From an uncultured SAR86 cluster bacterium (lineage in GTDB: Bacteria > Pseudomonadota > Gammaproteobacteria > Magnimaribacterales > Magnimaribacteraceae): a stretch of DNA of 64,000 nucleotides. Within the stretch, counting starts at the first letter, position 1; each line of letters begins with the position of its first letter. The DNA is taken from NCBI GenBank assembly GCA_902532675.1, contig CACAIY010000001.1:1-64000 (forward strand). Reading direction: 5' to 3'. Below the pieces are notes generated by a model. It did no database searches, was not told where the DNA came from, and saw only the letters and a list, made by a program, of their open reading frames with translations. Shown piece after piece: positions 1 to 64,000 of this stretch. Both the position numbers and the translations under genes were made by a program.

Positions 1-708
1 ATCTACTTCACCGTTCATCGCTCTATTAAGATTTTCTTTCATATAACGATAAGCAACCGCGGGACCATTAGCTAACCTGTTAGCTATCTCCATAGTCTTG
101 TCCATTAATTCTTCAGGTTCACATATCCAATTAGCTAGACCAAGATCTAAAGCTTCTTCAGCAGAAACTCTATCGGATAACATATATAACTCCCTTGCTT
201 TAGCTGAACCAATAAGCTGAGTCATGAAATAGCTACCTCCATAATCTCCTGAAAACCCTACTCTCGCAAAAGCAGTTGTCATAATTGCAGCTTTTGACAT
301 CACCCTTAAATCACAAGCCAATGCATATGAAAGTCCAGCTCCTGCAGCTGCACCCGGCAATGCTGCAATAGTTGGTTTAGGCATCTTAAATAGTTTCCCT
401 GAAGTAGCCCTTTGATGAACTCTTTGCCTATGTATTGCCGCATCAATAGTATTTTGACCTACTGTTCCATCTCCTGAAGAAGCCATTCCTTTGACATCTC
501 CTCCAGCACAAAAACCCTTTCCAGCTCCAGTTAACACGACGCATCTAACTTCAGGGTCTACTTCAACTTCAGCCAAGATCCTCTGCATTGCTTCATTCAT
601 TTCACCCGACATCGCATTTCTTGCTTCAGGTCGATTCATAGTGAGTACAGCAATTCCATCTCCTTTCTCTAAAAGAAGGTGGTCCGTACCAGTATCTATT
701 TTCCCCAT
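1..708 (-). CDS. Enoyl-CoA hydratase/isomerase (crotonase family), 3' end outside window
   Basis: This is a minus-strand reading frame of 236 codons that starts with ATG at 708 and runs off the left edge, so the C-terminus is missing. The translation begins MGKIDTGTDHLLLEKGDG and contains the crotonase oxyanion-hole motifs CAGGDVKGM (about residues 67-75) and GAAAGAGLSYALACDLRV. Family members hydrate or isomerise acyl-CoA double bonds in fatty-acid or branched-chain degradation. The exact substrate cannot be told from the sequence. It is transcribed away from the alkaline phosphatase gene across a 101-base divergent gap. The family is certain and the reaction is not. Confidence 0.88.
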   Translation of the reverse strand, partial: MGKIDTGTDHLLLEKGDGIAVLTMNRPEARNAMSGEMNEAMQRILAEVEVDPEVRCVVLTGAGKGFCAGGDVKGMASSGDGTVGQNTIDAAIHRQRVHQRATSGKLFKMPKPTIAALPGAAAGAGLSYALACDLRVMSKAAIMTTAFARVGFSGDYGGSYFMTQLIGSAKARELYMLSDRVSAEEALDLGLANWICEPEELMDKTMEIANRLANGPAVAYRYMKENLNRAMNGEVD

Positions 709-809
709 AATTTTCCCCCGTTAAGTATCTTTGTTATTCTATAGCTATATTATCTAAAAGATAAAAATAAACATTAAGTTATTATAAGAACAATTAGTAG
801 GAAATTATT

Positions 810-2138
810 ATGATGGGGCAAATAATCAGTTATCTTAAGAAAAATATTTTTGTTATAGCTCTTGTATTTAGTATTGGTGCTTACACAGGCTATAAAATAC
901 TTGAATCTGCAGGAATGGCAGCTTTACTAGCTAATATCCCAATCCCTGAAGGTTCTATTGCTGATAAAGATGCCTTTATTAAAAATTTACCTGAAGGAAA
1001 AACACTTGAACCGAAGGAGCTTGTTTCTGTTGATAAGAAGGCCAAGAATATCATTTTGTTAATTGCTGACGGAATGAGTATCAGTCAAGTTTCCTCATAC
1101 AGGTTAATTAAAGGTGGCCCTAATGAAAGGTTAGCTGTTGATAAATTTCCAGTATCTGGAATCGTTCTAACGCATTCAGTAGATGCAATAGTCACTGACT
1201 CTGCCTCTTCTGCTACTGCTTACAGCACGGGATTTAAAACTAACAACGGAGCTCTTGGTTTAGATAAAGACTTGAATAATCTAGAAAACCTTACAGAGAA
1301 AATTGATAAGTTTGGTTATGTTAGTTCGTTGATATCAACTTCTGAAATAACTCATGCCACTCCTGCAGCTTTTGCTGCACATGTAGATTTAAGGTGGAAA
1401 ACGGATGAAATAAGTAAACAGATGATGGATTCAGATGTTGTAACAATTTTAGGAGGGGGTAGGCATTTCTTTTTACCGGAAGAGATGGGCGGCAAAAGAG
1501 ATGATGGTCTTAATCTATACGAACAAGTCGAATCCACCCAAACTTTGCTAACCCATAAAGATCAATTGGATAGTGTTGATTTAACTACAACAAAGAAAGT
1601 AATAGGTTTATTTGCAGATGAGCATTTAAGAGACATAGAGAAGCCAGATAACCATGCTTCTGAACCAGCAACCAAGGACATGTTGGATTTTGCTATTAAA
1701 AGATCAGAAGCTTTAATGCAAAACGGGTGCAGAGGATCTTTTATTATGGTTGAAGGATCTCAGGTTGATTGGGCAGGTCATGCCAACAGTATTGATTATC
1801 TTGTAAGGGAAATGGAAGACTTTGAAGAAGCAGTGGTATTGGCGAAAAGTTATGCTGAACAAAACAATGAAACTTTGGTTATTGTGACTGCTGATCATGA
1901 AACAGGCGGGTTGCTTATAGAACCGTTAAAACCTACTGCATACACGGCTCCTGAAGTTAAATTTTCATTTAATACCGGAATAGGATATGGATCTCATACC
2001 GGAGTCCCGGTTCCTGTGTATGCATATGGACCTGGATCAGAAAATTTCACTGGGACTATGGACAATACAGATATTTACAGATCGATGGTAGCTGCTTTGG
2101 ATTTAAGCAATGAAACTGGCTCCTGTATAGGAGATTAG
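810..2138 (+). CDS. Alkaline phosphatase (PhoA family), membrane-anchored or exported
   Basis: This 442-residue protein opens with an N-terminal hydrophobic segment (about residues 13-30) after KK, consistent with a signal anchor or signal peptide. The catalytic motif TDSASSATAYSTG places the phosphorylated serine at S131. LLIADGMS (D87), VEGSQVDWAGHANS and TADHETGGL supply the family metal ligands. It should hydrolyse phosphomonoesters outside the cytoplasm to release phosphate. Two ATGs in tandem (810 and 813) follow an AGGAA ribosome site. I saw no convincing Pho box in the 101-base divergent upstream region. The family call is firm; localisation is inferred. Confidence 0.92.
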   Translation: MMGQIISYLKKNIFVIALVFSIGAYTGYKILESAGMAALLANIPIPEGSIADKDAFIKNLPEGKTLEPKELVSVDKKAKNIILLIADGMSISQVSSYRLIKGGPNERLAVDKFPVSGIVLTHSVDAIVTDSASSATAYSTGFKTNNGALGLDKDLNNLENLTEKIDKFGYVSSLISTSEITHATPAAFAAHVDLRWKTDEISKQMMDSDVVTILGGGRHFFLPEEMGGKRDDGLNLYEQVESTQTLLTHKDQLDSVDLTTTKKVIGLFADEHLRDIEKPDNHASEPATKDMLDFAIKRSEALMQNGCRGSFIMVEGSQVDWAGHANSIDYLVREMEDFEEAVVLAKSYAEQNNETLVIVTADHETGGLLIEPLKPTAYTAPEVKFSFNTGIGYGSHTGVPVPVYAYGPGSENFTGTMDNTDIYRSMVAALDLSNETGSCIGD

Positions 2139-2154
2139 CTGCCTAGAAACTCAT

Positions 2155-3423
2155 ATGACTGATAAGGAATTATTGGAGCGAAGAACGCTCTCAATGGGTT
2201 CTTCTCCTCTATTTTATAAAGACCCTGTCCATCTGGTTAAAGGAGAAGGAATCTGGTTGTACGACGATTCCAATAATAAATATATGGATTGTTACAACAA
2301 CGTTCCTTGCGTTGGCCATTGCCATCCTCATGTAATCGAAGCTTTAAGCAACCAAGCCAGTCAATTAAATACTCATAGCCGTTATCTGAGTAAAGTGGTT
2401 ATTGATTATTCAGAAAGACTAATGTCTTTGCATGCTGATCCACTTTCAGTGTTGCAAATGGGATGCAGTGGAACTGAAGCCATAGAGGTAGCCATTAAGA
2501 TGGCAAGACTTGCAACTGAAGGACAAGGCATTATTTGTAGCAACGCTACTTACCACGGGAATAGTCATGAAACAATTCGAATGACAATAGGACCCTTTGA
2601 ACCTGACTTCAAACGCGTTCCTTTTCCAGAAAAGTTTAGACCTCTAAAAGAAGGTTTATCAGAGAGTGATCTTTGCCATTTATATCTTGAAGAAATTAAA
2701 AGAGCTATTAGTGAATTCTCAGAGGCCAATATCCCATTAGCCGGTATGTTGTTTTGCTCTATATTTGCTAATGAAGGTCTTCCAAACATACCAGAAGGAT
2801 TTTTATCTAAAGCTGCAAAATTGATTAGAGATGCCGGAGGAGTGGTTATCCTTGATGAAGTACAGGCAGGATTTTGTAGAACCGGAAGCTGGTGGGGTTA
2901 CGAAGTTAATGATTGCGTTCCCGATATAGTAGCGATGGGAAAGCCAATGGGGTCAGGTTATCCACTGAGCGGAGTAGGGACAAGTCCTGAAATAGCCAAG
3001 ATTTTTCATGAAAAGAGTTATTACTTCAATACTACGGCGTCTACACCATTACAGGCAGCGGTGGGGAATGCCGTTCTTGATGTAATTGAGGAAGAAGATT
3101 TACTCGGAAACGTTAATTCCGTTGGCGATTATTTAAAAGATAAAGTGCAAGACTTTGCTGATAAATATGACATGGTCGGAGACGTCAGGGGGCTGGGTCT
3201 GTTTATAGCTATTGAATGCATTCAAGGTGATGGTAGTAGTGAACCCAATAAAGAGTTAGCAATTGAATTTGTGGAAAGGATGAAACAGAAAGGGTTTTTA
3301 ATTTCGAACGCAGGGCAGTTTAGAAATGTTTTGAAAATTAGACCTCCTTTGGTGTTTCAAAAAGAACATGCTGACTCACTTTGTGAAATTCTTGAGGAAA
3401 CTTTAGACGAATTTCATACCTAA
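2155..3423 (+). CDS. Class III PLP enzyme resembling ethanolamine-phosphate/phosphohydroxylysine phospholyase
   Basis: This 422-residue PLP-dependent enzyme has the aminotransferase class III fold. The cofactor lysine is K263 in VAMGKPMGSGYP, and the PLP aspartate sits in VILDEVQAGF. The N-terminal MDCYNNVPCVGHCHPHVI and the GKPMGSGYP context resemble the AGXT2L1/AGXT2L2 group. Those enzymes are O-phospho-lyases rather than transaminases. The next gene, 4 bases downstream, is an APH-fold small-molecule kinase. That is the expected partner, because it would make the phosphorylated amino alcohol that a phospholyase eliminates. The alternative is a conventional omega-aminotransferase. Fold is certain; phospholyase activity is inference from motif and neighbour. 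Confidence 0.82.
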   Translation: MTDKELLERRTLSMGSSPLFYKDPVHLVKGEGIWLYDDSNNKYMDCYNNVPCVGHCHPHVIEALSNQASQLNTHSRYLSKVVIDYSERLMSLHADPLSVLQMGCSGTEAIEVAIKMARLATEGQGIICSNATYHGNSHETIRMTIGPFEPDFKRVPFPEKFRPLKEGLSESDLCHLYLEEIKRAISEFSEANIPLAGMLFCSIFANEGLPNIPEGFLSKAAKLIRDAGGVVILDEVQAGFCRTGSWWGYEVNDCVPDIVAMGKPMGSGYPLSGVGTSPEIAKIFHEKSYYFNTTASTPLQAAVGNAVLDVIEEEDLLGNVNSVGDYLKDKVQDFADKYDMVGDVRGLGLFIAIECIQGDGSSEPNKELAIEFVERMKQKGFLISNAGQFRNVLKIRPPLVFQKEHADSLCEILEETLDEFHT

Positions 3424-3427
3424 AATT

Positions 3428-4426
3428 ATGATCGATGAAAAGGCTCTTACTGATCTAGCAAAAAAGTCATTAAAAGAATGGGACTTAGACGTTCAAAGCA
3501 TCAATCTTCATCTTCAAAGCGAAAACACAGTATTCAAAGTTGAGGATAAAGAAGGGAATGAATACGCTCTAAGAGTTCATAGAAAGGGATATCACGATCT
3601 AGACGAATTAAATTCAGAGCATAACTGGACTTCGTGTTTATCAAAAGCAGGCTTATCTGTCCCAGAAGCAGTACAAACTGCTAAAGGAGAAGCTTACGCA
3701 ACCATTTTCTTCAATGACTCAGATGAATTTAGGTACGTAGGATTAGTTAAGTGGATGGAAGGCGTAATATTAAATGACCTAATTTTAGAACTTAAAGAAA
3801 AGGAAGTTAGCGACTTGTACAATTCTTTAGGCAAGGTTATTGCAAAATTTCACCAAGCAACTATGAATTGGGAGGTACCCAAAGATTTTAAAAGACATTC
3901 TTTTGATGTCGATGGATTTGTAGGCAGTGAACCCTTTTGGGGACGGTTTTGGGAAGCAAAGAATGCCTCTGATGAAGAACGAGAAAAGTTATCATTGATA
4001 AGAAAGAATATAGAAGATAGCTTATCTAAACTTTCTAGGGATATAAGCTCTTTTGGCATGATTCATGCTGATATGCATTCGCAAAATGTATTGATTCAAG
4101 AAGATAAACTTTCTGTTATTGATTTTGATGATGCTGGTTTTGGTTGGTATGGGTTTGATTTAGCGGTTGCTGTTTGGGATAGACTGGATTTCACAGCTAC
4201 AGGCTGCCATTTTGATATAGCTTACGAGGCGCTGAAAGTAGGATACTTGGAAGAGTGCCCAAACACTCAAGATATAATTGATACCATTCCAACATTTTTA
4301 TTGATGCGTACCATGATGATTATTCGTTGGATTGAAGATAGACCGGAAGCTGGCTATGAAGATTTCATTCCTGTATTAATTAAAGCTTCTATAGATCAAG
4401 CCAAAGATTTAAAATTACTTAATTAA
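3428..4426 (+). CDS. APH-family small-molecule kinase (hydroxylysine/ethanolamine-kinase-like)
   Basis: This 332-residue protein has the APH/choline-kinase fold. The Brenner-type catalytic loop HADMHSQNVLI carries D215, and the metal-binding motif IDFDDAGFG carries D232 and D234. The N-lobe contains NTVFKVEDKEGNEYALRVHRK, the nucleotide-binding lysine region. Such kinases phosphorylate hydroxyl groups on small amines, homoserine, choline or hydroxylysine. Close coupling to the upstream phospholyase-like PLP enzyme suggests both act on one amino alcohol. It has no antibiotic-resistance context. Fold and kinase activity are well supported; the substrate is unknown. Confidence 0.85.
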   Translation: MIDEKALTDLAKKSLKEWDLDVQSINLHLQSENTVFKVEDKEGNEYALRVHRKGYHDLDELNSEHNWTSCLSKAGLSVPEAVQTAKGEAYATIFFNDSDEFRYVGLVKWMEGVILNDLILELKEKEVSDLYNSLGKVIAKFHQATMNWEVPKDFKRHSFDVDGFVGSEPFWGRFWEAKNASDEEREKLSLIRKNIEDSLSKLSRDISSFGMIHADMHSQNVLIQEDKLSVIDFDDAGFGWYGFDLAVAVWDRLDFTATGCHFDIAYEALKVGYLEECPNTQDIIDTIPTFLLMRTMMIIRWIEDRPEAGYEDFIPVLIKASIDQAKDLKLLN

Positions 4427-4430
4427 TCTT

Positions 4431-4631
4431 ATGTATTCTATTGCCTTATATTCTCTATTTATTCTTTTTTGGATTGCCATTATTTATGATTTTTTCTCTA
4501 AACCAAAGAATGAAGATGATCAGCAATGGGAAGATTTTAGTTTTTTAAGAAAATTAGCTAGAGTTTTTTGGGTTTCCTGGATCATTTTAGTTTTGATATA
4601 CACATTCATTGTTAGTTTTATATTGACCTAA
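4431..4631 (+). CDS. Small two-helix membrane protein of unknown function
   Basis: The product has 66 residues and I do not recognise a family. It has two hydrophobic helices (about residues 3-20 and 46-65) separated by a charged stretch, SKPKNEDDQQWEDFSFLRK. It starts four bases after the kinase stop codon, so it is probably read from the same transcript. The short length and helix-loop-helix layout fit a membrane accessory or DUF-type protein. The same-strand tight spacing makes it likely to be real, but function is open. Confidence 0.6.
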   Translation: MYSIALYSLFILFWIAIIYDFFSKPKNEDDQQWEDFSFLRKLARVFWVSWIILVLIYTFIVSFILT

Positions 4632-4679
4632 GTGTCTAGTGGTTTTAAGGTTTCTATCAAAGATAGATAGGAAACTAAA

Positions 4680-6047
4680 ATGAATCTTAAAACTGAAAAA
4701 AAAGAACAAGAAATAGGAAAAAAATCACAAGCTGTAAGAACTAAACTCATCAATAGAACTACTAAAAGCGGTGAAATGGCTCGTCGAGGTCACCCTTCAT
4801 TAGCCATGGAAGTTGTTCAAACTGTTGATATGCCTCATCAACTCTATATTGATAAAGCTGAAGGACCATATCTAACTGATTTAGATGGAAATCAATACAT
4901 TGACCTTACATGTGGTTTTGGTCCAAATGTTGTAGGTAACAGATTTGAACCGGTAGAAAAGGCACTTGCTTCACAAATTAAAAAAGGATGGCATTACGGG
5001 ATTCCAGGAGCTGAACAAGCACAACTTGCTGAACTAATTAAGGAATCTTCTTCCGCTGTAGATGAAGTCATGTTTTGTAATTCTGGCAGTGAAGCTACTA
5101 TGTTTGCTTTTAGAGCTGCTAGAGCTGTTTCTGGTAAAAGAGTAATTGCTTTATTTGATGGCTCATATCATGGAATTCATGACTATGCTTTAGTGAAGGC
5201 GGACCATAGGAGCGATCGTTCAGAACCATCCAGCGTTACATTAGGAGCAGGTATACCAGAAGAAATATCTAAAGATTTGATGATGATGCTGCCAAATCGT
5301 GATGAAAATGCCTATGAATTGATTAGAAAACATAAAGACGATCTTGCATTAGTTGTCATCGAACCAGTACAGAGTTCTAACCCTAGACTGGATAATCAGG
5401 AGTTTTTACAAGGTTTAAGAGATGTGTGCACTGAGTGCGGTGTTCTTTTGATGTTTGATGAAGTTATTACAGGTTTTAGAATAGAGTACGGTGGCTGTCA
5501 GCAATACTACAATATTAACCCAGACCTCGTAACTTATGGAAAAGCTGTAGGCGGCGGAATGCCAATAGGTGTTGTTGCTGGCTCTAAAAGGGTTATGAAT
5601 GCATTTTCTGGCGCTGACGATAGTCCGGTCATCTTTGCAGGCGGCACCTTTAATGGTCATCCTCTTACAATGGTCGCGGGTATTACGATCTTAAAACATC
5701 TCAAGGAAAATCAAGAAGAGATATACCCATACTTGCATGAGCAAGGAAATAGGATAGCAAATGAAATTAATGAATTTTGTAGCTCAAATAATATTGCAGC
5801 TCAAATGATGAATGCAGGCTCTATGATGCACCTTATCTTTAGTGGTGACACCATAGACTCCGCAAGAGATATTGGCCGAAGTAAAATTGAAAAAGAGTTT
5901 TATCTTCATTTATTGGGCCATAATGTAATTGTTCCAGGGATTCATCTTGCTTTTATATCTTTTGCTCACAAGCCAGATATAGTTGATAAAGTCATAGACG
6001 CGTTCAAAAAATCATTTGAAGATCTTAGAGAAGACGGATATATATAA
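4680..6047 (+). CDS. Class III aminotransferase, glutamate-1-semialdehyde-aminomutase-like
   Basis: This 455-residue PLP enzyme has the lysine at K288 in VTYGKAVGGGMPIG and the PLP aspartate in LMFDEVITGFR. The substrate-side motif CNSGSEATMFAFRAARA is typical of the HemL-like and beta-amino-acid aminotransferase branch. It carries an N-terminal extension of about 40 lysine-rich residues and lacks the HemL signature GGVNSPVR, so it is unlikely to be the haem-pathway aminomutase. It lies 28 bases upstream of a copper amine oxidase, which suggests amine or beta-amino acid catabolism. The 48-base gap before it holds an imperfect hairpin (GTTTC...GAAAC) next to an AGGAAA ribosome site. Confidence 0.83.
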   Translation: MNLKTEKKEQEIGKKSQAVRTKLINRTTKSGEMARRGHPSLAMEVVQTVDMPHQLYIDKAEGPYLTDLDGNQYIDLTCGFGPNVVGNRFEPVEKALASQIKKGWHYGIPGAEQAQLAELIKESSSAVDEVMFCNSGSEATMFAFRAARAVSGKRVIALFDGSYHGIHDYALVKADHRSDRSEPSSVTLGAGIPEEISKDLMMMLPNRDENAYELIRKHKDDLALVVIEPVQSSNPRLDNQEFLQGLRDVCTECGVLLMFDEVITGFRIEYGGCQQYYNINPDLVTYGKAVGGGMPIGVVAGSKRVMNAFSGADDSPVIFAGGTFNGHPLTMVAGITILKHLKENQEEIYPYLHEQGNRIANEINEFCSSNNIAAQMMNAGSMMHLIFSGDTIDSARDIGRSKIEKEFYLHLLGHNVIVPGIHLAFISFAHKPDIVDKVIDAFKKSFEDLREDGYI

Positions 6048-6075
6048 TTCAATTTAAGCAATTTCTGGAGATTAT

Positions 6076-7977
6076 ATGAAACACCCACTAGAGCCAATAA
6101 GTGCAGACGAAATAAATATCGCAGTTGACCTATGTCGATCTTACGCTGGATTCGATGAGAATGCTTTGTTCATAAATATTAGTTTGGTTGAACCCGAGAA
6201 AGAATTTGTTAGGAACTATAAGCAAGGTGATGACTGCCCTAGGATGTTAAAAATTAGAGGAATTGACTCTAAAGAAGATGGTGGTTTTGTAGCTATTATC
6301 GATTTGAAATCTAATGAGGTTAATAGTCTTAATAGAGTTTCCGAGAAAGCTCAAGTTACTTACAGCTTGGCTGAAGTGTTTATGGCTACGGAGCTAACTA
6401 AGGCAGATGAGCGATATCAGGAAGCTCTAAAGAAAAGAGGCATAACTGATTTGGACATGGTTCAAATAGATCCTTGGCCAGCAGGTGGTGTTATTCATGA
6501 GAGTATTAAGCCAGGACACAGAGCACTTAAGACCATATCTTTTTTAAGAGAAAATCAGACAGATAATGCTTATGCCAAACCAATAACCGGAGTAATTTCC
6601 CATGTAGATTTGACCCTACAGCAAGTTACTCATATAGAAGATCACGGTGTGGTTGAAATGCCTAAAGCGCACGCTAGGTACGATGCAGACTCTCAACCAG
6701 AACTCAGAGAACAACCTAAGAAGATAGACATTACACAACCCGACGGACCAGGATTTGATATAGAAGGAAATCTTATTAGTTGGGAAGGGTGGCAGGTTAG
6801 AGTTTCAGTTAATCCTGATGAAGGTCCAGTACTTCATCAATTGTCTTTAGATGGCAGAGCAATTCTTCATAGAGTGGCCCTTTCAGATATGGTAGTTCCT
6901 TATGGAACTGCGGATCCAATGCATAGTTGGAAGGCTGTACATGATGGCACAGAATACGGTTTTGGAACTTTAGTTAATTCTTTAACTTTAGGATGCGATT
7001 GTTTAGGTGAGATCCATTACTTAGATGCAAATATGCTTATGTTTGATGGTTCTGTGAATACTATTGAAAGCGCTATATGTATTCATGAGGAAGATTATGG
7101 AATTCAATGGAAACATAATGATATGAATATGCTTGGAGCAAATGAAGTTAGACGCTCAAGAAGGTTGGTTATCAGTTCGATAGCCACCATAGGTAATTAT
7201 GATTATGGATTGTTTTGGTATCTGTATCTTGATGGAACTATCCAATGCGAAGTTAAATTAACTGGTATCGTAGGCATCAGTGCTTATGACGAAAAGACGC
7301 ACAGAAGTGATCAAGATTTCCGTATTACAGATGAGCTAGTTTCACCTATTCACCAACATTTGTTTTGCGTAAGGCTAGATTGGGATTTGGAAGGCGGTAA
7401 TAATCAATTGTATGAGTCTAATGTTGAAGCTCTTCCAGTCAGCGATGAAAACCCTAATGGAATGCAGCTTAGTGCCGTATCTAAACATTTGAAAACAGAA
7501 AGTGAAGCTAAAAGAGATGTCTCATCTTCTTCAAGTCGAGTTTGGAAAGTAATTAATGCTAATAAAACTAATTCTTTTGGTCTTCCGGTTGGTTATAAGC
7601 TGCTACCCGGAAATACGCCTGCTTTGATTGCTCATCCAGATTCTCCTCCGGGAAAGAGGGCTTCTTTTTCTAAACATAATCTATGGGCAACCCCATTTCA
7701 TGAAGATGAACAGGCCGCAGGTGGAGAATTTTCTGTAATGCATTCTGGAGAAGGCGGGCTAGATGATATTACTTCTTCAGATAGAGACATAAGCGAGTGC
7801 GATTTAGTAACTTGGCACACTTTTGGATTAACGCATACACCAAGGCCTGAAGATTGGCCAGTAATGCCGGTAGAATATTGTGGGTTTCATTTAATACCAG
7901 TTGGGTTTTTTGATCAGAACCCAACAATCAACCTTCCCCCATCATGTAATTCAAAAAGTAAATCTAATAAGGAGTAA
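6076..7977 (+). CDS. Copper-containing primary amine oxidase (topaquinone enzyme), cytosolic
   Basis: This 633-residue copper amine oxidase oxidises primary amines to aldehyde, ammonia and hydrogen peroxide. The cofactor motif N374-Y375-D376-Y377 carries the tyrosine that becomes topaquinone. The catalytic base is D290 in VHDGTEYGFG. The copper ligands are H426 and H428 in HQHLF and most likely H587 in LTHTPRPEDWPVMP. The base-to-cofactor spacing of 85 residues matches known bacterial enzymes. No signal peptide is visible, unlike the periplasmic E. coli enzyme. It sits between an aminotransferase and a zinc-independent oxidoreductase read in the same direction. The amine substrate cannot be read from the sequence. 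Confidence 0.95.
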   Translation: MKHPLEPISADEINIAVDLCRSYAGFDENALFINISLVEPEKEFVRNYKQGDDCPRMLKIRGIDSKEDGGFVAIIDLKSNEVNSLNRVSEKAQVTYSLAEVFMATELTKADERYQEALKKRGITDLDMVQIDPWPAGGVIHESIKPGHRALKTISFLRENQTDNAYAKPITGVISHVDLTLQQVTHIEDHGVVEMPKAHARYDADSQPELREQPKKIDITQPDGPGFDIEGNLISWEGWQVRVSVNPDEGPVLHQLSLDGRAILHRVALSDMVVPYGTADPMHSWKAVHDGTEYGFGTLVNSLTLGCDCLGEIHYLDANMLMFDGSVNTIESAICIHEEDYGIQWKHNDMNMLGANEVRRSRRLVISSIATIGNYDYGLFWYLYLDGTIQCEVKLTGIVGISAYDEKTHRSDQDFRITDELVSPIHQHLFCVRLDWDLEGGNNQLYESNVEALPVSDENPNGMQLSAVSKHLKTESEAKRDVSSSSSRVWKVINANKTNSFGLPVGYKLLPGNTPALIAHPDSPPGKRASFSKHNLWATPFHEDEQAAGGEFSVMHSGEGGLDDITSSDRDISECDLVTWHTFGLTHTPRPEDWPVMPVEYCGFHLIPVGFFDQNPTINLPPSCNSKSKSNKE

Positions 7978-7979
7978 GT

Positions 7980-9002
7980 GTGAAGAACTTAAAAAATAAA
8001 AAATGGCTTTTATCTTCTCGTCCTGTAGGAATGGTCGGAGAGCATAATTTTGAATTCTTGGAAGAAGAAGTAGCAGATATAAGGGAAGGTGAGTTTTTAA
8101 TAAAGAATTTATACCTTAGTTTTGATCCTGCCCAAAGAGGGTGGATGGAAGACAGAAAGAGCTATGTTCCTCCAGTCGGGATCGGTGAAGTAATGAGAGC
8201 TGGTTCGGTAGGTCAAGTTATCGAATCAAATAACCCTGGGTACAAAGAAGGTGATTTTGTTCAGGGAACCTTTGGCTGGCAAGAGTATGCAGTATCAAAT
8301 GGAGAAGGTATTTTAAACGCTACCGTGCTTCCTGAAGGTGCTTCCTTAACTGCTCCATTAAGTATTTTTGGCATAACGGGATTAACAGCATATTTCGGAC
8401 TTCTTGATGTGGGAAAACCTAAAGAAGGAGAAACAGTTCTTGTATCTGGTGCAGCTGGGTCAACAGGCTCTATTGCAGCTCAGATAGCTAAAATAAAAGG
8501 TTGTCGAGTGATAGGAGTAGCCGGAGGAGCCGAAAAATGTAAATGGCTCACTGAAGAAGTGAAAATCGACGCAGCCATAGATTACAAAAAAGCTAATTTA
8601 AGTGAGGTTTTACCTGAACTTTGTCCTGAAGGAGTAGATGTAGTATTCGATAATGTTGGGGGCGAATTTTTAAACACCGCCCTTACAGTTGTAAATCAAG
8701 GCGCTAGACTAGCTATATGTGGAGCTATATCAGGCTATAACAACGAAACCCCAGCACCTGGACCTTCCAATTACATGGCTTTGATTATACAAAGAGCAAG
8801 AATGGAAGGTTTTATCGTGCTTGATTACATGGATAAATTTCCTGAAGCTATTGGCGAACTCATGCAATGGGAAAGTGAAGGCAAGATTATTTATCAAGAG
8901 GATATTCAAGAAGGAATTGAGAATGCACCTGAAACTCTTTTACGACTATATACGGGAAAGAACAAAGGAAAACAGCTCCTAAAGATAGCAGAGCCCGAAT
9001 AA
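7980..9002 (+). CDS. NADP-dependent oxidoreductase, zinc-independent MDR family (CurA/leukotriene-B4-dehydrogenase type)
   Basis: This 340-residue medium-chain reductase has the nucleotide-binding segment VSGAAGSTGSIAAQIAKIKGC. The N-terminus RPVGMVGEHNFEFLEEE, the segment LSFDPAQRGWM and the later DNVGGEFLNTAL are typical of the 2-alkenal/prostaglandin reductase branch. Family members use NADPH to reduce alpha,beta-unsaturated carbonyls. The GTG start at 7980 follows AAGGAG with a five-base gap, two bases after the amine oxidase stop. It may deal with unsaturated aldehydes in the same pathway. Family is firm; substrate is inferred only. Confidence 0.88.
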   Translation: MKNLKNKKWLLSSRPVGMVGEHNFEFLEEEVADIREGEFLIKNLYLSFDPAQRGWMEDRKSYVPPVGIGEVMRAGSVGQVIESNNPGYKEGDFVQGTFGWQEYAVSNGEGILNATVLPEGASLTAPLSIFGITGLTAYFGLLDVGKPKEGETVLVSGAAGSTGSIAAQIAKIKGCRVIGVAGGAEKCKWLTEEVKIDAAIDYKKANLSEVLPELCPEGVDVVFDNVGGEFLNTALTVVNQGARLAICGAISGYNNETPAPGPSNYMALIIQRARMEGFIVLDYMDKFPEAIGELMQWESEGKIIYQEDIQEGIENAPETLLRLYTGKNKGKQLLKIAEPE

Positions 9003-9004
9003 AA

Positions 9005-9556
9005 TTGAGCGCTAAGAAGATTTTAAAGATGGGTAATCCTTTGCTTCGAAAAGAAGCAAAGCCTTTTACCGAAGAAGAGATTATTTCTGAAGAAACTAAG
9101 GTCTTATTAGAAGATATGTGGGATTCATTAGAAGAAGCTGGTGGTATAGGCCTTGCAGCTCCACAAATTGGTGTTTCCAAAAAGCTTGCAGTAATAAAAC
9201 TTTCAGAAGAATCCGATAGATATCCAGATATGGAAACTTCAGAGGCTTATGTGATCTTTAATCCAATTATTAATGTAATAGATAGAGAACTACAAGGGTT
9301 TTGGGAAGGATGTTTAAGTGTTCCTGGGTTGAGGGGCTACGTTGAAAGGCCCAGAAAAGTTAGGATTGATTTTCTTGATGAAAATGCAAAAGAGAGAACA
9401 ATTGAAGTGGAAGATTTCTTAGCTACTGTTTTTCAACACGAGCTAGATCATCTTATAGGCAAGTTATATGTTGATAGAATGGAAGACGTTAGTACTTTAA
9501 TGTTTGAAGATGAGATGATTCTTCAAGAGGTTAGTGAAGAAGAAATAGTAGATTAA
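9005..9556 (+). CDS. def: Peptide deformylase
   Basis: This 183-residue metalloenzyme removes the N-formyl group from new proteins. All three family motifs are present: GIGLAAPQ (about residues 48-55), EGCLSVPG, and QHELDHLIG with the metal histidines. It starts with TTG two bases after the oxidoreductase stop, so it appears to ride on the amine-catabolism transcript rather than sit beside fmt as in many bacteria. Another def copy may exist elsewhere in the genome. Confidence 0.93.
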   Translation: MSAKKILKMGNPLLRKEAKPFTEEEIISEETKVLLEDMWDSLEEAGGIGLAAPQIGVSKKLAVIKLSEESDRYPDMETSEAYVIFNPIINVIDRELQGFWEGCLSVPGLRGYVERPRKVRIDFLDENAKERTIEVEDFLATVFQHELDHLIGKLYVDRMEDVSTLMFEDEMILQEVSEEEIVD

Positions 9557-9570
9557 ATAGGAGTTAAATT

Positions 9571-10641
9571 ATGTCTAATCAAAAAGATACTATAAGAGCT
9601 GCTTGGCAAGGCCGAATCTCAGGCTGTTTGTTAGGAAAGCCCGTAGAAATGATTTCTATGAGAGAGGGTCCTGAAGGTCTAAATAAATTTCTATCTGACT
9701 CTGGTTCTTTGCCTTTAAGGAATTATGTAAATTATATGGAACATGAGATGTTAAGAGGTGCAAATATAAAGTGTTGTTTAGGAAAGATAGATAAAGCTGA
9801 GGTTGATGATGACATAACTTACCTTGTTCTAGCTTTAATGATGTTAGAGCGCCATGGGATAGATATTGATACTGATGACGTTGCTAGGTCTTGGATAAAT
9901 CTTTTACCTGTGGGAGCTACTTTTACTGCAGAAAGAGATTCTTATCTTAAATTATTAGAAAGACTTGATATGTCTTATCAGTTTGGTGGTAAAAGAAATT
10001 TTGATCTTAATGAAATTAATGATGGAGAATATAACGATTGGATTGGTGCACAAATAAGAATAGACATGTACGGTTGGGTTTTACCAGGTAAACCTAAACT
10101 TGCAGCTGAATTAGCCAGAAGAGATGCTTTACTTTCACACCGAGGGTGCGCAGTGGAAGCTTCAGCTTACATAGCAGGATTGTGTGCTCTTATACCCGAC
10201 TCTAATTCAAGGGAAGAAGCTGTAAATGCAGCTTTAGATTTGATTGATAAAGATTCTGAAGCTTATGAAGCAGTTTTATTAGGTATAAATAATGCTGGTA
10301 AACCAGCCTCAAACTTACACGCACATTATGGAGATATGTCTCCCGTTCATAGCTTGAATAATTTATCAGTAGTGGTTTGGGCGTTTTTGTCCTTTCAGGA
10401 TTCATTTGATGAAGCAATAGGTGAAACTATTTGCTGTGGTTGGGATACGGACTGCACGGGTGCTACTGTTGGTGGTTTGATCGGATTAGACAAAGGTTCA
10501 ATACCTGAGCTTTGGACTAAGCCTTGGCAAGGAAGAGTTAATACAGCTGTAGCAGGTGTGGGAGAATTGAATCTAGACGATTTGGTTGAGAGAACATGTG
10601 CTTTAGTAGATAAATTTTCTAGCTCCCCTGATTTACCTTAA
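9571..10641 (+). CDS. ADP-ribosylglycohydrolase family protein
   Basis: This 356-residue protein has the ARH fold. Seen motifs are RISGCLLGKPVE near the N-terminus, the acidic metal site VDDDITYLVLALMML, and the C-terminal CCGWDTDCTGATVGGLIG carrying the second metal aspartates. ARH proteins cleave N- or O-glycosidic bonds of ADP-ribose or related ribosides. A ribokinase starts five bases downstream and a nucleoside hydrolase lies nearby, so a riboside-salvage role is more likely than protein de-ADP-ribosylation. That role is inference. An AGGAG ribosome site precedes the ATG. Confidence 0.88.
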   Translation: MSNQKDTIRAAWQGRISGCLLGKPVEMISMREGPEGLNKFLSDSGSLPLRNYVNYMEHEMLRGANIKCCLGKIDKAEVDDDITYLVLALMMLERHGIDIDTDDVARSWINLLPVGATFTAERDSYLKLLERLDMSYQFGGKRNFDLNEINDGEYNDWIGAQIRIDMYGWVLPGKPKLAAELARRDALLSHRGCAVEASAYIAGLCALIPDSNSREEAVNAALDLIDKDSEAYEAVLLGINNAGKPASNLHAHYGDMSPVHSLNNLSVVVWAFLSFQDSFDEAIGETICCGWDTDCTGATVGGLIGLDKGSIPELWTKPWQGRVNTAVAGVGELNLDDLVERTCALVDKFSSSPDLP

Positions 10642-10646
10642 ATTCT

Positions 10647-11558
10647 ATGTCTTCGCCCATCATAGTTTTTGGAAGCATTAATATGGATCTGGTTGTTTAC
10701 AGCGATAAACAACCTGCAAAAGGAGAAACTATTTTAGGAAATAGTTTTGAAACTTTTCAAGGAGGAAAGGGTGCTAATCAAGCAGTAGCAATTTCAAAAT
10801 TGGGATGTCCAGTTTCATTAATTGGTAAAGTAGGGGATGATGTTTTTGGAGATGAATTGCTAGAAAGCCTTAATAGCGAACAAGTTGATACTTCATTGGT
10901 TGAAAGACACGAAGGCCCTTCAGGGGTAGCTTTTATTTATGTCTTCGAAGAAACTTCGGAAAATCAGATTATTGTTATTTCTGGTTCCAACGAACAAGTT
11001 AAGTCTAATCAAATACCAGACAAAGAATTAAGTGCGACTGATGTTTTAATATCTCAACTTGAAATTCCGCCTTCAGAAATTGAAGATCTATTTATAAGAG
11101 CCAAGAAGTCAGGCATTTATAGAATATTAAATACCGCCCCAGCTTTGAAAATTAGTAAAAATCTAATTCATGAAACCGATTTACTTGTAATGAATGAATC
11201 TGAATTAGAAAATTTAACTGAGCAAACTATAGAGAGGCAGAATACAGACTCTATAGGTCAGGCTATAAAGGGTTTAAATCTGAGCACAACCCAAAGTATT
11301 GCGGTGACCCTTGGATCAAAAGGGGTTTATGTTTATGCCAATCAGAAAGGTCACTTTATTGATGGTCATAAGGTAGAACCTGTGGATACGACCGGTTCTG
11401 GTGATTGCTTTATAGGAGCCTTAGCTAGTCAATATCTAGAGAGTAATGATTTATTAGATTCGGTTAATTTTGCTAATAAAGCCGCAGCATTATCCGTAAT
11501 GAAAAGAGGAGCTTCCTCCTCCATGCCCACCTTGAAAGAAGTTGTAAATTTCCAATAA
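10647..11558 (+). CDS. rbsK: Ribokinase (PfkB family)
   Basis: This 303-residue sugar kinase phosphorylates ribose to ribose-5-phosphate. It shows the PfkB signatures: INMDLVVYSDKQPAKGET at the N-terminus, GGKGANQAVA for sugar binding, and DTTGSGDCFIGAL with the catalytic base D253. The start follows the ADP-ribosylglycohydrolase stop by five bases without a clear ribosome site, which suggests translational coupling. It would take up ribose freed by the upstream hydrolase. A related PfkB kinase acting on another pentose cannot be excluded. Confidence 0.88.
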   Translation: MSSPIIVFGSINMDLVVYSDKQPAKGETILGNSFETFQGGKGANQAVAISKLGCPVSLIGKVGDDVFGDELLESLNSEQVDTSLVERHEGPSGVAFIYVFEETSENQIIVISGSNEQVKSNQIPDKELSATDVLISQLEIPPSEIEDLFIRAKKSGIYRILNTAPALKISKNLIHETDLLVMNESELENLTEQTIERQNTDSIGQAIKGLNLSTTQSIAVTLGSKGVYVYANQKGHFIDGHKVEPVDTTGSGDCFIGALASQYLESNDLLDSVNFANKAAALSVMKRGASSSMPTLKEVVNFQ

Positions 11559-11588
11559 ATTACTTAACCTGTCCGAAGAGGGGAGACC

Positions 11589-12584
11589 ATGGCAGGTGAA
11601 TTCAACATTGAAATAGAATATAGGCATGTGCCTAGATTAGAGTCTGGATCTGAAGAGAGTACCCGCTACTTGGATGAATACGGTTACGTTGTGATTAAGA
11701 ATGCCTTGACTGCAGAAGAAGCAGAAAAAACCATTGATTTATTATGGGATTATTTAGAAGAATTAGGTACGGGAATAGATAGAACAGATCCTACTACTTG
11801 GGAAGATGATAGATGGCCTACTTGTGCTCATGGAGCAATCTTACCTAGTTATGGAATAGGTCACTCAAAGGCTCAATGGTTTGTGAGAGGTGTACCTAAC
11901 GTAAAAAAAGCATTTGCAAAGATTTGGGAAACGGAAGAATTGTTAACAAGTTTCGACGGAGTCTCTCTGTGGAGACCTTGGAACATCAATCCAGACTGGA
12001 AGACTGAAAGCGGGCAATCTTGGTTTCATATAGATCAACATCCAATTTCCAAGCCCGGAAAACATTGCGTACAAGGCTTAGTCAATTTATTACCTACTTC
12101 AGAGCAAATAGGGGGTAATGTAGTAATACCTAAGTCACATAAATTTTTCGAGAATATCCCTAATGAATATGAAGAAAGATTAGCTAGGCTACCTTTGAAT
12201 ATAGATCATTTTCGTTTTCCTAATGACGACCCTAAATTAACTTCTGAAAAGGCAGTAATGTGCCACATGGAGCCAGGTGATATGCTGCTTTGGGATTCAA
12301 GAACAATACATTGTAGTAATTCCGGATCTAAACTAGCAGAAGGCACTGATAGTCTAATTAGAGCCGCATCTTTGATATGCATGATGCCTAAACATCTAAC
12401 CAGTGAAGACATCTTAGAGAAAAGAAGAGAAGCAGTGGATAAAGTCATTTCCACTACAAATTGGACTAACAGTTTTAGAAATGCAGATGAATTTCCGCTT
12501 ATACTAGAAGCTAATGATAGAGATAAGTATAAATGGCCAGAAAAACCTATTCTTAACGACTATCAGAAATCTTTAATTGATTAA
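11589..12584 (+). CDS. Phytanoyl-CoA dioxygenase (PhyH) family, Fe(II)/2-oxoglutarate oxygenase
   Basis: This 331-residue protein has the PhyH double-stranded beta-helix. The iron facial triad is H147-x-D149 in WFHIDQHP, with H241 in DSRTIHCSN. The intervening GGNVVIPKSHK is typical of the family. Members hydroxylate lipids or small molecules using oxygen and 2-oxoglutarate. A strong GGGGAGA ribosome site precedes the start. It overlaps by eight bases an acyl-CoA synthetase-like gene, which may prepare or use the hydroxylated acid. Family is firm and substrate unknown. Confidence 0.88.
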   Translation: MAGEFNIEIEYRHVPRLESGSEESTRYLDEYGYVVIKNALTAEEAEKTIDLLWDYLEELGTGIDRTDPTTWEDDRWPTCAHGAILPSYGIGHSKAQWFVRGVPNVKKAFAKIWETEELLTSFDGVSLWRPWNINPDWKTESGQSWFHIDQHPISKPGKHCVQGLVNLLPTSEQIGGNVVIPKSHKFFENIPNEYEERLARLPLNIDHFRFPNDDPKLTSEKAVMCHMEPGDMLLWDSRTIHCSNSGSKLAEGTDSLIRAASLICMMPKHLTSEDILEKRREAVDKVISTTNWTNSFRNADEFPLILEANDRDKYKWPEKPILNDYQKSLID

Positions 12585-14124
12585 ATTGAACACACTACAA
12601 GAATATGCAGCTGTTGGAATGGGTATAGCCTTCCACGCTAAAAATTTTTCTGAAAAGAAAGCCATAATAAGCGAGTATGGCGAAAGAACCTTCCAGGAAT
12701 TAAACGAAAACAGTAATCGTTATGCCAATTTTTTATTGGACAAAGGACTAAGTCCTGGTGATGGGGTTGCTATAGTTTGTAAGAATCGTCCTGAATTCTT
12801 AGAGGCTCTTTTTGGTCCTTTAAGAGTTGGTCTAAGAATAACACCTATAAATTGGCACCTTACCCCAGAAGAGATATGTTATATCGTAGAAAATTGCGAG
12901 GCCAAAGTAGTGATCTGCGATGCTATTTTTCCTGAATTCATAGAGGCAATTAACCAACAGTCACCTGAAGTAATTATATTGTCAGCTGATGGAGAGCATC
13001 CGCTGGCCCTACCTTTTTTAGAAACTTTAAATAATTATGATGAATCAGATATAGCTGAACCTATTGCAGGTAGATCTATGCTTTACACGTCAGGTACGAC
13101 CGGTAGACCAAAAGGAGTATTTAGGCATGAAAATCCACCGCCTTCAAAAACAGAACAATTAACTCTAGATACGGCAGCTTTTAATCCAGAAACAGATTTT
13201 AGTATTTGTCCTGGTCCTGCTTACCACGCAGCTCCTCTAGGATTGAATATCAATATATCTCTAATGGCAGGCGTAGGCGTTTACCTAATGGATAAGTGGG
13301 ATGCCGAAAAAATGCTAGATCTTATCAGTCGTTATAAATGCACTCATACGCACATGGTGGCAACAATGTTCCATAGAGTTTTAAGGTTACCTGAAGAAAT
13401 AAAATCAAAGTATGACGTATCCTCAATGAGGTGGATCTTGCACGGAGCCGCTCCATGCCCTGTGGAGGTGAAGAAAGCCATGATAGATTGGGTTGGGCCA
13501 ATCATTTATGAATATTATGCAGCTACTGAAGGGGGAGGTTGTTTCATTCAACCAGAAGAATGGTTAAAAAAACCAGGTAGTGTAGGTAAGGCAAATGAAG
13601 GTACAGAAGTGATAGTTCTAGATGAAGAATTTAATCAAGTTGAACAAGGCAAAGAAGGAACTATTTATTTTAGCGCACCTTTAAAAGGAAGATTTGAATA
13701 TTACAAAGCAAAAGAAAAAACTTCTGGAGCTTATTGGGGAGACTATTTCACGATGGGCGATATAGGTTATTGCGATGAAGACGGTTACTATTTTTTAACA
13801 GGAAGGAGTGCAGATACGATTATTTCAGGAGGAACAAATATATACCCACAAGAAATAGATAATATTTTACTGATGAACGATAAAGTGGCGGAAGTATGTT
13901 GCATTGGAGTTCCAAATGAAGAATGGGGAGAGGAAATTAAGGCAGTTATTAATTTAGAAAAAGGTGCCAATGCTGATGAAGTCTTAAAAGAATTACAATT
14001 AATGGCGGATGAGAAATTGTCAGGATTTAAAAAGCCTAAATCTTATGAATTTTGGGAAGAAGAATTACCACGGCTACCAACGGGTAAAATTCAAAGAAAT
14101 CTAGTAAAAAAGAGGTTCTGGTAA
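12577..14124 (+). CDS. AMP-dependent acyl-CoA synthetase/ligase
   Basis: This 515-residue adenylate-forming enzyme shows the P-loop LYTSGTTGRPKGV (about residues 170-182), the YYAATEGGG motif, the hinge aspartate region YFLTGRSADTIISGG and the C-terminal lysine motif LPTGKIQRN. It should activate a carboxylic acid with ATP and CoA. The start is TTG at 12577, overlapping the PhyH gene; a second TTG at 12586 is an alternative. Its stop lies one base from the stop of the convergent nucleoside hydrolase. Confidence 0.9.
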   Translation: MIKLNTLQEYAAVGMGIAFHAKNFSEKKAIISEYGERTFQELNENSNRYANFLLDKGLSPGDGVAIVCKNRPEFLEALFGPLRVGLRITPINWHLTPEEICYIVENCEAKVVICDAIFPEFIEAINQQSPEVIILSADGEHPLALPFLETLNNYDESDIAEPIAGRSMLYTSGTTGRPKGVFRHENPPPSKTEQLTLDTAAFNPETDFSICPGPAYHAAPLGLNINISLMAGVGVYLMDKWDAEKMLDLISRYKCTHTHMVATMFHRVLRLPEEIKSKYDVSSMRWILHGAAPCPVEVKKAMIDWVGPIIYEYYAATEGGGCFIQPEEWLKKPGSVGKANEGTEVIVLDEEFNQVEQGKEGTIYFSAPLKGRFEYYKAKEKTSGAYWGDYFTMGDIGYCDEDGYYFLTGRSADTIISGGTNIYPQEIDNILLMNDKVAEVCCIGVPNEEWGEEIKAVINLEKGANADEVLKELQLMADEKLSGFKKPKSYEFWEEELPRLPTGKIQRNLVKKRFW

Positions 14125-14125
14125 A

Positions 14126-15106
14126 TTACAAATTTATTAGATAATTTAAGACCCTTTCTTCAAATAGTTTATTAAAACCTTCCACATCAATATCTAAAGC
14201 CACTTCTGCATTAGGCTTTGGCTTGAAAACTTGCCCCATGATTGATTCATTAAATTCACAAACTGTTTCTCCATCCGTATATTCTCCTTTTGTTTCAACA
14301 GTCACATAAGCTTTTTTAAACTTAGCCAGCTCTGGGGAGAAACTCAGAGCCACTGCTAGTGAATCATAGAGATGAAGCCCTTGATCAATAATGTTGTGAT
14401 TAGGATTAATTTTTAACCAAGGATCCACTGACTCATTTACAAATTGACAGAAAGGATGTTTATTTTTGCCGATAGACTCAAGTTGCTTTCTGCTGAACCT
14501 AGTTTTATGGCATACGTCTAAAGGAACCAAAGTAAAATCTATTCCGGCACTAAATACTTTTGCTGCCGATTCCGGATCGGCCCACACATTAAATTCTGCT
14601 GCTGGAGTTACATTTCCAGGCACCTTAGCAGCACCTGCCATCATGGTTATTTTCTTTATGTGTTTGGATAGGTCAGGATCTTCGTCTATAGCTTTTGCCA
14701 CATTTGTTAGAGGGCCAATTGTTATAAGTTCTATTTCACCAGAATGCTCAACACAAGTTTTAGCAATAAAAGAAGGAGCAGATAGATCGTTTTCTGCTGG
14801 TTCTATCATTGGAGTAAGTTGCTCCATTTCTTTTCTTTCACTAAGCCATTTTCTTTTTTCATTCCTCTCAATGTCATAGGTCCCAGGAACACCGGTATGA
14901 ACTGGTATGTCTTTTTGAAATGAATCAATCAAGTATTTAGCATTACTAAACCCTCTCTCCACAGGAACATTCCCTTGGACGGTTGTTATGCCTAAGATTT
15001 CTAACTCTGGAGAATTCATCGCAAGCATAATTGCAAAGCAGTCCTCTGGATCTCCTCCTTTAGTTCCCATAGCAGGGTCAGTATCTATAATTATCTTTCT
15101 AGTCAT
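14126..15106 (-). CDS. Nucleoside hydrolase (inosine/uridine-preferring family)
   Basis: This 326-residue protein begins with the calcium-binding signature D8-T-D10-P. Here the usual compact DTDPGxDD is expanded to DTDPAMGTKGGDPEDCFAI, with D19 and D22 as probable equivalents. ITIGPLTNVAKAI and AEFNVWADPESAAKV are family motifs. It should cleave ribonucleosides into base and ribose. It lies near a ribokinase and an ADP-ribosylglycohydrolase but on the opposite strand. It is divergent from the carboxylesterase across 50 bases. The expanded motif may change nucleobase choice. Confidence 0.88.
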   Translation of the reverse strand: MTRKIIIDTDPAMGTKGGDPEDCFAIMLAMNSPELEILGITTVQGNVPVERGFSNAKYLIDSFQKDIPVHTGVPGTYDIERNEKRKWLSERKEMEQLTPMIEPAENDLSAPSFIAKTCVEHSGEIELITIGPLTNVAKAIDEDPDLSKHIKKITMMAGAAKVPGNVTPAAEFNVWADPESAAKVFSAGIDFTLVPLDVCHKTRFSRKQLESIGKNKHPFCQFVNESVDPWLKINPNHNIIDQGLHLYDSLAVALSFSPELAKFKKAYVTVETKGEYTDGETVCEFNESIMGQVFKPKPNAEVALDIDVEGFNKLFEERVLNYLINL

Positions 15107-15156
15107 TTCGTGTCATTGATGTAATATTCGTAACCATAACAAGAAAGAAAAAAAAG

Positions 15157-16692
15157 ATGAACAATAAAACTAAATCAATAACTATTTCTACACATTTAGG
15201 AGATGTTGTGGGAGTAAAAGAATCCAATGGATCTTATTTTAAAGGCATACCTTATGGGGCAGATACTTCAGGTAAGAACAGATGGCGTTCCCCGCAAGAA
15301 CCTGAATCTTGGACCGAGGCTTTTGATGCATCTTCTTTTGGGCCTCAATGCCCTCAATTCAGGATGGGAGAAGGAGGTTTTAGAGGGAGTATAGCTAAAG
15401 CCTATGGTGTAGAAGTTCCTCCAGAAGAAACGCCAACTGAATCAGAAGACTGTTTGCGTTTAAATGTTTTTAGTCCCGATACAAATTCTAAAGAGAAGTT
15501 ACCTGTAATGTTTTGGATACACGGAGGAGCTTTAAGATACGGTTCTGGTGACCCCTATCTTCCTGAAGGTATATTGAGTAAAGATATAGTTTTGGTGAGT
15601 ATTAACTACAGGTTAGGAGAGTTGGGATTTTTTGCTCATCCTGCTCTAAAAGAAGAGGGCAATGTACCCACAACCAATTTTGGTTTATTGGATCAAATAA
15701 AAGGTCTTGAGTGGGTTCAAAAGAATATTGAAAATTTTGGAGGAGATTCTTCAAATGTAACAATATTCGGCGAATCGGCAGGAGGTCTTTCTGTGGCAGC
15801 TTTGCTAGTCTCCCCTCTATCAAAAGATCTTTTCCATAAGGCAATAGTTCAAAGTGGAGGTTTTGCAAGGATGGCTTTGAATGCTTATGAATTAAATGAA
15901 ATGGGCGCGACTGGGAGCATGGTCGGTAAGTCATTTTGTAATGTATGCGGAGTCGAGGATGGCCCTGATCAGATAGAAAAAATGAGAGATTTACCAGTTC
16001 AAGAGATAATACAAAAGGGCATAGGGTTTCCTTCTTCTTTATATGTGGATGACATTTCTATGCTATCTCCGGTAATACAAGGTTTTGAAGAAGGAATAAA
16101 TCATAAAGTTCCTACCATCATAGGCACTAATGCCGATGAAGGAACAGCTCTTTATTGGGGCAGTCCTTTAGCTGACGAAGCTCCGCCAGTTAATTCGGTA
16201 GAGAAGTATTTAGGTATTATTAAAGAAAGGTTTGGAGATGACGAAGAGAAAATACTTTCTATTTATCCAGCTTCTGACAAGGAAGAGATGATAGATTCAA
16301 GTAAAAGACTATTGGGCGATTCACTGTTTGGTGCGCCTTCGTATTTTGCAGCAAAAGCAATGGCCGAAAGGAGCGAAGAAATTTATTTTTATCACTTTAA
16401 CCAAAAACCGTCAGGAGAAGCTGGAGAAGTGCTAGGTTCATTTCATGCTTATGAAATTGGATATGTCTTCGGAGTGGGTGGCTTAGGTCCTATTGAAAAT
16501 CAAGAATTATCAGATTGCATGCTTTCGTACTGGACAAACTTTTCTAAAGGAGGAGACCCAAATGATTCCAGTTTACCTAGTTGGGAAAAAATGCAATCCG
16601 AAAGGGATACTTGGCATGAATTAGGACCTTCAATTGGAGAGAATGATATTTCTAGATTAGAAATTTATGATCTTTTAAAAAAGGTAGTCTAA
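15157..16692 (+). CDS. Type B carboxylesterase
   Basis: This 511-residue alpha/beta hydrolase is of the cholinesterase/para-nitrobenzyl esterase group. The nucleophile elbow GESAGG carries S207, the oxyanion segment is WIHGGALRYGSG, the acidic residue lies in GTNADEGTALYW, and the histidine is in SFHAYEIGYVFG. No signal peptide is visible, so it is probably cytosolic. It would hydrolyse carboxylic esters; the substrate is unknown. Its stop is five bases from the stop of the convergent M28 peptidase gene. Confidence 0.92.
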   Translation: MNNKTKSITISTHLGDVVGVKESNGSYFKGIPYGADTSGKNRWRSPQEPESWTEAFDASSFGPQCPQFRMGEGGFRGSIAKAYGVEVPPEETPTESEDCLRLNVFSPDTNSKEKLPVMFWIHGGALRYGSGDPYLPEGILSKDIVLVSINYRLGELGFFAHPALKEEGNVPTTNFGLLDQIKGLEWVQKNIENFGGDSSNVTIFGESAGGLSVAALLVSPLSKDLFHKAIVQSGGFARMALNAYELNEMGATGSMVGKSFCNVCGVEDGPDQIEKMRDLPVQEIIQKGIGFPSSLYVDDISMLSPVIQGFEEGINHKVPTIIGTNADEGTALYWGSPLADEAPPVNSVEKYLGIIKERFGDDEEKILSIYPASDKEEMIDSSKRLLGDSLFGAPSYFAAKAMAERSEEIYFYHFNQKPSGEAGEVLGSFHAYEIGYVFGVGGLGPIENQELSDCMLSYWTNFSKGGDPNDSSLPSWEKMQSERDTWHELGPSIGENDISRLEIYDLLKKVV

Positions 16693-16697
16693 TTTAG

Positions 16698-18326
16698 TTA
16701 TTGTTTTCTAGATTCTTCCCTTATTAACTTGAATTCATTACCTTCGTACCATTCTGGCCATTCCTTTGTATTAGCTAGTTTTTTTGCCATTTTACTTGTA
16801 ATGACTAGGTGTTCTTGAAATCCGCTTAGGTCCCAGGAATCATCATATTCATCTGAAGGCTGATGGTAGTGATACTTGGTGTAATCAATAGATAATTTTT
16901 CTCCTGCTTCTATATCTCCATCAGTCTTATCAATGCCGCCATCGGCATAAAGCATAGGGACACCTTTTTTAGCAAAACTGATGTGATCAGAACGATAAAA
17001 GAAACCCTTCTCTGGAAACGGATCAGGTGTAATGTATTTTCCTACTTTGTCTAATTCTTCTTTAAGTATATCTTCTAGATCAGATGCTCCGTATCCTACT
17101 ACGATTACATCGTTAGTCTTTCCTACAGGGAGAACTCCATCAAAATTATAACCAGCAACAATATTAGATAGCTGTATTGGTGGGTATTCCGCAAAATACT
17201 CAGAACCTAATAATCCAGATTCTTCTGCAGTTACTGCTAAAAACATAAGAGACCGATCTGTTTCTTCTGTGCTGAAGTAATTGGCTAATTCAAGTATACC
17301 CGCAACCCCAGTGGCATTATCAACCGCGCCATTATAAATTTGATCATTTATTGGTGAATGGCCTTCCTTAATACCTAAGTGATCCCAGTGGGCTATAAAT
17401 AAGATGTATTCATCAGGTCTAACAGCACCTTGCTTTACTGCAGCCACATTATGTGATGAAGAGAAGTTAATTTTATTTATAAGTTGTGCATTTAATTTAA
17501 GACCTTCCATTGGGACTGGTTTGAAGTCCTTTTTTAGTGCATTCATTTTTTGCTCTTCAAGGTTCAAACCTGATTTCTTAAAGAGTTCAGAAGCGACATC
17601 GTATGTTATCCAACTCTCTACTTTAATTCTGTTTGCACCTAGATCTTCTCTTTTTAAGTCAATCTGGGCACCAGACCAACTAGTTTCGACTACTTGCCAA
17701 GGATATGCTGCAGGCTCAGTATCATGAATTATGATTAATGCTTCTGCCCCTTGTCTGGCAGCTTCTTCAAATTTATAAACCCATCTTCCGTAATAAGTCA
17801 TGGCATTTCCATTAAATAAATTTGGATCTTGCGTTGCAAAACCAGGATCGTTTATAAGAATGACTAATGTTTTTCCTCTGACGTCTACTCCCTCATAATC
17901 GTTCCATTCGTATTCGGGAGCAATAATTCCATAACCCATAAATATTAAATCACTGCCATTAATATTTATCTTTTCTTCTACTCTTTTAGACCAAAAGACT
18001 GTTTCTTTTCCAGGACGTAGATTTCTGGCTTTGCTATTTATTTCAATTGATAGAAAGGACTCAGAAAGATCAACTTCCATTTTAGCAAGTGGAACTTCAA
18101 GAAGATATTCATCTTTTACTGGTTTAAGACCGTATGATTTGAATTCATTTTCAATGTATCTTTTTGTTAATTCACCACCAAAAGTACCTGGTTCTCTTCC
18201 ACCAAATTCATCGGAAGAAAGAATTTTGGTGTGCTTATGAAGGTTATCTTCTTGAATTGTGTGTTCATTAGAACATCCAATTAACAATAAAAAATTAAAG
18301 AGTAATAAATATTTAACTAATTTCAT
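16698..18326 (-). CDS. M28-family aminopeptidase with PA domain, predicted lipoprotein
   Basis: The start at 18326 is chosen over an upstream in-frame one because it directly follows AAGGAGGA and yields MKLVKYLLLFNFLLLIGC, a lipoprotein signal with lipobox LLIGC. The 542-residue product has a PA-type insertion (IMGYG/GYGIIAPEYEWNDYEGV region, about residues 110-250) and an M28 zinc-peptidase core. The metal-binding motifs are AHWDHLGI, VDNATGVAGILELA, AVTAEESGLLGSEYF and RSDHISFAKKG. It should release amino acids from peptides outside the inner membrane. It lies downstream of, and is probably coupled to, the SDR gene. Confidence 0.9.
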   Translation of the reverse strand: MKLVKYLLLFNFLLLIGCSNEHTIQEDNLHKHTKILSSDEFGGREPGTFGGELTKRYIENEFKSYGLKPVKDEYLLEVPLAKMEVDLSESFLSIEINSKARNLRPGKETVFWSKRVEEKININGSDLIFMGYGIIAPEYEWNDYEGVDVRGKTLVILINDPGFATQDPNLFNGNAMTYYGRWVYKFEEAARQGAEALIIIHDTEPAAYPWQVVETSWSGAQIDLKREDLGANRIKVESWITYDVASELFKKSGLNLEEQKMNALKKDFKPVPMEGLKLNAQLINKINFSSSHNVAAVKQGAVRPDEYILFIAHWDHLGIKEGHSPINDQIYNGAVDNATGVAGILELANYFSTEETDRSLMFLAVTAEESGLLGSEYFAEYPPIQLSNIVAGYNFDGVLPVGKTNDVIVVGYGASDLEDILKEELDKVGKYITPDPFPEKGFFYRSDHISFAKKGVPMLYADGGIDKTDGDIEAGEKLSIDYTKYHYHQPSDEYDDSWDLSGFQEHLVITSKMAKKLANTKEWPEWYEGNEFKLIREESRKQ

Positions 18327-18330
18327 AAAT

Positions 18331-18338
18331 TCCTCCTT
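18331..18338 (-). promoter_or_regulatory. Strong ribosome binding site fixing the M28 peptidase start
   Basis: On the minus strand the sequence reads AAGGAGGA, four bases before the ATG at 18326. It overlaps the stop codon of the upstream SDR gene, so the two genes are probably translationally coupled. This site rules out the longer upstream start. Confidence 0.8.
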
Positions 18339-19116
18339 AGGCTCTTCTAATTGATAGACCTCCATCAACAGGTAGGGCTACTCCATTAATATATGAAGAA
18401 GCTGGAAGGCATAGACTTAACGTGGCATGAGCCACTTCTACAGGCTCTCCATAACGTTTAAGTCCTACTCTACGTCTTGCGAAGGTTTCCTTGTCTTTTT
18501 GATCGATTGCTGCAGTCATGTTGGTGTTAATCGGCCCTGGGCATATGCAATTAACCGTTATTCCTTGTGGTCCAAGTTCTAAAGCTAATGATCTTGTTAA
18601 ACCTATCACCCCATGCTTAGCAGCGGTATATGGGCTATGAGTAGGAGTGGCTCCGAATCCTTCAGTGGATGAGATATTCACTATCCGAGCTGCATCAGAT
18701 TTAAGTAAATGTTCCAAACAAGCTCTAATCATTCTTGTTTGGCCTGTTAAAAGAACTTCCAAGGTTGTTTGCCACACATCAGGATAATTCTCATCATCAA
18801 TACTGACGGGAGAAGCAATTCCTGCATTGTTTATCAGATAATCTATCTGTCCAAAAGATTCTATACTCTTGGAGATGCATTCTTTTATTTGCTCTTCACT
18901 TGTTATATCTAAAGATATCGGTAAAGCCTCTCCTCCGTCTGATTCAATCTGCTTACTGACATTCTTAGCTTCATCCTCATTAATGTCAGCAACAATCACT
19001 CTAGCTCCTTCTGCAGCAAAAACTTGAGCAGTTGCTTTTCCCATTCCACTTGCTGACCCTGTTATTAGAGCAACTCTTCCTTTAATTGATCTTGATAGGT
19101 TATTAAATGATTCCAT
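18337..19116 (-). CDS. Short-chain dehydrogenase/reductase
   Basis: This 259-residue classical SDR has the cofactor motif TGSASGMGKA (about residues 19-28), the acidic residue in VIVADINE that favours NAD(H), the NNAG motif, the catalytic serine in NISSTEGFG and YTAAKHG with the catalytic Tyr and Lys. The C-terminus INGVALPVDGGLSI is typical. It interconverts a hydroxyl and a ketone on an unknown substrate. It heads a two-gene minus-strand unit with the M28 lipoprotein and is divergent from the crotonase. Confidence 0.9.
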   Translation of the reverse strand: MESFNNLSRSIKGRVALITGSASGMGKATAQVFAAEGARVIVADINEDEAKNVSKQIESDGGEALPISLDITSEEQIKECISKSIESFGQIDYLINNAGIASPVSIDDENYPDVWQTTLEVLLTGQTRMIRACLEHLLKSDAARIVNISSTEGFGATPTHSPYTAAKHGVIGLTRSLALELGPQGITVNCICPGPINTNMTAAIDQKDKETFARRRVGLKRYGEPVEVAHATLSLCLPASSYINGVALPVDGGLSIRRA

Positions 19117-19189
19117 GATATTTTATTTGTGTTCTCAACTTAGATATAAGAATATAGATTTCCTGAAAAACTAACAATAAGGAAAAAAA

Positions 19190-19879
19190 ATGACGGATCA
19201 ACTTGCTACTTTAACCACAGAAGGTGATGTATCAATAATTACACTCGATGATGGGAAGGCTAATGTTTTTTCAAGTGCTATGAGTTCAACCCTAAACCAA
19301 CTTCTTGATGAAGTTCCAAATGACAAAGGCGCTTTGTTAATAACTGGAAGACAAGGGTTACTGTCTGGCGGTTTCGATTTAAAAACAATGACTGGTGGAG
19401 AGGCTAAAGATGTTATTGAGATGACAGTAAATGGATTTAAATTACTGGCAAGAATATATGGATTTTCAAGACCTGTAGTCGTTGCTGCTAGCGGTCATGC
19501 AATTGCTTTAGGTGCTTTTCTGCTTTGTTGTGCAGATTACAGAGTTGGAGCTAAAGGCAAGTACCTTGTTCAGGCTAATGAGCATAGAAATAACATGTCT
19601 ATACCCATTCCTATATTAGAGATATCTAAATCAAGAATTTCTAAAAGGCATTGGCATAGAGCTATTCTTAATGCCGAAGCTTACCCTATAGATCAATCAG
19701 TAGAAGCGGGCTATTTAGATGAAGTAGTTGATGAAGGAGACTTAATGAAAAGGGCAATGGAAGTCGCAACTGATTTAGCAACCTTAGGTCATCCACATTA
19801 CCAAATGACCAAAGACTTAGATCAGAAGGATATTCTTGAAAGAATTAATGCGGGCATAGAAGTTAGGGAAAATTCATAA
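19190..19879 (+). CDS. Short crotonase-family enoyl-CoA hydratase/isomerase
   Basis: This 229-residue crotonase has LLSGGFDLKTM as the first oxyanion motif and SGHAIALGAFLLCCADYRVG as the second. It is shorter than the usual 255-260 residues. The usual active-site glutamate region reads NEHRNNMSIPIPILEI and is hard to align by eye. The start follows AAGGAA. It reads alone towards tRNA-Ala. Family is sure; the reaction could be hydration, isomerisation or thioester hydrolysis. Confidence 0.85.
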   Translation: MTDQLATLTTEGDVSIITLDDGKANVFSSAMSSTLNQLLDEVPNDKGALLITGRQGLLSGGFDLKTMTGGEAKDVIEMTVNGFKLLARIYGFSRPVVVAASGHAIALGAFLLCCADYRVGAKGKYLVQANEHRNNMSIPIPILEISKSRISKRHWHRAILNAEAYPIDQSVEAGYLDEVVDEGDLMKRAMEVATDLATLGHPHYQMTKDLDQKDILERINAGIEVRENS

Positions 19880-19891
19880 TTTTTAAAATAA

Positions 19892-19920
19892 TTGTTTCTA
19901 ACCTGTTAGTTTTTGGTAAT
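19892..19920 (+). promoter_or_regulatory. Candidate promoter of tRNA-Ala
   Basis: TTGTTT and GGTAAT are separated by 17 bases, and the tRNA begins 16 bases after the -10 element. Matches to the consensus are partial, so this is a weak prediction supported mainly by position and spacing. Confidence 0.35.
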
Positions 19921-19936
19921 CTACGCAACCCTAAGT

Positions 19937-20012
19937 GGGGCCATAGCTCAGCTGGGAGAGCGCATCCCTTGCACGGATGAGGTCGTCGGTTCGATCCCGA
20001 CTGGCTCCACCA
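19937..20012 (+). tRNA. tRNA-Ala (anticodon TGC)
   Basis: The 76-base cloverleaf has acceptor stem GGGGCCA/TGGCTCC with the G3-U70 pair that marks tRNA-Ala. The anticodon loop CTTGCAC gives TGC. The TCGGTTCGATCCCGA T-arm is intact and CCA is encoded. It stands alone, not inside an rRNA operon. Confidence 0.97.
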
Positions 20013-20023
20013 TTTAGAATCTA

Positions 20024-20200
20024 ATGAAAAAAATAATTTTTTCTTTTCTCCTCCTCCTAACAGCATCTTTGTCTTTAAAAATTGCTTCTCAATCAATGGA
20101 TCATGACCATCAAGCTATGGCCAATGATTCGATGTATCATTCAGTTTCGACTATTCCGCTTTCAATAATGGAAGCTGGGACTCATAAGAAGTTCAGGTGA
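20024..20200 (+). CDS. Small secreted His/Met-rich peptide (58 residues), possibly metal-binding or a gene remnant
   Basis: An ATG 11 bases after tRNA-Ala opens a 58-codon frame. Residues 1-22 (MKKIIFSFLLLLTASLSLKI) form a clear signal peptide. The mature part starts about SQSMDHDHQAMANDSMYHS, dense in His, Met and Asp as in periplasmic copper-binding segments. It ends at 20200, eight bases before the convergent glycosidase stop. I do not recognise the family. It could be a genuine small metal-binding peptide or the broken 5' end of a longer gene. The signal peptide argues that the frame is or was coding. Confidence 0.55.
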   Translation: MKKIIFSFLLLLTASLSLKIASQSMDHDHQAMANDSMYHSVSTIPLSIMEAGTHKKFR

Positions 20201-20208
20201 ATCTGCAA

Positions 20209-21450
20209 TCATCCTTTTAGAAACTCACGAGGGATAGCTACACTACTTAACCCAGCCCAACCACAGAAATCAGGTTGAGATGGATTTCCTGGTTCTGCTT
20301 TAAGAGGCGATAAGTTCTCCCAGAAAGTCTTTGTTTTTTTAAACAAAATAAGATTTGCATTTACGCAACTTATTGATATTTCTTCAGCTTTCTTTCTAAA
20401 TCCATTTTCTTCAAGCCCTTTGATAACCATATAGGTAGTAGGGTGCCAACTGCTTCCTCTCCAGTATTTGCCATCACTAGAAAAATCTGGATCATCAACT
20501 GCCAGGCTTGGAACTGGGACTTCAGTGTTAAACTTTTTAGTATCTGAAAGATGGGAAACAAACCCTTTTTGTCTGGATTTTGGAACTATTCCTGCTAATA
20601 AAGTCCAATAGCTCCCTATGTGGTACCTAATGGTCTGTTTTCCGTAACCTAAATCAAAATAAAATTGATGCTCTTCGTTCCAGCATAAATCATTAATAAT
20701 TTCTGCTAGTTTGTGATGTTTCTTTCTGTAGTGTTCTGATTCTTCTTCTAAATTTATTAGTTTTGCCATTTCACTAAGACATTTGGCGTCAAACGCCATT
20801 TGAGAAGATAGGTCTATCCATCTTCCTTGAGAATTCCATGTGAATTGATGACTTGGGCCTAATTTATCCATATGGGGGCGGTACATAGAATGCACCCACT
20901 CCGGTTTTAATTCGATTCCGTCGTTATCGAACTTCCACCTGTTTGGATATCTCTTTAGATTATCCATACCACTTCCCAAAGCATCACCTATAAAAAGTCC
21001 ATCAGAAGCCTGATACTGTTCAGTACAGAAATCATGATGTGCTTTTAAATAAGGAAAAACTTTCTTAAGTCTAGAGATATCAGAAGTTAGTTCAAATAAA
21101 GAAAGTTCAGCCCAAGTTAAGAGGGGAGGAGCAAATGCAATCGGATGGTCATGTTTCCAAATAGGTTCCCCAATTGAATTGTATTCTCTTGAAATAAAAC
21201 CTTCTTCTGTTCTGGCGGCATATAGATTATCTAAAGAATTTTCAATTGGCAAAGAGTCAAGAAAGTAGCGACCCCATATCGCTGTGAACGCTGTATCCCA
21301 GAAAAAAAAATTATCAAATCTTCCGCCAGTTCCCATTCTCATTAATGGTTTTCCTTTTGAATCTAAGATAATACTGGGAACTATTTTCTTCTTAGCTATT
21401 TCTAATGTGGCTTCTTCTAGATCAGCTAAGTCTTCAGAATTGAAATCCAT
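20209..21450 (-). CDS. GH63/MGH1-like glycoside hydrolase (alpha-toroid)
   Basis: This 413-residue protein matches the trehalase/GH63/mannosylglycerate-hydrolase superfamily. Seen motifs are GGRFDNFFFWDTAF (about residues 42-55), IGDALGSGMDNLKRYP with the likely catalytic acid D163, GRWIDLSSQMAF and the C-terminal YWRGSSWHPTTYMVIKGL. No signal peptide is visible, so it probably acts on an imported or internal sugar or compatible solute. It follows the aminotransferase gene by three bases in a minus-strand operon with a transporter. Substrate is unknown; mannosyl- or glucosylglycerate-type solutes are one possibility. Confidence 0.82.
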   Translation of the reverse strand: MDFNSEDLADLEEATLEIAKKKIVPSIILDSKGKPLMRMGTGGRFDNFFFWDTAFTAIWGRYFLDSLPIENSLDNLYAARTEEGFISREYNSIGEPIWKHDHPIAFAPPLLTWAELSLFELTSDISRLKKVFPYLKAHHDFCTEQYQASDGLFIGDALGSGMDNLKRYPNRWKFDNDGIELKPEWVHSMYRPHMDKLGPSHQFTWNSQGRWIDLSSQMAFDAKCLSEMAKLINLEEESEHYRKKHHKLAEIINDLCWNEEHQFYFDLGYGKQTIRYHIGSYWTLLAGIVPKSRQKGFVSHLSDTKKFNTEVPVPSLAVDDPDFSSDGKYWRGSSWHPTTYMVIKGLEENGFRKKAEEISISCVNANLILFKKTKTFWENLSPLKAEPGNPSQPDFCGWAGLSSVAIPREFLKG

Positions 21451-21453
21451 TTA

Positions 21454-22773
21454 CTAAGAATATTTGTTGGCAATAAAGTTAAGCGAATTTTTTACTGCGC
21501 TTACCATCAAGTCAATTTCTTCGTCCCCAATGGTAAAAGCTGGACCCAAGCAGATAATGTCTCTAAATTCTCCCGTACCTCCAGGATAAAGAAAAACTCC
21601 ATCTTCCAATCCTTTCATCATAATTTGAGAAGTAATTTTTTCATTTTCATCGAAACAGATTAACCCTTCCTTTTCTTTGACTACTTCTATTCCGATTAAT
21701 AAACCTTTTCCTCTAATCTCTGCAACATTAGGGTGTTGTCCAACTTCTGAATTTAATCTATCCATAATCTTTTCGCTAAGTGGATTTACTCGATCACATA
21801 GCTTCTCTTCTCTAAGAATCTTAAGAACCGCTGAGGAGGCAGCACAAGATTGGGGTAGGGCAGCAAAAGTATGGAACATTACTTCATAACCAGCCTCCAT
21901 TATCGAATCAGCTATTTCGTCCGTACTATAAGTTCCTCCAATAGCGGCGTAACCTCCACCCATGCCTTTTCCGGCTACCAATATATCTGGTTTTAGATTG
22001 TAAAGGTTGCTGGCAAAGTCATCTCCAACTCTTCCAAATCCGGTCATGACTTCATCGGCAATTAGTAGTATGTCATTATCAATTAAAATTTTATGGGCTT
22101 CTTCCCAATATCCTTCTGGAGGACTTATTGCTCCTCCGCTTGATCCGTTAACTGGTTCCATTAATAAGCCTGCTATATTTTCTGACCCTATTTTTTTTAT
22201 TACCTCTTTTAGGTTATCGAGATAATAATCTTTAGCATCGGGATGGAAGCTTCCTAAAGGACATCTTAAGGGGTAAGGAGTTTCTATCATGGGAGCTTTA
22301 GGAACATAACTTTCTAAGCCCCTTTTTCTTGCAGCATGCCCGGAGATTCCTGACATATTTAAAGTCGTGCCGTGATAAGACAAGGTTCTAGTTAAAATAA
22401 TATTCTTTTCAGGTTTCCCTCGGCTTGCTTGATATTGAATGGCAAGCTTAACGGCAGATTCATTAGCTTCAGAACCCCCAGAAGAAAGATGAATCCTAGT
22501 CAAGTGTGGTGGAAGCCAGTGCTCTCTTAATTCATCTAATAAAGTTTCCCTTTCTGGTGTTAAGAATGGTGGAAGGACATATGAATTATTTTTCGTGGCT
22601 TGTTTAATTGCTTCAGCTACTTCTTCTCTTCCGTAACCTATATTGCTAACTATGGCGCCTCCTGCGGCATCAAGTATTTTCTGACCTTCTTTGGTATAAA
22701 GGTATGGCCCTTCAGATCTGACCACTTCCATGCCCCAGCTTTGTTTTAGAAAGGGCCATTTAATTAAATCCAT
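21454..22773 (-). CDS. Class III aminotransferase (omega-transaminase type)
   Basis: This 439-residue PLP enzyme has its lysine at K269 in VAGKGMGGGYAAIGG, the PLP aspartate D240 in LLIADEVMTGFGR and the phosphate-binding SSGGSEANESAVKLA. The motif set fits the adenosylmethionine/beta-alanine-pyruvate branch of class III. It lies between a transporter (15 bases upstream in transcription) and a GH63-like hydrolase (3 bases downstream). It should transfer amino groups from an amine or omega-amino acid to a keto acid. The substrate is not readable. Confidence 0.9.
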   Translation of the reverse strand: MDLIKWPFLKQSWGMEVVRSEGPYLYTKEGQKILDAAGGAIVSNIGYGREEVAEAIKQATKNNSYVLPPFLTPERETLLDELREHWLPPHLTRIHLSSGGSEANESAVKLAIQYQASRGKPEKNIILTRTLSYHGTTLNMSGISGHAARKRGLESYVPKAPMIETPYPLRCPLGSFHPDAKDYYLDNLKEVIKKIGSENIAGLLMEPVNGSSGGAISPPEGYWEEAHKILIDNDILLIADEVMTGFGRVGDDFASNLYNLKPDILVAGKGMGGGYAAIGGTYSTDEIADSIMEAGYEVMFHTFAALPQSCAASSAVLKILREEKLCDRVNPLSEKIMDRLNSEVGQHPNVAEIRGKGLLIGIEVVKEKEGLICFDENEKITSQIMMKGLEDGVFLYPGGTGEFRDIICLGPAFTIGDEEIDLMVSAVKNSLNFIANKYS

Positions 22774-22788
22774 CTATAAACCTTAATT

Positions 22789-24120
22789 TTAAAAACCGAT
22801 GGTCATATCATAAATGATTAGAAGAGCCATGGTAATTTGAAGCATTAAACTTAACCAAAGGATAGTTTTCGTACTTTGTTTTGGGTGTAAATCTTTATCT
22901 AATTTACTGATTAGATAAAGGGCGCCTATATTCACTATGGGCAAACCCATGGCAGCCCATATCCCTGCAATGATCAACAAAGTTATTGGATTGGGTAATA
23001 TGAAATAAAACACACCTGAAAAGAAAGGTATAAAGAATGCAATTAGTTTAATTAAATAAGATCGCGTTTCTTTTTGTTCCAAAACCAGTCCAGTAGAAAT
23101 GAGATAATCAGCGATAGTTCTAGTAAAGGCTGCAGTACCAGATAACAAAGTAGAAAATAAAACAAAGAAAGCGAGTATTACGAATAACCATTTAGCCCAT
23201 CCTCCCAACACGAGAGAGAACATATTTTGAAGGGCTCCTATTACATCAACATCCCAAAAAGAATTATTTGCCAAAGACTCTTGTAACTCAGGTACATGAT
23301 GTAGAACTCCAGCCCCTAAAAAGAAGAAAGGTAAAGTGCCTATTGTGATAAACAAAACAGTTACCCACACATCGGTTTGCATGGTCTTAATCCAAGCCTT
23401 GGTTTCTTCGATGTTACTCGTATCTTGTGCATAACCCTTTTCAAGACACCAATAAGTGTAGGCCATAATTTCACCATAACTTATTCCTGTAAAACCAAAT
23501 ACAGCTAAAGCTAAGGGTAAGAATTCGGTAGGAAAATTGAAAGTTAATCCCTGTGAGATTTGACTAAAGCTCACCTCGTACTCTGTGGTTTGCATTGAAA
23601 AGGCTATAACAATTGTTATGAAAGAAAACAACAGCACCATCGCCAACAATATATTTTCTAAACTTTGATAAGAGCCCCAGTAAAGAATTAACCAAGTAAA
23701 CAAACAACAAGCTACGACCCATATCTCAATACTTACACTCGGTAACATTACATTGCCAGCTTCTGCCACTGCACCTGCCAAGCCTCCCATTCCTGCAACC
23801 GACGGAATAACCCCTATAAACATAAACCAAACCAACCAGGAGGTGGTCTTTCCATTTATGGTCGTTTTAAAACCTGGCATGTCAGAAAAAGCTTCTAAGA
23901 ATGTCTTTCTAGTAACGACAATGTATCTACTGATCTCTGCTTGGATAATAGGCTTACTCCACATACTCAATAGGAGCCACCATAGCAATACGAATCCAGC
24001 TGCCGCACCGAGTAGGGGGGTCATTACTATTGAACCACTACCAACCACACTGCCAGTCACTATCACACTAGGACCTATATATTTGAGTCTATCGAAAAGA
24101 GTCTTTGGAGCGGTTGTCAT
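22789..24120 (-). CDS. Nramp-related transporter lacking canonical metal ligands
   Basis: This 443-residue protein has about 11 hydrophobic helices. The N-terminal GPSVIVTGSVVGSGSIVMTP aligns with Nramp helix 1, and the following LLGAAAGFVLLWW fits the family. Canonical DPGN is replaced by a G/S-rich VVGSGS, and the helix 6 segment FGFTGISYGEIMAYTYW lacks the MPH metal motif. Known Nramp proteins use these residues for Mn or Fe. This one probably moves a different solute. It is first in an operon with an aminotransferase and a glycosidase, so an organic substrate is conceivable. Membrane transporter is sure; substrate is not. Confidence 0.78.
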   Translation of the reverse strand: MTTAPKTLFDRLKYIGPSVIVTGSVVGSGSIVMTPLLGAAAGFVLLWWLLLSMWSKPIIQAEISRYIVVTRKTFLEAFSDMPGFKTTINGKTTSWLVWFMFIGVIPSVAGMGGLAGAVAEAGNVMLPSVSIEIWVVACCLFTWLILYWGSYQSLENILLAMVLLFSFITIVIAFSMQTTEYEVSFSQISQGLTFNFPTEFLPLALAVFGFTGISYGEIMAYTYWCLEKGYAQDTSNIEETKAWIKTMQTDVWVTVLFITIGTLPFFFLGAGVLHHVPELQESLANNSFWDVDVIGALQNMFSLVLGGWAKWLFVILAFFVLFSTLLSGTAAFTRTIADYLISTGLVLEQKETRSYLIKLIAFFIPFFSGVFYFILPNPITLLIIAGIWAAMGLPIVNIGALYLISKLDKDLHPKQSTKTILWLSLMLQITMALLIIYDMTIGF

Positions 24121-24200
24121 AAAAAATTTATTTCTTTTCTAGATTTTCTCATTAATTGTGGAACAATTCCTTACTTCTTTTTCCAAAAATAAAGATTTCC

Positions 24201-25049
24201 ATGAAATTTAAAGTTAGTTCTGGTTTAAATATTGCAGCGAGTTCCTGGGGCTTGGAGTCAGACCCTCTAGTTGTTTTATTGCATGGAGGAGGGCAAACAC
24301 GTCATGCTTGGGGAGAGACAGGAGAGAAATTAAGTAAAAGCGGATTTCATGTTTTAGCGCTAGATCTTAGAGGGCATGGAGATAGTGATTGGCATCCTGA
24401 TGGAGAATATGGTGTAGATAACTATAAAAAAGATATTGTTAGTATTTTACGAGAACTAAAAAAACCAGCTGCTCTTTTAGGAGCTTCTCTGGGAGGCATG
24501 ACATCTTTATCCATTGCTGGTGATCAAGAATTAAAAGAAATGTGCTGGGCTTTGGTAATGGTTGATATAGGTCTTTACCCCAATCTTGAAGGCTCTCAAG
24601 AAATAGTTGATTTTATGCATTCTGGTAGTGATGGATTTGAAAGTGTTGAAGCTGCAGCTAAATCAGTCTCAAATTATTTACCTCATAGAAAGAGACCTAG
24701 AGACACTAGAGGTTTAGAAAAAAATTTGAGGCTTAAGGATGATGGAAGGTACTACTGGCATTGGGATCCTAGATTTTTAGATTCTAGACCCAAAGACATG
24801 CCAGAAGATTATAAAGAAATGCAAAAGGATTTTGCGGAAGGTGTTGAAATCCCTACATTGTTAGTTAAAGGAGCCATGAGTAATATTCTTACTGAAACAG
24901 AAGTAAATGATTTTCTTGAGGCGATAAGTCATTCAGAGTTTGTTGAAATCAAAGATGCTGCGCATATGGTAGCTGGAGACAGAAATGATATTTTTGCAGC
25001 GGCAGCAATAGAATTTTTAGTGAATCACTCACCGCTTAAAGAAAATTAA
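24201..25049 (+). CDS. Alpha/beta hydrolase
   Basis: The ATG at 24201 is preferred over a TTG at 24156 because the fold begins right after it (MKFKVSSGLNIAASSWG). The 282-residue product has LLHGGGQTRHAW with the oxyanion residues, the nucleophile elbow GASLGGM and the C-terminal DAAHMVAGDRND with the catalytic histidine. It resembles lactonases, peroxidases and esterases of the fold, and the substrate is unknown. It diverges from the transporter operon across 80 bases and precedes coaE by 25 bases. Confidence 0.87.
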   Translation: MKFKVSSGLNIAASSWGLESDPLVVLLHGGGQTRHAWGETGEKLSKSGFHVLALDLRGHGDSDWHPDGEYGVDNYKKDIVSILRELKKPAALLGASLGGMTSLSIAGDQELKEMCWALVMVDIGLYPNLEGSQEIVDFMHSGSDGFESVEAAAKSVSNYLPHRKRPRDTRGLEKNLRLKDDGRYYWHWDPRFLDSRPKDMPEDYKEMQKDFAEGVEIPTLLVKGAMSNILTETEVNDFLEAISHSEFVEIKDAAHMVAGDRNDIFAAAAIEFLVNHSPLKEN

Positions 25050-25074
25050 ATAATCTTCTGATAATATCTCTGAG

Positions 25075-25659
25075 ATGATTGTTGGTTTAACAGGTGGAAT
25101 AGGAAGTGGAAAAACAGCCGTCTCAGATCTTTTTCAAGATCTCGGGATAACTATCGTTGATGCAGATCTGGCTTCTAGAGTAGTGGTTGAGAAAGGCAGA
25201 GAAGAGTTAAACAAGATAGCTGAACATTTTGGCGAAGATATTCTCACTTCAAACGGAGATTTAGATAGAGCTAAGTTACGAGAAGTAATTTTTAAATCAG
25301 AAGAAGAGAAGTTGTGGCTTGAATCTTTACTGCACCCTGCTATCGCTTCACAGATTCAGAGAGAACTAGATTCATCTAGCAGCCCTTACACAATTTTAGT
25401 CTCGCCCTTACTTTTAGAAACAGATCAAAAAAATTTTTGTTCTACAGTTTTAGTCGTAGATGTTCCTGTTGAAACTCAAATTGAAAGAACTAGCCAGAGA
25501 GATAATGTGTCTGAGGAGCAAATAAAATCGATTATCGCATCCCAAATAGACCGAGATTCTAGATTAGAACAAGCAGATGAAGTGATTTTAAACGATGGCT
25601 CTATCCAGAGTCTTGAAAGTAAAGTTCAAGAGCTGCATAAAAAATTCTTATCTTCATGA
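25075..25659 (+). CDS. coaE: Dephospho-CoA kinase
   Basis: This 194-residue P-loop kinase performs the last step of coenzyme A synthesis, phosphorylating the 3' hydroxyl of dephospho-CoA. The P-loop GGIGSGKT lies at residues 7-14, followed by VDADLASRVVVEKG, typical of CoaE. The length matches the family. It overlaps yacG by four bases (ATGA). Gene order coaE-yacG near secA is conserved in gammaproteobacteria. Confidence 0.96.
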   Translation: MIVGLTGGIGSGKTAVSDLFQDLGITIVDADLASRVVVEKGREELNKIAEHFGEDILTSNGDLDRAKLREVIFKSEEEKLWLESLLHPAIASQIQRELDSSSSPYTILVSPLLLETDQKNFCSTVLVVDVPVETQIERTSQRDNVSEEQIKSIIASQIDRDSRLEQADEVILNDGSIQSLESKVQELHKKFLSS

Positions 25660-25838
25660 ATAAGATAGTTAAATGTCCTGAATGCGGCAATGATTCCGAA
25701 TATTCTCCGAAGAATGAACATAGACCATTCTGCTCTAGAAGATGCCAGCTCATAGATTTAGGTGCTTGGGCGAGTGAAGATAGAAAGATAGCCGGACAAG
25801 AAGTTTTTGATATAGAGGAAGACGAAACTTTACACTGA
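25656..25838 (+). CDS. yacG: YacG-type zinc-binding DNA gyrase inhibitor
   Basis: This 60-residue protein binds one zinc through C7, C10, C26 and C30 (CPEC and CSRRC). The tail IDLGAWASEDRKIAG is characteristic of YacG. In E. coli YacG binds GyrB and inhibits gyrase. The ATGA overlap with coaE implies coupled translation. Its stop lies 16 bases from the argJ stop. Confidence 0.93.
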   Translation: MNKIVKCPECGNDSEYSPKNEHRPFCSRRCQLIDLGAWASEDRKIAGQEVFDIEEDETLH

Positions 25839-25854
25839 CTGAAAGTTCAGTTGC

Positions 25855-27051
25855 TTAACTTCTGTAGTCGCTGTTTATCAATACGTAATCTTCAGATAGA
25901 TCTGAAGTCAGTACTTTAAAATTGGCCTTTCCTAGTCCTAGCTTGATATTAATATCTATATCTTTCTTTTTTACAGCTTTTGTAGCTAATCCTTCAGAAT
26001 GTTTAGGGTCTAAATTGCCTTTTTTAACCATGGGTTGTCCATTAATAGATATAGATACCTTATCGATGTCATTAATTTCGGGATCTCTTCCTATGGCTGA
26101 GAGTATCCTTCCCCAATTCGCGTCATTACCAAACATAGCTGTTTTTACTAAAGGTGATTCTGCAACCGTAAATGCAACTGATTTAGCTTGTTTCAGGCTT
26201 TTGGCTTGAGAAACATTAACAGAAATCCTTTTCGTGGCTCCTTCGGCGTCCTTTGCCAATAAATTAGCCAGTTCTCCAAAAATCTCTTTTATAGCCTTCT
26301 CAAGCTTCTTTTCTTCGCTTGAATTTTTCTTGATTAGATTTTCTTGATTACCCGAAGCAACCAGTAAAGAAGAATCATTTGGTGAAGTATCCCCATCAAC
26401 CGTAAGTGCTTCAAAACTTTCCGATAGGGCGTTTGAGTGTATTTTTTCTAAGCTATTTGAATTCAGTTTTCCATCTATAAACACGAAGCTGAGTAAGGTG
26501 GCGAAATCTGGTCTTATCATGCCCGATCCTTTTGCAAATCCTGTTATGGCCACTTTTTTCTTGCCAATCCTAATTTCTCTAGAAATTAATTTTGGTTTAG
26601 TATCAGTAGTTAAAATTGATAGGGCAGCAGGCTTCCAATTTTTCTTATTCAATAAAGGAATAGCTTCTTTAAAAGCACTTAAGTATTTAGACGTAGGAAA
26701 AGGTTCTCCAATCACACCTGTTGAGAAAGGTATAACGTTTGAGGAGCTAATTCCTAATAGAGTACTTATCTCTTTGCAGTAATTTTTAACGTCATTTAAT
26801 CCTTTTAATCCTGTAGCAGCATTGGCATTGCCAGCATTTATCAATAAAGCCTTTCTCCCTGGTACTAAAGCGGTAAGGTTTTTTAGTGCAACTTTTATTG
26901 GTGCAGCTTTAAAACTATTAGAAGTAAATTTACCACTGATTGTACTTTTCTCGTCTAAAGTAATAACGAGTGAATCATTTCTTTTCCCATATCTTGTATT
27001 GCTAGAAGCGCAAGCAAGCTCTATACCCTTAATGTTATAAACTTTAGACAT
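25855..27051 (-). CDS. argJ: Bifunctional glutamate N-acetyltransferase/amino-acid acetyltransferase
   Basis: This 398-residue protein of arginine synthesis cycles acetyl groups between acetylornithine and glutamate. The self-cleavage site is A184-T185 in KGSGMIRPDFATLLSF, where the threonine becomes the nucleophile. LINAGNANAATG and FGNDANWGRILSAIGR are further family motifs. It starts two bases after the secA stop, so the two are co-transcribed. Whether it is bi- or monofunctional cannot be seen from sequence alone. Confidence 0.95.
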   Translation of the reverse strand: MSKVYNIKGIELACASSNTRYGKRNDSLVITLDEKSTISGKFTSNSFKAAPIKVALKNLTALVPGRKALLINAGNANAATGLKGLNDVKNYCKEISTLLGISSSNVIPFSTGVIGEPFPTSKYLSAFKEAIPLLNKKNWKPAALSILTTDTKPKLISREIRIGKKKVAITGFAKGSGMIRPDFATLLSFVFIDGKLNSNSLEKIHSNALSESFEALTVDGDTSPNDSSLLVASGNQENLIKKNSSEEKKLEKAIKEIFGELANLLAKDAEGATKRISVNVSQAKSLKQAKSVAFTVAESPLVKTAMFGNDANWGRILSAIGRDPEINDIDKVSISINGQPMVKKGNLDPKHSEGLATKAVKKKDIDINIKLGLGKANFKVLTSDLSEDYVLINSDYRS

Positions 27052-27053
27052 CT

Positions 27054-29747
27054 TTATTTTTTCTTAGCGTTCTTTCTTGCTAGTTTAGCTTCAGCTCTTC
27101 TTAATCTTCTATTTCCTGAAGCCTGTGCTTGATTATTTTCCTGATTACTTTCTCGTTGAGGCATAGACAAAGCTGATTGAGGGTCTTGATGATCAAGTGT
27201 TTGTTTTTGATCTTGCTTCGGTAGGTTTAATTCTCCAGAGTCTTCCAATTCTATTTCTACTCTAGAAAGAAATCTTATGCCTTCGAGCCTGATCTTATCA
27301 AGCAAGCTCTCGAATAATTCAAAAGACTCTCTTCTAAATTCTAATTTAGGGTTTTTAGCACCATAGCTCCTTAAGCCTATCCCTTGCCTAAGAGCATCAA
27401 CTTCAGCTAAATGGTCTTTCCAAGAAGCATCAATTATCTGAAGAAGGATTTGTTTCTCAAAATCTTTCATCACAGGACCTATAGATTGACCCTTATTCTT
27501 GTAGGCATCTACGGTTAATGAAACCAATCTATTTTGCACTTCTTCGGTTGTAATATTTGGATTTTCCTTAACCCATTCTTTTATAGGAATCTGAAAACCA
27601 AATATATTAAAAATTGAAGCTTCCAAAGGATCTATATCCCATTCGTGAGGGTCTAATTCTCCTTGTGCAGCAGAATCTATTTCATCGGCAATAACGGTTT
27701 CTCTCATTGACTCTACGAGATCTGTAATTACATCTGATTCCAGAATAGAGTTTCTTTGAGAATAGATAATTTGCCTTTGTTCATTTGCCATGTCATCGTA
27801 TTCAAGCAAAAGTTTTCTTATGTCAAAGTTTCTCCCCTCAACTCTTTTTTGAGCTCTTTCAATGGCACCGCTTAACATCCTGTGTTCTATGGCTTCTCCA
27901 TCCTCTAGACCAACTCTTTGCATAATATTCTTGAATTGGTCCGACGCAAAAATTCTCATCAGACTATCTTCTAAAGAAATATAGAATCTAGATGAGCCTG
28001 GATCTCCTTGTCTCCCGGAACGACCTCTTAATTGGTTATCCATTCTTCTTGATTCATTCCTTTCTGTTCCAATCACATGAAGGCCACCGGCTGATAAAAC
28101 TTTTTCATTTAAATTATCCCAATTTTCCTTCAATGCTTTCTTTTTGCTTTCGTCTTCGTTTCCTAATTTCTCATATTCTGCTTCCCAGTTTCCACCCAAA
28201 ACTATGTCTGTTCCTCTTCCGGCCATATTAGTAGCAATGGTCACTACACCAGGTTTTCCTGCTTGAGAAATTATTTGTGCTTCTTTAGCATGATTCTTCG
28301 CATTTAATACCTGGTGATCTATATTTATTTGATTTAACAGCCCTGAAAGCATTTCAGAACTTTCTAAAGAAGCCGTGCCTACTAAAACGGGGTTTCCTTT
28401 TTCTTTATAAGCTTGTATTTCATTTACAACAGCTTTGTATTTTTCTTTTTCAGTCAAATACACCTGATCATTTTGATCATCTCTAATCATTTTTTCATTA
28501 GTAGGGATTTCAACTACATTAAGTCCATATATTTCAGCAAACTCCTCTGCTTCTGTGGAGGCAGTACCTGTCATCCCAGATAATTTTTCGAATTGCCTGA
28601 AATAGTTTTGGAAGGTACAAGATGCAAGCGTTTGACTTTCCATTTGGATAGGCACATTTTCTTTTTGCTCAATAGCTTGATGCAATCCATCAGCTAATCT
28701 TCTGCCAGGCATAGCTCTACCTGTATTCTCATCAATCAAAACCACCTGATTTTCTTGAACCATGTAATCAACATCTTTCTTGAATAAAAAATGAGCCCTT
28801 AGCGAGGACTGGATAAAATGAAGCATTCTAAGGTTTCCTGAAGAGTAAAGGCTTTGATCCTGTTGTAACATATTGGAATCTTTTAGTAACTGCTCAATAT
28901 AATCATGACCCGAATCAGTTAGTTCAATTTGTTTAGATTTTTCCTCAATAATAAAATGTCCTTCTTTAACCGTTCTTGATTCCCCTTCTTCATTTTCTTC
29001 TGAAACTTGTTCATCAAGTTTAGGTATGAATTTACTAATTTTTTGGTAAGTCTCTGCTGTATTCTCGGTAGGGCCGGAGATAACTAGAGGCGTCCTGGCT
29101 TCATCGATTAGAATAGAATCCACTTCATCAATGATTGCAAAATAATAATCATTCATGACCCTATCTTCTGTATTTACGACCATGTTGTTTCTTAGGAAAT
29201 CAAATCCTAATTCATTGTTGGTAGCGTAAATAACATCAGCCTTATAGGCTTCTTTTCTTTCGTTAAGATCTTGTCCTGAAGTAATAAAAGAAACTCCTAA
29301 CCCTAGATTTTCATAAATGGGTTGCATCCATTCAGCATCTCTTTTCGCCAAGTAGTCGTTCACGGTTACTAACACTACTTTTCTTTCCGTTAGTGAATTT
29401 AAATAACTAGGAAGGGTAGCTACCAAGGTTTTGCCTTCTCCGGTTGCCATTTCAGCTATTTGACAGTTATGTAGAGCAACACCTCCTACTAGCTGACAAT
29501 CATAATGACGTAAGCCCAGCTGTCTTTTGCTAACTTCTCTGACTACTGCAAAAGCTTCCGGAAGTAATTCGTCTAGAGACTCTCCTTCAGAATGCCTCTT
29601 TATAAATCCATTTCTTTTATTCTTTAGGTCTTCATCTTGTAGGCGAGAATAATCCTCCTCTAGGCCATTAATGGCTCTAACTAGAGGTTGAACTTTCTTT
29701 AATATCTTTTGGTTTTTTGAACCAAATATCTTATCTAATACACCCAT
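27054..29747 (-). CDS. secA: Preprotein translocase ATPase SecA
   Basis: This 897-residue motor drives secretory proteins through SecYEG. Walker A is ATGEGKTLV (residues 101-109), and the DEAD-type box is IIDEVDSILIDEARTPL. Also present are the SecA segments GMTGTASTEAEEFAEIY and GRSGRQGDPGSSRFYISLEDSLMR (partial motifs). The C-terminus ends in a basic tail (RRAEAKLARKNAKKK) without the cysteine-rich zinc/SecB-binding motif of E. coli SecA. It lies between lpxC and argJ. No secM-sized gene precedes it. Confidence 0.97.
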   Translation of the reverse strand: MGVLDKIFGSKNQKILKKVQPLVRAINGLEEDYSRLQDEDLKNKRNGFIKRHSEGESLDELLPEAFAVVREVSKRQLGLRHYDCQLVGGVALHNCQIAEMATGEGKTLVATLPSYLNSLTERKVVLVTVNDYLAKRDAEWMQPIYENLGLGVSFITSGQDLNERKEAYKADVIYATNNELGFDFLRNNMVVNTEDRVMNDYYFAIIDEVDSILIDEARTPLVISGPTENTAETYQKISKFIPKLDEQVSEENEEGESRTVKEGHFIIEEKSKQIELTDSGHDYIEQLLKDSNMLQQDQSLYSSGNLRMLHFIQSSLRAHFLFKKDVDYMVQENQVVLIDENTGRAMPGRRLADGLHQAIEQKENVPIQMESQTLASCTFQNYFRQFEKLSGMTGTASTEAEEFAEIYGLNVVEIPTNEKMIRDDQNDQVYLTEKEKYKAVVNEIQAYKEKGNPVLVGTASLESSEMLSGLLNQINIDHQVLNAKNHAKEAQIISQAGKPGVVTIATNMAGRGTDIVLGGNWEAEYEKLGNEDESKKKALKENWDNLNEKVLSAGGLHVIGTERNESRRMDNQLRGRSGRQGDPGSSRFYISLEDSLMRIFASDQFKNIMQRVGLEDGEAIEHRMLSGAIERAQKRVEGRNFDIRKLLLEYDDMANEQRQIIYSQRNSILESDVITDLVESMRETVIADEIDSAAQGELDPHEWDIDPLEASIFNIFGFQIPIKEWVKENPNITTEEVQNRLVSLTVDAYKNKGQSIGPVMKDFEKQILLQIIDASWKDHLAEVDALRQGIGLRSYGAKNPKLEFRRESFELFESLLDKIRLEGIRFLSRVEIELEDSGELNLPKQDQKQTLDHQDPQSALSMPQRESNQENNQAQASGNRRLRRAEAKLARKNAKKK

Positions 29748-29810
29748 AAACTTCTCATAGAGTGGATTCTATCAATTTGTTTCATGATATTACTTAATAA
29801 ATGTGAAATT

Positions 29811-30731
29811 TTATCCCGAACTGGGATCAATGATTGGATCCAAATAGGTAATTGGTGAGTTATCTGGATCGTCATAAGTGGTTACTTCCCAGGTCTCAGG
29901 CCTGGCAAGTAGCTCTCTCAATAAAGCATTATTAACTGTATGACCTGACTTATAACCTTCAAATGAACCAACTAAATTGTGTCCTAGTAAATAAAGGTCA
30001 CCAATGGCATCAAGTACTTTGTGTTTTGTCATTTCATTTTCTAATCTCAACCCATCTTCATTTAAGATTGCATCATCACCGATGGCTACGGCATTCTTTT
30101 GGCTAGCTCCAAGAGCTAAGTCATTCTCTTTAAGTTCCTCTAAATCACTCATAAAACCAAAAGTTCTTGCTCTACTTACTTCTTTAACAAAAGAAGTACT
30201 ATTAAAATTTATAGAAGCTTTGGTTCCGTGCTGTTTATGCACTGGATGATCCCAAACGCCCGTGAAGGCAACTTTGAATCCTTCAAAAGGCGAAACTTGG
30301 GCCCAAGCATCATTATAAGGGACTCGAACTTTCTCTTTGATTCTAATAAATTTCTTTGGAGCGTCTTGTTCATGCAATCCGGCTGATTGGATAAGAAATA
30401 CAAAGGGTCCAGCGCTGCCATCCATGATGGGTATTTCAGCGGCATTAACTTCAACGTACGCATTATCAATCCCTAGGCCTGCCATGGCTGATAGTAAATG
30501 TTCAACAGTAGAAATTTTTACGTCTTTCCAAGTTAATGAAGTCGACATGGTTGTATCACCTACGTTTTCAGCTCTCGCTTTTATTTCTACTACTGGGTCT
30601 AGATCAACTCTTCTGAAGATTATCCCTGTATCAGGAGGTGCAGGTAGTAATTTGAGGGTTATAGGCTCTCCGCTATGCAAGCCAATTCCAAATGCTTTTA
30701 TAGAATTTGAGAGAGTTCTTTGGGCTAGCAT
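29811..30731 (-). CDS. lpxC: UDP-3-O-acyl-N-acetylglucosamine deacetylase
   Basis: This 306-residue zinc hydrolase commits UDP-acyl-GlcNAc to lipid A, so the cell is Gram-negative with LPS. Zinc ligands are H78 in STVEHLLSA, and H237 and D241 in [16 protein letters not shown]. The N-terminal [19 protein letters not shown] is typical. It lies 63 bases upstream of secA. The length and motifs match the E. coli enzyme closely. Confidence 0.97.
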
Positions 30732-30756
30732 TGATGTATTTTACTAAATTTTTTGG

Positions 30757-31494
30757 TTATTGTTGATTGATCATTTGAAATAACATGATGCCAGTACTAA
30801 CAGATGCATTTAAGCTTTCAATTCTTCCAGGCATCTTAACTTTGATGATTTCATCACAATTTTCTAGCGTTAATCTTTTTAAACCTTTGTCTTCAGATCC
30901 AATGATTAGAGCAGACTTATCACCATAAGTTATCTCATTATGAAGTTTGGAGGCCTTCATATCAGTACCGTAAATCATCACTCCTTCCGACTGCAATTTA
31001 TTTATTGTTCTAACAATATTTGTGACAACAATAAAAGGAATAAGTTCCGCTCCTCCCGAAGATATTTTTCTAACTGTCGGAGTTAAATGACATGACCTAT
31101 TTTTTGGAACTATAATTGCATCAACTCCAGCAGCTGCAGCAGTTCTAATACAAGCCCCTACATTATGTGGATCAGTAATGTGCTCTAGAATCAAGAGTAA
31201 TAAATTTTTCTTTTCGAATAAGTTTTCTAAGAAGTTTTCATTTTCTTCCAATCTCTTGTGACAAATTATTGCAACACTTTGATGGTTCATCTCGGAGAAG
31301 TTTTTTTGAAAGAAAGATGAATCTTGTAAGACCACTTCAATATTGTTCTGTTTAGCCAATTGATCCAGTTCCTGTATTCTTTTTCCTTTATCTTCTTCAG
31401 TGAATAAAGTTGTAACTGAACTAGGCCTAATTGAGATGATTTCATTTACTGCGTTGATTCCGCAAACAAGCTCTTGGTCTTTAGTTAAGTTCAT
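30757..31494 (-). CDS. rlmB: 23S rRNA 2'-O-methyltransferase RlmB (SpoU family)
   Basis: This 245-residue SPOUT methyltransferase shows the three SpoU motifs: ITDPHNVGACIRTAAAAGV, IIGSEDKGL and IKVKMPGRIESLNASVS. In E. coli RlmB methylates G2251 of 23S rRNA. It overlaps the upstream rnr gene by four bases, the conserved rnr-rlmB arrangement, which supports RlmB over other SpoU proteins. Confidence 0.93.
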   Translation of the reverse strand: MNLTKDQELVCGINAVNEIISIRPSSVTTLFTEEDKGKRIQELDQLAKQNNIEVVLQDSSFFQKNFSEMNHQSVAIICHKRLEENENFLENLFEKKNLLLLILEHITDPHNVGACIRTAAAAGVDAIIVPKNRSCHLTPTVRKISSGGAELIPFIVVTNIVRTINKLQSEGVMIYGTDMKASKLHNEITYGDKSALIIGSEDKGLKRLTLENCDEIIKVKMPGRIESLNASVSTGIMLFQMINQQ

Positions 31495-33416
31495 TTTAAT
31501 ATTCTAAGGTCTACTCTCTGAGAAAACACATCTACTTTTTCAATTTTCACTTTTAAAAAGTCACCTAGTGAATAAGAATGCTTTGAGCTATTGCTTTGTA
31601 GCATTTGTGAAGGCTCGTCGTAGACATAGTATTCGTTTTTTGGCAGATGTTTGATGTGACATAGACCTTCTATATTGACTTCCAGTAGGTGAATGAATAA
31701 CCCGAAGTTAGTCACTCCAGTTATTTGACCTTTAAAGGAATTTCCTATGTTTTCATTAGCAAATTCACATTTCAGATGATTTAAAGCATCTCTTTCTGCT
31801 TTTTCAGCGTTTCTTTCTTTTGTGGAGCATTCTTTGGCTAATTTTTCTAGGTTATCTTTAGAGTAGGATTTCTTGGGATTTATGCTGTCCTTAATAGAAA
31901 TAGATCCATTATTGGCTTTGATTAATTTCTTTATGGTTCTATGAACGATTAAATCTGGGTATCTTCTTATTGGTGAAGTGAAATGAGAATAAGCTTTATA
32001 ACCTAAAGCAAAATGTTCTGAAACTTCTGCTTCATAGGTTGCTAAACTCAAAGATTGAAGAATCTGTAAATGCATTATTTGTTTATCTTTCCTATCCTCC
32101 ACCATTTCTACTAGTTTGGATAATTGGCTCACAGAATTTCCTTCGTCTAGCTTTATATTAATCTTTCTACTCCTAACAAAATCTTTTAAATGGTTTATTT
32201 TAAGAAGATCAGGCTTGTGATGAACTCTATATATAGAAGGCATATTTAATTTAAGGCAAATCTCCGCTGTTGCTATGTTTGCTGCCAACATGAATTCTTC
32301 GATCATCATGTGCGTTATTGATCTTTTCGAACTGATAAATTTAGTAATCTTGTTGTCGTTAAATTTAGGCACATAAAAGGGAACTTCTAATTCCAATGCC
32401 CCTCTGTTTTCCTTGTTTCTTTTTAATCTTTCATAAATCTCAAGGAGATTTTTAATTGATTTAGAATAAGTCTTATTTAATTGACCTTTCTCTATCTCTT
32501 CAGAGAGATTTTCATAGGTCAGTCTTGCTTTAGAGTTTATTTGTGCTTCAAAAAAAATGGAGTCCTTTAACGTTCCTTTCTTATCAACAACTGTTTTACA
32601 GACTAAACAAAATCTATCCTCATTAGGCCTTAATGAGCATAAGTCGTTACTTATTATCTCGGGCAACATGGGCACAACCCTTTGAGTGAAATAAACTGAA
32701 GTTCCTCTTTCTGCAGCCTCTTGATCAATTACACTTCCTTGCTTAACAAATCTAGCTACGTCTGCTATTGCAACATATAAAATATAGTTACCATCTTCGT
32801 CCTTTTCTCCCAATACAGCGTCGTCAAAGTCTTTTGCGCTTTTTCCGTCTATGGTTACGAATGTTTTATCTCTTAAATCTTCATAATGACCATTACCTTC
32901 CTCAAGGAGCTTTAATTTATTGGCTTCATTAATTACTGATTTAGACCAATCAGTTTTAATTTTATGATTGGAGATAGCAATTTCATAAGCTAATTCAAGG
33001 CCGCTTGTAAATGTTTTTTCAATATAAGCTTCAGCTAGCTGACCTTCTTCTGGCTGTTTAGTCATTTTTACTTTGACAAGAGAGCTTAGATTCATTGTTT
33101 TCGGAACATCCCCACTAATGGCTACCCTTATGTCATTTTCAAATCCAATGGGACTGCAGTAGAGCTTTTTACCTCTTGTGAACGTAGAACCTATGAATTC
33201 TTTGGTATTTCGTTCTACTACCTCTTCAATAAAAGCCCATTCTTTCTTTCCCAAAGAGAATTTAACTAAGTCACCGGGCATAATTTTATAGACTTCCTTT
33301 TTCCCAAGTTTGAATTGGGATTCACGATTGTCTTCTACATAAAAACCTTTTGATTTCTTGGATTTTTTAACTATGCCTATAGAGGTTTTAATTTTAGGCT
33401 TGGATGACCCTCTCAT
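31491..33416 (-). CDS. rnr: Ribonuclease R, short form
   Basis: This 641-residue 3'-5' exoribonuclease of the RNB family degrades structured RNA. Cold-shock-like segments occupy the first 150 residues, then the RNB core with DGKSAKDFDDAV (metal aspartates) and YSHFTSPIRRYPDLIVHR, and a C-terminal S1 domain (FKGQITGVTNFGLFIHL). E. coli RNase R has 813 residues. This one lacks most of the N-terminal helix-turn-helix part and the long basic C-terminal tail. Linkage to rlmB favours rnr over rnb. Confidence 0.93.
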   Translation of the reverse strand: MRGSSKPKIKTSIGIVKKSKKSKGFYVEDNRESQFKLGKKEVYKIMPGDLVKFSLGKKEWAFIEEVVERNTKEFIGSTFTRGKKLYCSPIGFENDIRVAISGDVPKTMNLSSLVKVKMTKQPEEGQLAEAYIEKTFTSGLELAYEIAISNHKIKTDWSKSVINEANKLKLLEEGNGHYEDLRDKTFVTIDGKSAKDFDDAVLGEKDEDGNYILYVAIADVARFVKQGSVIDQEAAERGTSVYFTQRVVPMLPEIISNDLCSLRPNEDRFCLVCKTVVDKKGTLKDSIFFEAQINSKARLTYENLSEEIEKGQLNKTYSKSIKNLLEIYERLKRNKENRGALELEVPFYVPKFNDNKITKFISSKRSITHMMIEEFMLAANIATAEICLKLNMPSIYRVHHKPDLLKINHLKDFVRSRKINIKLDEGNSVSQLSKLVEMVEDRKDKQIMHLQILQSLSLATYEAEVSEHFALGYKAYSHFTSPIRRYPDLIVHRTIKKLIKANNGSISIKDSINPKKSYSKDNLEKLAKECSTKERNAEKAERDALNHLKCEFANENIGNSFKGQITGVTNFGLFIHLLEVNIEGLCHIKHLPKNEYYVYDEPSQMLQSNSSKHSYSLGDFLKVKIEKVDVFSQRVDLRILK

Positions 33417-33471
33417 TTACTTATTATATATCTTAAGAGGCTCCAAGATTTTATTTACTATATTAATTTAA

Positions 33472-33702
33472 TTGATACAGAGATCTGAATATGCCCAAAG
33501 GACAGGCTTGCGGGCAAAAGGTTTAGTCAGTAAAGTTAATAATATGCATATAGGTGTTATTGTTTTGCTCTTGTTCACAAGCGCTCTTTTCTTTCTTTGG
33601 CAGTTCTCAAAGGGAGAACAGGTCGGAAGAAGAATTGGTTTTCTTCTGAATATTTGGGGAGCTGTAATACTTTTTTATTTAATCATGATTGTGTTCTTGT
33701 AA
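33472..33702 (+). CDS. Small membrane protein of unknown function
   Basis: The frame can start at TTG 33472 (76 residues) or at ATG 33544 (52 residues); neither has a clear ribosome site. Two hydrophobic helices (MHIGVIVLLLFTSALFFLW and a second near the C-terminus) flank FSKGEQVGRRIG. I do not recognise a family. It is 20 bases upstream of the acyl-CoA synthetase and may be the first gene of that operon. Confidence 0.5.
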   Translation: MIQRSEYAQRTGLRAKGLVSKVNNMHIGVIVLLLFTSALFFLWQFSKGEQVGRRIGFLLNIWGAVILFYLIMIVFL

Positions 33703-33722
33703 CCAATTAAAAGGAAGTAATA

Positions 33723-35267
33723 ATGACAGTTCAGCACTATGATTGGTCTGCTTATCATTCAAATGTTAGGCCTAATAAGATAGCGATTAGGGACTTAAGC
33801 AATAATCAGAACTTAACCTACAAAGAGTTGGACGATAGGGCTAACCAGTTAGCCCATTGGTTACAAGCTAACGGAGTAAAAAAAGGGGATAGGATTGCTA
33901 TCCTTTCTCAGAATTGCGCGGAATTCTTCGAATTAGAATTTGCTTGTGCGAAAACAGGTTCAGTAGAACTACCACTTAATTGGAGGCTAACAAAACCGGA
34001 ATTAGAATACATATTAAACGACAGCACTCCACACACTCTAATATATGATGAATCCTTCTCTGAAATAGCTATTGATTTAGTAAAAGATTGCAACATCAAA
34101 TGTTCTCTTCAAATCGATAAAAAAGATGCTTCTAGTCAATACGAGCAAGCAATAAAAGATTCTGATAGTGATTATGAGAAGGTTGATTGTACTCAAGAAG
34201 ACTTAATCATGATTATGTACACTTCAGGAACAACTGGACATCCAAAAGGTGCGATGATCAATCATCAAATGCAACTTTATAATGTAATTAACCTAGCATC
34301 TCCTGCTTTCGTAGGGCCAGACACAGTGCAATTGGTAGTTTTGCCTTTATTTCATACCGGAGGAATGAATTGCTATGCCAATCCTGTACTACATGCTGGA
34401 GGTGAAATAATTCTAATAAGAGAATTTGATCCTGGATTAGCTCTTTCTATATTAGGAAACTCTGATTATGGGGTTTCACATTTCTTTGCTGTACCAGCTC
34501 CGTACCAATTTATGATGAACCACCCAGATTTTGATAAAACAGATTTATCATCTTTAAGAATTGCTGGCATAGGAGGGGCTCCTTGTGCTGAAGCAATCCT
34601 AAAAACTTGGTCAGATAGAGGTGTCTCGATGATACAAGGGTGGGGTATGACCGAAACAAGCCCCGGAGGAATAGGATTGGCAGCTGAAGACTCTGAAAGG
34701 AAACTTGGATCCGCAGGAAAAGCTCTTCTTCACACTGAAATAAAGATAGTAGATGATAAAGGCAAAGAGCTAGGTACAGAAGAAGTGGGCGAATTGTATA
34801 TAAAAGGTCCAAACATAACACCAGGCTATTGGAACAATAAAGAAGCTACAGAAGATTCATTTGAGGACGGATGGTTGAAGACAGGTGATGCTGCGAAATT
34901 TGATGACGAAGGTTTTGTTTACATAGTTGATCGCTCAAAGGATATGTATATATCTGGAGGGGAGAATGTTTATCCGGCTGAAGTTGAAAATGTTCTATAC
35001 CAGTTACCTCAAATAGCTGAAGCTGCAATTATTGGTGTACCTGATGAAAGGTGGGGAGAGACCGGAGTCGCTTTTATATCTCTGAAAGCTGGTGAGAGTC
35101 TGGAAGAAAAAGATCTAATTTCTCATTGCATAGAAAACCTTGCAAAGTTTAAGGTGCCAAGTAAAGTTGAATTTATTGAAGCGCTGCCTAGAAACGCTAC
35201 AGGTAAGGTTTTAAAAAGAACGCTAAGAGAGGATTATATTGGAAGTGATGCGCCTGCTATTTCTTAA
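33723..35267 (+). CDS. AMP-dependent acyl-CoA synthetase, first enzyme of a five-gene operon
   Basis: This 514-residue adenylating enzyme carries the P-loop IMYTSGTTGHPKGAM, GWGMTETSPGG, the hinge segment YIVDRSKDMYISGGENVYP and the C-terminal LPRNATGKVLKR. It activates a fatty or other carboxylic acid to its CoA ester. An AAGGAAG ribosome site precedes the ATG. GST, a linalool dehydratase/isomerase-like protein, an SDR and a VOC protein follow with gaps of 4-6 bases or overlaps, so its acid is probably an intermediate of that pathway. Confidence 0.92.
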   Translation: MTVQHYDWSAYHSNVRPNKIAIRDLSNNQNLTYKELDDRANQLAHWLQANGVKKGDRIAILSQNCAEFFELEFACAKTGSVELPLNWRLTKPELEYILNDSTPHTLIYDESFSEIAIDLVKDCNIKCSLQIDKKDASSQYEQAIKDSDSDYEKVDCTQEDLIMIMYTSGTTGHPKGAMINHQMQLYNVINLASPAFVGPDTVQLVVLPLFHTGGMNCYANPVLHAGGEIILIREFDPGLALSILGNSDYGVSHFFAVPAPYQFMMNHPDFDKTDLSSLRIAGIGGAPCAEAILKTWSDRGVSMIQGWGMTETSPGGIGLAAEDSERKLGSAGKALLHTEIKIVDDKGKELGTEEVGELYIKGPNITPGYWNNKEATEDSFEDGWLKTGDAAKFDDEGFVYIVDRSKDMYISGGENVYPAEVENVLYQLPQIAEAAIIGVPDERWGETGVAFISLKAGESLEEKDLISHCIENLAKFKVPSKVEFIEALPRNATGKVLKRTLREDYIGSDAPAIS

Positions 35268-35272
35268 ACCTT

Positions 35273-35887
35273 ATGAAACTTTATGATTTTTCCGGAGCAC
35301 CTAATCCAAGGCGTGTAAAAATATTTGCTCATGAGAAAGAAATTGATCTTGAGCTAGTTAACTGCGACATGCTCAAGAGAGAGCATAAAACACCAGAGTT
35401 CCTAAAAAAAAGCCCTAGTGGAAAGATACCAGTTCTTGAGCTAGAAGATGGTCGATGTATATCTGAATCTATAGCAATCTGTAGGTACTTGGAAAGTATT
35501 GTTCCGGAACCTAATTTATTTGGAGAAGACTCTTTCGAAATTTCTTACATAGAAAGCAGAAATAGGCACATTGAATTGGAATTATGGACGCAAATTGGTA
35601 TTTCTTGGGTAAATGGCCCAATAGTTGGAAGTATGGGTCTTTTTGAACAAATCCCTGATGCTAAGAAAGCGAGTGATTCGAACGTATCTGCATACTATAA
35701 GAGACTGGATAGAGAATTTTCATCTTCGGAATACGTTGCTGGGAGTAGATACACAGTAGCAGACATAACTTTATTGTCTGCAATAGATTTCGCTTCTAGT
35801 ATGGTAGACCTTAAGCCTTCTGAGAGTCTTAAAAATTTAAATAGATGGCATGAACAAATAAATTCTAGACCTAGCTCTAAATTATAA
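35273..35887 (+). CDS. Glutathione S-transferase family protein
   Basis: This 204-residue GST has an N-terminal thioredoxin-like domain (MKLYDFSGAPNPRRVKIF, KIPVLELEDG, ISESIAICRYL with the glutathione-binding ES) and an all-helical C-terminal domain with YTVADITLLSAIDFA. GSTs conjugate glutathione to electrophiles or isomerise substrates. In isoprene and related catabolic clusters GSTs handle epoxides, which would suit this operon. That link is inference. Confidence 0.9.
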   Translation: MKLYDFSGAPNPRRVKIFAHEKEIDLELVNCDMLKREHKTPEFLKKSPSGKIPVLELEDGRCISESIAICRYLESIVPEPNLFGEDSFEISYIESRNRHIELELWTQIGISWVNGPIVGSMGLFEQIPDAKKASDSNVSAYYKRLDREFSSSEYVAGSRYTVADITLLSAIDFASSMVDLKPSESLKNLNRWHEQINSRPSSKL

Positions 35888-35891
35888 ATTT

Positions 35892-37562
35892 ATGAATCAA
35901 AGAAGTACCAATGACCTAGAGTTGAATGAAAGAGCCCAAGGCTGGCTCAATTTTCTTTACCAGAAGGCCACAACTCCTGACGATTGGACAGAAGATGGAG
36001 AACCTGAAGAGTGGTGGGATAAAACATCTACCCCTCCGATGTGCTCTTTCCCTCGTTTTGATTTACAAGAATCAACTTACGCCCTGGGACTAATGTCTGA
36101 TAGAACACCTGCTTGGAGGGAAGTATATTCTGAAATACTAGATGAAATAGCGGAACGCTCTATAACTTATTGGGCTGCAGTAGATTGGTTATCTCAATTT
36201 GGTCACGATCCTGACAGACCTAATTACCCAGATTTATGGAAAGGTACTCTAATACCTGAAGAGTTTTGGGGCGAATACGATGCTCCTGGATGGACCGCTA
36301 ATGGCGTTGCGCCATGGGGTCTGCAGATGGACCCAATAGGAGCAGATGGAAATTTATTTTTTAAAGGTTGGCTTAACCTTACGCAAGCTCTACACACTTA
36401 TGTCAGTGGATATGACAAGTGGGCCTCTCCGTTCGATCTAGCTGGAGTAAATAGAACAAGATTCGAATGGACTCAACATCAATTGGTTGATCACCTCTAT
36501 CAACAATGGACGAAGACACCGATGGGACCACATTGTGAAAATACAAAAGCTTGGCCTTTTTGTCTTTCGGCTGCAGGTTTAGGACTGCAAATGTATGACA
36601 ACGTATTCAATAAAGAATCTCACTCCGCTTACAAGAATTGGCTCGATCACACAAAGGATAAATACTATGGTTTTGATAAAAATGGTGCGTTGGAATGGGT
36701 GACTATGTATTTTGATGGCTTAAAAAATCATCACCATAGAACCGCACCTTTGCACGGTCTTGCCATAGCTTTCTATGCCAAACCTCAAGACCCTCATTTT
36801 GCTGAATTACTATATAGAGGAGCAATCAATTTTGTTGGTTGGGGAGACCCTTCAATCCCTATTTCCAATGAATTCATAGCAGACCCTCGAATGTTTGCGT
36901 TAGGCTTAACCGTATCTAAAGAATTTGATGACCAAATCACCTACGAGAGATTAAGCAAGCATGCTGAAGAAAATTTTGAACCCAGGTATTTCGGATTAAA
37001 CGATAGTCAGTTTGGTTTTTGGTTTAATCTTGGAGAGAACTGGCCAAGAGGGCAATTGTCCGCTTTAGCTATGTGTGCTGAAGTTTGTGATCCAGGAGCT
37101 TGGGAAAAATTATTTAATCAACCTAATTTAACTAAATATTACTCGCCTTCGGTAGAAGGAATTGATTACCCGGCAGTGACTGTGCAAAAAGCTTTTCACG
37201 ATGACGATAAGGGAAAATTATTTCTAAAAATAAATGACGGCAATAAAACGAAAACAAATAGCGAGACCAGTTTCAAGATCACTAACCTGCCAGAACCAGA
37301 AAAAGTAACCATATTGAAAGATGGTAAGATCTATAAAGATTTTAGTGTCCAATCTTCAGAAGTTGTTGTTAAGACAAATGTTGGGAGTCATGAATTTGAA
37401 ATTGATACTGGTTATTTCCTATCTAAAAAGGATTCAAGTAAGCTGAGTTTAAAAGTTAACGAAGATAATCTAAAGAATGTTTCAAATTCAAAAAAATCCA
37501 GTGGTTCTACATCTAGACTACTTATTTCTTCCCTATATAAAAAACCTTGTAGTTGTTGTTAA
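35892..37562 (+). CDS. Linalool dehydratase/isomerase (Ldi) family protein
   Basis: This 556-residue protein aligns from memory with the Castellaniella linalool dehydratase-isomerase core. FKGWLNLTQALHTYVSGYDKW corresponds to its YKGHLNLMYGLYQLVTG. CENTKAWPFCLSAAGLGLQ corresponds to CEPDNYFVQCNSVAYLSL. The two active-site cysteines are kept as C215 and C224, nine residues apart as in the known enzyme, while the histidine of KGH is W here. There is no signal peptide, unlike the periplasmic prototype. About 150 extra C-terminal residues end in CSCC. The substrate is probably a tertiary or allylic alcohol or a related compound, but that is unproven. Confidence 0.72.
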   Translation: MNQRSTNDLELNERAQGWLNFLYQKATTPDDWTEDGEPEEWWDKTSTPPMCSFPRFDLQESTYALGLMSDRTPAWREVYSEILDEIAERSITYWAAVDWLSQFGHDPDRPNYPDLWKGTLIPEEFWGEYDAPGWTANGVAPWGLQMDPIGADGNLFFKGWLNLTQALHTYVSGYDKWASPFDLAGVNRTRFEWTQHQLVDHLYQQWTKTPMGPHCENTKAWPFCLSAAGLGLQMYDNVFNKESHSAYKNWLDHTKDKYYGFDKNGALEWVTMYFDGLKNHHHRTAPLHGLAIAFYAKPQDPHFAELLYRGAINFVGWGDPSIPISNEFIADPRMFALGLTVSKEFDDQITYERLSKHAEENFEPRYFGLNDSQFGFWFNLGENWPRGQLSALAMCAEVCDPGAWEKLFNQPNLTKYYSPSVEGIDYPAVTVQKAFHDDDKGKLFLKINDGNKTKTNSETSFKITNLPEPEKVTILKDGKIYKDFSVQSSEVVVKTNVGSHEFEIDTGYFLSKKDSSKLSLKVNEDNLKNVSNSKKSSGSTSRLLISSLYKKPCSCC

Positions 37563-37568
37563 TTTGAT

Positions 37569-38399
37569 ATGTCATTAAGTAGTTTCTCCTTAGAAGGAAA
37601 AAAAGCGCTAGTTGTTGGCGCAAGAAGAAATATGGGAAAAGGTTTTGCTTTAGGGCTGGCTGAAGCAGGAGCTGATGTTGCAGTGACTGACGTAAATTTA
37701 GAGTCAGGTCAGCTTCAAGCCGTAGCAGACGAGATCAAAAAAATGGGACGTAAATCATTAGCTTTAAAAGCAGATATATCGAGCCAAGAAGAGGTAAAGA
37801 AATTAGTAGAAAATGTGGTTAAAGAATTTGGAACCATAGACATACTAATGAATGTGGCTGTGATGTATCACCCCAAGTCAGTAGTTGATTTAGATGAAGA
37901 GTCTTGGGATAAACTAACAGACGTAAATCTAAAAGGTTACTGGTTAATGATTCAAGAAGTCTCACCAATAATGATGAATCAGAAAAGTGGAAGCATAATT
38001 AACTTAACTTCAAGAGGAGGGCTTAAAGCTCATGCAGATAAAATGATGGGAAACTACGCAATTGTTAAATCTGGAATTGCCATGATGACACGACAATATT
38101 GTAGATACCTCGGACCTTACAATGTAAGAGTTAATGCGATAGCTCCTTCATTGGTTGAATGGGAAGAATTTCCAGGCCAAGAAAACATAAAGAAAAAGAG
38201 CAGCCCTTCAAAGAAAGAGAATAGGGAGATAACTGATGAAGAGAAATTCGAATCCTGGCTTACTGGACCAGAAAACCTTCCTTTAGGAAGGGTTGCAACT
38301 TTTGAAGAGATGGCAAATGCAGCTGTCTTTCTAGCATCTGATGCATCAAGCTACGTAACCGGGACTATTCTTAATGTTGATGGCGGTTACATGGCATGA
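37569..38399 (+). CDS. Short-chain dehydrogenase/reductase of the Ldi operon
   Basis: This 276-residue SDR has an atypical cofactor loop, GARRNMGKG, instead of TGxxxGIG, and MNVAVMY where NNAG is expected. The catalytic residues are seen in LTSRGG and YAIVKSG, and the C-terminus VTGTILNVDGGYMA is standard. An insertion of about 25 charged residues follows APSLVEWEEF. It probably oxidises an alcohol made in the operon. The start lies six bases after the Ldi-like gene, and the stop overlaps the VOC gene by four bases. Confidence 0.88.
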   Translation: MSLSSFSLEGKKALVVGARRNMGKGFALGLAEAGADVAVTDVNLESGQLQAVADEIKKMGRKSLALKADISSQEEVKKLVENVVKEFGTIDILMNVAVMYHPKSVVDLDEESWDKLTDVNLKGYWLMIQEVSPIMMNQKSGSIINLTSRGGLKAHADKMMGNYAIVKSGIAMMTRQYCRYLGPYNVRVNAIAPSLVEWEEFPGQENIKKKSSPSKKENREITDEEKFESWLTGPENLPLGRVATFEEMANAAVFLASDASSYVTGTILNVDGGYMA

Positions 38400-39310
38400 G
38401 CGAAGATTGGACTCTCAACCACCTAGGCATGATGGTCACGGACAAGAATGCAGCGCTTAATCAATTTCAAGCCTTTGGCTTGGGAGTTAGTGTAGGACCT
38501 CAACCTTTGCAACCTTATGAAGAAGGGGTTGGCGAACTTATGTATTTCGAAACTCTAGACGGAGATCCGGTAACCCATCAATATAAAACTGGAGGGATTC
38601 ATAATTTTAGAGATGGCAATTCTCAAATTGGAGATTGTCAGCTAGAGGTTTATCCAATGAAGCCAGGACCGGGCATTTTTATTAGTGAATATTTACAAAA
38701 GAAGGGACCTGGGATTAATCACATAGCATTCAATACACCTGATATAGAAAGAGACACAAAGAGATTCTTAGAAAAAGGTTGTGACTTAGTTTTTAATGCA
38801 ACTGTTAACGGTAAGACTATTGAAAATTATCTAGATACTCGTAAATACGGAGATGTAATGATTTCCCTAAGACCCCCAGCTGATGAATGGGAAATTGCAT
38901 GGAGAGAAAATAACAGATCTCATCCATTAACAAAGGATTGGAGTTTTTTTGGAGCTGGCGTAGTGGTTGAGGATTGTGAATTAGCTACTGAATATTTTTT
39001 AAATTTGGGCTTCAGCTTAAAAAAGGAAGCTCATGAATCTCAAGAGCTTGGCATTAAATTAAGTCATATAAGAGTTGGTTCTATGATGTTTGAGCTTATT
39101 CAACCAATTGCTAACAATTCAATTTACAAAGAATGTTTCAATAAAAGAGGAGAGGGCATTGCCGACATGTCATTTATCGTAAAAGACTTGCCTTCTGAAA
39201 TTGATACTCTTGTGAGTAAGGGCGCAGATCTTCTGAATTCAAATGATGAAAGTGCAGTCATCGATGTGAGAAAAGATGGAAATATCATTATTAGACTTCT
39301 GCAAACATGA
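38396..39310 (+). CDS. Two-domain VOC (glyoxalase/dioxygenase-fold) protein
   Basis: This 304-residue protein has two vicinal-oxygen-chelate halves: WTLNHLGMMVTDKNAALNQF with GPGINHIAFNTPDI, then WSFFGAGVVVEDCELATEYF with GEGIADMSFIVKD. The histidines NHLG and NHIAF in the first half are plausible metal ligands, while the second half looks poor in ligands. VOC proteins include epimerases, lyases, dioxygenases and methylmalonyl-CoA epimerase. It is last in the operon and overlaps the SDR by ATGA. Confidence 0.82.
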   Translation: MSEDWTLNHLGMMVTDKNAALNQFQAFGLGVSVGPQPLQPYEEGVGELMYFETLDGDPVTHQYKTGGIHNFRDGNSQIGDCQLEVYPMKPGPGIFISEYLQKKGPGINHIAFNTPDIERDTKRFLEKGCDLVFNATVNGKTIENYLDTRKYGDVMISLRPPADEWEIAWRENNRSHPLTKDWSFFGAGVVVEDCELATEYFLNLGFSLKKEAHESQELGIKLSHIRVGSMMFELIQPIANNSIYKECFNKRGEGIADMSFIVKDLPSEIDTLVSKGADLLNSNDESAVIDVRKDGNIIIRLLQT

Positions 39311-39344
39311 AACGCCTAACCGTCACATTGCATACCTTGAGAAC

Positions 39345-40619
39345 TTATCGCAACATTTTAGGTATTTCTAAATAAGTCAATAAACGCCATAACCATTCAA
39401 TTGGACCAAAGTAGAAATACTTCAACCACAATGGACTTATATATAACTGAAGTGCCCAAATTAGCGCTACGACTAGATATAATTGACTCCAAGAAAATTT
39501 TCCTAATAAACCTAAACCAGCTCCTGAAAATATGAAAAGGGCTATTACCGAATGCATTAAATAATTTGTTAATGCCATTCTACCTACACAAGCCAATCTA
39601 AATTTTAAAGAGCTAAATTTCCTAAGCTTAATCAATACGATAATTAAGCCTAAGTAACCTAAGGCAATGAATAGTCTCCCAAAGTGATAAGTAAATCTTA
39701 AGTATCCATTAGTTTCAATAATACCCATATTTGAATTAGTCATGAGTAAAACCTCATAGGTATTTATAGAAAGGCCAATTAGAAAGCCTATGCACATCAT
39801 TTTTATATAGAACCCAATTTCTCTTCTTCCATCCAGAATACCAAGCTTGAATAATGCCATGCCAACTACCATCATCATTAGAGCATCTAGAAATAAAAAA
39901 AATGGTATAAAAAAATAAATCGTTTCATTTGCTTTCTCTAGATTGTATTCATAAGCCGAGGCGTAACTGCTTGTCTTATTTTTTATTTCATTGGGGATGT
40001 TATCTCTCTCGGTTTGATAATCATTTTCATGCTCTATCCAAACTTGTGCCCATGTGGCAGTCTCTTCACTTACCTCTTCACCTTTGCTGATAGATATTTT
40101 CATTCCTTCAGCAGCATCTCTGGCTATTTCAAGAGAGCTCTTCAAAGCAAAGTTTTGAAGACTACCAATTAAAATAAGAAAGGTTGCTAATATTAATAAA
40201 TTTCTGGCTTTCCAGTTTCTAATGAACCAAAGCACGAAGCTAGATAATGCATATGTTACGAGAATATCTCCTGGCCAAAGAAAAATGTATATATTGATTA
40301 AGCCAAATACTAATAACCAAAAATTTCTTCTATAGTGCAACCATCCACTTTTCGCAGTCGAACCCGTTACAAAGAGAACAACACCAGCTCCAAAGAGTAT
40401 TGAAAATAATGTACGCATAGCACCTTCGCTTGAAAGTTCTACGAAAGCCCAAACCGCGTAATCGATTCCTCCAATAGGGGATAGATAAATACCGGGGTCT
40501 AAAAAGGCTGCTGAAACAAGACCAAAACCTAAAATATTCAGAAGCAAGATTCCAAGTAAAGCAAAACCCCTCAATACGTCCAGAGATTCAATTCTGTTGA
40601 TTTCTTTAGTTGCTTGCAT
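39345..40619 (-). CDS. DUF418 family membrane protein (YeiB-like)
   Basis: This 424-residue protein has about ten hydrophobic helices. The N-terminal RIESLDVLRGFALLGILLLN and the middle FSILFGAGVVLF are signatures of the DUF418/YeiB group. The C-terminal MALTNYLMHSVIA and WLKYFYFGPIEWLWRLLTY complete it. Function is unknown; relatives are linked to acyltransferase-like or transport roles. It converges on the VOC gene across 34 bases and diverges from the sulfotransferase-like gene. Confidence 0.85.
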   Translation of the reverse strand: MQATKEINRIESLDVLRGFALLGILLLNILGFGLVSAAFLDPGIYLSPIGGIDYAVWAFVELSSEGAMRTLFSILFGAGVVLFVTGSTAKSGWLHYRRNFWLLVFGLINIYIFLWPGDILVTYALSSFVLWFIRNWKARNLLILATFLILIGSLQNFALKSSLEIARDAAEGMKISISKGEEVSEETATWAQVWIEHENDYQTERDNIPNEIKNKTSSYASAYEYNLEKANETIYFFIPFFLFLDALMMMVVGMALFKLGILDGRREIGFYIKMMCIGFLIGLSINTYEVLLMTNSNMGIIETNGYLRFTYHFGRLFIALGYLGLIIVLIKLRKFSSLKFRLACVGRMALTNYLMHSVIALFIFSGAGLGLLGKFSWSQLYLVVALIWALQLYISPLWLKYFYFGPIEWLWRLLTYLEIPKMLR

Positions 40620-40791
40620 CAGTTATTCCGGCAACTCATTAATAGGCTGCAAGTTATATATTAATTTCTTCTGCTCTATCCTAACAATAGTTTTATGAGC
40701 TAAACAGAAAAAAGCCGTATCTGATATAATAGAATTTATGACATTCTTAACCATCTCCTCACTAACCCAGACTGGCTGACACTCGTTAATT

Positions 40792-41751
40792 TTGTATTTT
40801 CATAAAAACAATGATAAAAAGCTTGTGCTAATTTTAAGCACAGGCAGAACAGGCACTAAGTTTTTTTCTGAATATTTCAGGAGACAAAAGCTTCTATCTT
40901 TTCACGAGGCGTTTAGAGGATCTTCTGCTTTGGAATACCCAAAAATAAGTAATATTCACGCTGATAACGAAATAAACGCCCTCGAAATTGACAGAGAAAA
41001 AATTGAGGAAGTTGTTTCTGACTACCTAAATAATTTCTTCAGCATAACTGACTCAAATAAAATTGTGGCAAATTTTTCACTAGGAAATGGAGTTTCTACC
41101 TTAAAACAAAAACTATATTACATAAAGAAGGCCTTTCATTGGCCGATGATTGTTTCGAATAATCATGTGATTGACTGTAATAATGGCATAAGCCTGCTAT
41201 TTGAAATTATATTTAAAGCTGCAGAAGAAAAAGAAATTTCGACGCTCCCAGTAATTTTATTTAGAAACCCTATTAAAACTATTCATGCAATTTATCAGAT
41301 TGAGTCCCAGTCTTCTTATTATATGCGTCCTAAAAGTTTTCTTGAAAAAAAAGAAGGCCTGATAGCAGCAGCACTTATCTGGAAGAATACTTATAATTTT
41401 TTCTTAGATCGAACAAAGAACGATGTTCTCAAAGTAGATCTAGAAAATTTTAAATCTAATGATTTACAACCTTTATTTAATTTTTTAGGTGAGGAAATTG
41501 ATTTCGAGGCTTCGAAAGTAATTAAAAGAATTATAAAAAATAAGCCATTTAGAAGCTCCAAAGTCGAAGACATTAGAAATTCAGATCTTTATAAGGATAA
41601 AGATTTCTCGCTTAGTGCATCTCAAATAGATCTTATAATTCCTTATATATCTGATACAGCATCAAGATTAGGTATAGATATAGAAAAATCTATTTCCTCC
41701 TATAATGACTTCCACTCAAGAGTTAAAACTAATCAAGGTTTCACCCCATGA
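40792..41751 (+). CDS. Sulfotransferase-like protein (P-loop type), TTG start
   Basis: This 319-residue product has VLILSTGRTGTKFFSEYF near its N-terminus, like the 5'-phosphosulfate loop of PAPS sulfotransferases. The rest, including VILFRNPIKTIHAIYQI, fits the fold but is divergent. The frame has an in-frame stop at 40777, so TTG at 40792 is the first usable start. An upstream in-frame ATG at 40738 is cut off by that stop. The gene looks richer in A and T than its neighbours and ends two bases from tRNA-Thr. A transferred gene is possible. Confidence 0.6.
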   Translation: MYFHKNNDKKLVLILSTGRTGTKFFSEYFRRQKLLSFHEAFRGSSALEYPKISNIHADNEINALEIDREKIEEVVSDYLNNFFSITDSNKIVANFSLGNGVSTLKQKLYYIKKAFHWPMIVSNNHVIDCNNGISLLFEIIFKAAEEKEISTLPVILFRNPIKTIHAIYQIESQSSYYMRPKSFLEKKEGLIAAALIWKNTYNFFLDRTKNDVLKVDLENFKSNDLQPLFNFLGEEIDFEASKVIKRIIKNKPFRSSKVEDIRNSDLYKDKDFSLSASQIDLIIPYISDTASRLGIDIEKSISSYNDFHSRVKTNQGFTP

Positions 41752-41753
41752 AA

Positions 41754-41829
41754 TGGAGCTGGCGATAGGATTTGAACCTACGACCTGCTGATTACAAATC
41801 AGCTGCTCTACCAACTGAGCTACGCCAGC
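41754..41829 (-). tRNA. tRNA-Thr (anticodon TGT)
   Basis: The minus-strand 76-base cloverleaf has acceptor stem GCTGGCG/CGCCAGC, anticodon loop TTTGTAA giving TGT, the T-arm GTAGGTTCAAATCCTAT, and encoded CCA. It follows birA by 10 bases on the same strand. In E. coli the matching gene lies with tRNA-Tyr on the opposite strand to this arrangement. Confidence 0.96.
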
Positions 41830-41839
41830 GCGGCCTGCA

Positions 41840-42643
41840 TTATAGTTCTCTTATTGAAACTTCGCCATAACGAAGATGTTGGATTTCTCCATTTTTTTCA
41901 AGTAGTAATTCACCCACTTCATTTACCCCTAGTACTTTACCTTCATAAGTTTCTTTGTCAGTTTCAACTTTACAAAGTTTATCTTTAAGCAAGTTATGGG
42001 TTTCAAAAACATGATGGTATTTTTTAAATCCTGAAATGGGGTAGCCTTTAAACAATTTATACATCTCTGTAACAATACTTACGATAATCTTATTTCTATC
42101 TAACTTAAATGTAGGATTTTCTTCAAGGTTTCCCCAAGACTGATCAATCTCTGATCCTTCTGATTCATCCATATGAACATTTATTCCTATTCCAATGACA
42201 ATATCTAAGCCATCCTCCGAATCAGTTGTTTCAATTAAGATGCCGGATATTTTCTTTCCGTTGATCAATAAATCATTAGGCCATTTAATTCTTAAATCAC
42301 CTGTAGTGAATTCTTTTAGTGCAGAAATCAAGTTGGTTGCTACAGCAAGGCTTAATCCTTCTAATTGAGAATGTAGGAGTGTCGATTTCCAGGCCAAAGA
42401 GAGATATATATTCTTTCCGTGGGGACTAACCCACTTTTTATTATTTCTTCCTCTTCCTGAAACTTGTTGTTCAGCTAAGTGAACAGAAAACAAGTTTCGT
42501 TGAGTTTTTAGGTGTTCTTTTGCATTGTCATTTGTAGATTCAGTTGAATCTTCAATAAAAATAGAATCTATATCGTTTAAAAGAGCCTTTGATAGACTGC
42601 CTTTAATTGATTTCTCTGAGAGATTGGCATTATTTTCTGACAT
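41840..42643 (-). CDS. birA: Biotin-[acetyl-CoA-carboxylase] ligase, monofunctional
   Basis: This 267-residue ligase attaches biotin to carboxylase carrier protein. The biotinyl-AMP loop is SGRGRNNKKW, followed by the KWPNDLLINGKKISGILIE core and a C-terminal SH3-like region. It lacks the N-terminal helix-turn-helix of E. coli BirA, so it cannot act as a biotin repressor by that domain. ATG at 42643 is preferred over TTG at 42664; neither has a strong ribosome site. It sits divergently beside the tRNA-tuf cluster. Confidence 0.92.
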   Translation of the reverse strand: MSENNANLSEKSIKGSLSKALLNDIDSIFIEDSTESTNDNAKEHLKTQRNLFSVHLAEQQVSGRGRNNKKWVSPHGKNIYLSLAWKSTLLHSQLEGLSLAVATNLISALKEFTTGDLRIKWPNDLLINGKKISGILIETTDSEDGLDIVIGIGINVHMDESEGSEIDQSWGNLEENPTFKLDRNKIIVSIVTEMYKLFKGYPISGFKKYHHVFETHNLLKDKLCKVETDKETYEGKVLGVNEVGELLLEKNGEIQHLRYGEVSIREL

Positions 42644-42679
42644 TAGATATATATAGATTAGCAAATTATATAAATTAAG

Positions 42680-42708
42680 TTGACATAGTAAGCTAGCAGT
42701 AACAGAAT
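42680..42708 (+). promoter_or_regulatory. Promoter of tRNA-Tyr
   Basis: A perfect TTGACA is followed after 17 bases by CAGAAT and then the GC-rich discriminator TGCGCGCTG. This layout is typical of growth-rate and stringently controlled stable-RNA promoters. The tRNA begins 24 bases after the -10 element. Confidence 0.75.
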
Positions 42709-42732
42709 TGCGCGCTGTTTAGTTTCTCTTAA

Positions 42733-42817
<85 letters not shown>

Positions 42818-42885
42818 CTGATTAAATGAACTAAATTTCTATCTATTTTTAAGGAATAAAAATTGTTAAAAAGTCGCGAAAATGC

Positions 42886-42914
42886 TTGCATTAGAGCTAT
42901 AAAAATACTTTAAT
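42886..42914 (+). promoter_or_regulatory. Promoter of the tRNA-Thr/tuf transcript
   Basis: TTGCAT and TTTAAT are spaced by 17 bases and followed by TGCGCTCCG, the same kind of GC discriminator as at tRNA-Tyr. The expected start lies about 115 bases before tRNA-Thr. The -35 match is weak and the -10 match good. Confidence 0.55.
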
Positions 42915-43034
42915 TGCGCTCCGAGCTTTGGGTTGTGGGTTTTTGTTACTAAATTTTTTATCAATTTATTAAGTTTTCTGTATATGCAGGAAATACTCTA
43001 CTTCCCTGAAAAGCAGCAAAAACATAGTTTTTTT

Positions 43035-43110
<76 letters not shown>

Positions 43111-43142
43111 GTTAAATAATTAACTAAAATTAGGAAAAAAAA

Positions 43143-44327
43143 ATGGCTAAAGAAAAATTTGAAAGAACCAAACCCCATGTCAACGTTGGAACTATTGGAC
43201 ACGTTGATCATGGTAAAACTACTCTAACGGCAGCTATAACTAAAGTTCAAGCTGAAGCGCAAGGTGGTGAAGCTATAGCTTTTGATGGAATTGATAATGC
43301 TCCTGAAGAAAAAGAGCGTGGAATCACAATCTCTACTTCTCACGTTGAGTACGATTCTGAAACAAGACACTACGCTCACGTAGATTGTCCTGGTCACGCA
43401 GATTATATTAAAAACATGATTACAGGTGCTGCACAGATGGATGGAGCAATTTTAGTTGTGAATGCAGCTGACGGTCCTATGCCTCAAACTAGAGAGCATA
43501 TACTTCTAGCAAGACAGGTAGGAGTGCCTCATATTGTGGTTTTCCTTAATAAAGCTGACATGGTAGATGATGCAGAGTTAATCGATCTTGTTGAAATGGA
43601 AGTGAGAGAGCTTTTAACTGAATATGACTTCCCTGGAGATGATACACCCGTGATTGTTGGATCAGCACTTAAAGCACTAGAAGGTGATGCTGAGTACACT
43701 GCAAAAATTTCAGAGCTTGTCCAGGCTCTTGATGACTTTGTACCAGAGCCGGTTAGAGACACTGATAAACCTTTCTTAATGCCTATTGAAGATATTTTCA
43801 CAATTCAAGGACGTGGAACTGTTGTAACAGGAAGAATTGAAAGAGGAGAAATTAAGGTCAACGAAGAAATTGAAATAGTTGGAATCAGAGAAACTCAAAA
43901 GACAGTTTGTACTGGTGTAGAAATGTTCAGAAAACTTCTTGATGAAGGTAAGGCCGGTGAGAATGTTGGAATTCTGCTTAGAGGAACTGAAAGAGATGAA
44001 GTAGAAAGAGGACAAGTTCTAACTAAGCCTGGAGCAATTAATCCACACACTAAGTTTGAAGCAACTGTTTATGTTCTGTCTAAAGAAGAAGGAGGGCGTC
44101 ATACTCCTTTCTTTAAAGGTTACAGACCTCAGTTCTACGTAAGAACAACAGACGTAACAGGTGCCGTTGAGTTGCCTGAAGGCGTAGAAATGGTTATGCC
44201 TGGAGACAACATAGACATGTCAGTTGAATTAATTTCTCCAATTGCAATGGAAGATGGAATGAACTTTGCAATAAGAGAAGGTGGAAGAACTGTAGGGTCA
44301 GGAGTAGTAACTAAAATTATTGAATAG
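43143..44327 (+). CDS. tuf: Translation elongation factor Tu
   Basis: This 394-residue GTPase delivers aminoacyl-tRNA to the ribosome. GHVDHGKTT (from about residue 18), the switch II segment [12 protein letters not shown] and NKADMVD are the GTP-binding motifs. Length matches E. coli EF-Tu. AGGAAA precedes the start. Its stop codon TAG overlaps the first two bases of tRNA-Trp. No second tuf lies after fusA in this window. Confidence 0.99.
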
Positions 44328-44401
44328 GCCAGTAGCTCAATTGGCAGAGCGACGGTCTCCAAAACCGTAGGTTGGGGGTTCGATTCCCTCCTGGCCTGCC
44401 A
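44326..44401 (+). tRNA. tRNA-Trp (anticodon CCA), overlapping the tuf stop codon
   Basis: The 76-base cloverleaf has acceptor AGGCCAG/CTGGCCT, anticodon arm ACGGTCTCCAAAACCGT giving CCA, T-arm GGGGGTTCGATTCCCTC and encoded CCA. Its first two bases are the last two of the tuf TAG stop. It must be cut from the tuf-secE transcript. Confidence 0.97.
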
Positions 44402-44428
44402 CTCAGCCAAAAAGCTTAGCCTAAGAAT

Positions 44429-44788
44429 ATGGTTAATAAGAGTATAGATATGCAGAATTATATCCGTTGGTTTTTGGGTATAGCCATAATAGGATTGGCA
44501 GTCTATGGAAATTCGTATTTTTCTCAAGAAGCTCTTCTTTATAGGGTACTAGGTGTTATTTTAGTTTCTGGGTTAGGACTATTTGTTATGTCCACAACGA
44601 TAGAAGGCAAGGAATCGTTAAAAATAATTTTAGAGTCGAGGACAGAAATTAGAAGAGTTGTTTGGCCAACTAGAACTGAGACCACTCAAACTGTTCTAAT
44701 AGTTGTAGTGGCAATATTCGTATGTGCTTTATTGCTTTGGGGGCTTGATTCTTTATTTGGTTGGGCTATGGCAGGATTATTGGGTTAA
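44429..44788 (+). CDS. secE: Protein translocase subunit SecE
   Basis: This 119-residue three-helix protein belongs to the SecYEG channel. The conserved cytoplasmic segment is [19 protein letters not shown], followed by the essential last helix [19 protein letters not shown]. Like the E. coli protein it has two additional N-terminal helices. The start at ATG 44429 could alternatively be ATG 44450. It lies directly upstream of nusG, as in most bacteria. Confidence 0.95.
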
Positions 44789-44790
44789 TT

Positions 44791-45324
44791 ATGGATAAAC
44801 AATGGTATGTCGTACACGCTTATTCAGGATATGAGACTAAAGTCCGTGAAGCCCTTCTTGAAAGAATTGAAAGACTTGGAATGAGCGATTTGTTTGGAGA
44901 AATCATGGTGCCTTCCGAGGAGGTAGTTGAGATGAGAGGCGGGCAAGAAAGAAAGACTCAACGTAAATTTTTCCCTGGTTATGTTTTAGTAAACATGGAG
45001 CTAAATGATGACAGTTGGCATTTAGTTAAAGACACCCCTAGAGTCATGGGCTTTATTGGCGGAACTAAGGATAAACCTTCTCCTTTATCAAATGTAGAAG
45101 CTAAAGGGATTATGCAGCAACTTGAACAAGGCTCAGATGTTACAAAACCTAAGGTTTCATTTGAGCCTGGAGAAATGGTTAGAGTGGTAGATGGACCATT
45201 TAATGATTTCAGTGGGGTTGTTGAAGAAGTCAACTATGAAAAAAGTAAAGTAAGGGTAGCGGTTTTAATTTTTGGAAGATCTACACCTGTTGAATTACAG
45301 TTTAATCAAATAGAGAAAGGGTAA
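44791..45324 (+). CDS. nusG: Transcription termination/antitermination factor NusG
   Basis: This 177-residue protein binds RNA polymerase and links it to Rho or S10. The N-terminal NGN domain begins [15 protein letters not shown], and the C-terminal KOW motif is [21 protein letters not shown] 44791, two bases after the secE stop, gives the standard length; an earlier TTG at 44761 lies inside secE and is rejected. The stop overlaps the rplK ATG by one base. Confidence 0.97.
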
Positions 45325-45752
45325 TGGCAAAAGAAATAGAAACTTATATAAAGCTTCAAGTGCCAGCTGGAGCTGCCTCACCTAGCCCACCTGTTGGGCC
45401 TGCTTTGGGTCAGCATGGCCTTCCATTGATGGACTTTTGTAATGCTTTCAATGCAAGAACTAAGGACGTAGAACCTGGAATGCCTTGCCCAGTAGTTATT
45501 ACGGTTTACGAAGATAAGAGTTTTGATTTTATTATTAAAACGACCCCAGCTTCAGTGTTGATAAAAAAAGCAGCTGGAGTTCAATCAGGAAGTGGCACAC
45601 CTAACAGCGTAAAAGTAGGAAAAGTAACGAGAGCTCAATTGGAAGAAATAGCAAAGATAAAAGATCCAGATTTAACAGCGGCTGATATGGATGCAGCAGT
45701 TAGAACGTTATCTGGTAGTGCCAGAAGTGCTGGAATTGAAGTAGAAGGATAG
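45324..45752 (+). CDS. rplK: 50S ribosomal protein L11
   Basis: This 142-residue protein starts [20 protein letters not shown] and contains the proline-rich [13 protein letters not shown] of the thiostrepton-sensitive L11 N-domain. It forms the GTPase-associated stalk base. It starts on the nusG stop (TAATG), so there is no room for an L1-binding leader between the genes as in E. coli. Confidence 0.98.
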
Positions 45753-45754
45753 AA

Positions 45755-46441
45755 ATGAGTCAAAGTAAAAGAAAAGAATATATAGATACATTAGAAGAAA
45801 GAAAATACATGATTTCAGAGGCCATGGAATTTCTTCAATCAGCTCCCAAGGTGAAATTTAATGAATCAATTGATGTTGCCATAAATTTAGGAATAGATCC
45901 TTCTAAGTCAGACCAAAACATGAGAGGAGCTACCTTATTACCGGCTGGTTCCGGAAAGCCTTGTAAAGTGGCTGTGTTTGTAGAAGGTGATCAAGCAAGC
46001 GTTGCTACAGAAGCAGGAGCAGACGCAGTTGGGATGGATGACCTAGCTGAAGAACTAAAGAAAGGTGAAGTGGATTTCGATGTTGTTATTGCCACTCCAG
46101 ACACTATGAAGATAGTTAGTCCTTTAGGAAAAGTTTTAGGTCCTAAAGGCATAATGCCCAATCCAAAAACAGGAACAGTAACAAAAGACGTTGCTACTGC
46201 AGTAAAGAATGCTAAAGCAGGTCAAATAAGGTATAGATCAGATAAAGCAGCGATAGTGCATGGCAGAATAGGAGATATAACTTATTCAGCTGATCAGATT
46301 ACGCAGAATTTAGAGACTCTTTTAGATGATTTAAAAAGGAATAAACCCCCTTCAGCTAAAGGAGTTTTTATACAGAAAGCAACTCTTTCTTCCACTATGG
46401 GAGCAGGAGTTGAAATAGATTTATCCTCTTTAAACTTTTAG
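45755..46441 (+). CDS. rplA: 50S ribosomal protein L1
   Basis: This 228-residue protein forms the L1 stalk near the tRNA exit site. [20 protein letters not shown] is the family signature, and the N-terminal region [20 protein letters not shown] is typical. It follows rplK by two bases. In E. coli L1 represses its own operon; a matching site is not obvious here. Confidence 0.98.
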
Positions 46442-46626
46442 GAGTTAGAAGTAAGGATAAAGGTTTCTTCAGTATGGTGCGATCTAATCGCTCATCGAAG
46501 ACCGTAGGTGCAAGGAGTAGGTTCCTTGCTTAATAGTTTCAGCCTACGCAGATGGTATATAACTATTTTTTAGTTATATCCGAAAGAAGGTATTGAACAT
46601 TTGTTTGATACTGGGAGGATAGGAAG
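46442..46626 (+). ncRNA. L10 leader (cis-regulatory RNA before rplJ)
   Basis: The 185-base gap between rplA and rplJ holds TTCAGCCTACGCAGATGGT, closely like the conserved GCCTGCGTAGACGGTG block of gammaproteobacterial rplJ leaders. Several potential stems are visible, including CAAGGAGTAGGTTCCTTG and ATAACTATTTTTTAGTTAT. Known L10 leaders bind the L10-L12 complex to repress translation of rplJ. The strong GGGAGGATAGGAAG ribosome region ends it. Confidence 0.75.
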
Positions 46627-47160
46627 ATGCCAATGCGCATTGATGACAAGAAAGTTGCCGTTGAAGGACTTCAAGAAATAGCCAATAAGGCTGTTTCTGC
46701 TGTTGCAGCTGATTATCATGGAACTTCAGTTTCTGAGTTAACTGCTTTAAGACAGGAAGCAAGAGAATCCGAAGTTCATTTGAAAGTAATACGTAATACT
46801 TTAGCTAAAAAGGCTTTAAGTGATACTAAATTTTCTTGTTTTGAAGATCTATTAGTCGGCCCAACCATGTTGGCTTTCTCTTTAGGAGATCCAACTAGTG
46901 CGGCTAAGCTAGTAAATAACTTCACAAAGGTTAATAAAAATTTCCAAGTCAAAGGTATATCTTTAGGAGATACTTTATTAGAGCTTTCTAAATTATCTGC
47001 TTTAGCAAATATGCCGAACAGAGAACAAGCTCTATCTCAATTGGCCGGGATGTTGAATGCGCCTATGAATCAATTTGTATCTATTCTTAATCAAGTACCT
47101 TCTACATTAGTTAGAACGTTGCAAGCGGTTAAGGAACAAAAAGAACAGGCGGAATCTTAA
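46627..47160 (+). CDS. rplJ: 50S ribosomal protein L10
   Basis: This 177-residue protein anchors L7/L12 dimers on the ribosome. The N-domain shows KAVSAVAADYHGTSVSELTALR and HLKVIRNTLAKKAL; the C-terminal helix binds L12. It is likely autoregulated through the leader upstream. The ATG follows AGGAAG. Confidence 0.97.
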   Translation: MPMRIDDKKVAVEGLQEIANKAVSAVAADYHGTSVSELTALRQEARESEVHLKVIRNTLAKKALSDTKFSCFEDLLVGPTMLAFSLGDPTSAAKLVNNFTKVNKNFQVKGISLGDTLLELSKLSALANMPNREQALSQLAGMLNAPMNQFVSILNQVPSTLVRTLQAVKEQKEQAES

Positions 47161-47185
47161 ATAATAAAAAAATTGGAGAATAATA

Positions 47186-47572
47186 ATGGCATTAAGTAAA
47201 GAAGAAATTTTAGACGCTATTTCAGAAATGAGTGTAATTGATATTGTTGATTTAATTTCAGCGATGGAAGAAAAGTTTGGCGTTTCAGCTGCTGCACCTG
47301 TAGCTGCTGCTGCACCTGCTGCAGGTGGAGGAGATGCTGGAGCTGAAGAAGCTGCAGATGACGCACCTGTTGATATTCACTTAACTGACGTTGGAGATAA
47401 AAAAGTAGATGTTATAAAAGCTGTTAGAGCAATAACAGGATTAGGATTAAAAGATGCAAAAGCCTTAGTTGATGAAGCACCTTCTGTAATAAAGGAAGGC
47501 GTGGATAAAGCTGAAGCTGAAGAGCACGCAAAAGCTCTAGAAGAAGCTGGAGCTAAAGCAGAGCTTAAATAA
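47186..47572 (+). CDS. rplL: 50S ribosomal protein L7/L12
   Basis: This 128-residue stalk protein has an N-terminal dimer domain ([20 protein letters not shown]), an alanine/glycine-rich hinge at about residues 34-58, and a C-terminal domain with [10 protein letters not shown]-like [20 protein letters not shown]. It recruits translation factors. GGAGAA precedes the start. Only 38 bases separate it from rpoB. Confidence 0.98.
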
Positions 47573-47610
47573 TAAACCCTAATTCATATAAATAATTTAA
47601 AGAGGTCTTT

Positions 47611-50600
47611 ATGAGTTTTTCGTACACTGAGAAGAAGAGAGTAAGAAGAAGTTTTGAGAAAATTTCTAGCGTAATGGAACTTCCCAATCTTCTAGCTACA
47701 CAAGTTCAATCGTATGATGCTTTTCTTCAAAGGTATGTTGATTCTGATAAGAGGCTGAATGCAGGCTTAGAGCAAGTATTAAACTCTATTTTTCCCATAG
47801 AAAGCCATAATGGCTTTGCAAGAATGGAGTATTCAGGTTACTCATTAGGCGAACCCGTATTTAATGAAAGAGAATGTAAGCTTAAAGGAATAACTTATGA
47901 AATACCTTTACATATCAATTGTGACCTTTTCTTTATAGATAAAGATTCTGGGAAACTTAAAGAAGGAAAGTCTCAAAATGTTTATATGGGAACAGTCCCT
48001 TTAATGACAGAACATGGAACTTTCATTATTAATGGAACAGAAAGGGTTGTAGTCTCTCAACTTCATAGATCTCCTGGTCTATTCTTTGATCATGATAAAG
48101 GAAAAAGCCATTCATCAGGCAAGGTTCTTTATGGAGCAAGAGTAATTCCTTATAGAGGTTCTTGGCTGGATTTTGAGTTTGATGCTAAGGATTTAGTTTA
48201 TGTTCGAATAGACAGAAGAAGGAAGTTATTAGCGACAATACTCCTGAAGGCACTAAAGTTAACTAACCAACAAATTCTCGAAAAATTTTATGAAACTGAG
48301 ATCTATAAAATTAAGAATAATGAAGTCTTTCAACTACAGGTTATTCCAAGAAGGTTAATGGGAAGGGTTTCTCCAGTTGATATAGAAGCAAAAGGAGAAG
48401 TGGTTGTTAAAAAAGGTGAAAGAATAAGTGCTAGGCATATAAGAAAGATAGAGAGTGCAAGGATAAAGAATCTAGACTTACCTAAAGAGGCAATCTATGG
48501 GCAAGTATTAGCAAAAGATCTTCTAGACAAGACCACAGGCGAGATAATTATTGAATCTAATACTATTATAGATGAAGAGAATTTACCTACTATTGAAGAC
48601 TTAAAACTTACGGAACTTGAAACTCTTTATATTAACGATATTGAATCAGGACCTTATATGGCTGATACCTTAAGAGCGGATACAACTACTAATGAGATAG
48701 AAGCATTGGTAGAAATTTATAGAATGATGAGGCCAGGGGAACCTCCTACGAAGGAAGCAGCAACAACACTTTTTACTAACTTATTTTTCAACCCTGAAAG
48801 ATATGACTTATCTGCGGTTGGAAGAATGAAATTCAATAAAAGATTAGGTTTCGAAGACTTCACAGGTAGTAATATTCTCGCTGATGATGATATTCTCAAC
48901 ACACTAAAAACATTGGTTTCTATAAGAAATGGTAAAGGCAATGTTGATGATATAGACCATTTAGGAAATAGGAGGATAAGATCTGTAGGAGAAATGGTTT
49001 CAAATCAATATCGTATAGGTTTAGTTAGAGTAGAGAGAGCCGTCAGAGAGAGGTTGGCAACGGCTGAAGCAGATGACCTTGGTCCACAAGACCTGATTAA
49101 TGCCAAACCAGTTTCGGCTGCTGTGAAAGAATTCTTTGGTTCAAGTCAACTTTCCCAATTCATGGATCAAAACAATCCTCTTTCTGAAATTACACACAAA
49201 AGAAGGATTTCTGCATTAGGACCAGGCGGTCTTACCAGAGAAAGAGCTGGGTTTGAAGTTCGAGATGTCCACCCAACACATTATGGAAGAGTCTGTCCTA
49301 TAGAAACTCCTGAGGGACCCAATATTGGATTAATTAATAATTTAGCAGCTTATGCTAGAACCAATGAATATGGTTTTCTTGAGAGCCCTTTTAGAAAAGC
49401 TAAAAACGGTAAGGTTTCTGATGATTTTCATTATTTATCTGCAATAGAAGAAGGTGACTTCGTTATTGCTCAAGCAAGTGCCTTATTGGATTCAAATAAC
49501 AAGTTTACTGAGGAGCTAGTGCCTGTCAGATTTAAGAATGAATTCTCTTTCATGCCTCCTGAAAGGGTAGATTTCATGGATGTTTCCCCCCAACAAGCTT
49601 TCTCTGTTGCAGCTTCTTTAATTCCCTTCTTGGAACATGATGATGCGAATAGGGCATTAATGGGATCTAATATGATGAAACAAGCAGTTCCTACTCTTCA
49701 ATCAGACAAACCTCTTGTTGGGACTGGAGTTGAGAGACTTGTGGCTAAGGATTCGGGCTCTTGCGTTATTGCTAATAGAGGGGGGTCAGTCGAGAGTATT
49801 GATGCAAGTAGAATAGTAATTAGAGTTAATGAAAAAGAGATTAAAGCAGGAGATTCTGGTGTAGATATTTATAATCTTATTAAATACACAAGATCAAACC
49901 AGAATACATGTATAAATCAAAGGCCTATTGTTTCTATCGGTGATAAAATCAAGAAGAATGATATTTTAGCCGACGGTCCTTCTATAGACTTAGGAGAACT
50001 GTCTTTAGGGCAGAATGTAAGAATTGCTTTTATGCCTTGGCACGGATATAACTTTGAAGATTCTATCTTAATCTCAGACAAGCTTGTACGCGATGATAAG
50101 TTTACGAGTATCCATATACAGGAACTGACTTGTGTAGCTAGAGATACCAAATTAGGACCAGAAGAAATATCGGCAGATATACCTAATGTTGGTGATAATG
50201 CTTTATCAAAACTAGATGAGCATGGAATTGTGCATATTGGTGCAGAAGTTAAGGCAGGTGATATTCTAGTTGGCAAGGTCACCCCCAAAGGAGAAACTCA
50301 ACTTAGCCCTGAAGAAAAATTACTTAGGGCTATTTTTGGAGAGAAAGCATCAGATGTAAAAGATAGCTCTCTAAGGGTATCTTCTGGAGCAGATGGAACC
50401 GTCATAGATGTGCATGTATTTACAAGAGACGGTATTGAAAAAGATGGTAGGGCAGTTTCAATAGAAGAGTCACAACTAGTAGATATAAAAAAGGACATTG
50501 ATGATGAATTAAAGATTTTAGAAGAAACAGCTTATTCTAGGCTTGAAAATATTCTTTTAGGTAAGAAAGTTGTTTCAGGAAAAGGAATGAAAAAAGGAGC

Positions 50601-51675
50601 AACAATTAAATCAATAGATTTAAATGAATTGCCAAGAGAAGATTGGTTCAAAATAAGAATAGACAATGAGTCTTCTAACAAACAAATTGAGAATATAGCT
50701 AAAAGCTTAAAAGAGTATAAACAAGATCTAGACTTAGCTTTTGATGAAAGGAAATCTAAAGTCGTAGGCGGTGATGATCTTGCTCCTGGGGTCTTAAAGA
50801 TTGTAAAAGTTTACTTAGCTATTAAAAGGAGAATTCAGCCAGGTGACAAACTAGCTGGTAGGCATGGAAATAAAGGTGTTATATCAGTGATTATGCCAGA
50901 GGAAGATATGCCTTATGATGAGAATGGCCAGCCAGTTGATATTGTTCTTAATCCTTTAGGAGTGCCCTCAAGAATGAATGTTGGTCAGGTACTTGAAACA
51001 CACCTAGGCTGGGCTGCTAAGGAGCTGGGAACTAAGATTGGTAATATGCTTGATACTGGTTCTAAATCTTCTGAAATTAAGGATTTTCTTTCTGAAATAT
51101 ATGAAAAAAATGGCTCGCAAGATTTAAGCTCTTTAAAGGAAGGAGAAATAATTGAATTAGCTACTAACTTAAGAAATGGTGTTCCAATGGCAACGCCAGT
51201 TTTTGATGGTGCTAAAGAAAGTGAAGTTAAATCTATGCTTGAGCTAGCTGAATTGCCAAGTAGTGGACAAACTCAACTCTTTGACGGAAGAACAGGTGAT
51301 AAATTTGATAGAGAAACAACTATTGGTTATATGTACATTCTTAAATTAAATCACCTAATTGAAGACAAGATGCATGCTAGGTCTACTGGAAGTTATAGCT
51401 TGGTAACTCAACAACCTCTTGGAGGTAAGGCTCAATTTGGAGGTCAAAGATTTGGTGAAATGGAAGTTTGGGCTCTCGAGGCTTACGGTGCAGCGCATAC
51501 ACTGCAAGAGATGCTAACTGTAAAGTCAGATGATGTAGCAGGAAGAACCAAGGTATATAAAAACTTAGTGGACGGAAATTTTGAAATGGAAACTGGTGTT
51601 CCTGAGTCATTTAATGTCCTTACAAAAGAAATAAGATCTCTTGGAATAGATATTGATTTGGAACAAATAGATTAG
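47611..51675 (+). CDS. rpoB: RNA polymerase subunit beta
   Basis: This 1354-residue catalytic subunit has the rifampicin-binding cluster [20 protein letters not shown] and [12 protein letters not shown] at about residues 510-545, with the usual sensitive residues. [15 protein letters not shown] near residue 1080 and the C-terminal [20 protein letters not shown] are invariant regions. It is a good phylogenetic marker for this contig. AGAGG precedes the ATG. Confidence 0.99.
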
Positions 51676-51678
51676 GAG
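51674..51678 (+). promoter_or_regulatory. Ribosome binding site fixing the TTG start of rpoC
   Basis: AGGAG overlaps the rpoB TAG stop and lies six bases before TTG at 51685. The position supports TTG as the true start and implies coupled rpoB-rpoC translation. Confidence 0.75.
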
Positions 51679-51684
51679 TAAAAG

Positions 51685-54600
51685 TTGAAAGATTTAGTAG
51701 ATTTATTAAAAACGCAAGGTCATGGGGTTGAATACAACTCTATAAGAGCTGGATTGGCTTCTCCTCAACAAATTAGATCTTGGTCTTATGGGGAAGTGAA
51801 AAAGCCTGAGACTATTAATTACAGAACCTTTAAACCAGAAAGAGACGGATTATTTTGCTCCAAGATATTTGGTCCTATTAAAGATTACGAATGCATATGT
51901 GGAAAATATAAACGTATGAAACATAGGGGCGTTGTTTGTGAGAAATGCGGAGTTGAAGTAACCCTTTCTAAGGTCAGAAGAGAAAGGATGGGACATATTG
52001 AACTTGCCGCCCCGGTTGCCCATATTTGGTTCTTAAAGTCATTACCTTCTCGATTAGCGCTTGCTCTTGATCTGACTTTAAAAGATTTAGAAAGAGTTTT
52101 ATATTTTGAATCTTTCATAGTAATTGAACCTGGAATGACTGATTTAGAGGTAGGTCAACTATTAACTGATGAAGAATATTACGAGGCTTTAGAAACTTGG
52201 GGAGATGAATTCGAAGCAGGTATGGGAGCTGAGTCTATTCAAACTCTCTTAAAAGAATTGGATTTAGAATCTGCTATAAAGGACATTCAAGATGAGATGC
52301 CTTTGACAAAATCAGAAGCTAAGTTAAAGAAGTTTGCTAAAAGATTAAAATTACTTAAGTCTTTTAATGAATCTGGAAATAGACCTGAATGGATGGTTCT
52401 AGAAGTTTTACCTATTCTACCACCCGATCTAAGGCCTTTAGTGCCATTAGAAGGTGGAAGGTTTGCCACTTCTGATTTAAATGATCTATATAGAAGGGTC
52501 ATAAATAGAAATAATAGGCTTAAGAGGCTCTTGGATTTAAATGCTCCAGAAATAATTACTAGAAATGAAAAAAGAATGTTACAGGAGTCAGTTGACGCAT
52601 TATTAGATAATGGAAGAAGAGGAAGGGCGGTAACAGGCTCAAACAAGAGACCTCTTAAATCTCTAGCTGACATGATAAAAGGGAAACAGGGAAGATTTAG
52701 GCAGAACCTTTTAGGAAAGAGAGTGGACTATTCAGGTCGTTCAGTGATCGTAGTAGGTCCAACTTTAAAGCTTCATCAATGTGGATTACCTAAGAAAATG
52801 GCTCTTGAACTATTTAAACCATTTGTCTTTGGTAGATTGCAGCAACTTGAGCTTGCTAATACTATTAAGCTTGCCAAAAGAATGGTAGACAGAGAAGAGC
52901 CTGAAGTTTGGGACATATTGGATGAAGTTATTCGAGAACATCCTGTTATGCTTAATCGGGCACCAACTCTACACAGGCTAGGAATTCAAGCCTTCGAACC
53001 TGTTTTGGTTGAAGGGAAAGCTATTCAACTGCACCCCTTAGTTTGTAAAGCTTACAATGCAGATTTCGATGGAGATCAGATGGCTGTTCATGTGCCCCTT
53101 ACTTTAGAAGCACAAATAGAATGTAGAGCTTTAATGATGGCTACCAATAACATACTGTCTCCATCAAACGGAAAACCAATAATTGATCCTTCTCAGGATG
53201 TTGTCCTGGGTTTGTATTACATGACTAGAGAAAAAACTAATGATCTAGGTGAAGGGAAGATTATGTCTTCTCCTGATGAAGTAAATAGAGCTTATTATTC
53301 TGGACATGTTGGGTTGCAAGCTAAGATTAAAGTTAGATTAAAACCAAAAAAACTAGATGACGAACCTGAACAGATTGTAGAGACAACTGTTGGGAGAACT
53401 TTACTTTATGATCTTCTTCCAGAAGGCATGTCATTTGATCTAATAAATATTACTTTAGATAGCAAGCAAATATCTTCTTTAATTGATGTTTGCTATAGAA
53501 AAGCTGGTCTTAAAAGAACAGTAATTTTTGCTGATAGGTTAATGTACACGGGGTATGAATTTTCTACTAAGTCCGGATCTTCTATAGGTATTGATGATTT
53601 CGTTATACCTGAAGATAAACAAAGAATTGTTGCTGAGGCCGAGAAAGAAGTAAAAGATATTGAAACCCAATTTGCTTCGGGTCTTGTAACTAAAGGAGAG
53701 AAATATAATAAAGCCATTGATATTTGGACTAGAGCAAATGAAATGATAGCAAAATCAATGATGGATAATATATCTAAGGAAGAAGTCGAAGAAGCAGATG
53801 GTGGTATTGCGCTCTCAGATTCATTTAATTCTGTTTTTATGTATGCTGATTCAGGTTCAAGAGGTTCTCCAGCTCAAATTAGACAATTAGCGGGAATGAG
53901 AGGACTATTGGCAAAACCAGATGGTTCAATAATCGAAACACCTGTTACTTCTAATTTTAGGGAAGGCTTAACTGCTCAAGAGTATTTCATTTCTACTCAT
54001 GGAGCTAGGAAAGGATTGGCAGATACAGCGCTAAAAACGGCCAATTCTGGATACTTAACTAGGAGATTGGTCGATGTTGCTCAGGATATGGTAGTCAGTG
54101 AAGAAGATTGCGGCACATCTGGTGGTATTCTAATGAAATCAATTATTGACGGAGGTCAAGTATTAGTTCCTCTTGGTGATAGGGTCTTAGGAAGGACCGT
54201 AGCAGAAGATGTTAAATCAATAGATGGAAAGGAAACTCTTCTTAAAGCTAACACTTTAATTGATGAAGATATTGTTGATACCTTAGATGAAAAGAATATA
54301 TATGAGATAAAAGTTAGATCACCTATTCATTGTGAAACGATTCACGGTATATGTTCTAAATGTTATGGAAGAGATTTAGGAAGAGGGCATAAAGTCGATA
54401 TAGGGGAATCTGTTGGGATAGTAGCAGCTCAGTCTATTGGCGAACCAGGTACTCAATTAACAATGAGGACATTCCATATTGGAGGAGCTGCTTCAGGAAC
54501 TTCTGCTGAAGACAATATTGAAACTAATTTTTTAGGTAAGGTTACTTACGATACTAGGACAGTTAAAAAGAAGGATGGGACTTACATTTCTCTATCCCAG

Positions 54601-55848
54601 TCTTCTGACATAACAGTTGTAGATGAAAATGGAAGGATAGTTGAAAGTTATAAAGTACCTTATGGAACTGTATTAAATTTTGCTAACGGAAGTAAAGTTA
54701 ATCCTGGAGATATTCTTGCGAAATGGGATCCTCTAACAAGACCAGTTATTGCTGAGGTTTCTGGTAAAGCAAAATTTGTTGATATTGAAGATGGCATTAC
54801 GGCTAGAGTAAAACAAGACGACTTAACAGGCTTAAGTAATATTGAAATAATAGATGTAACTGAAAGACCAAAAGGTGATGCTCAAGATAAGAGGCCAGCT
54901 ATTCACATAGTGGATGGTAGAGGTAAAGATAAGAATTTACCAGATTCCGAAGCTCCAGCAATTTATTCTTTACCAGGTAATGCTTTTATCCAATTAAAAG
55001 ATGGTCAAGATGTTGGGGTTGGCGAAGTAATTGCAAGAATTTCACAAGAGTCAGCTAAAACAAAAGATATTACAGGTGGTTTACCTAGGGTTGCAGATTT
55101 ATTTGAAGCTAGAAAACCAAAAGAACCTGCTATTCTTGCACAAGCTTCAGGAATTGTGTCTTGGGGTAAACCAACTAAAGGAAAAGAAAGGCTAGTTATT
55201 ACCGATGAAGAAGGTAATGATCATGCAACTTTAATCTTAAGAACACGACATATTAATGTTTTTGAAGGAGAGAGAGTTGAAAAGGGTGACATAGTTTCTG
55301 ATGGGGCAATGAGCCCTCATGACATACTTGCTCTAAGGGGTTTAGAAGAATTAACTGAATACATCGTAAATGGTATTCAAGAAGTTTATAGACTTCAGGG
55401 AGTTAGTATCAATGATAAGCATATAGAAGTAATCTTAAACCAAATGCTTAGGAAGGTAGTAATAACTGAGCCAGGAGATTCAGAATTCATTATGGGAGAG
55501 CAGACAGAATTCTCAAGAGTAAAAGAAGCTAACTTGGCTTTACGAGAAGCTAAGAAGGCTGAAGTTAGATACGAAAGGATTTTATTGGGCATAACAAAAG
55601 CTTCCCTTGCAACTGAATCATTTATTTCTGCTGCATCTTTCCAAGAGACGACGAGGGTACTTACTGAGGCTGCTACAACTGGAAGAGTAGACCATTTGAG
55701 GGGATTGAAAGAGAATGTTGTGGTAGGCAGATTGATACCGGCTGGTTCAGGTTTAGCAACATTACAAAGTGAAATGGAGAATGTAGAAGAAGATTTTGAA
55801 ATTGATCTTGAGAAAGCTTTAAGTGAGGCACTAAATGAAGAAGAGTAA
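51685..55848 (+). CDS. rpoC: RNA polymerase subunit beta'
   Basis: This 1387-residue subunit has the N-terminal zinc site [19 protein letters not shown], the catalytic magnesium loop [15 protein letters not shown], the second zinc group (CGTSGG...[13 protein letters not shown]) and the trigger-loop region [15 protein letters not shown]. Start is TTG after AGGAG, whereas E. coli uses GTG. Length is close to the 1407 residues of E. coli. Confidence 0.99.
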
Positions 55849-55852
55849 TTCG

Positions 55853-55881
55853 TTGACCTTGGTACAAGGTCTCTTTACAAT
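55853..55881 (+). promoter_or_regulatory. Candidate promoter of the rpsL-rpsG-fusA operon
   Basis: TTGACC and TACAAT are spaced by 17 bases and lie 25 bases before the rpsL ATG, starting five bases after the rpoC stop. Both elements match five of six consensus positions. The spacer is part of a perfect inverted repeat. Confidence 0.6.
55855..55871. repeat. Perfect 7-base inverted repeat inside the rpsL promoter
   Basis: GACCTTG-GTA-CAAGGTC can form a hairpin in rpoC-end RNA, followed by TCTTTA, or serve as a symmetric protein site overlapping the -35 element. It could be a weak rpoC terminator or an operator. Confidence 0.6.
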
Positions 55882-55906
55882 TCCGCACTTTTAAAAGAAT
55901 TAAACT

Positions 55907-56278
55907 ATGGCAACTGTAAATCAACTGGTAAGAAAACCTAGAAAAAGAAAGGTCATGAAGACAGATGTGCCTGCCTTAAAAGGATCTCCTCAAAGGAGAG
56001 GAGTCTGCACCAGGGTTTATACAACAACTCCAAAGAAGCCCAATTCCGCATTAAGAAAAGTATGCAAAGTAAGACTTACATCTGGCTTTGAAGTTATTTC
56101 ATATATAGGCGGTGAAGGGCACAATTTGCAAGAACACTCAGTGGTTCTGATAAGAGGAGGAAGAGTCAAGGATTTACCTGGCGTTAGATATCATACCGTA
56201 AGAGGAACATTAGACACTTCAGGTGTTGATGACAGAAAACAAAGGCGTTCGAAATACGGCGCTAAGAAACCTAAATAA
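55907..56278 (+). CDS. rpsL: 30S ribosomal protein S12
   Basis: This 123-residue protein of the decoding centre has the invariant [18 protein letters not shown] with K43, the streptomycin-sensitive residue, and [16 protein letters not shown] with the second sensitive lysine. Length matches E. coli closely. It is first in the str operon, two bases upstream of rpsG. Confidence 0.99.
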
Positions 56279-56280
56279 TA

Positions 56281-56751
56281 ATGTCTAGAAGAAAAGCAGC
56301 ACCAAAAAGAACAATATTACCAGATCCTAAATTTGGTAATCTAAAAGTTGCTAAATTTATGAATCAGATCATGACAAATGGTAAGAAGTCGGTGGCAGAG
56401 AAGATTATTTATGGTGCATTTGATGAGATTGCTAAAAAGTCTGACAAAGAACCAATTGAAGTATTTGAAAAGGCACTAGACGAAGTAGGTCCAATGGTGG
56501 AAGTGAAAGCAAGAAGGGTTGGAGGTGCTACCTATCAGATTCCTATGGAAGTTAGACCTGCAAGAAGGAGTGCTTTGGCGATGAGATGGATAGCAACATA
56601 CGCTAAGTCTAGATCTGAAAAGAATATGACACTTAGGCTTGCAAATGAATTGCTAGAAGCATGTGAAGGAAAGGGCGAAGCAGTTAAGAAAAAAGAAGAT
56701 ACTCATAGAATGGCGGAAGCTAATAGAGCTTTCTCTCATTTCAGATTTTAA
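56281..56751 (+). CDS. rpsG: 30S ribosomal protein S7
   Basis: This 156-residue primary 16S-binding protein starts [20 protein letters not shown] and contains [20 protein letters not shown], the family signature. It organises the head of the small subunit. In E. coli S7 represses the str operon by binding the rpsL-rpsG spacer. Here that spacer is only two bases, so the same mechanism seems unlikely. Confidence 0.99.
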
Positions 56752-56773
56752 TAATAAATTTCATAAATAGATT

Positions 56774-58879
56774 ATGGCCAGAACTACACCGTTAGAACTG
56801 TATAGAAACATTGGTATATGTGCCCATGTTGACGCTGGGAAAACAACAACTACAGAAAGGGTTCTTTTTTATACCGGAATTTCTCACAAAATAGGTGAAG
56901 TCCATGACGGGGCAGCTGTTATGGATTGGATGGAGCAAGAACAAGAGAGAGGAATTACTATTACTTCAGCAGCCACTACTTGTTTTTGGGAAGGTACTGC
57001 AAAACAATACAAGCAACATAGGTTTAATATTATTGATACACCTGGTCACGTTGATTTTACGATTGAAGTGGAGAGGTCATTAAGAGTCTTAGATGGCGCT
57101 GTAGTTGTATTTTGTGGTAGCTCTGGAGTGGAACCACAATCGGAAACTGTATGGAGACAAGCAAACAGATATGAGGTTCCAAGAATAGCCTTCATAAATA
57201 AGATGGACAGAGCTGGTGCCGATTTCCTTAGAGTAGTAGATCAAATGAAGACGAGACTGGGCGCAAATCCTATCCCTATTCAGCTAGCTATTGGTGCTGA
57301 AGATGATTTTAAAGGGGTAGTTGACCTGATAAAAATGAAGGCAATATATTGGGATGGGGATGATATGGGGACAACATTTGAGTTAAAAGACATTCCTGAT
57401 GATATGCAAGATATCGCTAATGAGTGGCGTGAAAAGATGGTTGAGTCAGCAGCTGAATCTAATGAAGAAATTATGGATAAATATCTAGAAGAAGGAGATT
57501 TATCTGAACAAGACATAATAAAAGGTTTAAGAGAGAGGACTTTAAATAATGAGATAGTTCCTTGCCTCTGTGGTTCTGCTTTTAAAAATAAAGGCGTACA
57601 AACAATGCTGGATGCTGTTATTGACTTTCTTCCAGCTCCTAATGAAGTAAAGGCTGTAACAGGAGTCTTGGAAAATGAAGAAGAAGGAGCACGAGAATCA
57701 GATGACGACGCTCCTTTTGCCGGAATAGCTTTTAAAATTGCTACAGATCCTTTTGTTGGTTCTTTAACTTTCGTAAGAATTTATTCAGGAACCTTAAATA
57801 CAGGCGATTCTGTTTTCTTGCCCATAAAAGGAAAAAAAGAAAGAGTTGGAAGAATGCTTCAAATGCACTCAAATAAAAGAGATGAGATTTCTGAAGCAAG
57901 AGCAGGAGATATTTGTGCAGTAATAGGTTTAAAGGATGCCATAACAGGCGAAACCTTGTGTGATGAAAAGAACAAGATAACTTTAGAACAAATGAATTTC
58001 CCTGAACCAGTTATTTCCGTAGCTGTAGAACCAAAAACTAAAGAAGACCAAGAAAAAATGGGAATTGCTTTAGGAAGGTTAGCTCAAGAAGACCCTTCTT
58101 TTAAACTAAGAACTGATGAAGAGTCAGGACAAACTATTATTTCAGGTATGGGAGAGCTCCATCTTGATGTTTTAGTGGACAGAATGAGGAGAGAGTTCAA
58201 TGTTGAAGCTAATATGGGCAAGCCTCAGGTGGCTTATAGAGAGACTATTAGAAAACAAGTAGAGCAAGAATCCAAATTTGTAAGACAATCAGGTGGAAGA
58301 GGTCAATATGGACACGTCTATATAAGAATCGAACCTCTTGTAAATGATGAGGACAGTGATGAAACATATGAATTTGTAAATGAAATAGTGGGAGGGGCTA
58401 TTCCTAGAGAATTTATACCTGCTGTTGATAAGGGTTGTAGAGAACAAATGGAAGCGGGAGTAATAGCTGGCTATCCTCTTGTTAATGTTAAAGTTTCATT
58501 ATATGACGGTTCATTCCATGACGTCGATTCTAGTGAAGTGGCATTTAAGGTTGCAGGTTCCACTGCCCTTAAAGAAGGAGCACAGAAAGCTGACCCTGTA
58601 ATTTTAGAACCTGTAATGAGTTTAGAAGTAGTCACTCCAGAAGAATATATGGGTGATGTAGTAGGAGACCTTAATAGGCGCAGAGGAATAATTCATGGCA
58701 TGGAAGATGGACCTTCTGGAAAAATAGTTTCCGGTGAAGTTCCTTTAGCTGAAATGTTTGGATATGCAACTGATCTTAGATCTTCTTCTCAAGGCAGAGC
58801 TACATTTACAATGGAACCACTAAAGTATGCTGAAGTGCCTTCAAATGTTGCAGAAGTTATCGTTAATAAAAACGATTAA
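56774..58879 (+). CDS. fusA: Translation elongation factor G
   Basis: This 701-residue translocase GTPase has [19 protein letters not shown], switch motifs [14 protein letters not shown] and [15 protein letters not shown], and [10 protein letters not shown]. Domains II to V follow, including the GRGQYGHV and [13 protein letters not shown] segments. The gene is followed by a hairpin terminator and a new promoter instead of the tufA gene seen in E. coli. Confidence 0.99.
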
Positions 58880-58903
58880 GATTTGAAGCTAAAAATTCTT
58901 TAG

Positions 58904-58927
58904 AAACCCTTTTATTAAAGGTTTTTT
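58904..58927 (+). terminator. Rho-independent terminator after fusA
   Basis: AAACC-(C)-TTT pairs with AAAGGTTT around a TATT loop, with one bulged C, and runs into a T-rich tail. It lies 25 bases after the fusA stop and before the S10 promoter. Confidence 0.6.
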
Positions 58928-58938
58928 GCACTTTTTTG

Positions 58939-58967
58939 TTGACACATGAAGGTCACAAAATTAGAAT
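58939..58967 (+). promoter_or_regulatory. S10 operon promoter
   Basis: A perfect TTGACA is followed after 17 bases by TAGAAT and the GC discriminator TGCCGCTCG. The predicted start near 58974 leaves a leader of about 127 bases before rpsJ. Confidence 0.8.
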
Positions 58968-58973
58968 TGCCGC

Positions 58974-59100
58974 TCGTTTTGTTTTAGGGGCCTTAATCTA
59001 GAAATTTTATAGGTATAAGGCGGTTTTTTATTAAAAATCCAACATACTTTGTAGGGGGATTTTTTTACGCTATTTATTTGAAGAAATAATTAGAAGATAT
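58974..59100 (+). promoter_or_regulatory. S10 leader with two T-tailed hairpins (possible attenuator)
   Basis: The first hairpin pairs GCCTTA (58990) with TAAGGC (59016) and is followed by GGTTTTTT. The second pairs AAAAATCC (59033) with GGATTTTT (59057) and is followed by TT. Both look like intrinsic terminators inside the untranslated leader. E. coli S10 leaders are controlled by L4-dependent attenuation and translation block; a similar role is inferred. Confidence 0.5.
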
Positions 59101-59421
59101 ATGCAAGATCAGAGTATTAGAATAAGGCTAAAAGCCTTCGATCATAAGCTTATTGACCGTTCTGCTAGAGAAATAGTTGAGACGGTTAAACGTACTGGCG
59201 CTAAGGTCAAAGGACCTATTCCAATGCCAGTCAAAAAACACAAAACGACCATCCTCATTTCCCCCCATAAAGACAAAGACGCAAGAGACCAATACGAAAT
59301 TAGAACCCACAAAAGAACCTTAGATATCCTAGAACCTTCAGAGAAAACCCTAGATGCCTTAACAAAACTTGAATTATCAGCAGGTGTAGTAGTTCAAATA
59401 AGCCTAGACGAGAATATATAG
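59101..59421 (+). CDS. rpsJ: 30S ribosomal protein S10
   Basis: This 106-residue protein (NusE) works in the 30S head and in antitermination with NusB and Nus[22 protein letters not shown] and [19 protein letters not shown] are family signatures. It is first in the S10 operon and two bases before rplC. Confidence 0.98.
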
Positions 59422-59423
59422 TT

Positions 59424-60059
59424 ATGTCAATTGGATTAATAGGCAAAAAGCAAGGAATGACAAGAATGTTCACTCCTGAAGGTGAAGCATTTGCTGTTAG
59501 TGTTGTAAGTATTAGTCCTAATATTATTACTCAAATTAAATCCCAGGAAACTGATGGCTATTCTTCAATTCAAGTAACGACAGGCGAAAAAAAAGAAAAG
59601 CATATAAGAAAGCCTATATCTGGTCACTTTAAGAAAAATGGAGTTAATCCTGGAGAAGGGCTTTGGGAATTTAAAGTAAATCCTGAAGCATTAGAAGAAT
59701 TAGAAGTGGGAAGCAAATTGTTTTTAGAGCAATTCGAAGAAGGTCAAACGATAGACGTTCAAGGGAAGTCAAAAGGAAAAGGCTTTGCAGGAACGGTTAA
59801 GAGATGGAATTTTAAAATGCAAGACGCAACACACGGTAATTCTATTTCTCATAGAGCTCCAGGATCTATTGGTCAGTGTCAAACTCCTGGAAAGGTATGG
59901 AAAGGTAAAAAGATGTCTGGCCATATGGGAGATCAACAAAAGACGGTTCAAAATCTAGAAATAGCTTCAATTGATTCTAAAAATAATTTTCTACTTATAA
60001 AAGGACCCATTCCTGGGCCCACAGGTTCCAACGTAATATTAAAACCAGCTGTAAAATAA
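59424..60059 (+). CDS. rplC: 50S ribosomal protein L3
   Basis: This 211-residue protein starts [20 protein letters not shown] and carries the extension [20 protein letters not shown] with [20 protein letters not shown] near the peptidyl-transferase centre. The glutamine target of PrmB methylation is probably in the QDATHGN segment. Length matches the family. Confidence 0.98.
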
Positions 60060-60061
60060 TA

Positions 60062-60685
60062 ATGGAAATTAAAGTTCTAAATCAAAACGGCTCTGGAGAT
60101 TCAAACGTTTCTCTTCCTGAATCTGTATTTGGTCAAGAGTTTAATGCTGATTTAGTACATCAGCTCTTAACAACTTATACAGCGAATGGACATCAAAATA
60201 CTAAAGGACAGAAGAATAGATCAGCTGTAAGAGGAGGAGGAAAGAAACCTTGGAAACAGAAGGGAACTGGTAGAGCTAGAGCCGGAACCATTCGTTCCCC
60301 TATTTGGAGGGGTGGAGGCGTAACATTTGCCCAAAAATTTAAGAAAAATAACCCTAAAAAAATAAACAAGAAAATGTATAGATCTGCCATGCGTTCTATT
60401 TGGTCAAAGTTAGCAGAAGAAAATAGAATCATTGCACTTAATGAAATCAATATCGATGAGCCTGTAAAATCTTCACAAGTAAAGAAAATTTTATCAGATA
60501 TAGGTATTTCCAATGCATTGGTAGTTCTTAATAAGAATAATGAATCACTTAATAGGGCTTCAAAGAACCTTAAAGAGTGTGATGTATTGACTATAAGTTC
60601 TATTAATCCATCTTTGCTTATTAATGCAGATAACGTAGTAGTAACTTCAGAAACTATAAATTCACTAACGGAGGTTTTGTCATAA
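60062..60685 (+). CDS. rplD: 50S ribosomal protein L4
   Basis: This 207-residue protein has the tunnel-lining loop KPWKQKGTGRARAGTIRSP and GGGVTFAQKFK. In E. coli L4 also represses the S10 operon by acting on its leader, which here contains two terminator-like hairpins. The stop overlaps rplW by one base. Confidence 0.98.
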   Translation: MEIKVLNQNGSGDSNVSLPESVFGQEFNADLVHQLLTTYTANGHQNTKGQKNRSAVRGGGKKPWKQKGTGRARAGTIRSPIWRGGGVTFAQKFKKNNPKKINKKMYRSAMRSIWSKLAEENRIIALNEINIDEPVKSSQVKKILSDIGISNALVVLNKNNESLNRASKNLKECDVLTISSINPSLLINADNVVVTSETINSLTEVLS

Positions 60686-60975
60686 TGAAAGCAGAACTTT
60701 ACTCAGTCATCAAGTCTCCGTATTTAACAGAAAAAGTATCTTCGTTAATGGGAGAAGCAAATCAGTATGCATTTAAAGTTGATGTAAATGCTACAAAGTT
60801 ACAGGTTAAGAAGGCAGTCGAAGGTTATTTTTCTGTCGATGTTGAGAATGTGAATGTAGTAAAGGTTAAGGGAAAAAATAAACGTTCGAGGTATAGAATA
60901 AAGAAAAGACCTGACTGGAAGAAGGCTTATGTCAGGCTTGCAGAAGGTCAGTCAATTGAAGTAGGTACAGAATAA
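60685..60975 (+). CDS. rplW: 50S ribosomal protein L23
   Basis: This 96-residue exit-tunnel protein docks SRP and trigger factor. [17 protein letters not shown] and [20 protein letters not shown] are the family signatures. It overlaps rplD and rplB by one base each (TAATG), implying translational coupling. Confidence 0.97.
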
Positions 60976-61805
60976 TGGCGGCCCAAATAAAGAAATCAAA
61001 ACCAACTTCTCCTGGACGTAGATTTAGATCTTGGGTGTCTAGAGATGATCTTCATAAAGGAGATCCTTATGCTGCACTTCTTCAACCCAAGAAACAAAAA
61101 TCTGGAAGAAACAACCAAGGTAGGATTACTTCTAGGCACAGAGGTGGAGGACATAAGAAACATTATAGGCTTATTGATTTCAAAAGAATTAAAGATGGAA
61201 TTCCTGCGAAAGTAGAGACTATAGAATATGACCCTAATAGGTCTGCAAATATAGCACTTCTTTTGTATAAGGATGGAGAAAGAAGATACATAATCTGTCC
61301 AGAGGGGCTATCCCTTGGAGATGAAATAATTTCTGGAGAAGAGTCTCCAATCAAAACGGGCAATGCTTTGAGCTTAAAAAATATGCCCCTAGGTACGGTT
61401 GTTCATTGTATTGAGTTGTTCCCAGGTAAAGGCGCTCAAATGTCTAGAAGTGCAGGAACATCGGCCCAAATCTTAGCCATTGAAGGAAGGTATGTAACTT
61501 TAAGGCTGAGAAGTGGTGAAGTGAGAAGAGTGTTATCAGATTGTAGGGCTACCATTGGAAGTGTCTCTAATCCTGAACATTCTTTAAGGTCAATTGGAAA
61601 AGCTGGAGCGAAGAGGTGGATGGGAATAAGGCCTAGTGTGAGAGGAGTTGCTATGAATCCAGTAGACCACCCTCATGGAGGCGGTGAAGGTAAGACCTCT
61701 GGCGGAAGGCATCCTGTAACACCTTGGGGAGTTTCTACCAAAGGCTATAAAACTCGTAAAAAGACTAAAAGTAGCAATCGTATGATTGTAAGAAGAAGGA
61801 ATTAA
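60975..61805 (+). CDS. rplB: 50S ribosomal protein L2
   Basis: This 276-residue protein is essential for subunit joining and peptidyl transfer. [20 protein letters not shown] and the C-terminal [20 protein letters not shown], with the important histidine, are invariant. Length is close to the 273 residues of E. coli. Confidence 0.99.
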
Positions 61806-61812
61806 TTGAATT

Positions 61813-62079
61813 ATGCCTAGATCATTAAAGAAAGGACCGTTTGTTGATTTGCATTTACTTAAGAAAGTAGAAAAGGCAGTGTCTACTAATGATAAAAAAC
61901 CAATAAAAACCTGGTCTAGAAGGTCAATGATAACTCCTGACATGGTAGGTTTAAATATTGCGGTCCACAACGGAAGACAGCATATGCCTATATTCATACA
62001 GGAAGATATGGTTGGACATAAGCTTGGAGAATTTGTTTTAACAAGAACATTTAGGATGCATTCAGGAGACAGAAATTAA
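61813..62079 (+). CDS. rpsS: 30S ribosomal protein S19
   Basis: This 88-residue protein starts [20 protein letters not shown] and has [20 protein letters not shown] and [19 protein letters not shown]. It binds the 30S head with S13. It follows rplB by seven bases. Confidence 0.98.
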
Positions 62080-62083
62080 CAAT

Positions 62084-62425
62084 ATGAGTCAGTCTGTAGC
62101 GAAATTAAGGAGTGCAAGAGTTTCTAGCCAAAAAGCTAGATTGGTTGCAAACCAAATTAGAGGGAAGAATGTAGAAGAAGCTTTAGGCATCTTAACTTTT
62201 GCCCCTCAGAAATCTGCTCATATTATTAAGAAGATTTTAGAATCTGCAATTGCAAATGCAGAGCATAACCAAGGCTTGGATGTAGATTCTTTATTTGTTT
62301 CTACAATTGCAGTAGATGAAAGCTTCACTATGAAACGCATTAGAGCAAGAGCTAGAGGAAGAGCAGATAGATATTTTAAAAGAAGCTGTAATATTTCATT
62401 AACTTTAGAAGACAAGGGTAAATAA
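62084..62425 (+). CDS. rplV: 50S ribosomal protein L22
   Basis: This 113-residue protein lines the exit tunnel with the loop [19 protein letters not shown]; erythromycin-resistance changes map there in other species and none is obvious here. [18 protein letters not shown] is the N-terminal signature. The stop overlaps rpsC by one base. Confidence 0.98.
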
Positions 62426-63075
62426 TGGGACAAAAAGTACATCCAATAGGTTTTAGGTTAGGTATTACTACTCAACATACTTCTAACTGGTATGCAGAAA
62501 AATCTCAATATACTGAGAATTTATTAAAAGATATAGAAGTAAGAGAGCACTTAGAAAATAAACTTTCTCATGCCTCTGTAAGTAGGATTGACATTGAAAG
62601 GACTGCTGATAATGCGAGGGTTTTAATTCATACAGCAAGACCTGGGATTGTAATAGGAAAGAAAGGGGAAGACATAGATAAAATGAGAGAGGATATAACT
62701 CAAAGAATGGGAATCCCTGTCACATTAAGTATACAAGAGATTAGGAAGCCAGATCTAGATGCTAAGTTATTAGCAGAAAGTGTAGCCCAACAACTGGAAA
62801 GAAGGGTAATGTTTAGGAGAGCTATGAAAAGGGCTGTTCAGAACGCAATGAGGCAAGGAGCGGAAGGAGTAAAGATTAGAGTTGCAGGCAGATTAGGTGG
62901 CGCAGAAATAGCTAGAGCAGAAATTCAAAAAGAAGGAAGGGTTCCTCTACATACCCTCAGAGCAGATGTTGATTACGGCCTAGCAGAAGCTAACACCACT
63001 TATGGAGTGATAGGCGTTAAAGCTTGGGTTTTTAGAGGAGAAGTTCTGGATAAACCAAATAAGGATTTAGAATAA
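62425..63075 (+). CDS. rpsC: 30S ribosomal protein S3
   Basis: This 216-residue protein has an N-terminal start [14 protein letters not shown], a KH domain with [19 protein letters not shown], and the C-terminal [18 protein letters not shown]. It lies at the mRNA entry of the 30S subunit. The length is slightly below the 233 residues of E. coli, owing to a shorter C-terminal tail. Confidence 0.98.
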
Positions 63076-63085
63076 GGTATAAAAA

Positions 63086-63493
63086 ATGTTTCAACCTAAA
63101 AGAACAAAATATAGAAAACAACAAAAAGGCCGAAATACTGGTAATGCTCAAAGAGGAGCAACTCTTAGTTTTGGAACTTTTGGCCTTAAAGCGACCGAAA
63201 GAGGTCAATTAACTTCTAGGCAGATAGAGTCTGCAAGAAGGGCTATGACTAGACATGTAAAAAGAGGGGCTAAAATATGGATAAGAGTTTTCCCAGACAA
63301 GCCTATAACAAAAAAACCTTTGGAAGTGAGACAAGGTAAAGGGAAAGGCAATGTGGAGTATTGGGTATGCCCAATAAAACCAGGCAAAGTTTTATACGAA
63401 ATGGAAGGGGTTGACGAAGAGCTAGCTAAAGAAGCTTTTGCATTAGCTTCAGCTAAGATGCCGATAGCAACAACTTTTATAAGGAGAGTCTAA
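63086..63493 (+). CDS. rplP: 50S ribosomal protein L16
   Basis: This 135-residue protein starts [17 protein letters not shown] and contains [20 protein letters not shown] and [21 protein letters not shown]. It helps place the A-site tRNA. The stop overlaps the rpmC start by one base. Confidence 0.98.
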
Positions 63494-63711
63494 TGGCGAA
63501 GGAAACTTTATTAAGCAGATTAAGGAGTAAGTCGACTGACGTTAGTGATGAAGAAGGAAAGCTAAGAAAAGAGCTTATGGAGTTAAGAGTTCAACACTCT
63601 TCTGGGCAGCTCAAAGAGACTCACAAAATAAGAGAAATACGTAAATCAATTGCACAATTGAAAACTTTAAATAATGAAGTTAAAGAAGAAATAAAAGATG
63701 ACAGAAATTAG
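63493..63711 (+). CDS. rpmC: 50S ribosomal protein L29
   Basis: This 72-residue protein has the L29 core [20 protein letters not shown] and [16 protein letters not shown]. It sits near the tunnel exit. The N-terminal 20 residues are less conserved. It overlaps rpsQ by 14 bases, the largest overlap in the operon. Confidence 0.95.
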
Positions 63712-63961
63712 TACAAGAACTCAAACAGGCCTGGTAGTAAGCTCTAAAAGAGATAAAACTATTACTGTTATGGTTGAAAGAAAGGTTAAACATCCTTTAT
63801 ATAAGAAAATACTTAGAAGATCATCCAAACTTCAAGCACATGATCAAGACAACACATGCAGTAAAGGAGATTTAGTAACTATTCAAGAGTGTAGACCGCT
63901 ATCCAAGACAAAATCTTGGAAATTGTTAAAGGTAGAAAAGAAGGCTCAAGAAATAAAGTAG
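63698..63961 (+). CDS. rpsQ: 30S ribosomal protein S17
   Basis: This 87-residue protein has [38 protein letters not shown] and the C-terminal [20 protein letters not shown], all family signatures. The ATG lies within the end of rpmC. It binds the 5' domain of 16S rRNA. Confidence 0.97.
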
Positions 63962-63970
63962 ATTAGAGAG

Positions 63971-64000
63971 ATGATACAAGAACAAAGTTATTTAGAAGTT
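63971..64000 (+). CDS. rplN: 50S ribosomal protein L14, first 10 codons only
   Basis: An ATG nine bases after the rpsQ stop opens MIQEQSYLEV at the right edge. This matches the L14 N-terminus and the expected gene order S17-L14 at the start of the spc region. The rest lies outside the window. Confidence 0.88.
   Translation, partial: MIQEQSYLEV

Follow-up and report, generated by a model that had tools for sequence, protein, structure and literature searches.

The locus raises the question of what a protein of the linalool dehydratase/isomerase (Ldi) family might do in an uncultured SAR86 cluster bacterium of the surface ocean. The only two characterised family members that we found, LinD and Lis, both come from denitrifying monoterpene degraders and carry out the reversible conversion of linalool and geraniol (and myrcene); LinD is a homopentamer with the active site at the subunit interface. 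No publications on a SAR86 Ldi were found in literature searches. In the window, i.e. the whole stretch of 64,000 nucleotides that was analysed, the gene is located at 35892..37562 on the + strand and encodes a protein of 556 aa from an ATG start, here called P0001. The strand opposite this ORF contains many stops and offers no competing reading frame, and the gene is real.

P0001 matched Pfam Ldi (PF18566) with 47.9 bits, as compared to a gathering cut-off of 26.1, and no other Pfam family. The core match covers residues 145-313 (36324..36830, + strand) and contains F157-K-G-W160-L-N162 as well as C215-E216...C224. A single-sequence search of the PDB gave a weak result (E 0.33). When a profile of 12 P0001 relatives was searched against 177,635 PDB sequences only LinD entries were obtained (E 1.4e-5, residues 143-258), with C215 and C224 placed opposite LinD C171 and C180, and the LinD residue numbering used below is anchored on this alignment. 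Identity between P0001 and LinD is ~21% (68/328), and both the Pfam and the PDB matches span the core alone, with the N-terminal alignment being unsure. Judged by these comparisons, the likeness of P0001 to the Ldi family is not a matter of chance. The family membership put forward in the initial annotation was thereby confirmed by profile searches, and no other alpha/alpha-barrel family took its place, with Ldi as the sole Pfam match and LinD ranked first for a model of the barrel (see below).

The same annotation had read two cysteines nine residues apart, a conserved block preceding them, a tryptophan instead of histidine after KG and the lack of a signal peptide, and all of these readings held. 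The cysteines delimit C215-E-N-T-K-A-W-P-F-C224 (36534..36563, + strand), which aligned with LinD C171-C180, and both are invariant in 19/19 family sequences. The preceding block, FKGWLNLTQALHTYVSG at residues 157-173, contains FKGWLN, in which W160 occupies the LinD H129 site. A Kyte-Doolittle scan with 19-residue windows gave a best mean of 0.70 for the whole protein and of -0.58 for starts within the first 45 residues, revealing neither a hydrophobic N-terminus or export signal nor the four N-terminal transmembrane helices of Lis. P0001 is thus probably cytosolic. LinD, in contrast, has a periplasmic export signal and a C49-C102 disulfide, and Lis has a cytosolic catalytic part in addition to its four helices.

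To which members of the family is P0001 most closely related? A tree of 19 family members separated LinD, the LinD-like L040 and the Lis-like proteins from the longer proteins with a support of 1.0; "Lis-like" here denotes an architecture (~650 aa, hydrophobic N-terminus), the Lis sequence itself being left out of the comparison. Among the longer proteins, those from SAR86, from AqS3 (a Gammaproteobacteria bacterium associated with a sponge), from Streptomyces and from a further gammaproteobacterial family, represented by three genomes (L080, L085, L086), clustered together (support 0.92). The nearest sister groups, A and C, consist of long gammaproteobacterial Ldi proteins (L043, L079, L087, L044) that have P0001's N-terminal block but differ from it in a CEV..C motif and in Tyr at both the H129 and Y66 sites. 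Lis from Thauera linaloolentis and the Lis-like proteins (L038, L070, L072) share the Cys pair with P0001, and the Lis-like proteins also lack H129 and are extended at the C-terminus, where a beta domain may be homologous to that of P0001, but they form a separate clade and retain Y66. As read from the alignment and the tree, P0001 is not an orthologue of LinD or Lis but belongs to a separate, longer clade.

In named records the relatives of P0001 are almost all from SAR86 cluster bacteria. The Ldi gene was present in 21/203 genomes of the window's order, and all 21 fall within one family (35 genomes); among 399 genomes of the phylum, the window's own Ldi gene was the only one found. Further relatives were found in AqS3 (L036, 52% identity), in the L080, L085 and L086 genomes (39-43%) and on two Streptomyces plasmids (40%), the sole copies of the clade among plasmid records, and none were found in viral contigs and phage records. 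One gammaproteobacterial family (G150 and relatives; L038, L065-L087) contains many Lis-like and long Ldi proteins, in 18/36 genomes and with a maximum of three per genome. Two records call for caution. The single-cell contig CACDOC010000014.1 (L023/L024) resembles its own mirror image, and the presence of two Ldi copies on it therefore probably reflects an artefact of assembly or amplification. The 3.4-kb contig JAAZYV010000014.1 (L032) is binned as Rhodobacteraceae, carries a SAR86-type Ldi with an amidase neighbour as in L030, and is probably mis-binned.

P0001 and LinD (Castellaniella defragrans, EC 4.2.1.127, PDB 5G1U and 5HLR) share the Pfam family, the CE...C-spaced Cys pair and the DP and KG motifs, and the equivalents of LinD C171, E172, C180, D117 and G128 are invariant in 19/19 aligned family sequences. 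Neither LinD nor Lis needs a cofactor to act on the hydroxyls of isoprenoid alcohols (PMC6013536, PMC4791888). Exchange of the active-site Cys of LinD for Ala or Ser, at both sites, gave folded protein with abolished activity (PMC6600392). LinD needs a reductant, and both acid/base and covalent mechanisms have been proposed (PMC6600392, PMC6013536).

Other positions are not conserved. LinD M125 is F157 and F177 is W221 in P0001, and both sites are altered throughout the SAR86-type clade, where LinD Q179 is F or Y (F223 in P0001) and LinD F70 is E60, with the exception of Streptomyces (Y). The changes also concern D39, Y45, Y66 and H129, which we take to be active-site residues of LinD. His at the H129 site is confined to LinD and L040; the Lis-like proteins have Y/W there, groups A and C have Y, and the SAR86-type clade has W or F. 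At the Y66 site, Tyr is found throughout the family alignment except in the SAR86-type clade, which has Phe (F56 in P0001). At the aligned P0001 positions, where the N-terminal alignment is uncertain, neither counterparts of D39 and Y45 nor a Cys at either site of the capping disulfide C49-C102 were found. With H129 and Y66 exchanged and no aligned counterpart for D39, Y45 or C49-C102, the chemistry of P0001 may have changed.

About 150 added C-terminal residues had been described for P0001. The extra length is there, yet it is made up of two separate parts, ~100 residues of beta domain and a ~45-residue linker ending in CxCC, the latter motif being absent from the initial annotation. The beta domain (residues ~405-510; 37104..37421, + strand; model pLDDT 74-94 over 431-510) is common to the longer Ldi relatives. 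It aligned with that of group A (hhalign E 2.9e-21) and weakly with the Lis-like proteins (hhalign E 0.003), to whose C-terminus it is perhaps homologous. Group A lacks the CxCC tail, and LinD lacks both parts. The variable linker (last ~45 residues; 37422..37559, + strand) ends with C553-S-C555-C556. All three Cys are conserved without exception in the alignment (12/12 sequences), as compared to an average top-residue frequency of 45% at the other tail positions. The tails of L080, L085 and L086 end with CACC, CSCC and CSCSCC, and in AqS3 the protein continues for 12 residues beyond the motif. Within the clade CxCC is missing only from Streptomyces, where the protein ends directly after the beta domain. 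No tail was found in other frames downstream of the Streptomyces Ldi genes and their branch is nested among tailed sequences, which argues for a loss of the tail. CxCC may serve as a redox arm, as a metal site or in assembly. Possibly, though we hold this to be unlikely, it may be a swinging thiol arm that reduces the active-site Cys pair and could be recharged by a glutathione S-transferase (GST) encoded next to P0001. To our knowledge, no such thiol arm has been described in the Ldi family; if it were true, Ldi chemistry with an oxygen-sensitive Cys pair could run in an oxic cytosol.

On the + strand of the window, the Ldi gene is preceded by genes for an AMP-binding acyl-CoA synthetase (acyl/feruloyl-CoA synthetase, FadD13-like; 33723..35267) and the GST (35273..35887; nearest solved relative yeast Gtt2), and is followed by genes for a short-chain dehydrogenase/reductase (SDR; 37569..38399) and a two-domain VOC protein (glyoxalase/methylmalonyl-CoA epimerase-like; 38396..39310) that overlaps the SDR gene by 4 bp; the other separations are 4-6 bp. 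Upstream of the ligase lies an ORF of 76 aa (33472-33702) that has a hydrophobic end and no Pfam match; its position is kept in several SAR86 genomes. The five-gene order is conserved in L026, L028 and L033 and appears at a contig edge or in part in L023 and L025; L027 and L029 retain ligase, GST and Ldi. In relatives without Ldi, the ligase is followed directly by SDR and VOC (G009, G010, G014, G028) or SDR and VOC alone are present (G023). This direct junction suggests that GST and Ldi form a two-gene insert that is gained or lost jointly. Orthologues of the GST (69% identity or more) were present in 20/21 Ldi-bearing genomes vs. 4/14 without Ldi (Fisher p 5e-5, a test that ignores shared ancestry and genome incompleteness), and in some genomes (G012, G016, G018) the orthologue is unlinked to Ldi. 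The VOC gene did not track Ldi (p 0.18), and therefore no partnership is claimed for it.

Other Ldi copies adjoin an amidase, sulfatase or DAPG-hydrolase-like gene. In AqS3, Ldi is followed by a P450, a 3beta-HSD/epimerase-like protein and a zinc ADH, and P450s, flavin monooxygenases, a thiolase and a ChsH2-like protein are encoded close to the Ldi genes of gammaproteobacterial relatives. A theme shared by the Ldi loci is the aerobic breakdown of hydrophobic alcohols or ketones. Only one P450 of the window's genome passes the Pfam cut-off (G000:C8:35417-36283), and it is not adjacent to the Ldi gene. A CobW-like GTPase gene (xRVxSVVGFLGSGKTT) is found directly 3' of the group A genes L043, L079 and L087 (records L043, L092, L093).

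AlphaFold2 models of full-length P0001 and of the barrel, made from shallow alignments (12-13 SAR86-type sequences), had mean pLDDT of 53 and 49, too low to place C215 and C224. Searched against 350,542 PDB chains, the barrel-only model nevertheless returned LinD chains at the top (probability 1.00, E 0.014, TM 0.37-0.45), in agreement with the sequence result. The full-length low-confidence model instead matched GH127 and N-acylglucosamine epimerase structures, and the GH127 matches were set aside as evidence of function (TM <0.3). These matches, together with a beta domain similar to the side domains of GH30/GH51, are what could speak for a carbohydrate-active alpha/alpha-barrel enzyme (epimerase, unsaturated glycuronidase or GH127-like). 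As Ldi is the only Pfam family matched, LinD leads the ranking for the model without the beta domain and the operon contains no glycan genes, we consider such an enzyme highly improbable.

Could P0001 then be a linalool, geraniol or myrcene enzyme like LinD or Lis, acting on monoterpenes from phytoplankton? The shared family and Cys pair fit this, and a missing H129 is by itself compatible with linalool isomerisation, since the Lis-like proteins (Y or W) are also without this residue. The clade is, however, set apart from LinD and the Lis-like proteins with full support, and Y66, M125 and F177 are altered clade-wide, of which Y66 is kept in LinD, Lis-like proteins and groups A and C; a monoterpene substrate of this kind is therefore distinctly unlikely. 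Somewhat less so, but still rather doubtful, is that fold and thiols were kept while the chemistry became linked to thiols or glutathione, for instance by migration of a double bond or isomerisation of an epoxide or enone, and that the GST is the true partner. Loss of the LinD acid residues, the pairing and co-occurrence with GST and the CxCC tail are all in line with this, but the loci of the sponge symbiont and other relatives have no GST adjacent to Ldi (within the locus itself), and the GST may act at a later step. An LDI-like enzyme was formerly proposed for 25-hydroxycholestenone (PMC3691188), and later work describes an ATP-dependent route in such bacteria (PMC7411048, PMC8449060). Given this later route and the absence of support from SAR86, a sterol C25 tertiary alcohol as substrate of P0001 stays a guess.

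The reading that we favour, with moderate confidence, is that P0001 is a cofactor-free Ldi-fold dehydratase or hydroxyl-isomerase of an isoprenoid alcohol that uses the thiol chemistry of C215 and C224. As the catalytic cysteines are kept, most of the other active-site residues changed and a Cys-rich tail gained, the enzyme probably takes a hydroxyl off a different isoprenoid, or shifts it to another position. The homology to LinD suggests acid/base catalysis by the thiols of C215 and C224, or a transient nucleophile in one of the two, and a tertiary or allylic isoprenoid alcohol would be converted to a stabilised cation that either loses a proton, giving an alkene, or takes up water again at another carbon, giving a moved hydroxyl. 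The retained Cys pair and the loss of H129, Y66 and the acid residues suggest the same thiol-based activation of the alcohol in a more aromatic pocket, predicted to comprise F56, F157, W160, W221 and F223 where LinD has Y66, M125, H129, F177 and Q179. These pocket changes and the neighbours, i.e. CoA ligase, SDR, GST and VOC in SAR86 and P450, flavin monooxygenase and ADH in relatives, make a substrate other than linalool likely. P0001 may act with the paired glutathione transferase and feed the ligase-SDR-VOC route; we infer the chemistry, substrate class, direction, order of partners and tail role, as well as a part in the aerobic catabolism of a possibly larger isoprenoid alcohol.

Taken together, the comparisons place P0001 in a separate clade of the Ldi family, in which the pocket seems to be rebuilt and the tail thiols are conserved. 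Such a clade in abundant bacteria of the oxygenated ocean would widen the range of cofactor-free alcohol/alkene enzymes and supply new scaffolds for diene biocatalysis, and it would hint at an unrecognised isoprenoid substrate for SAR86.
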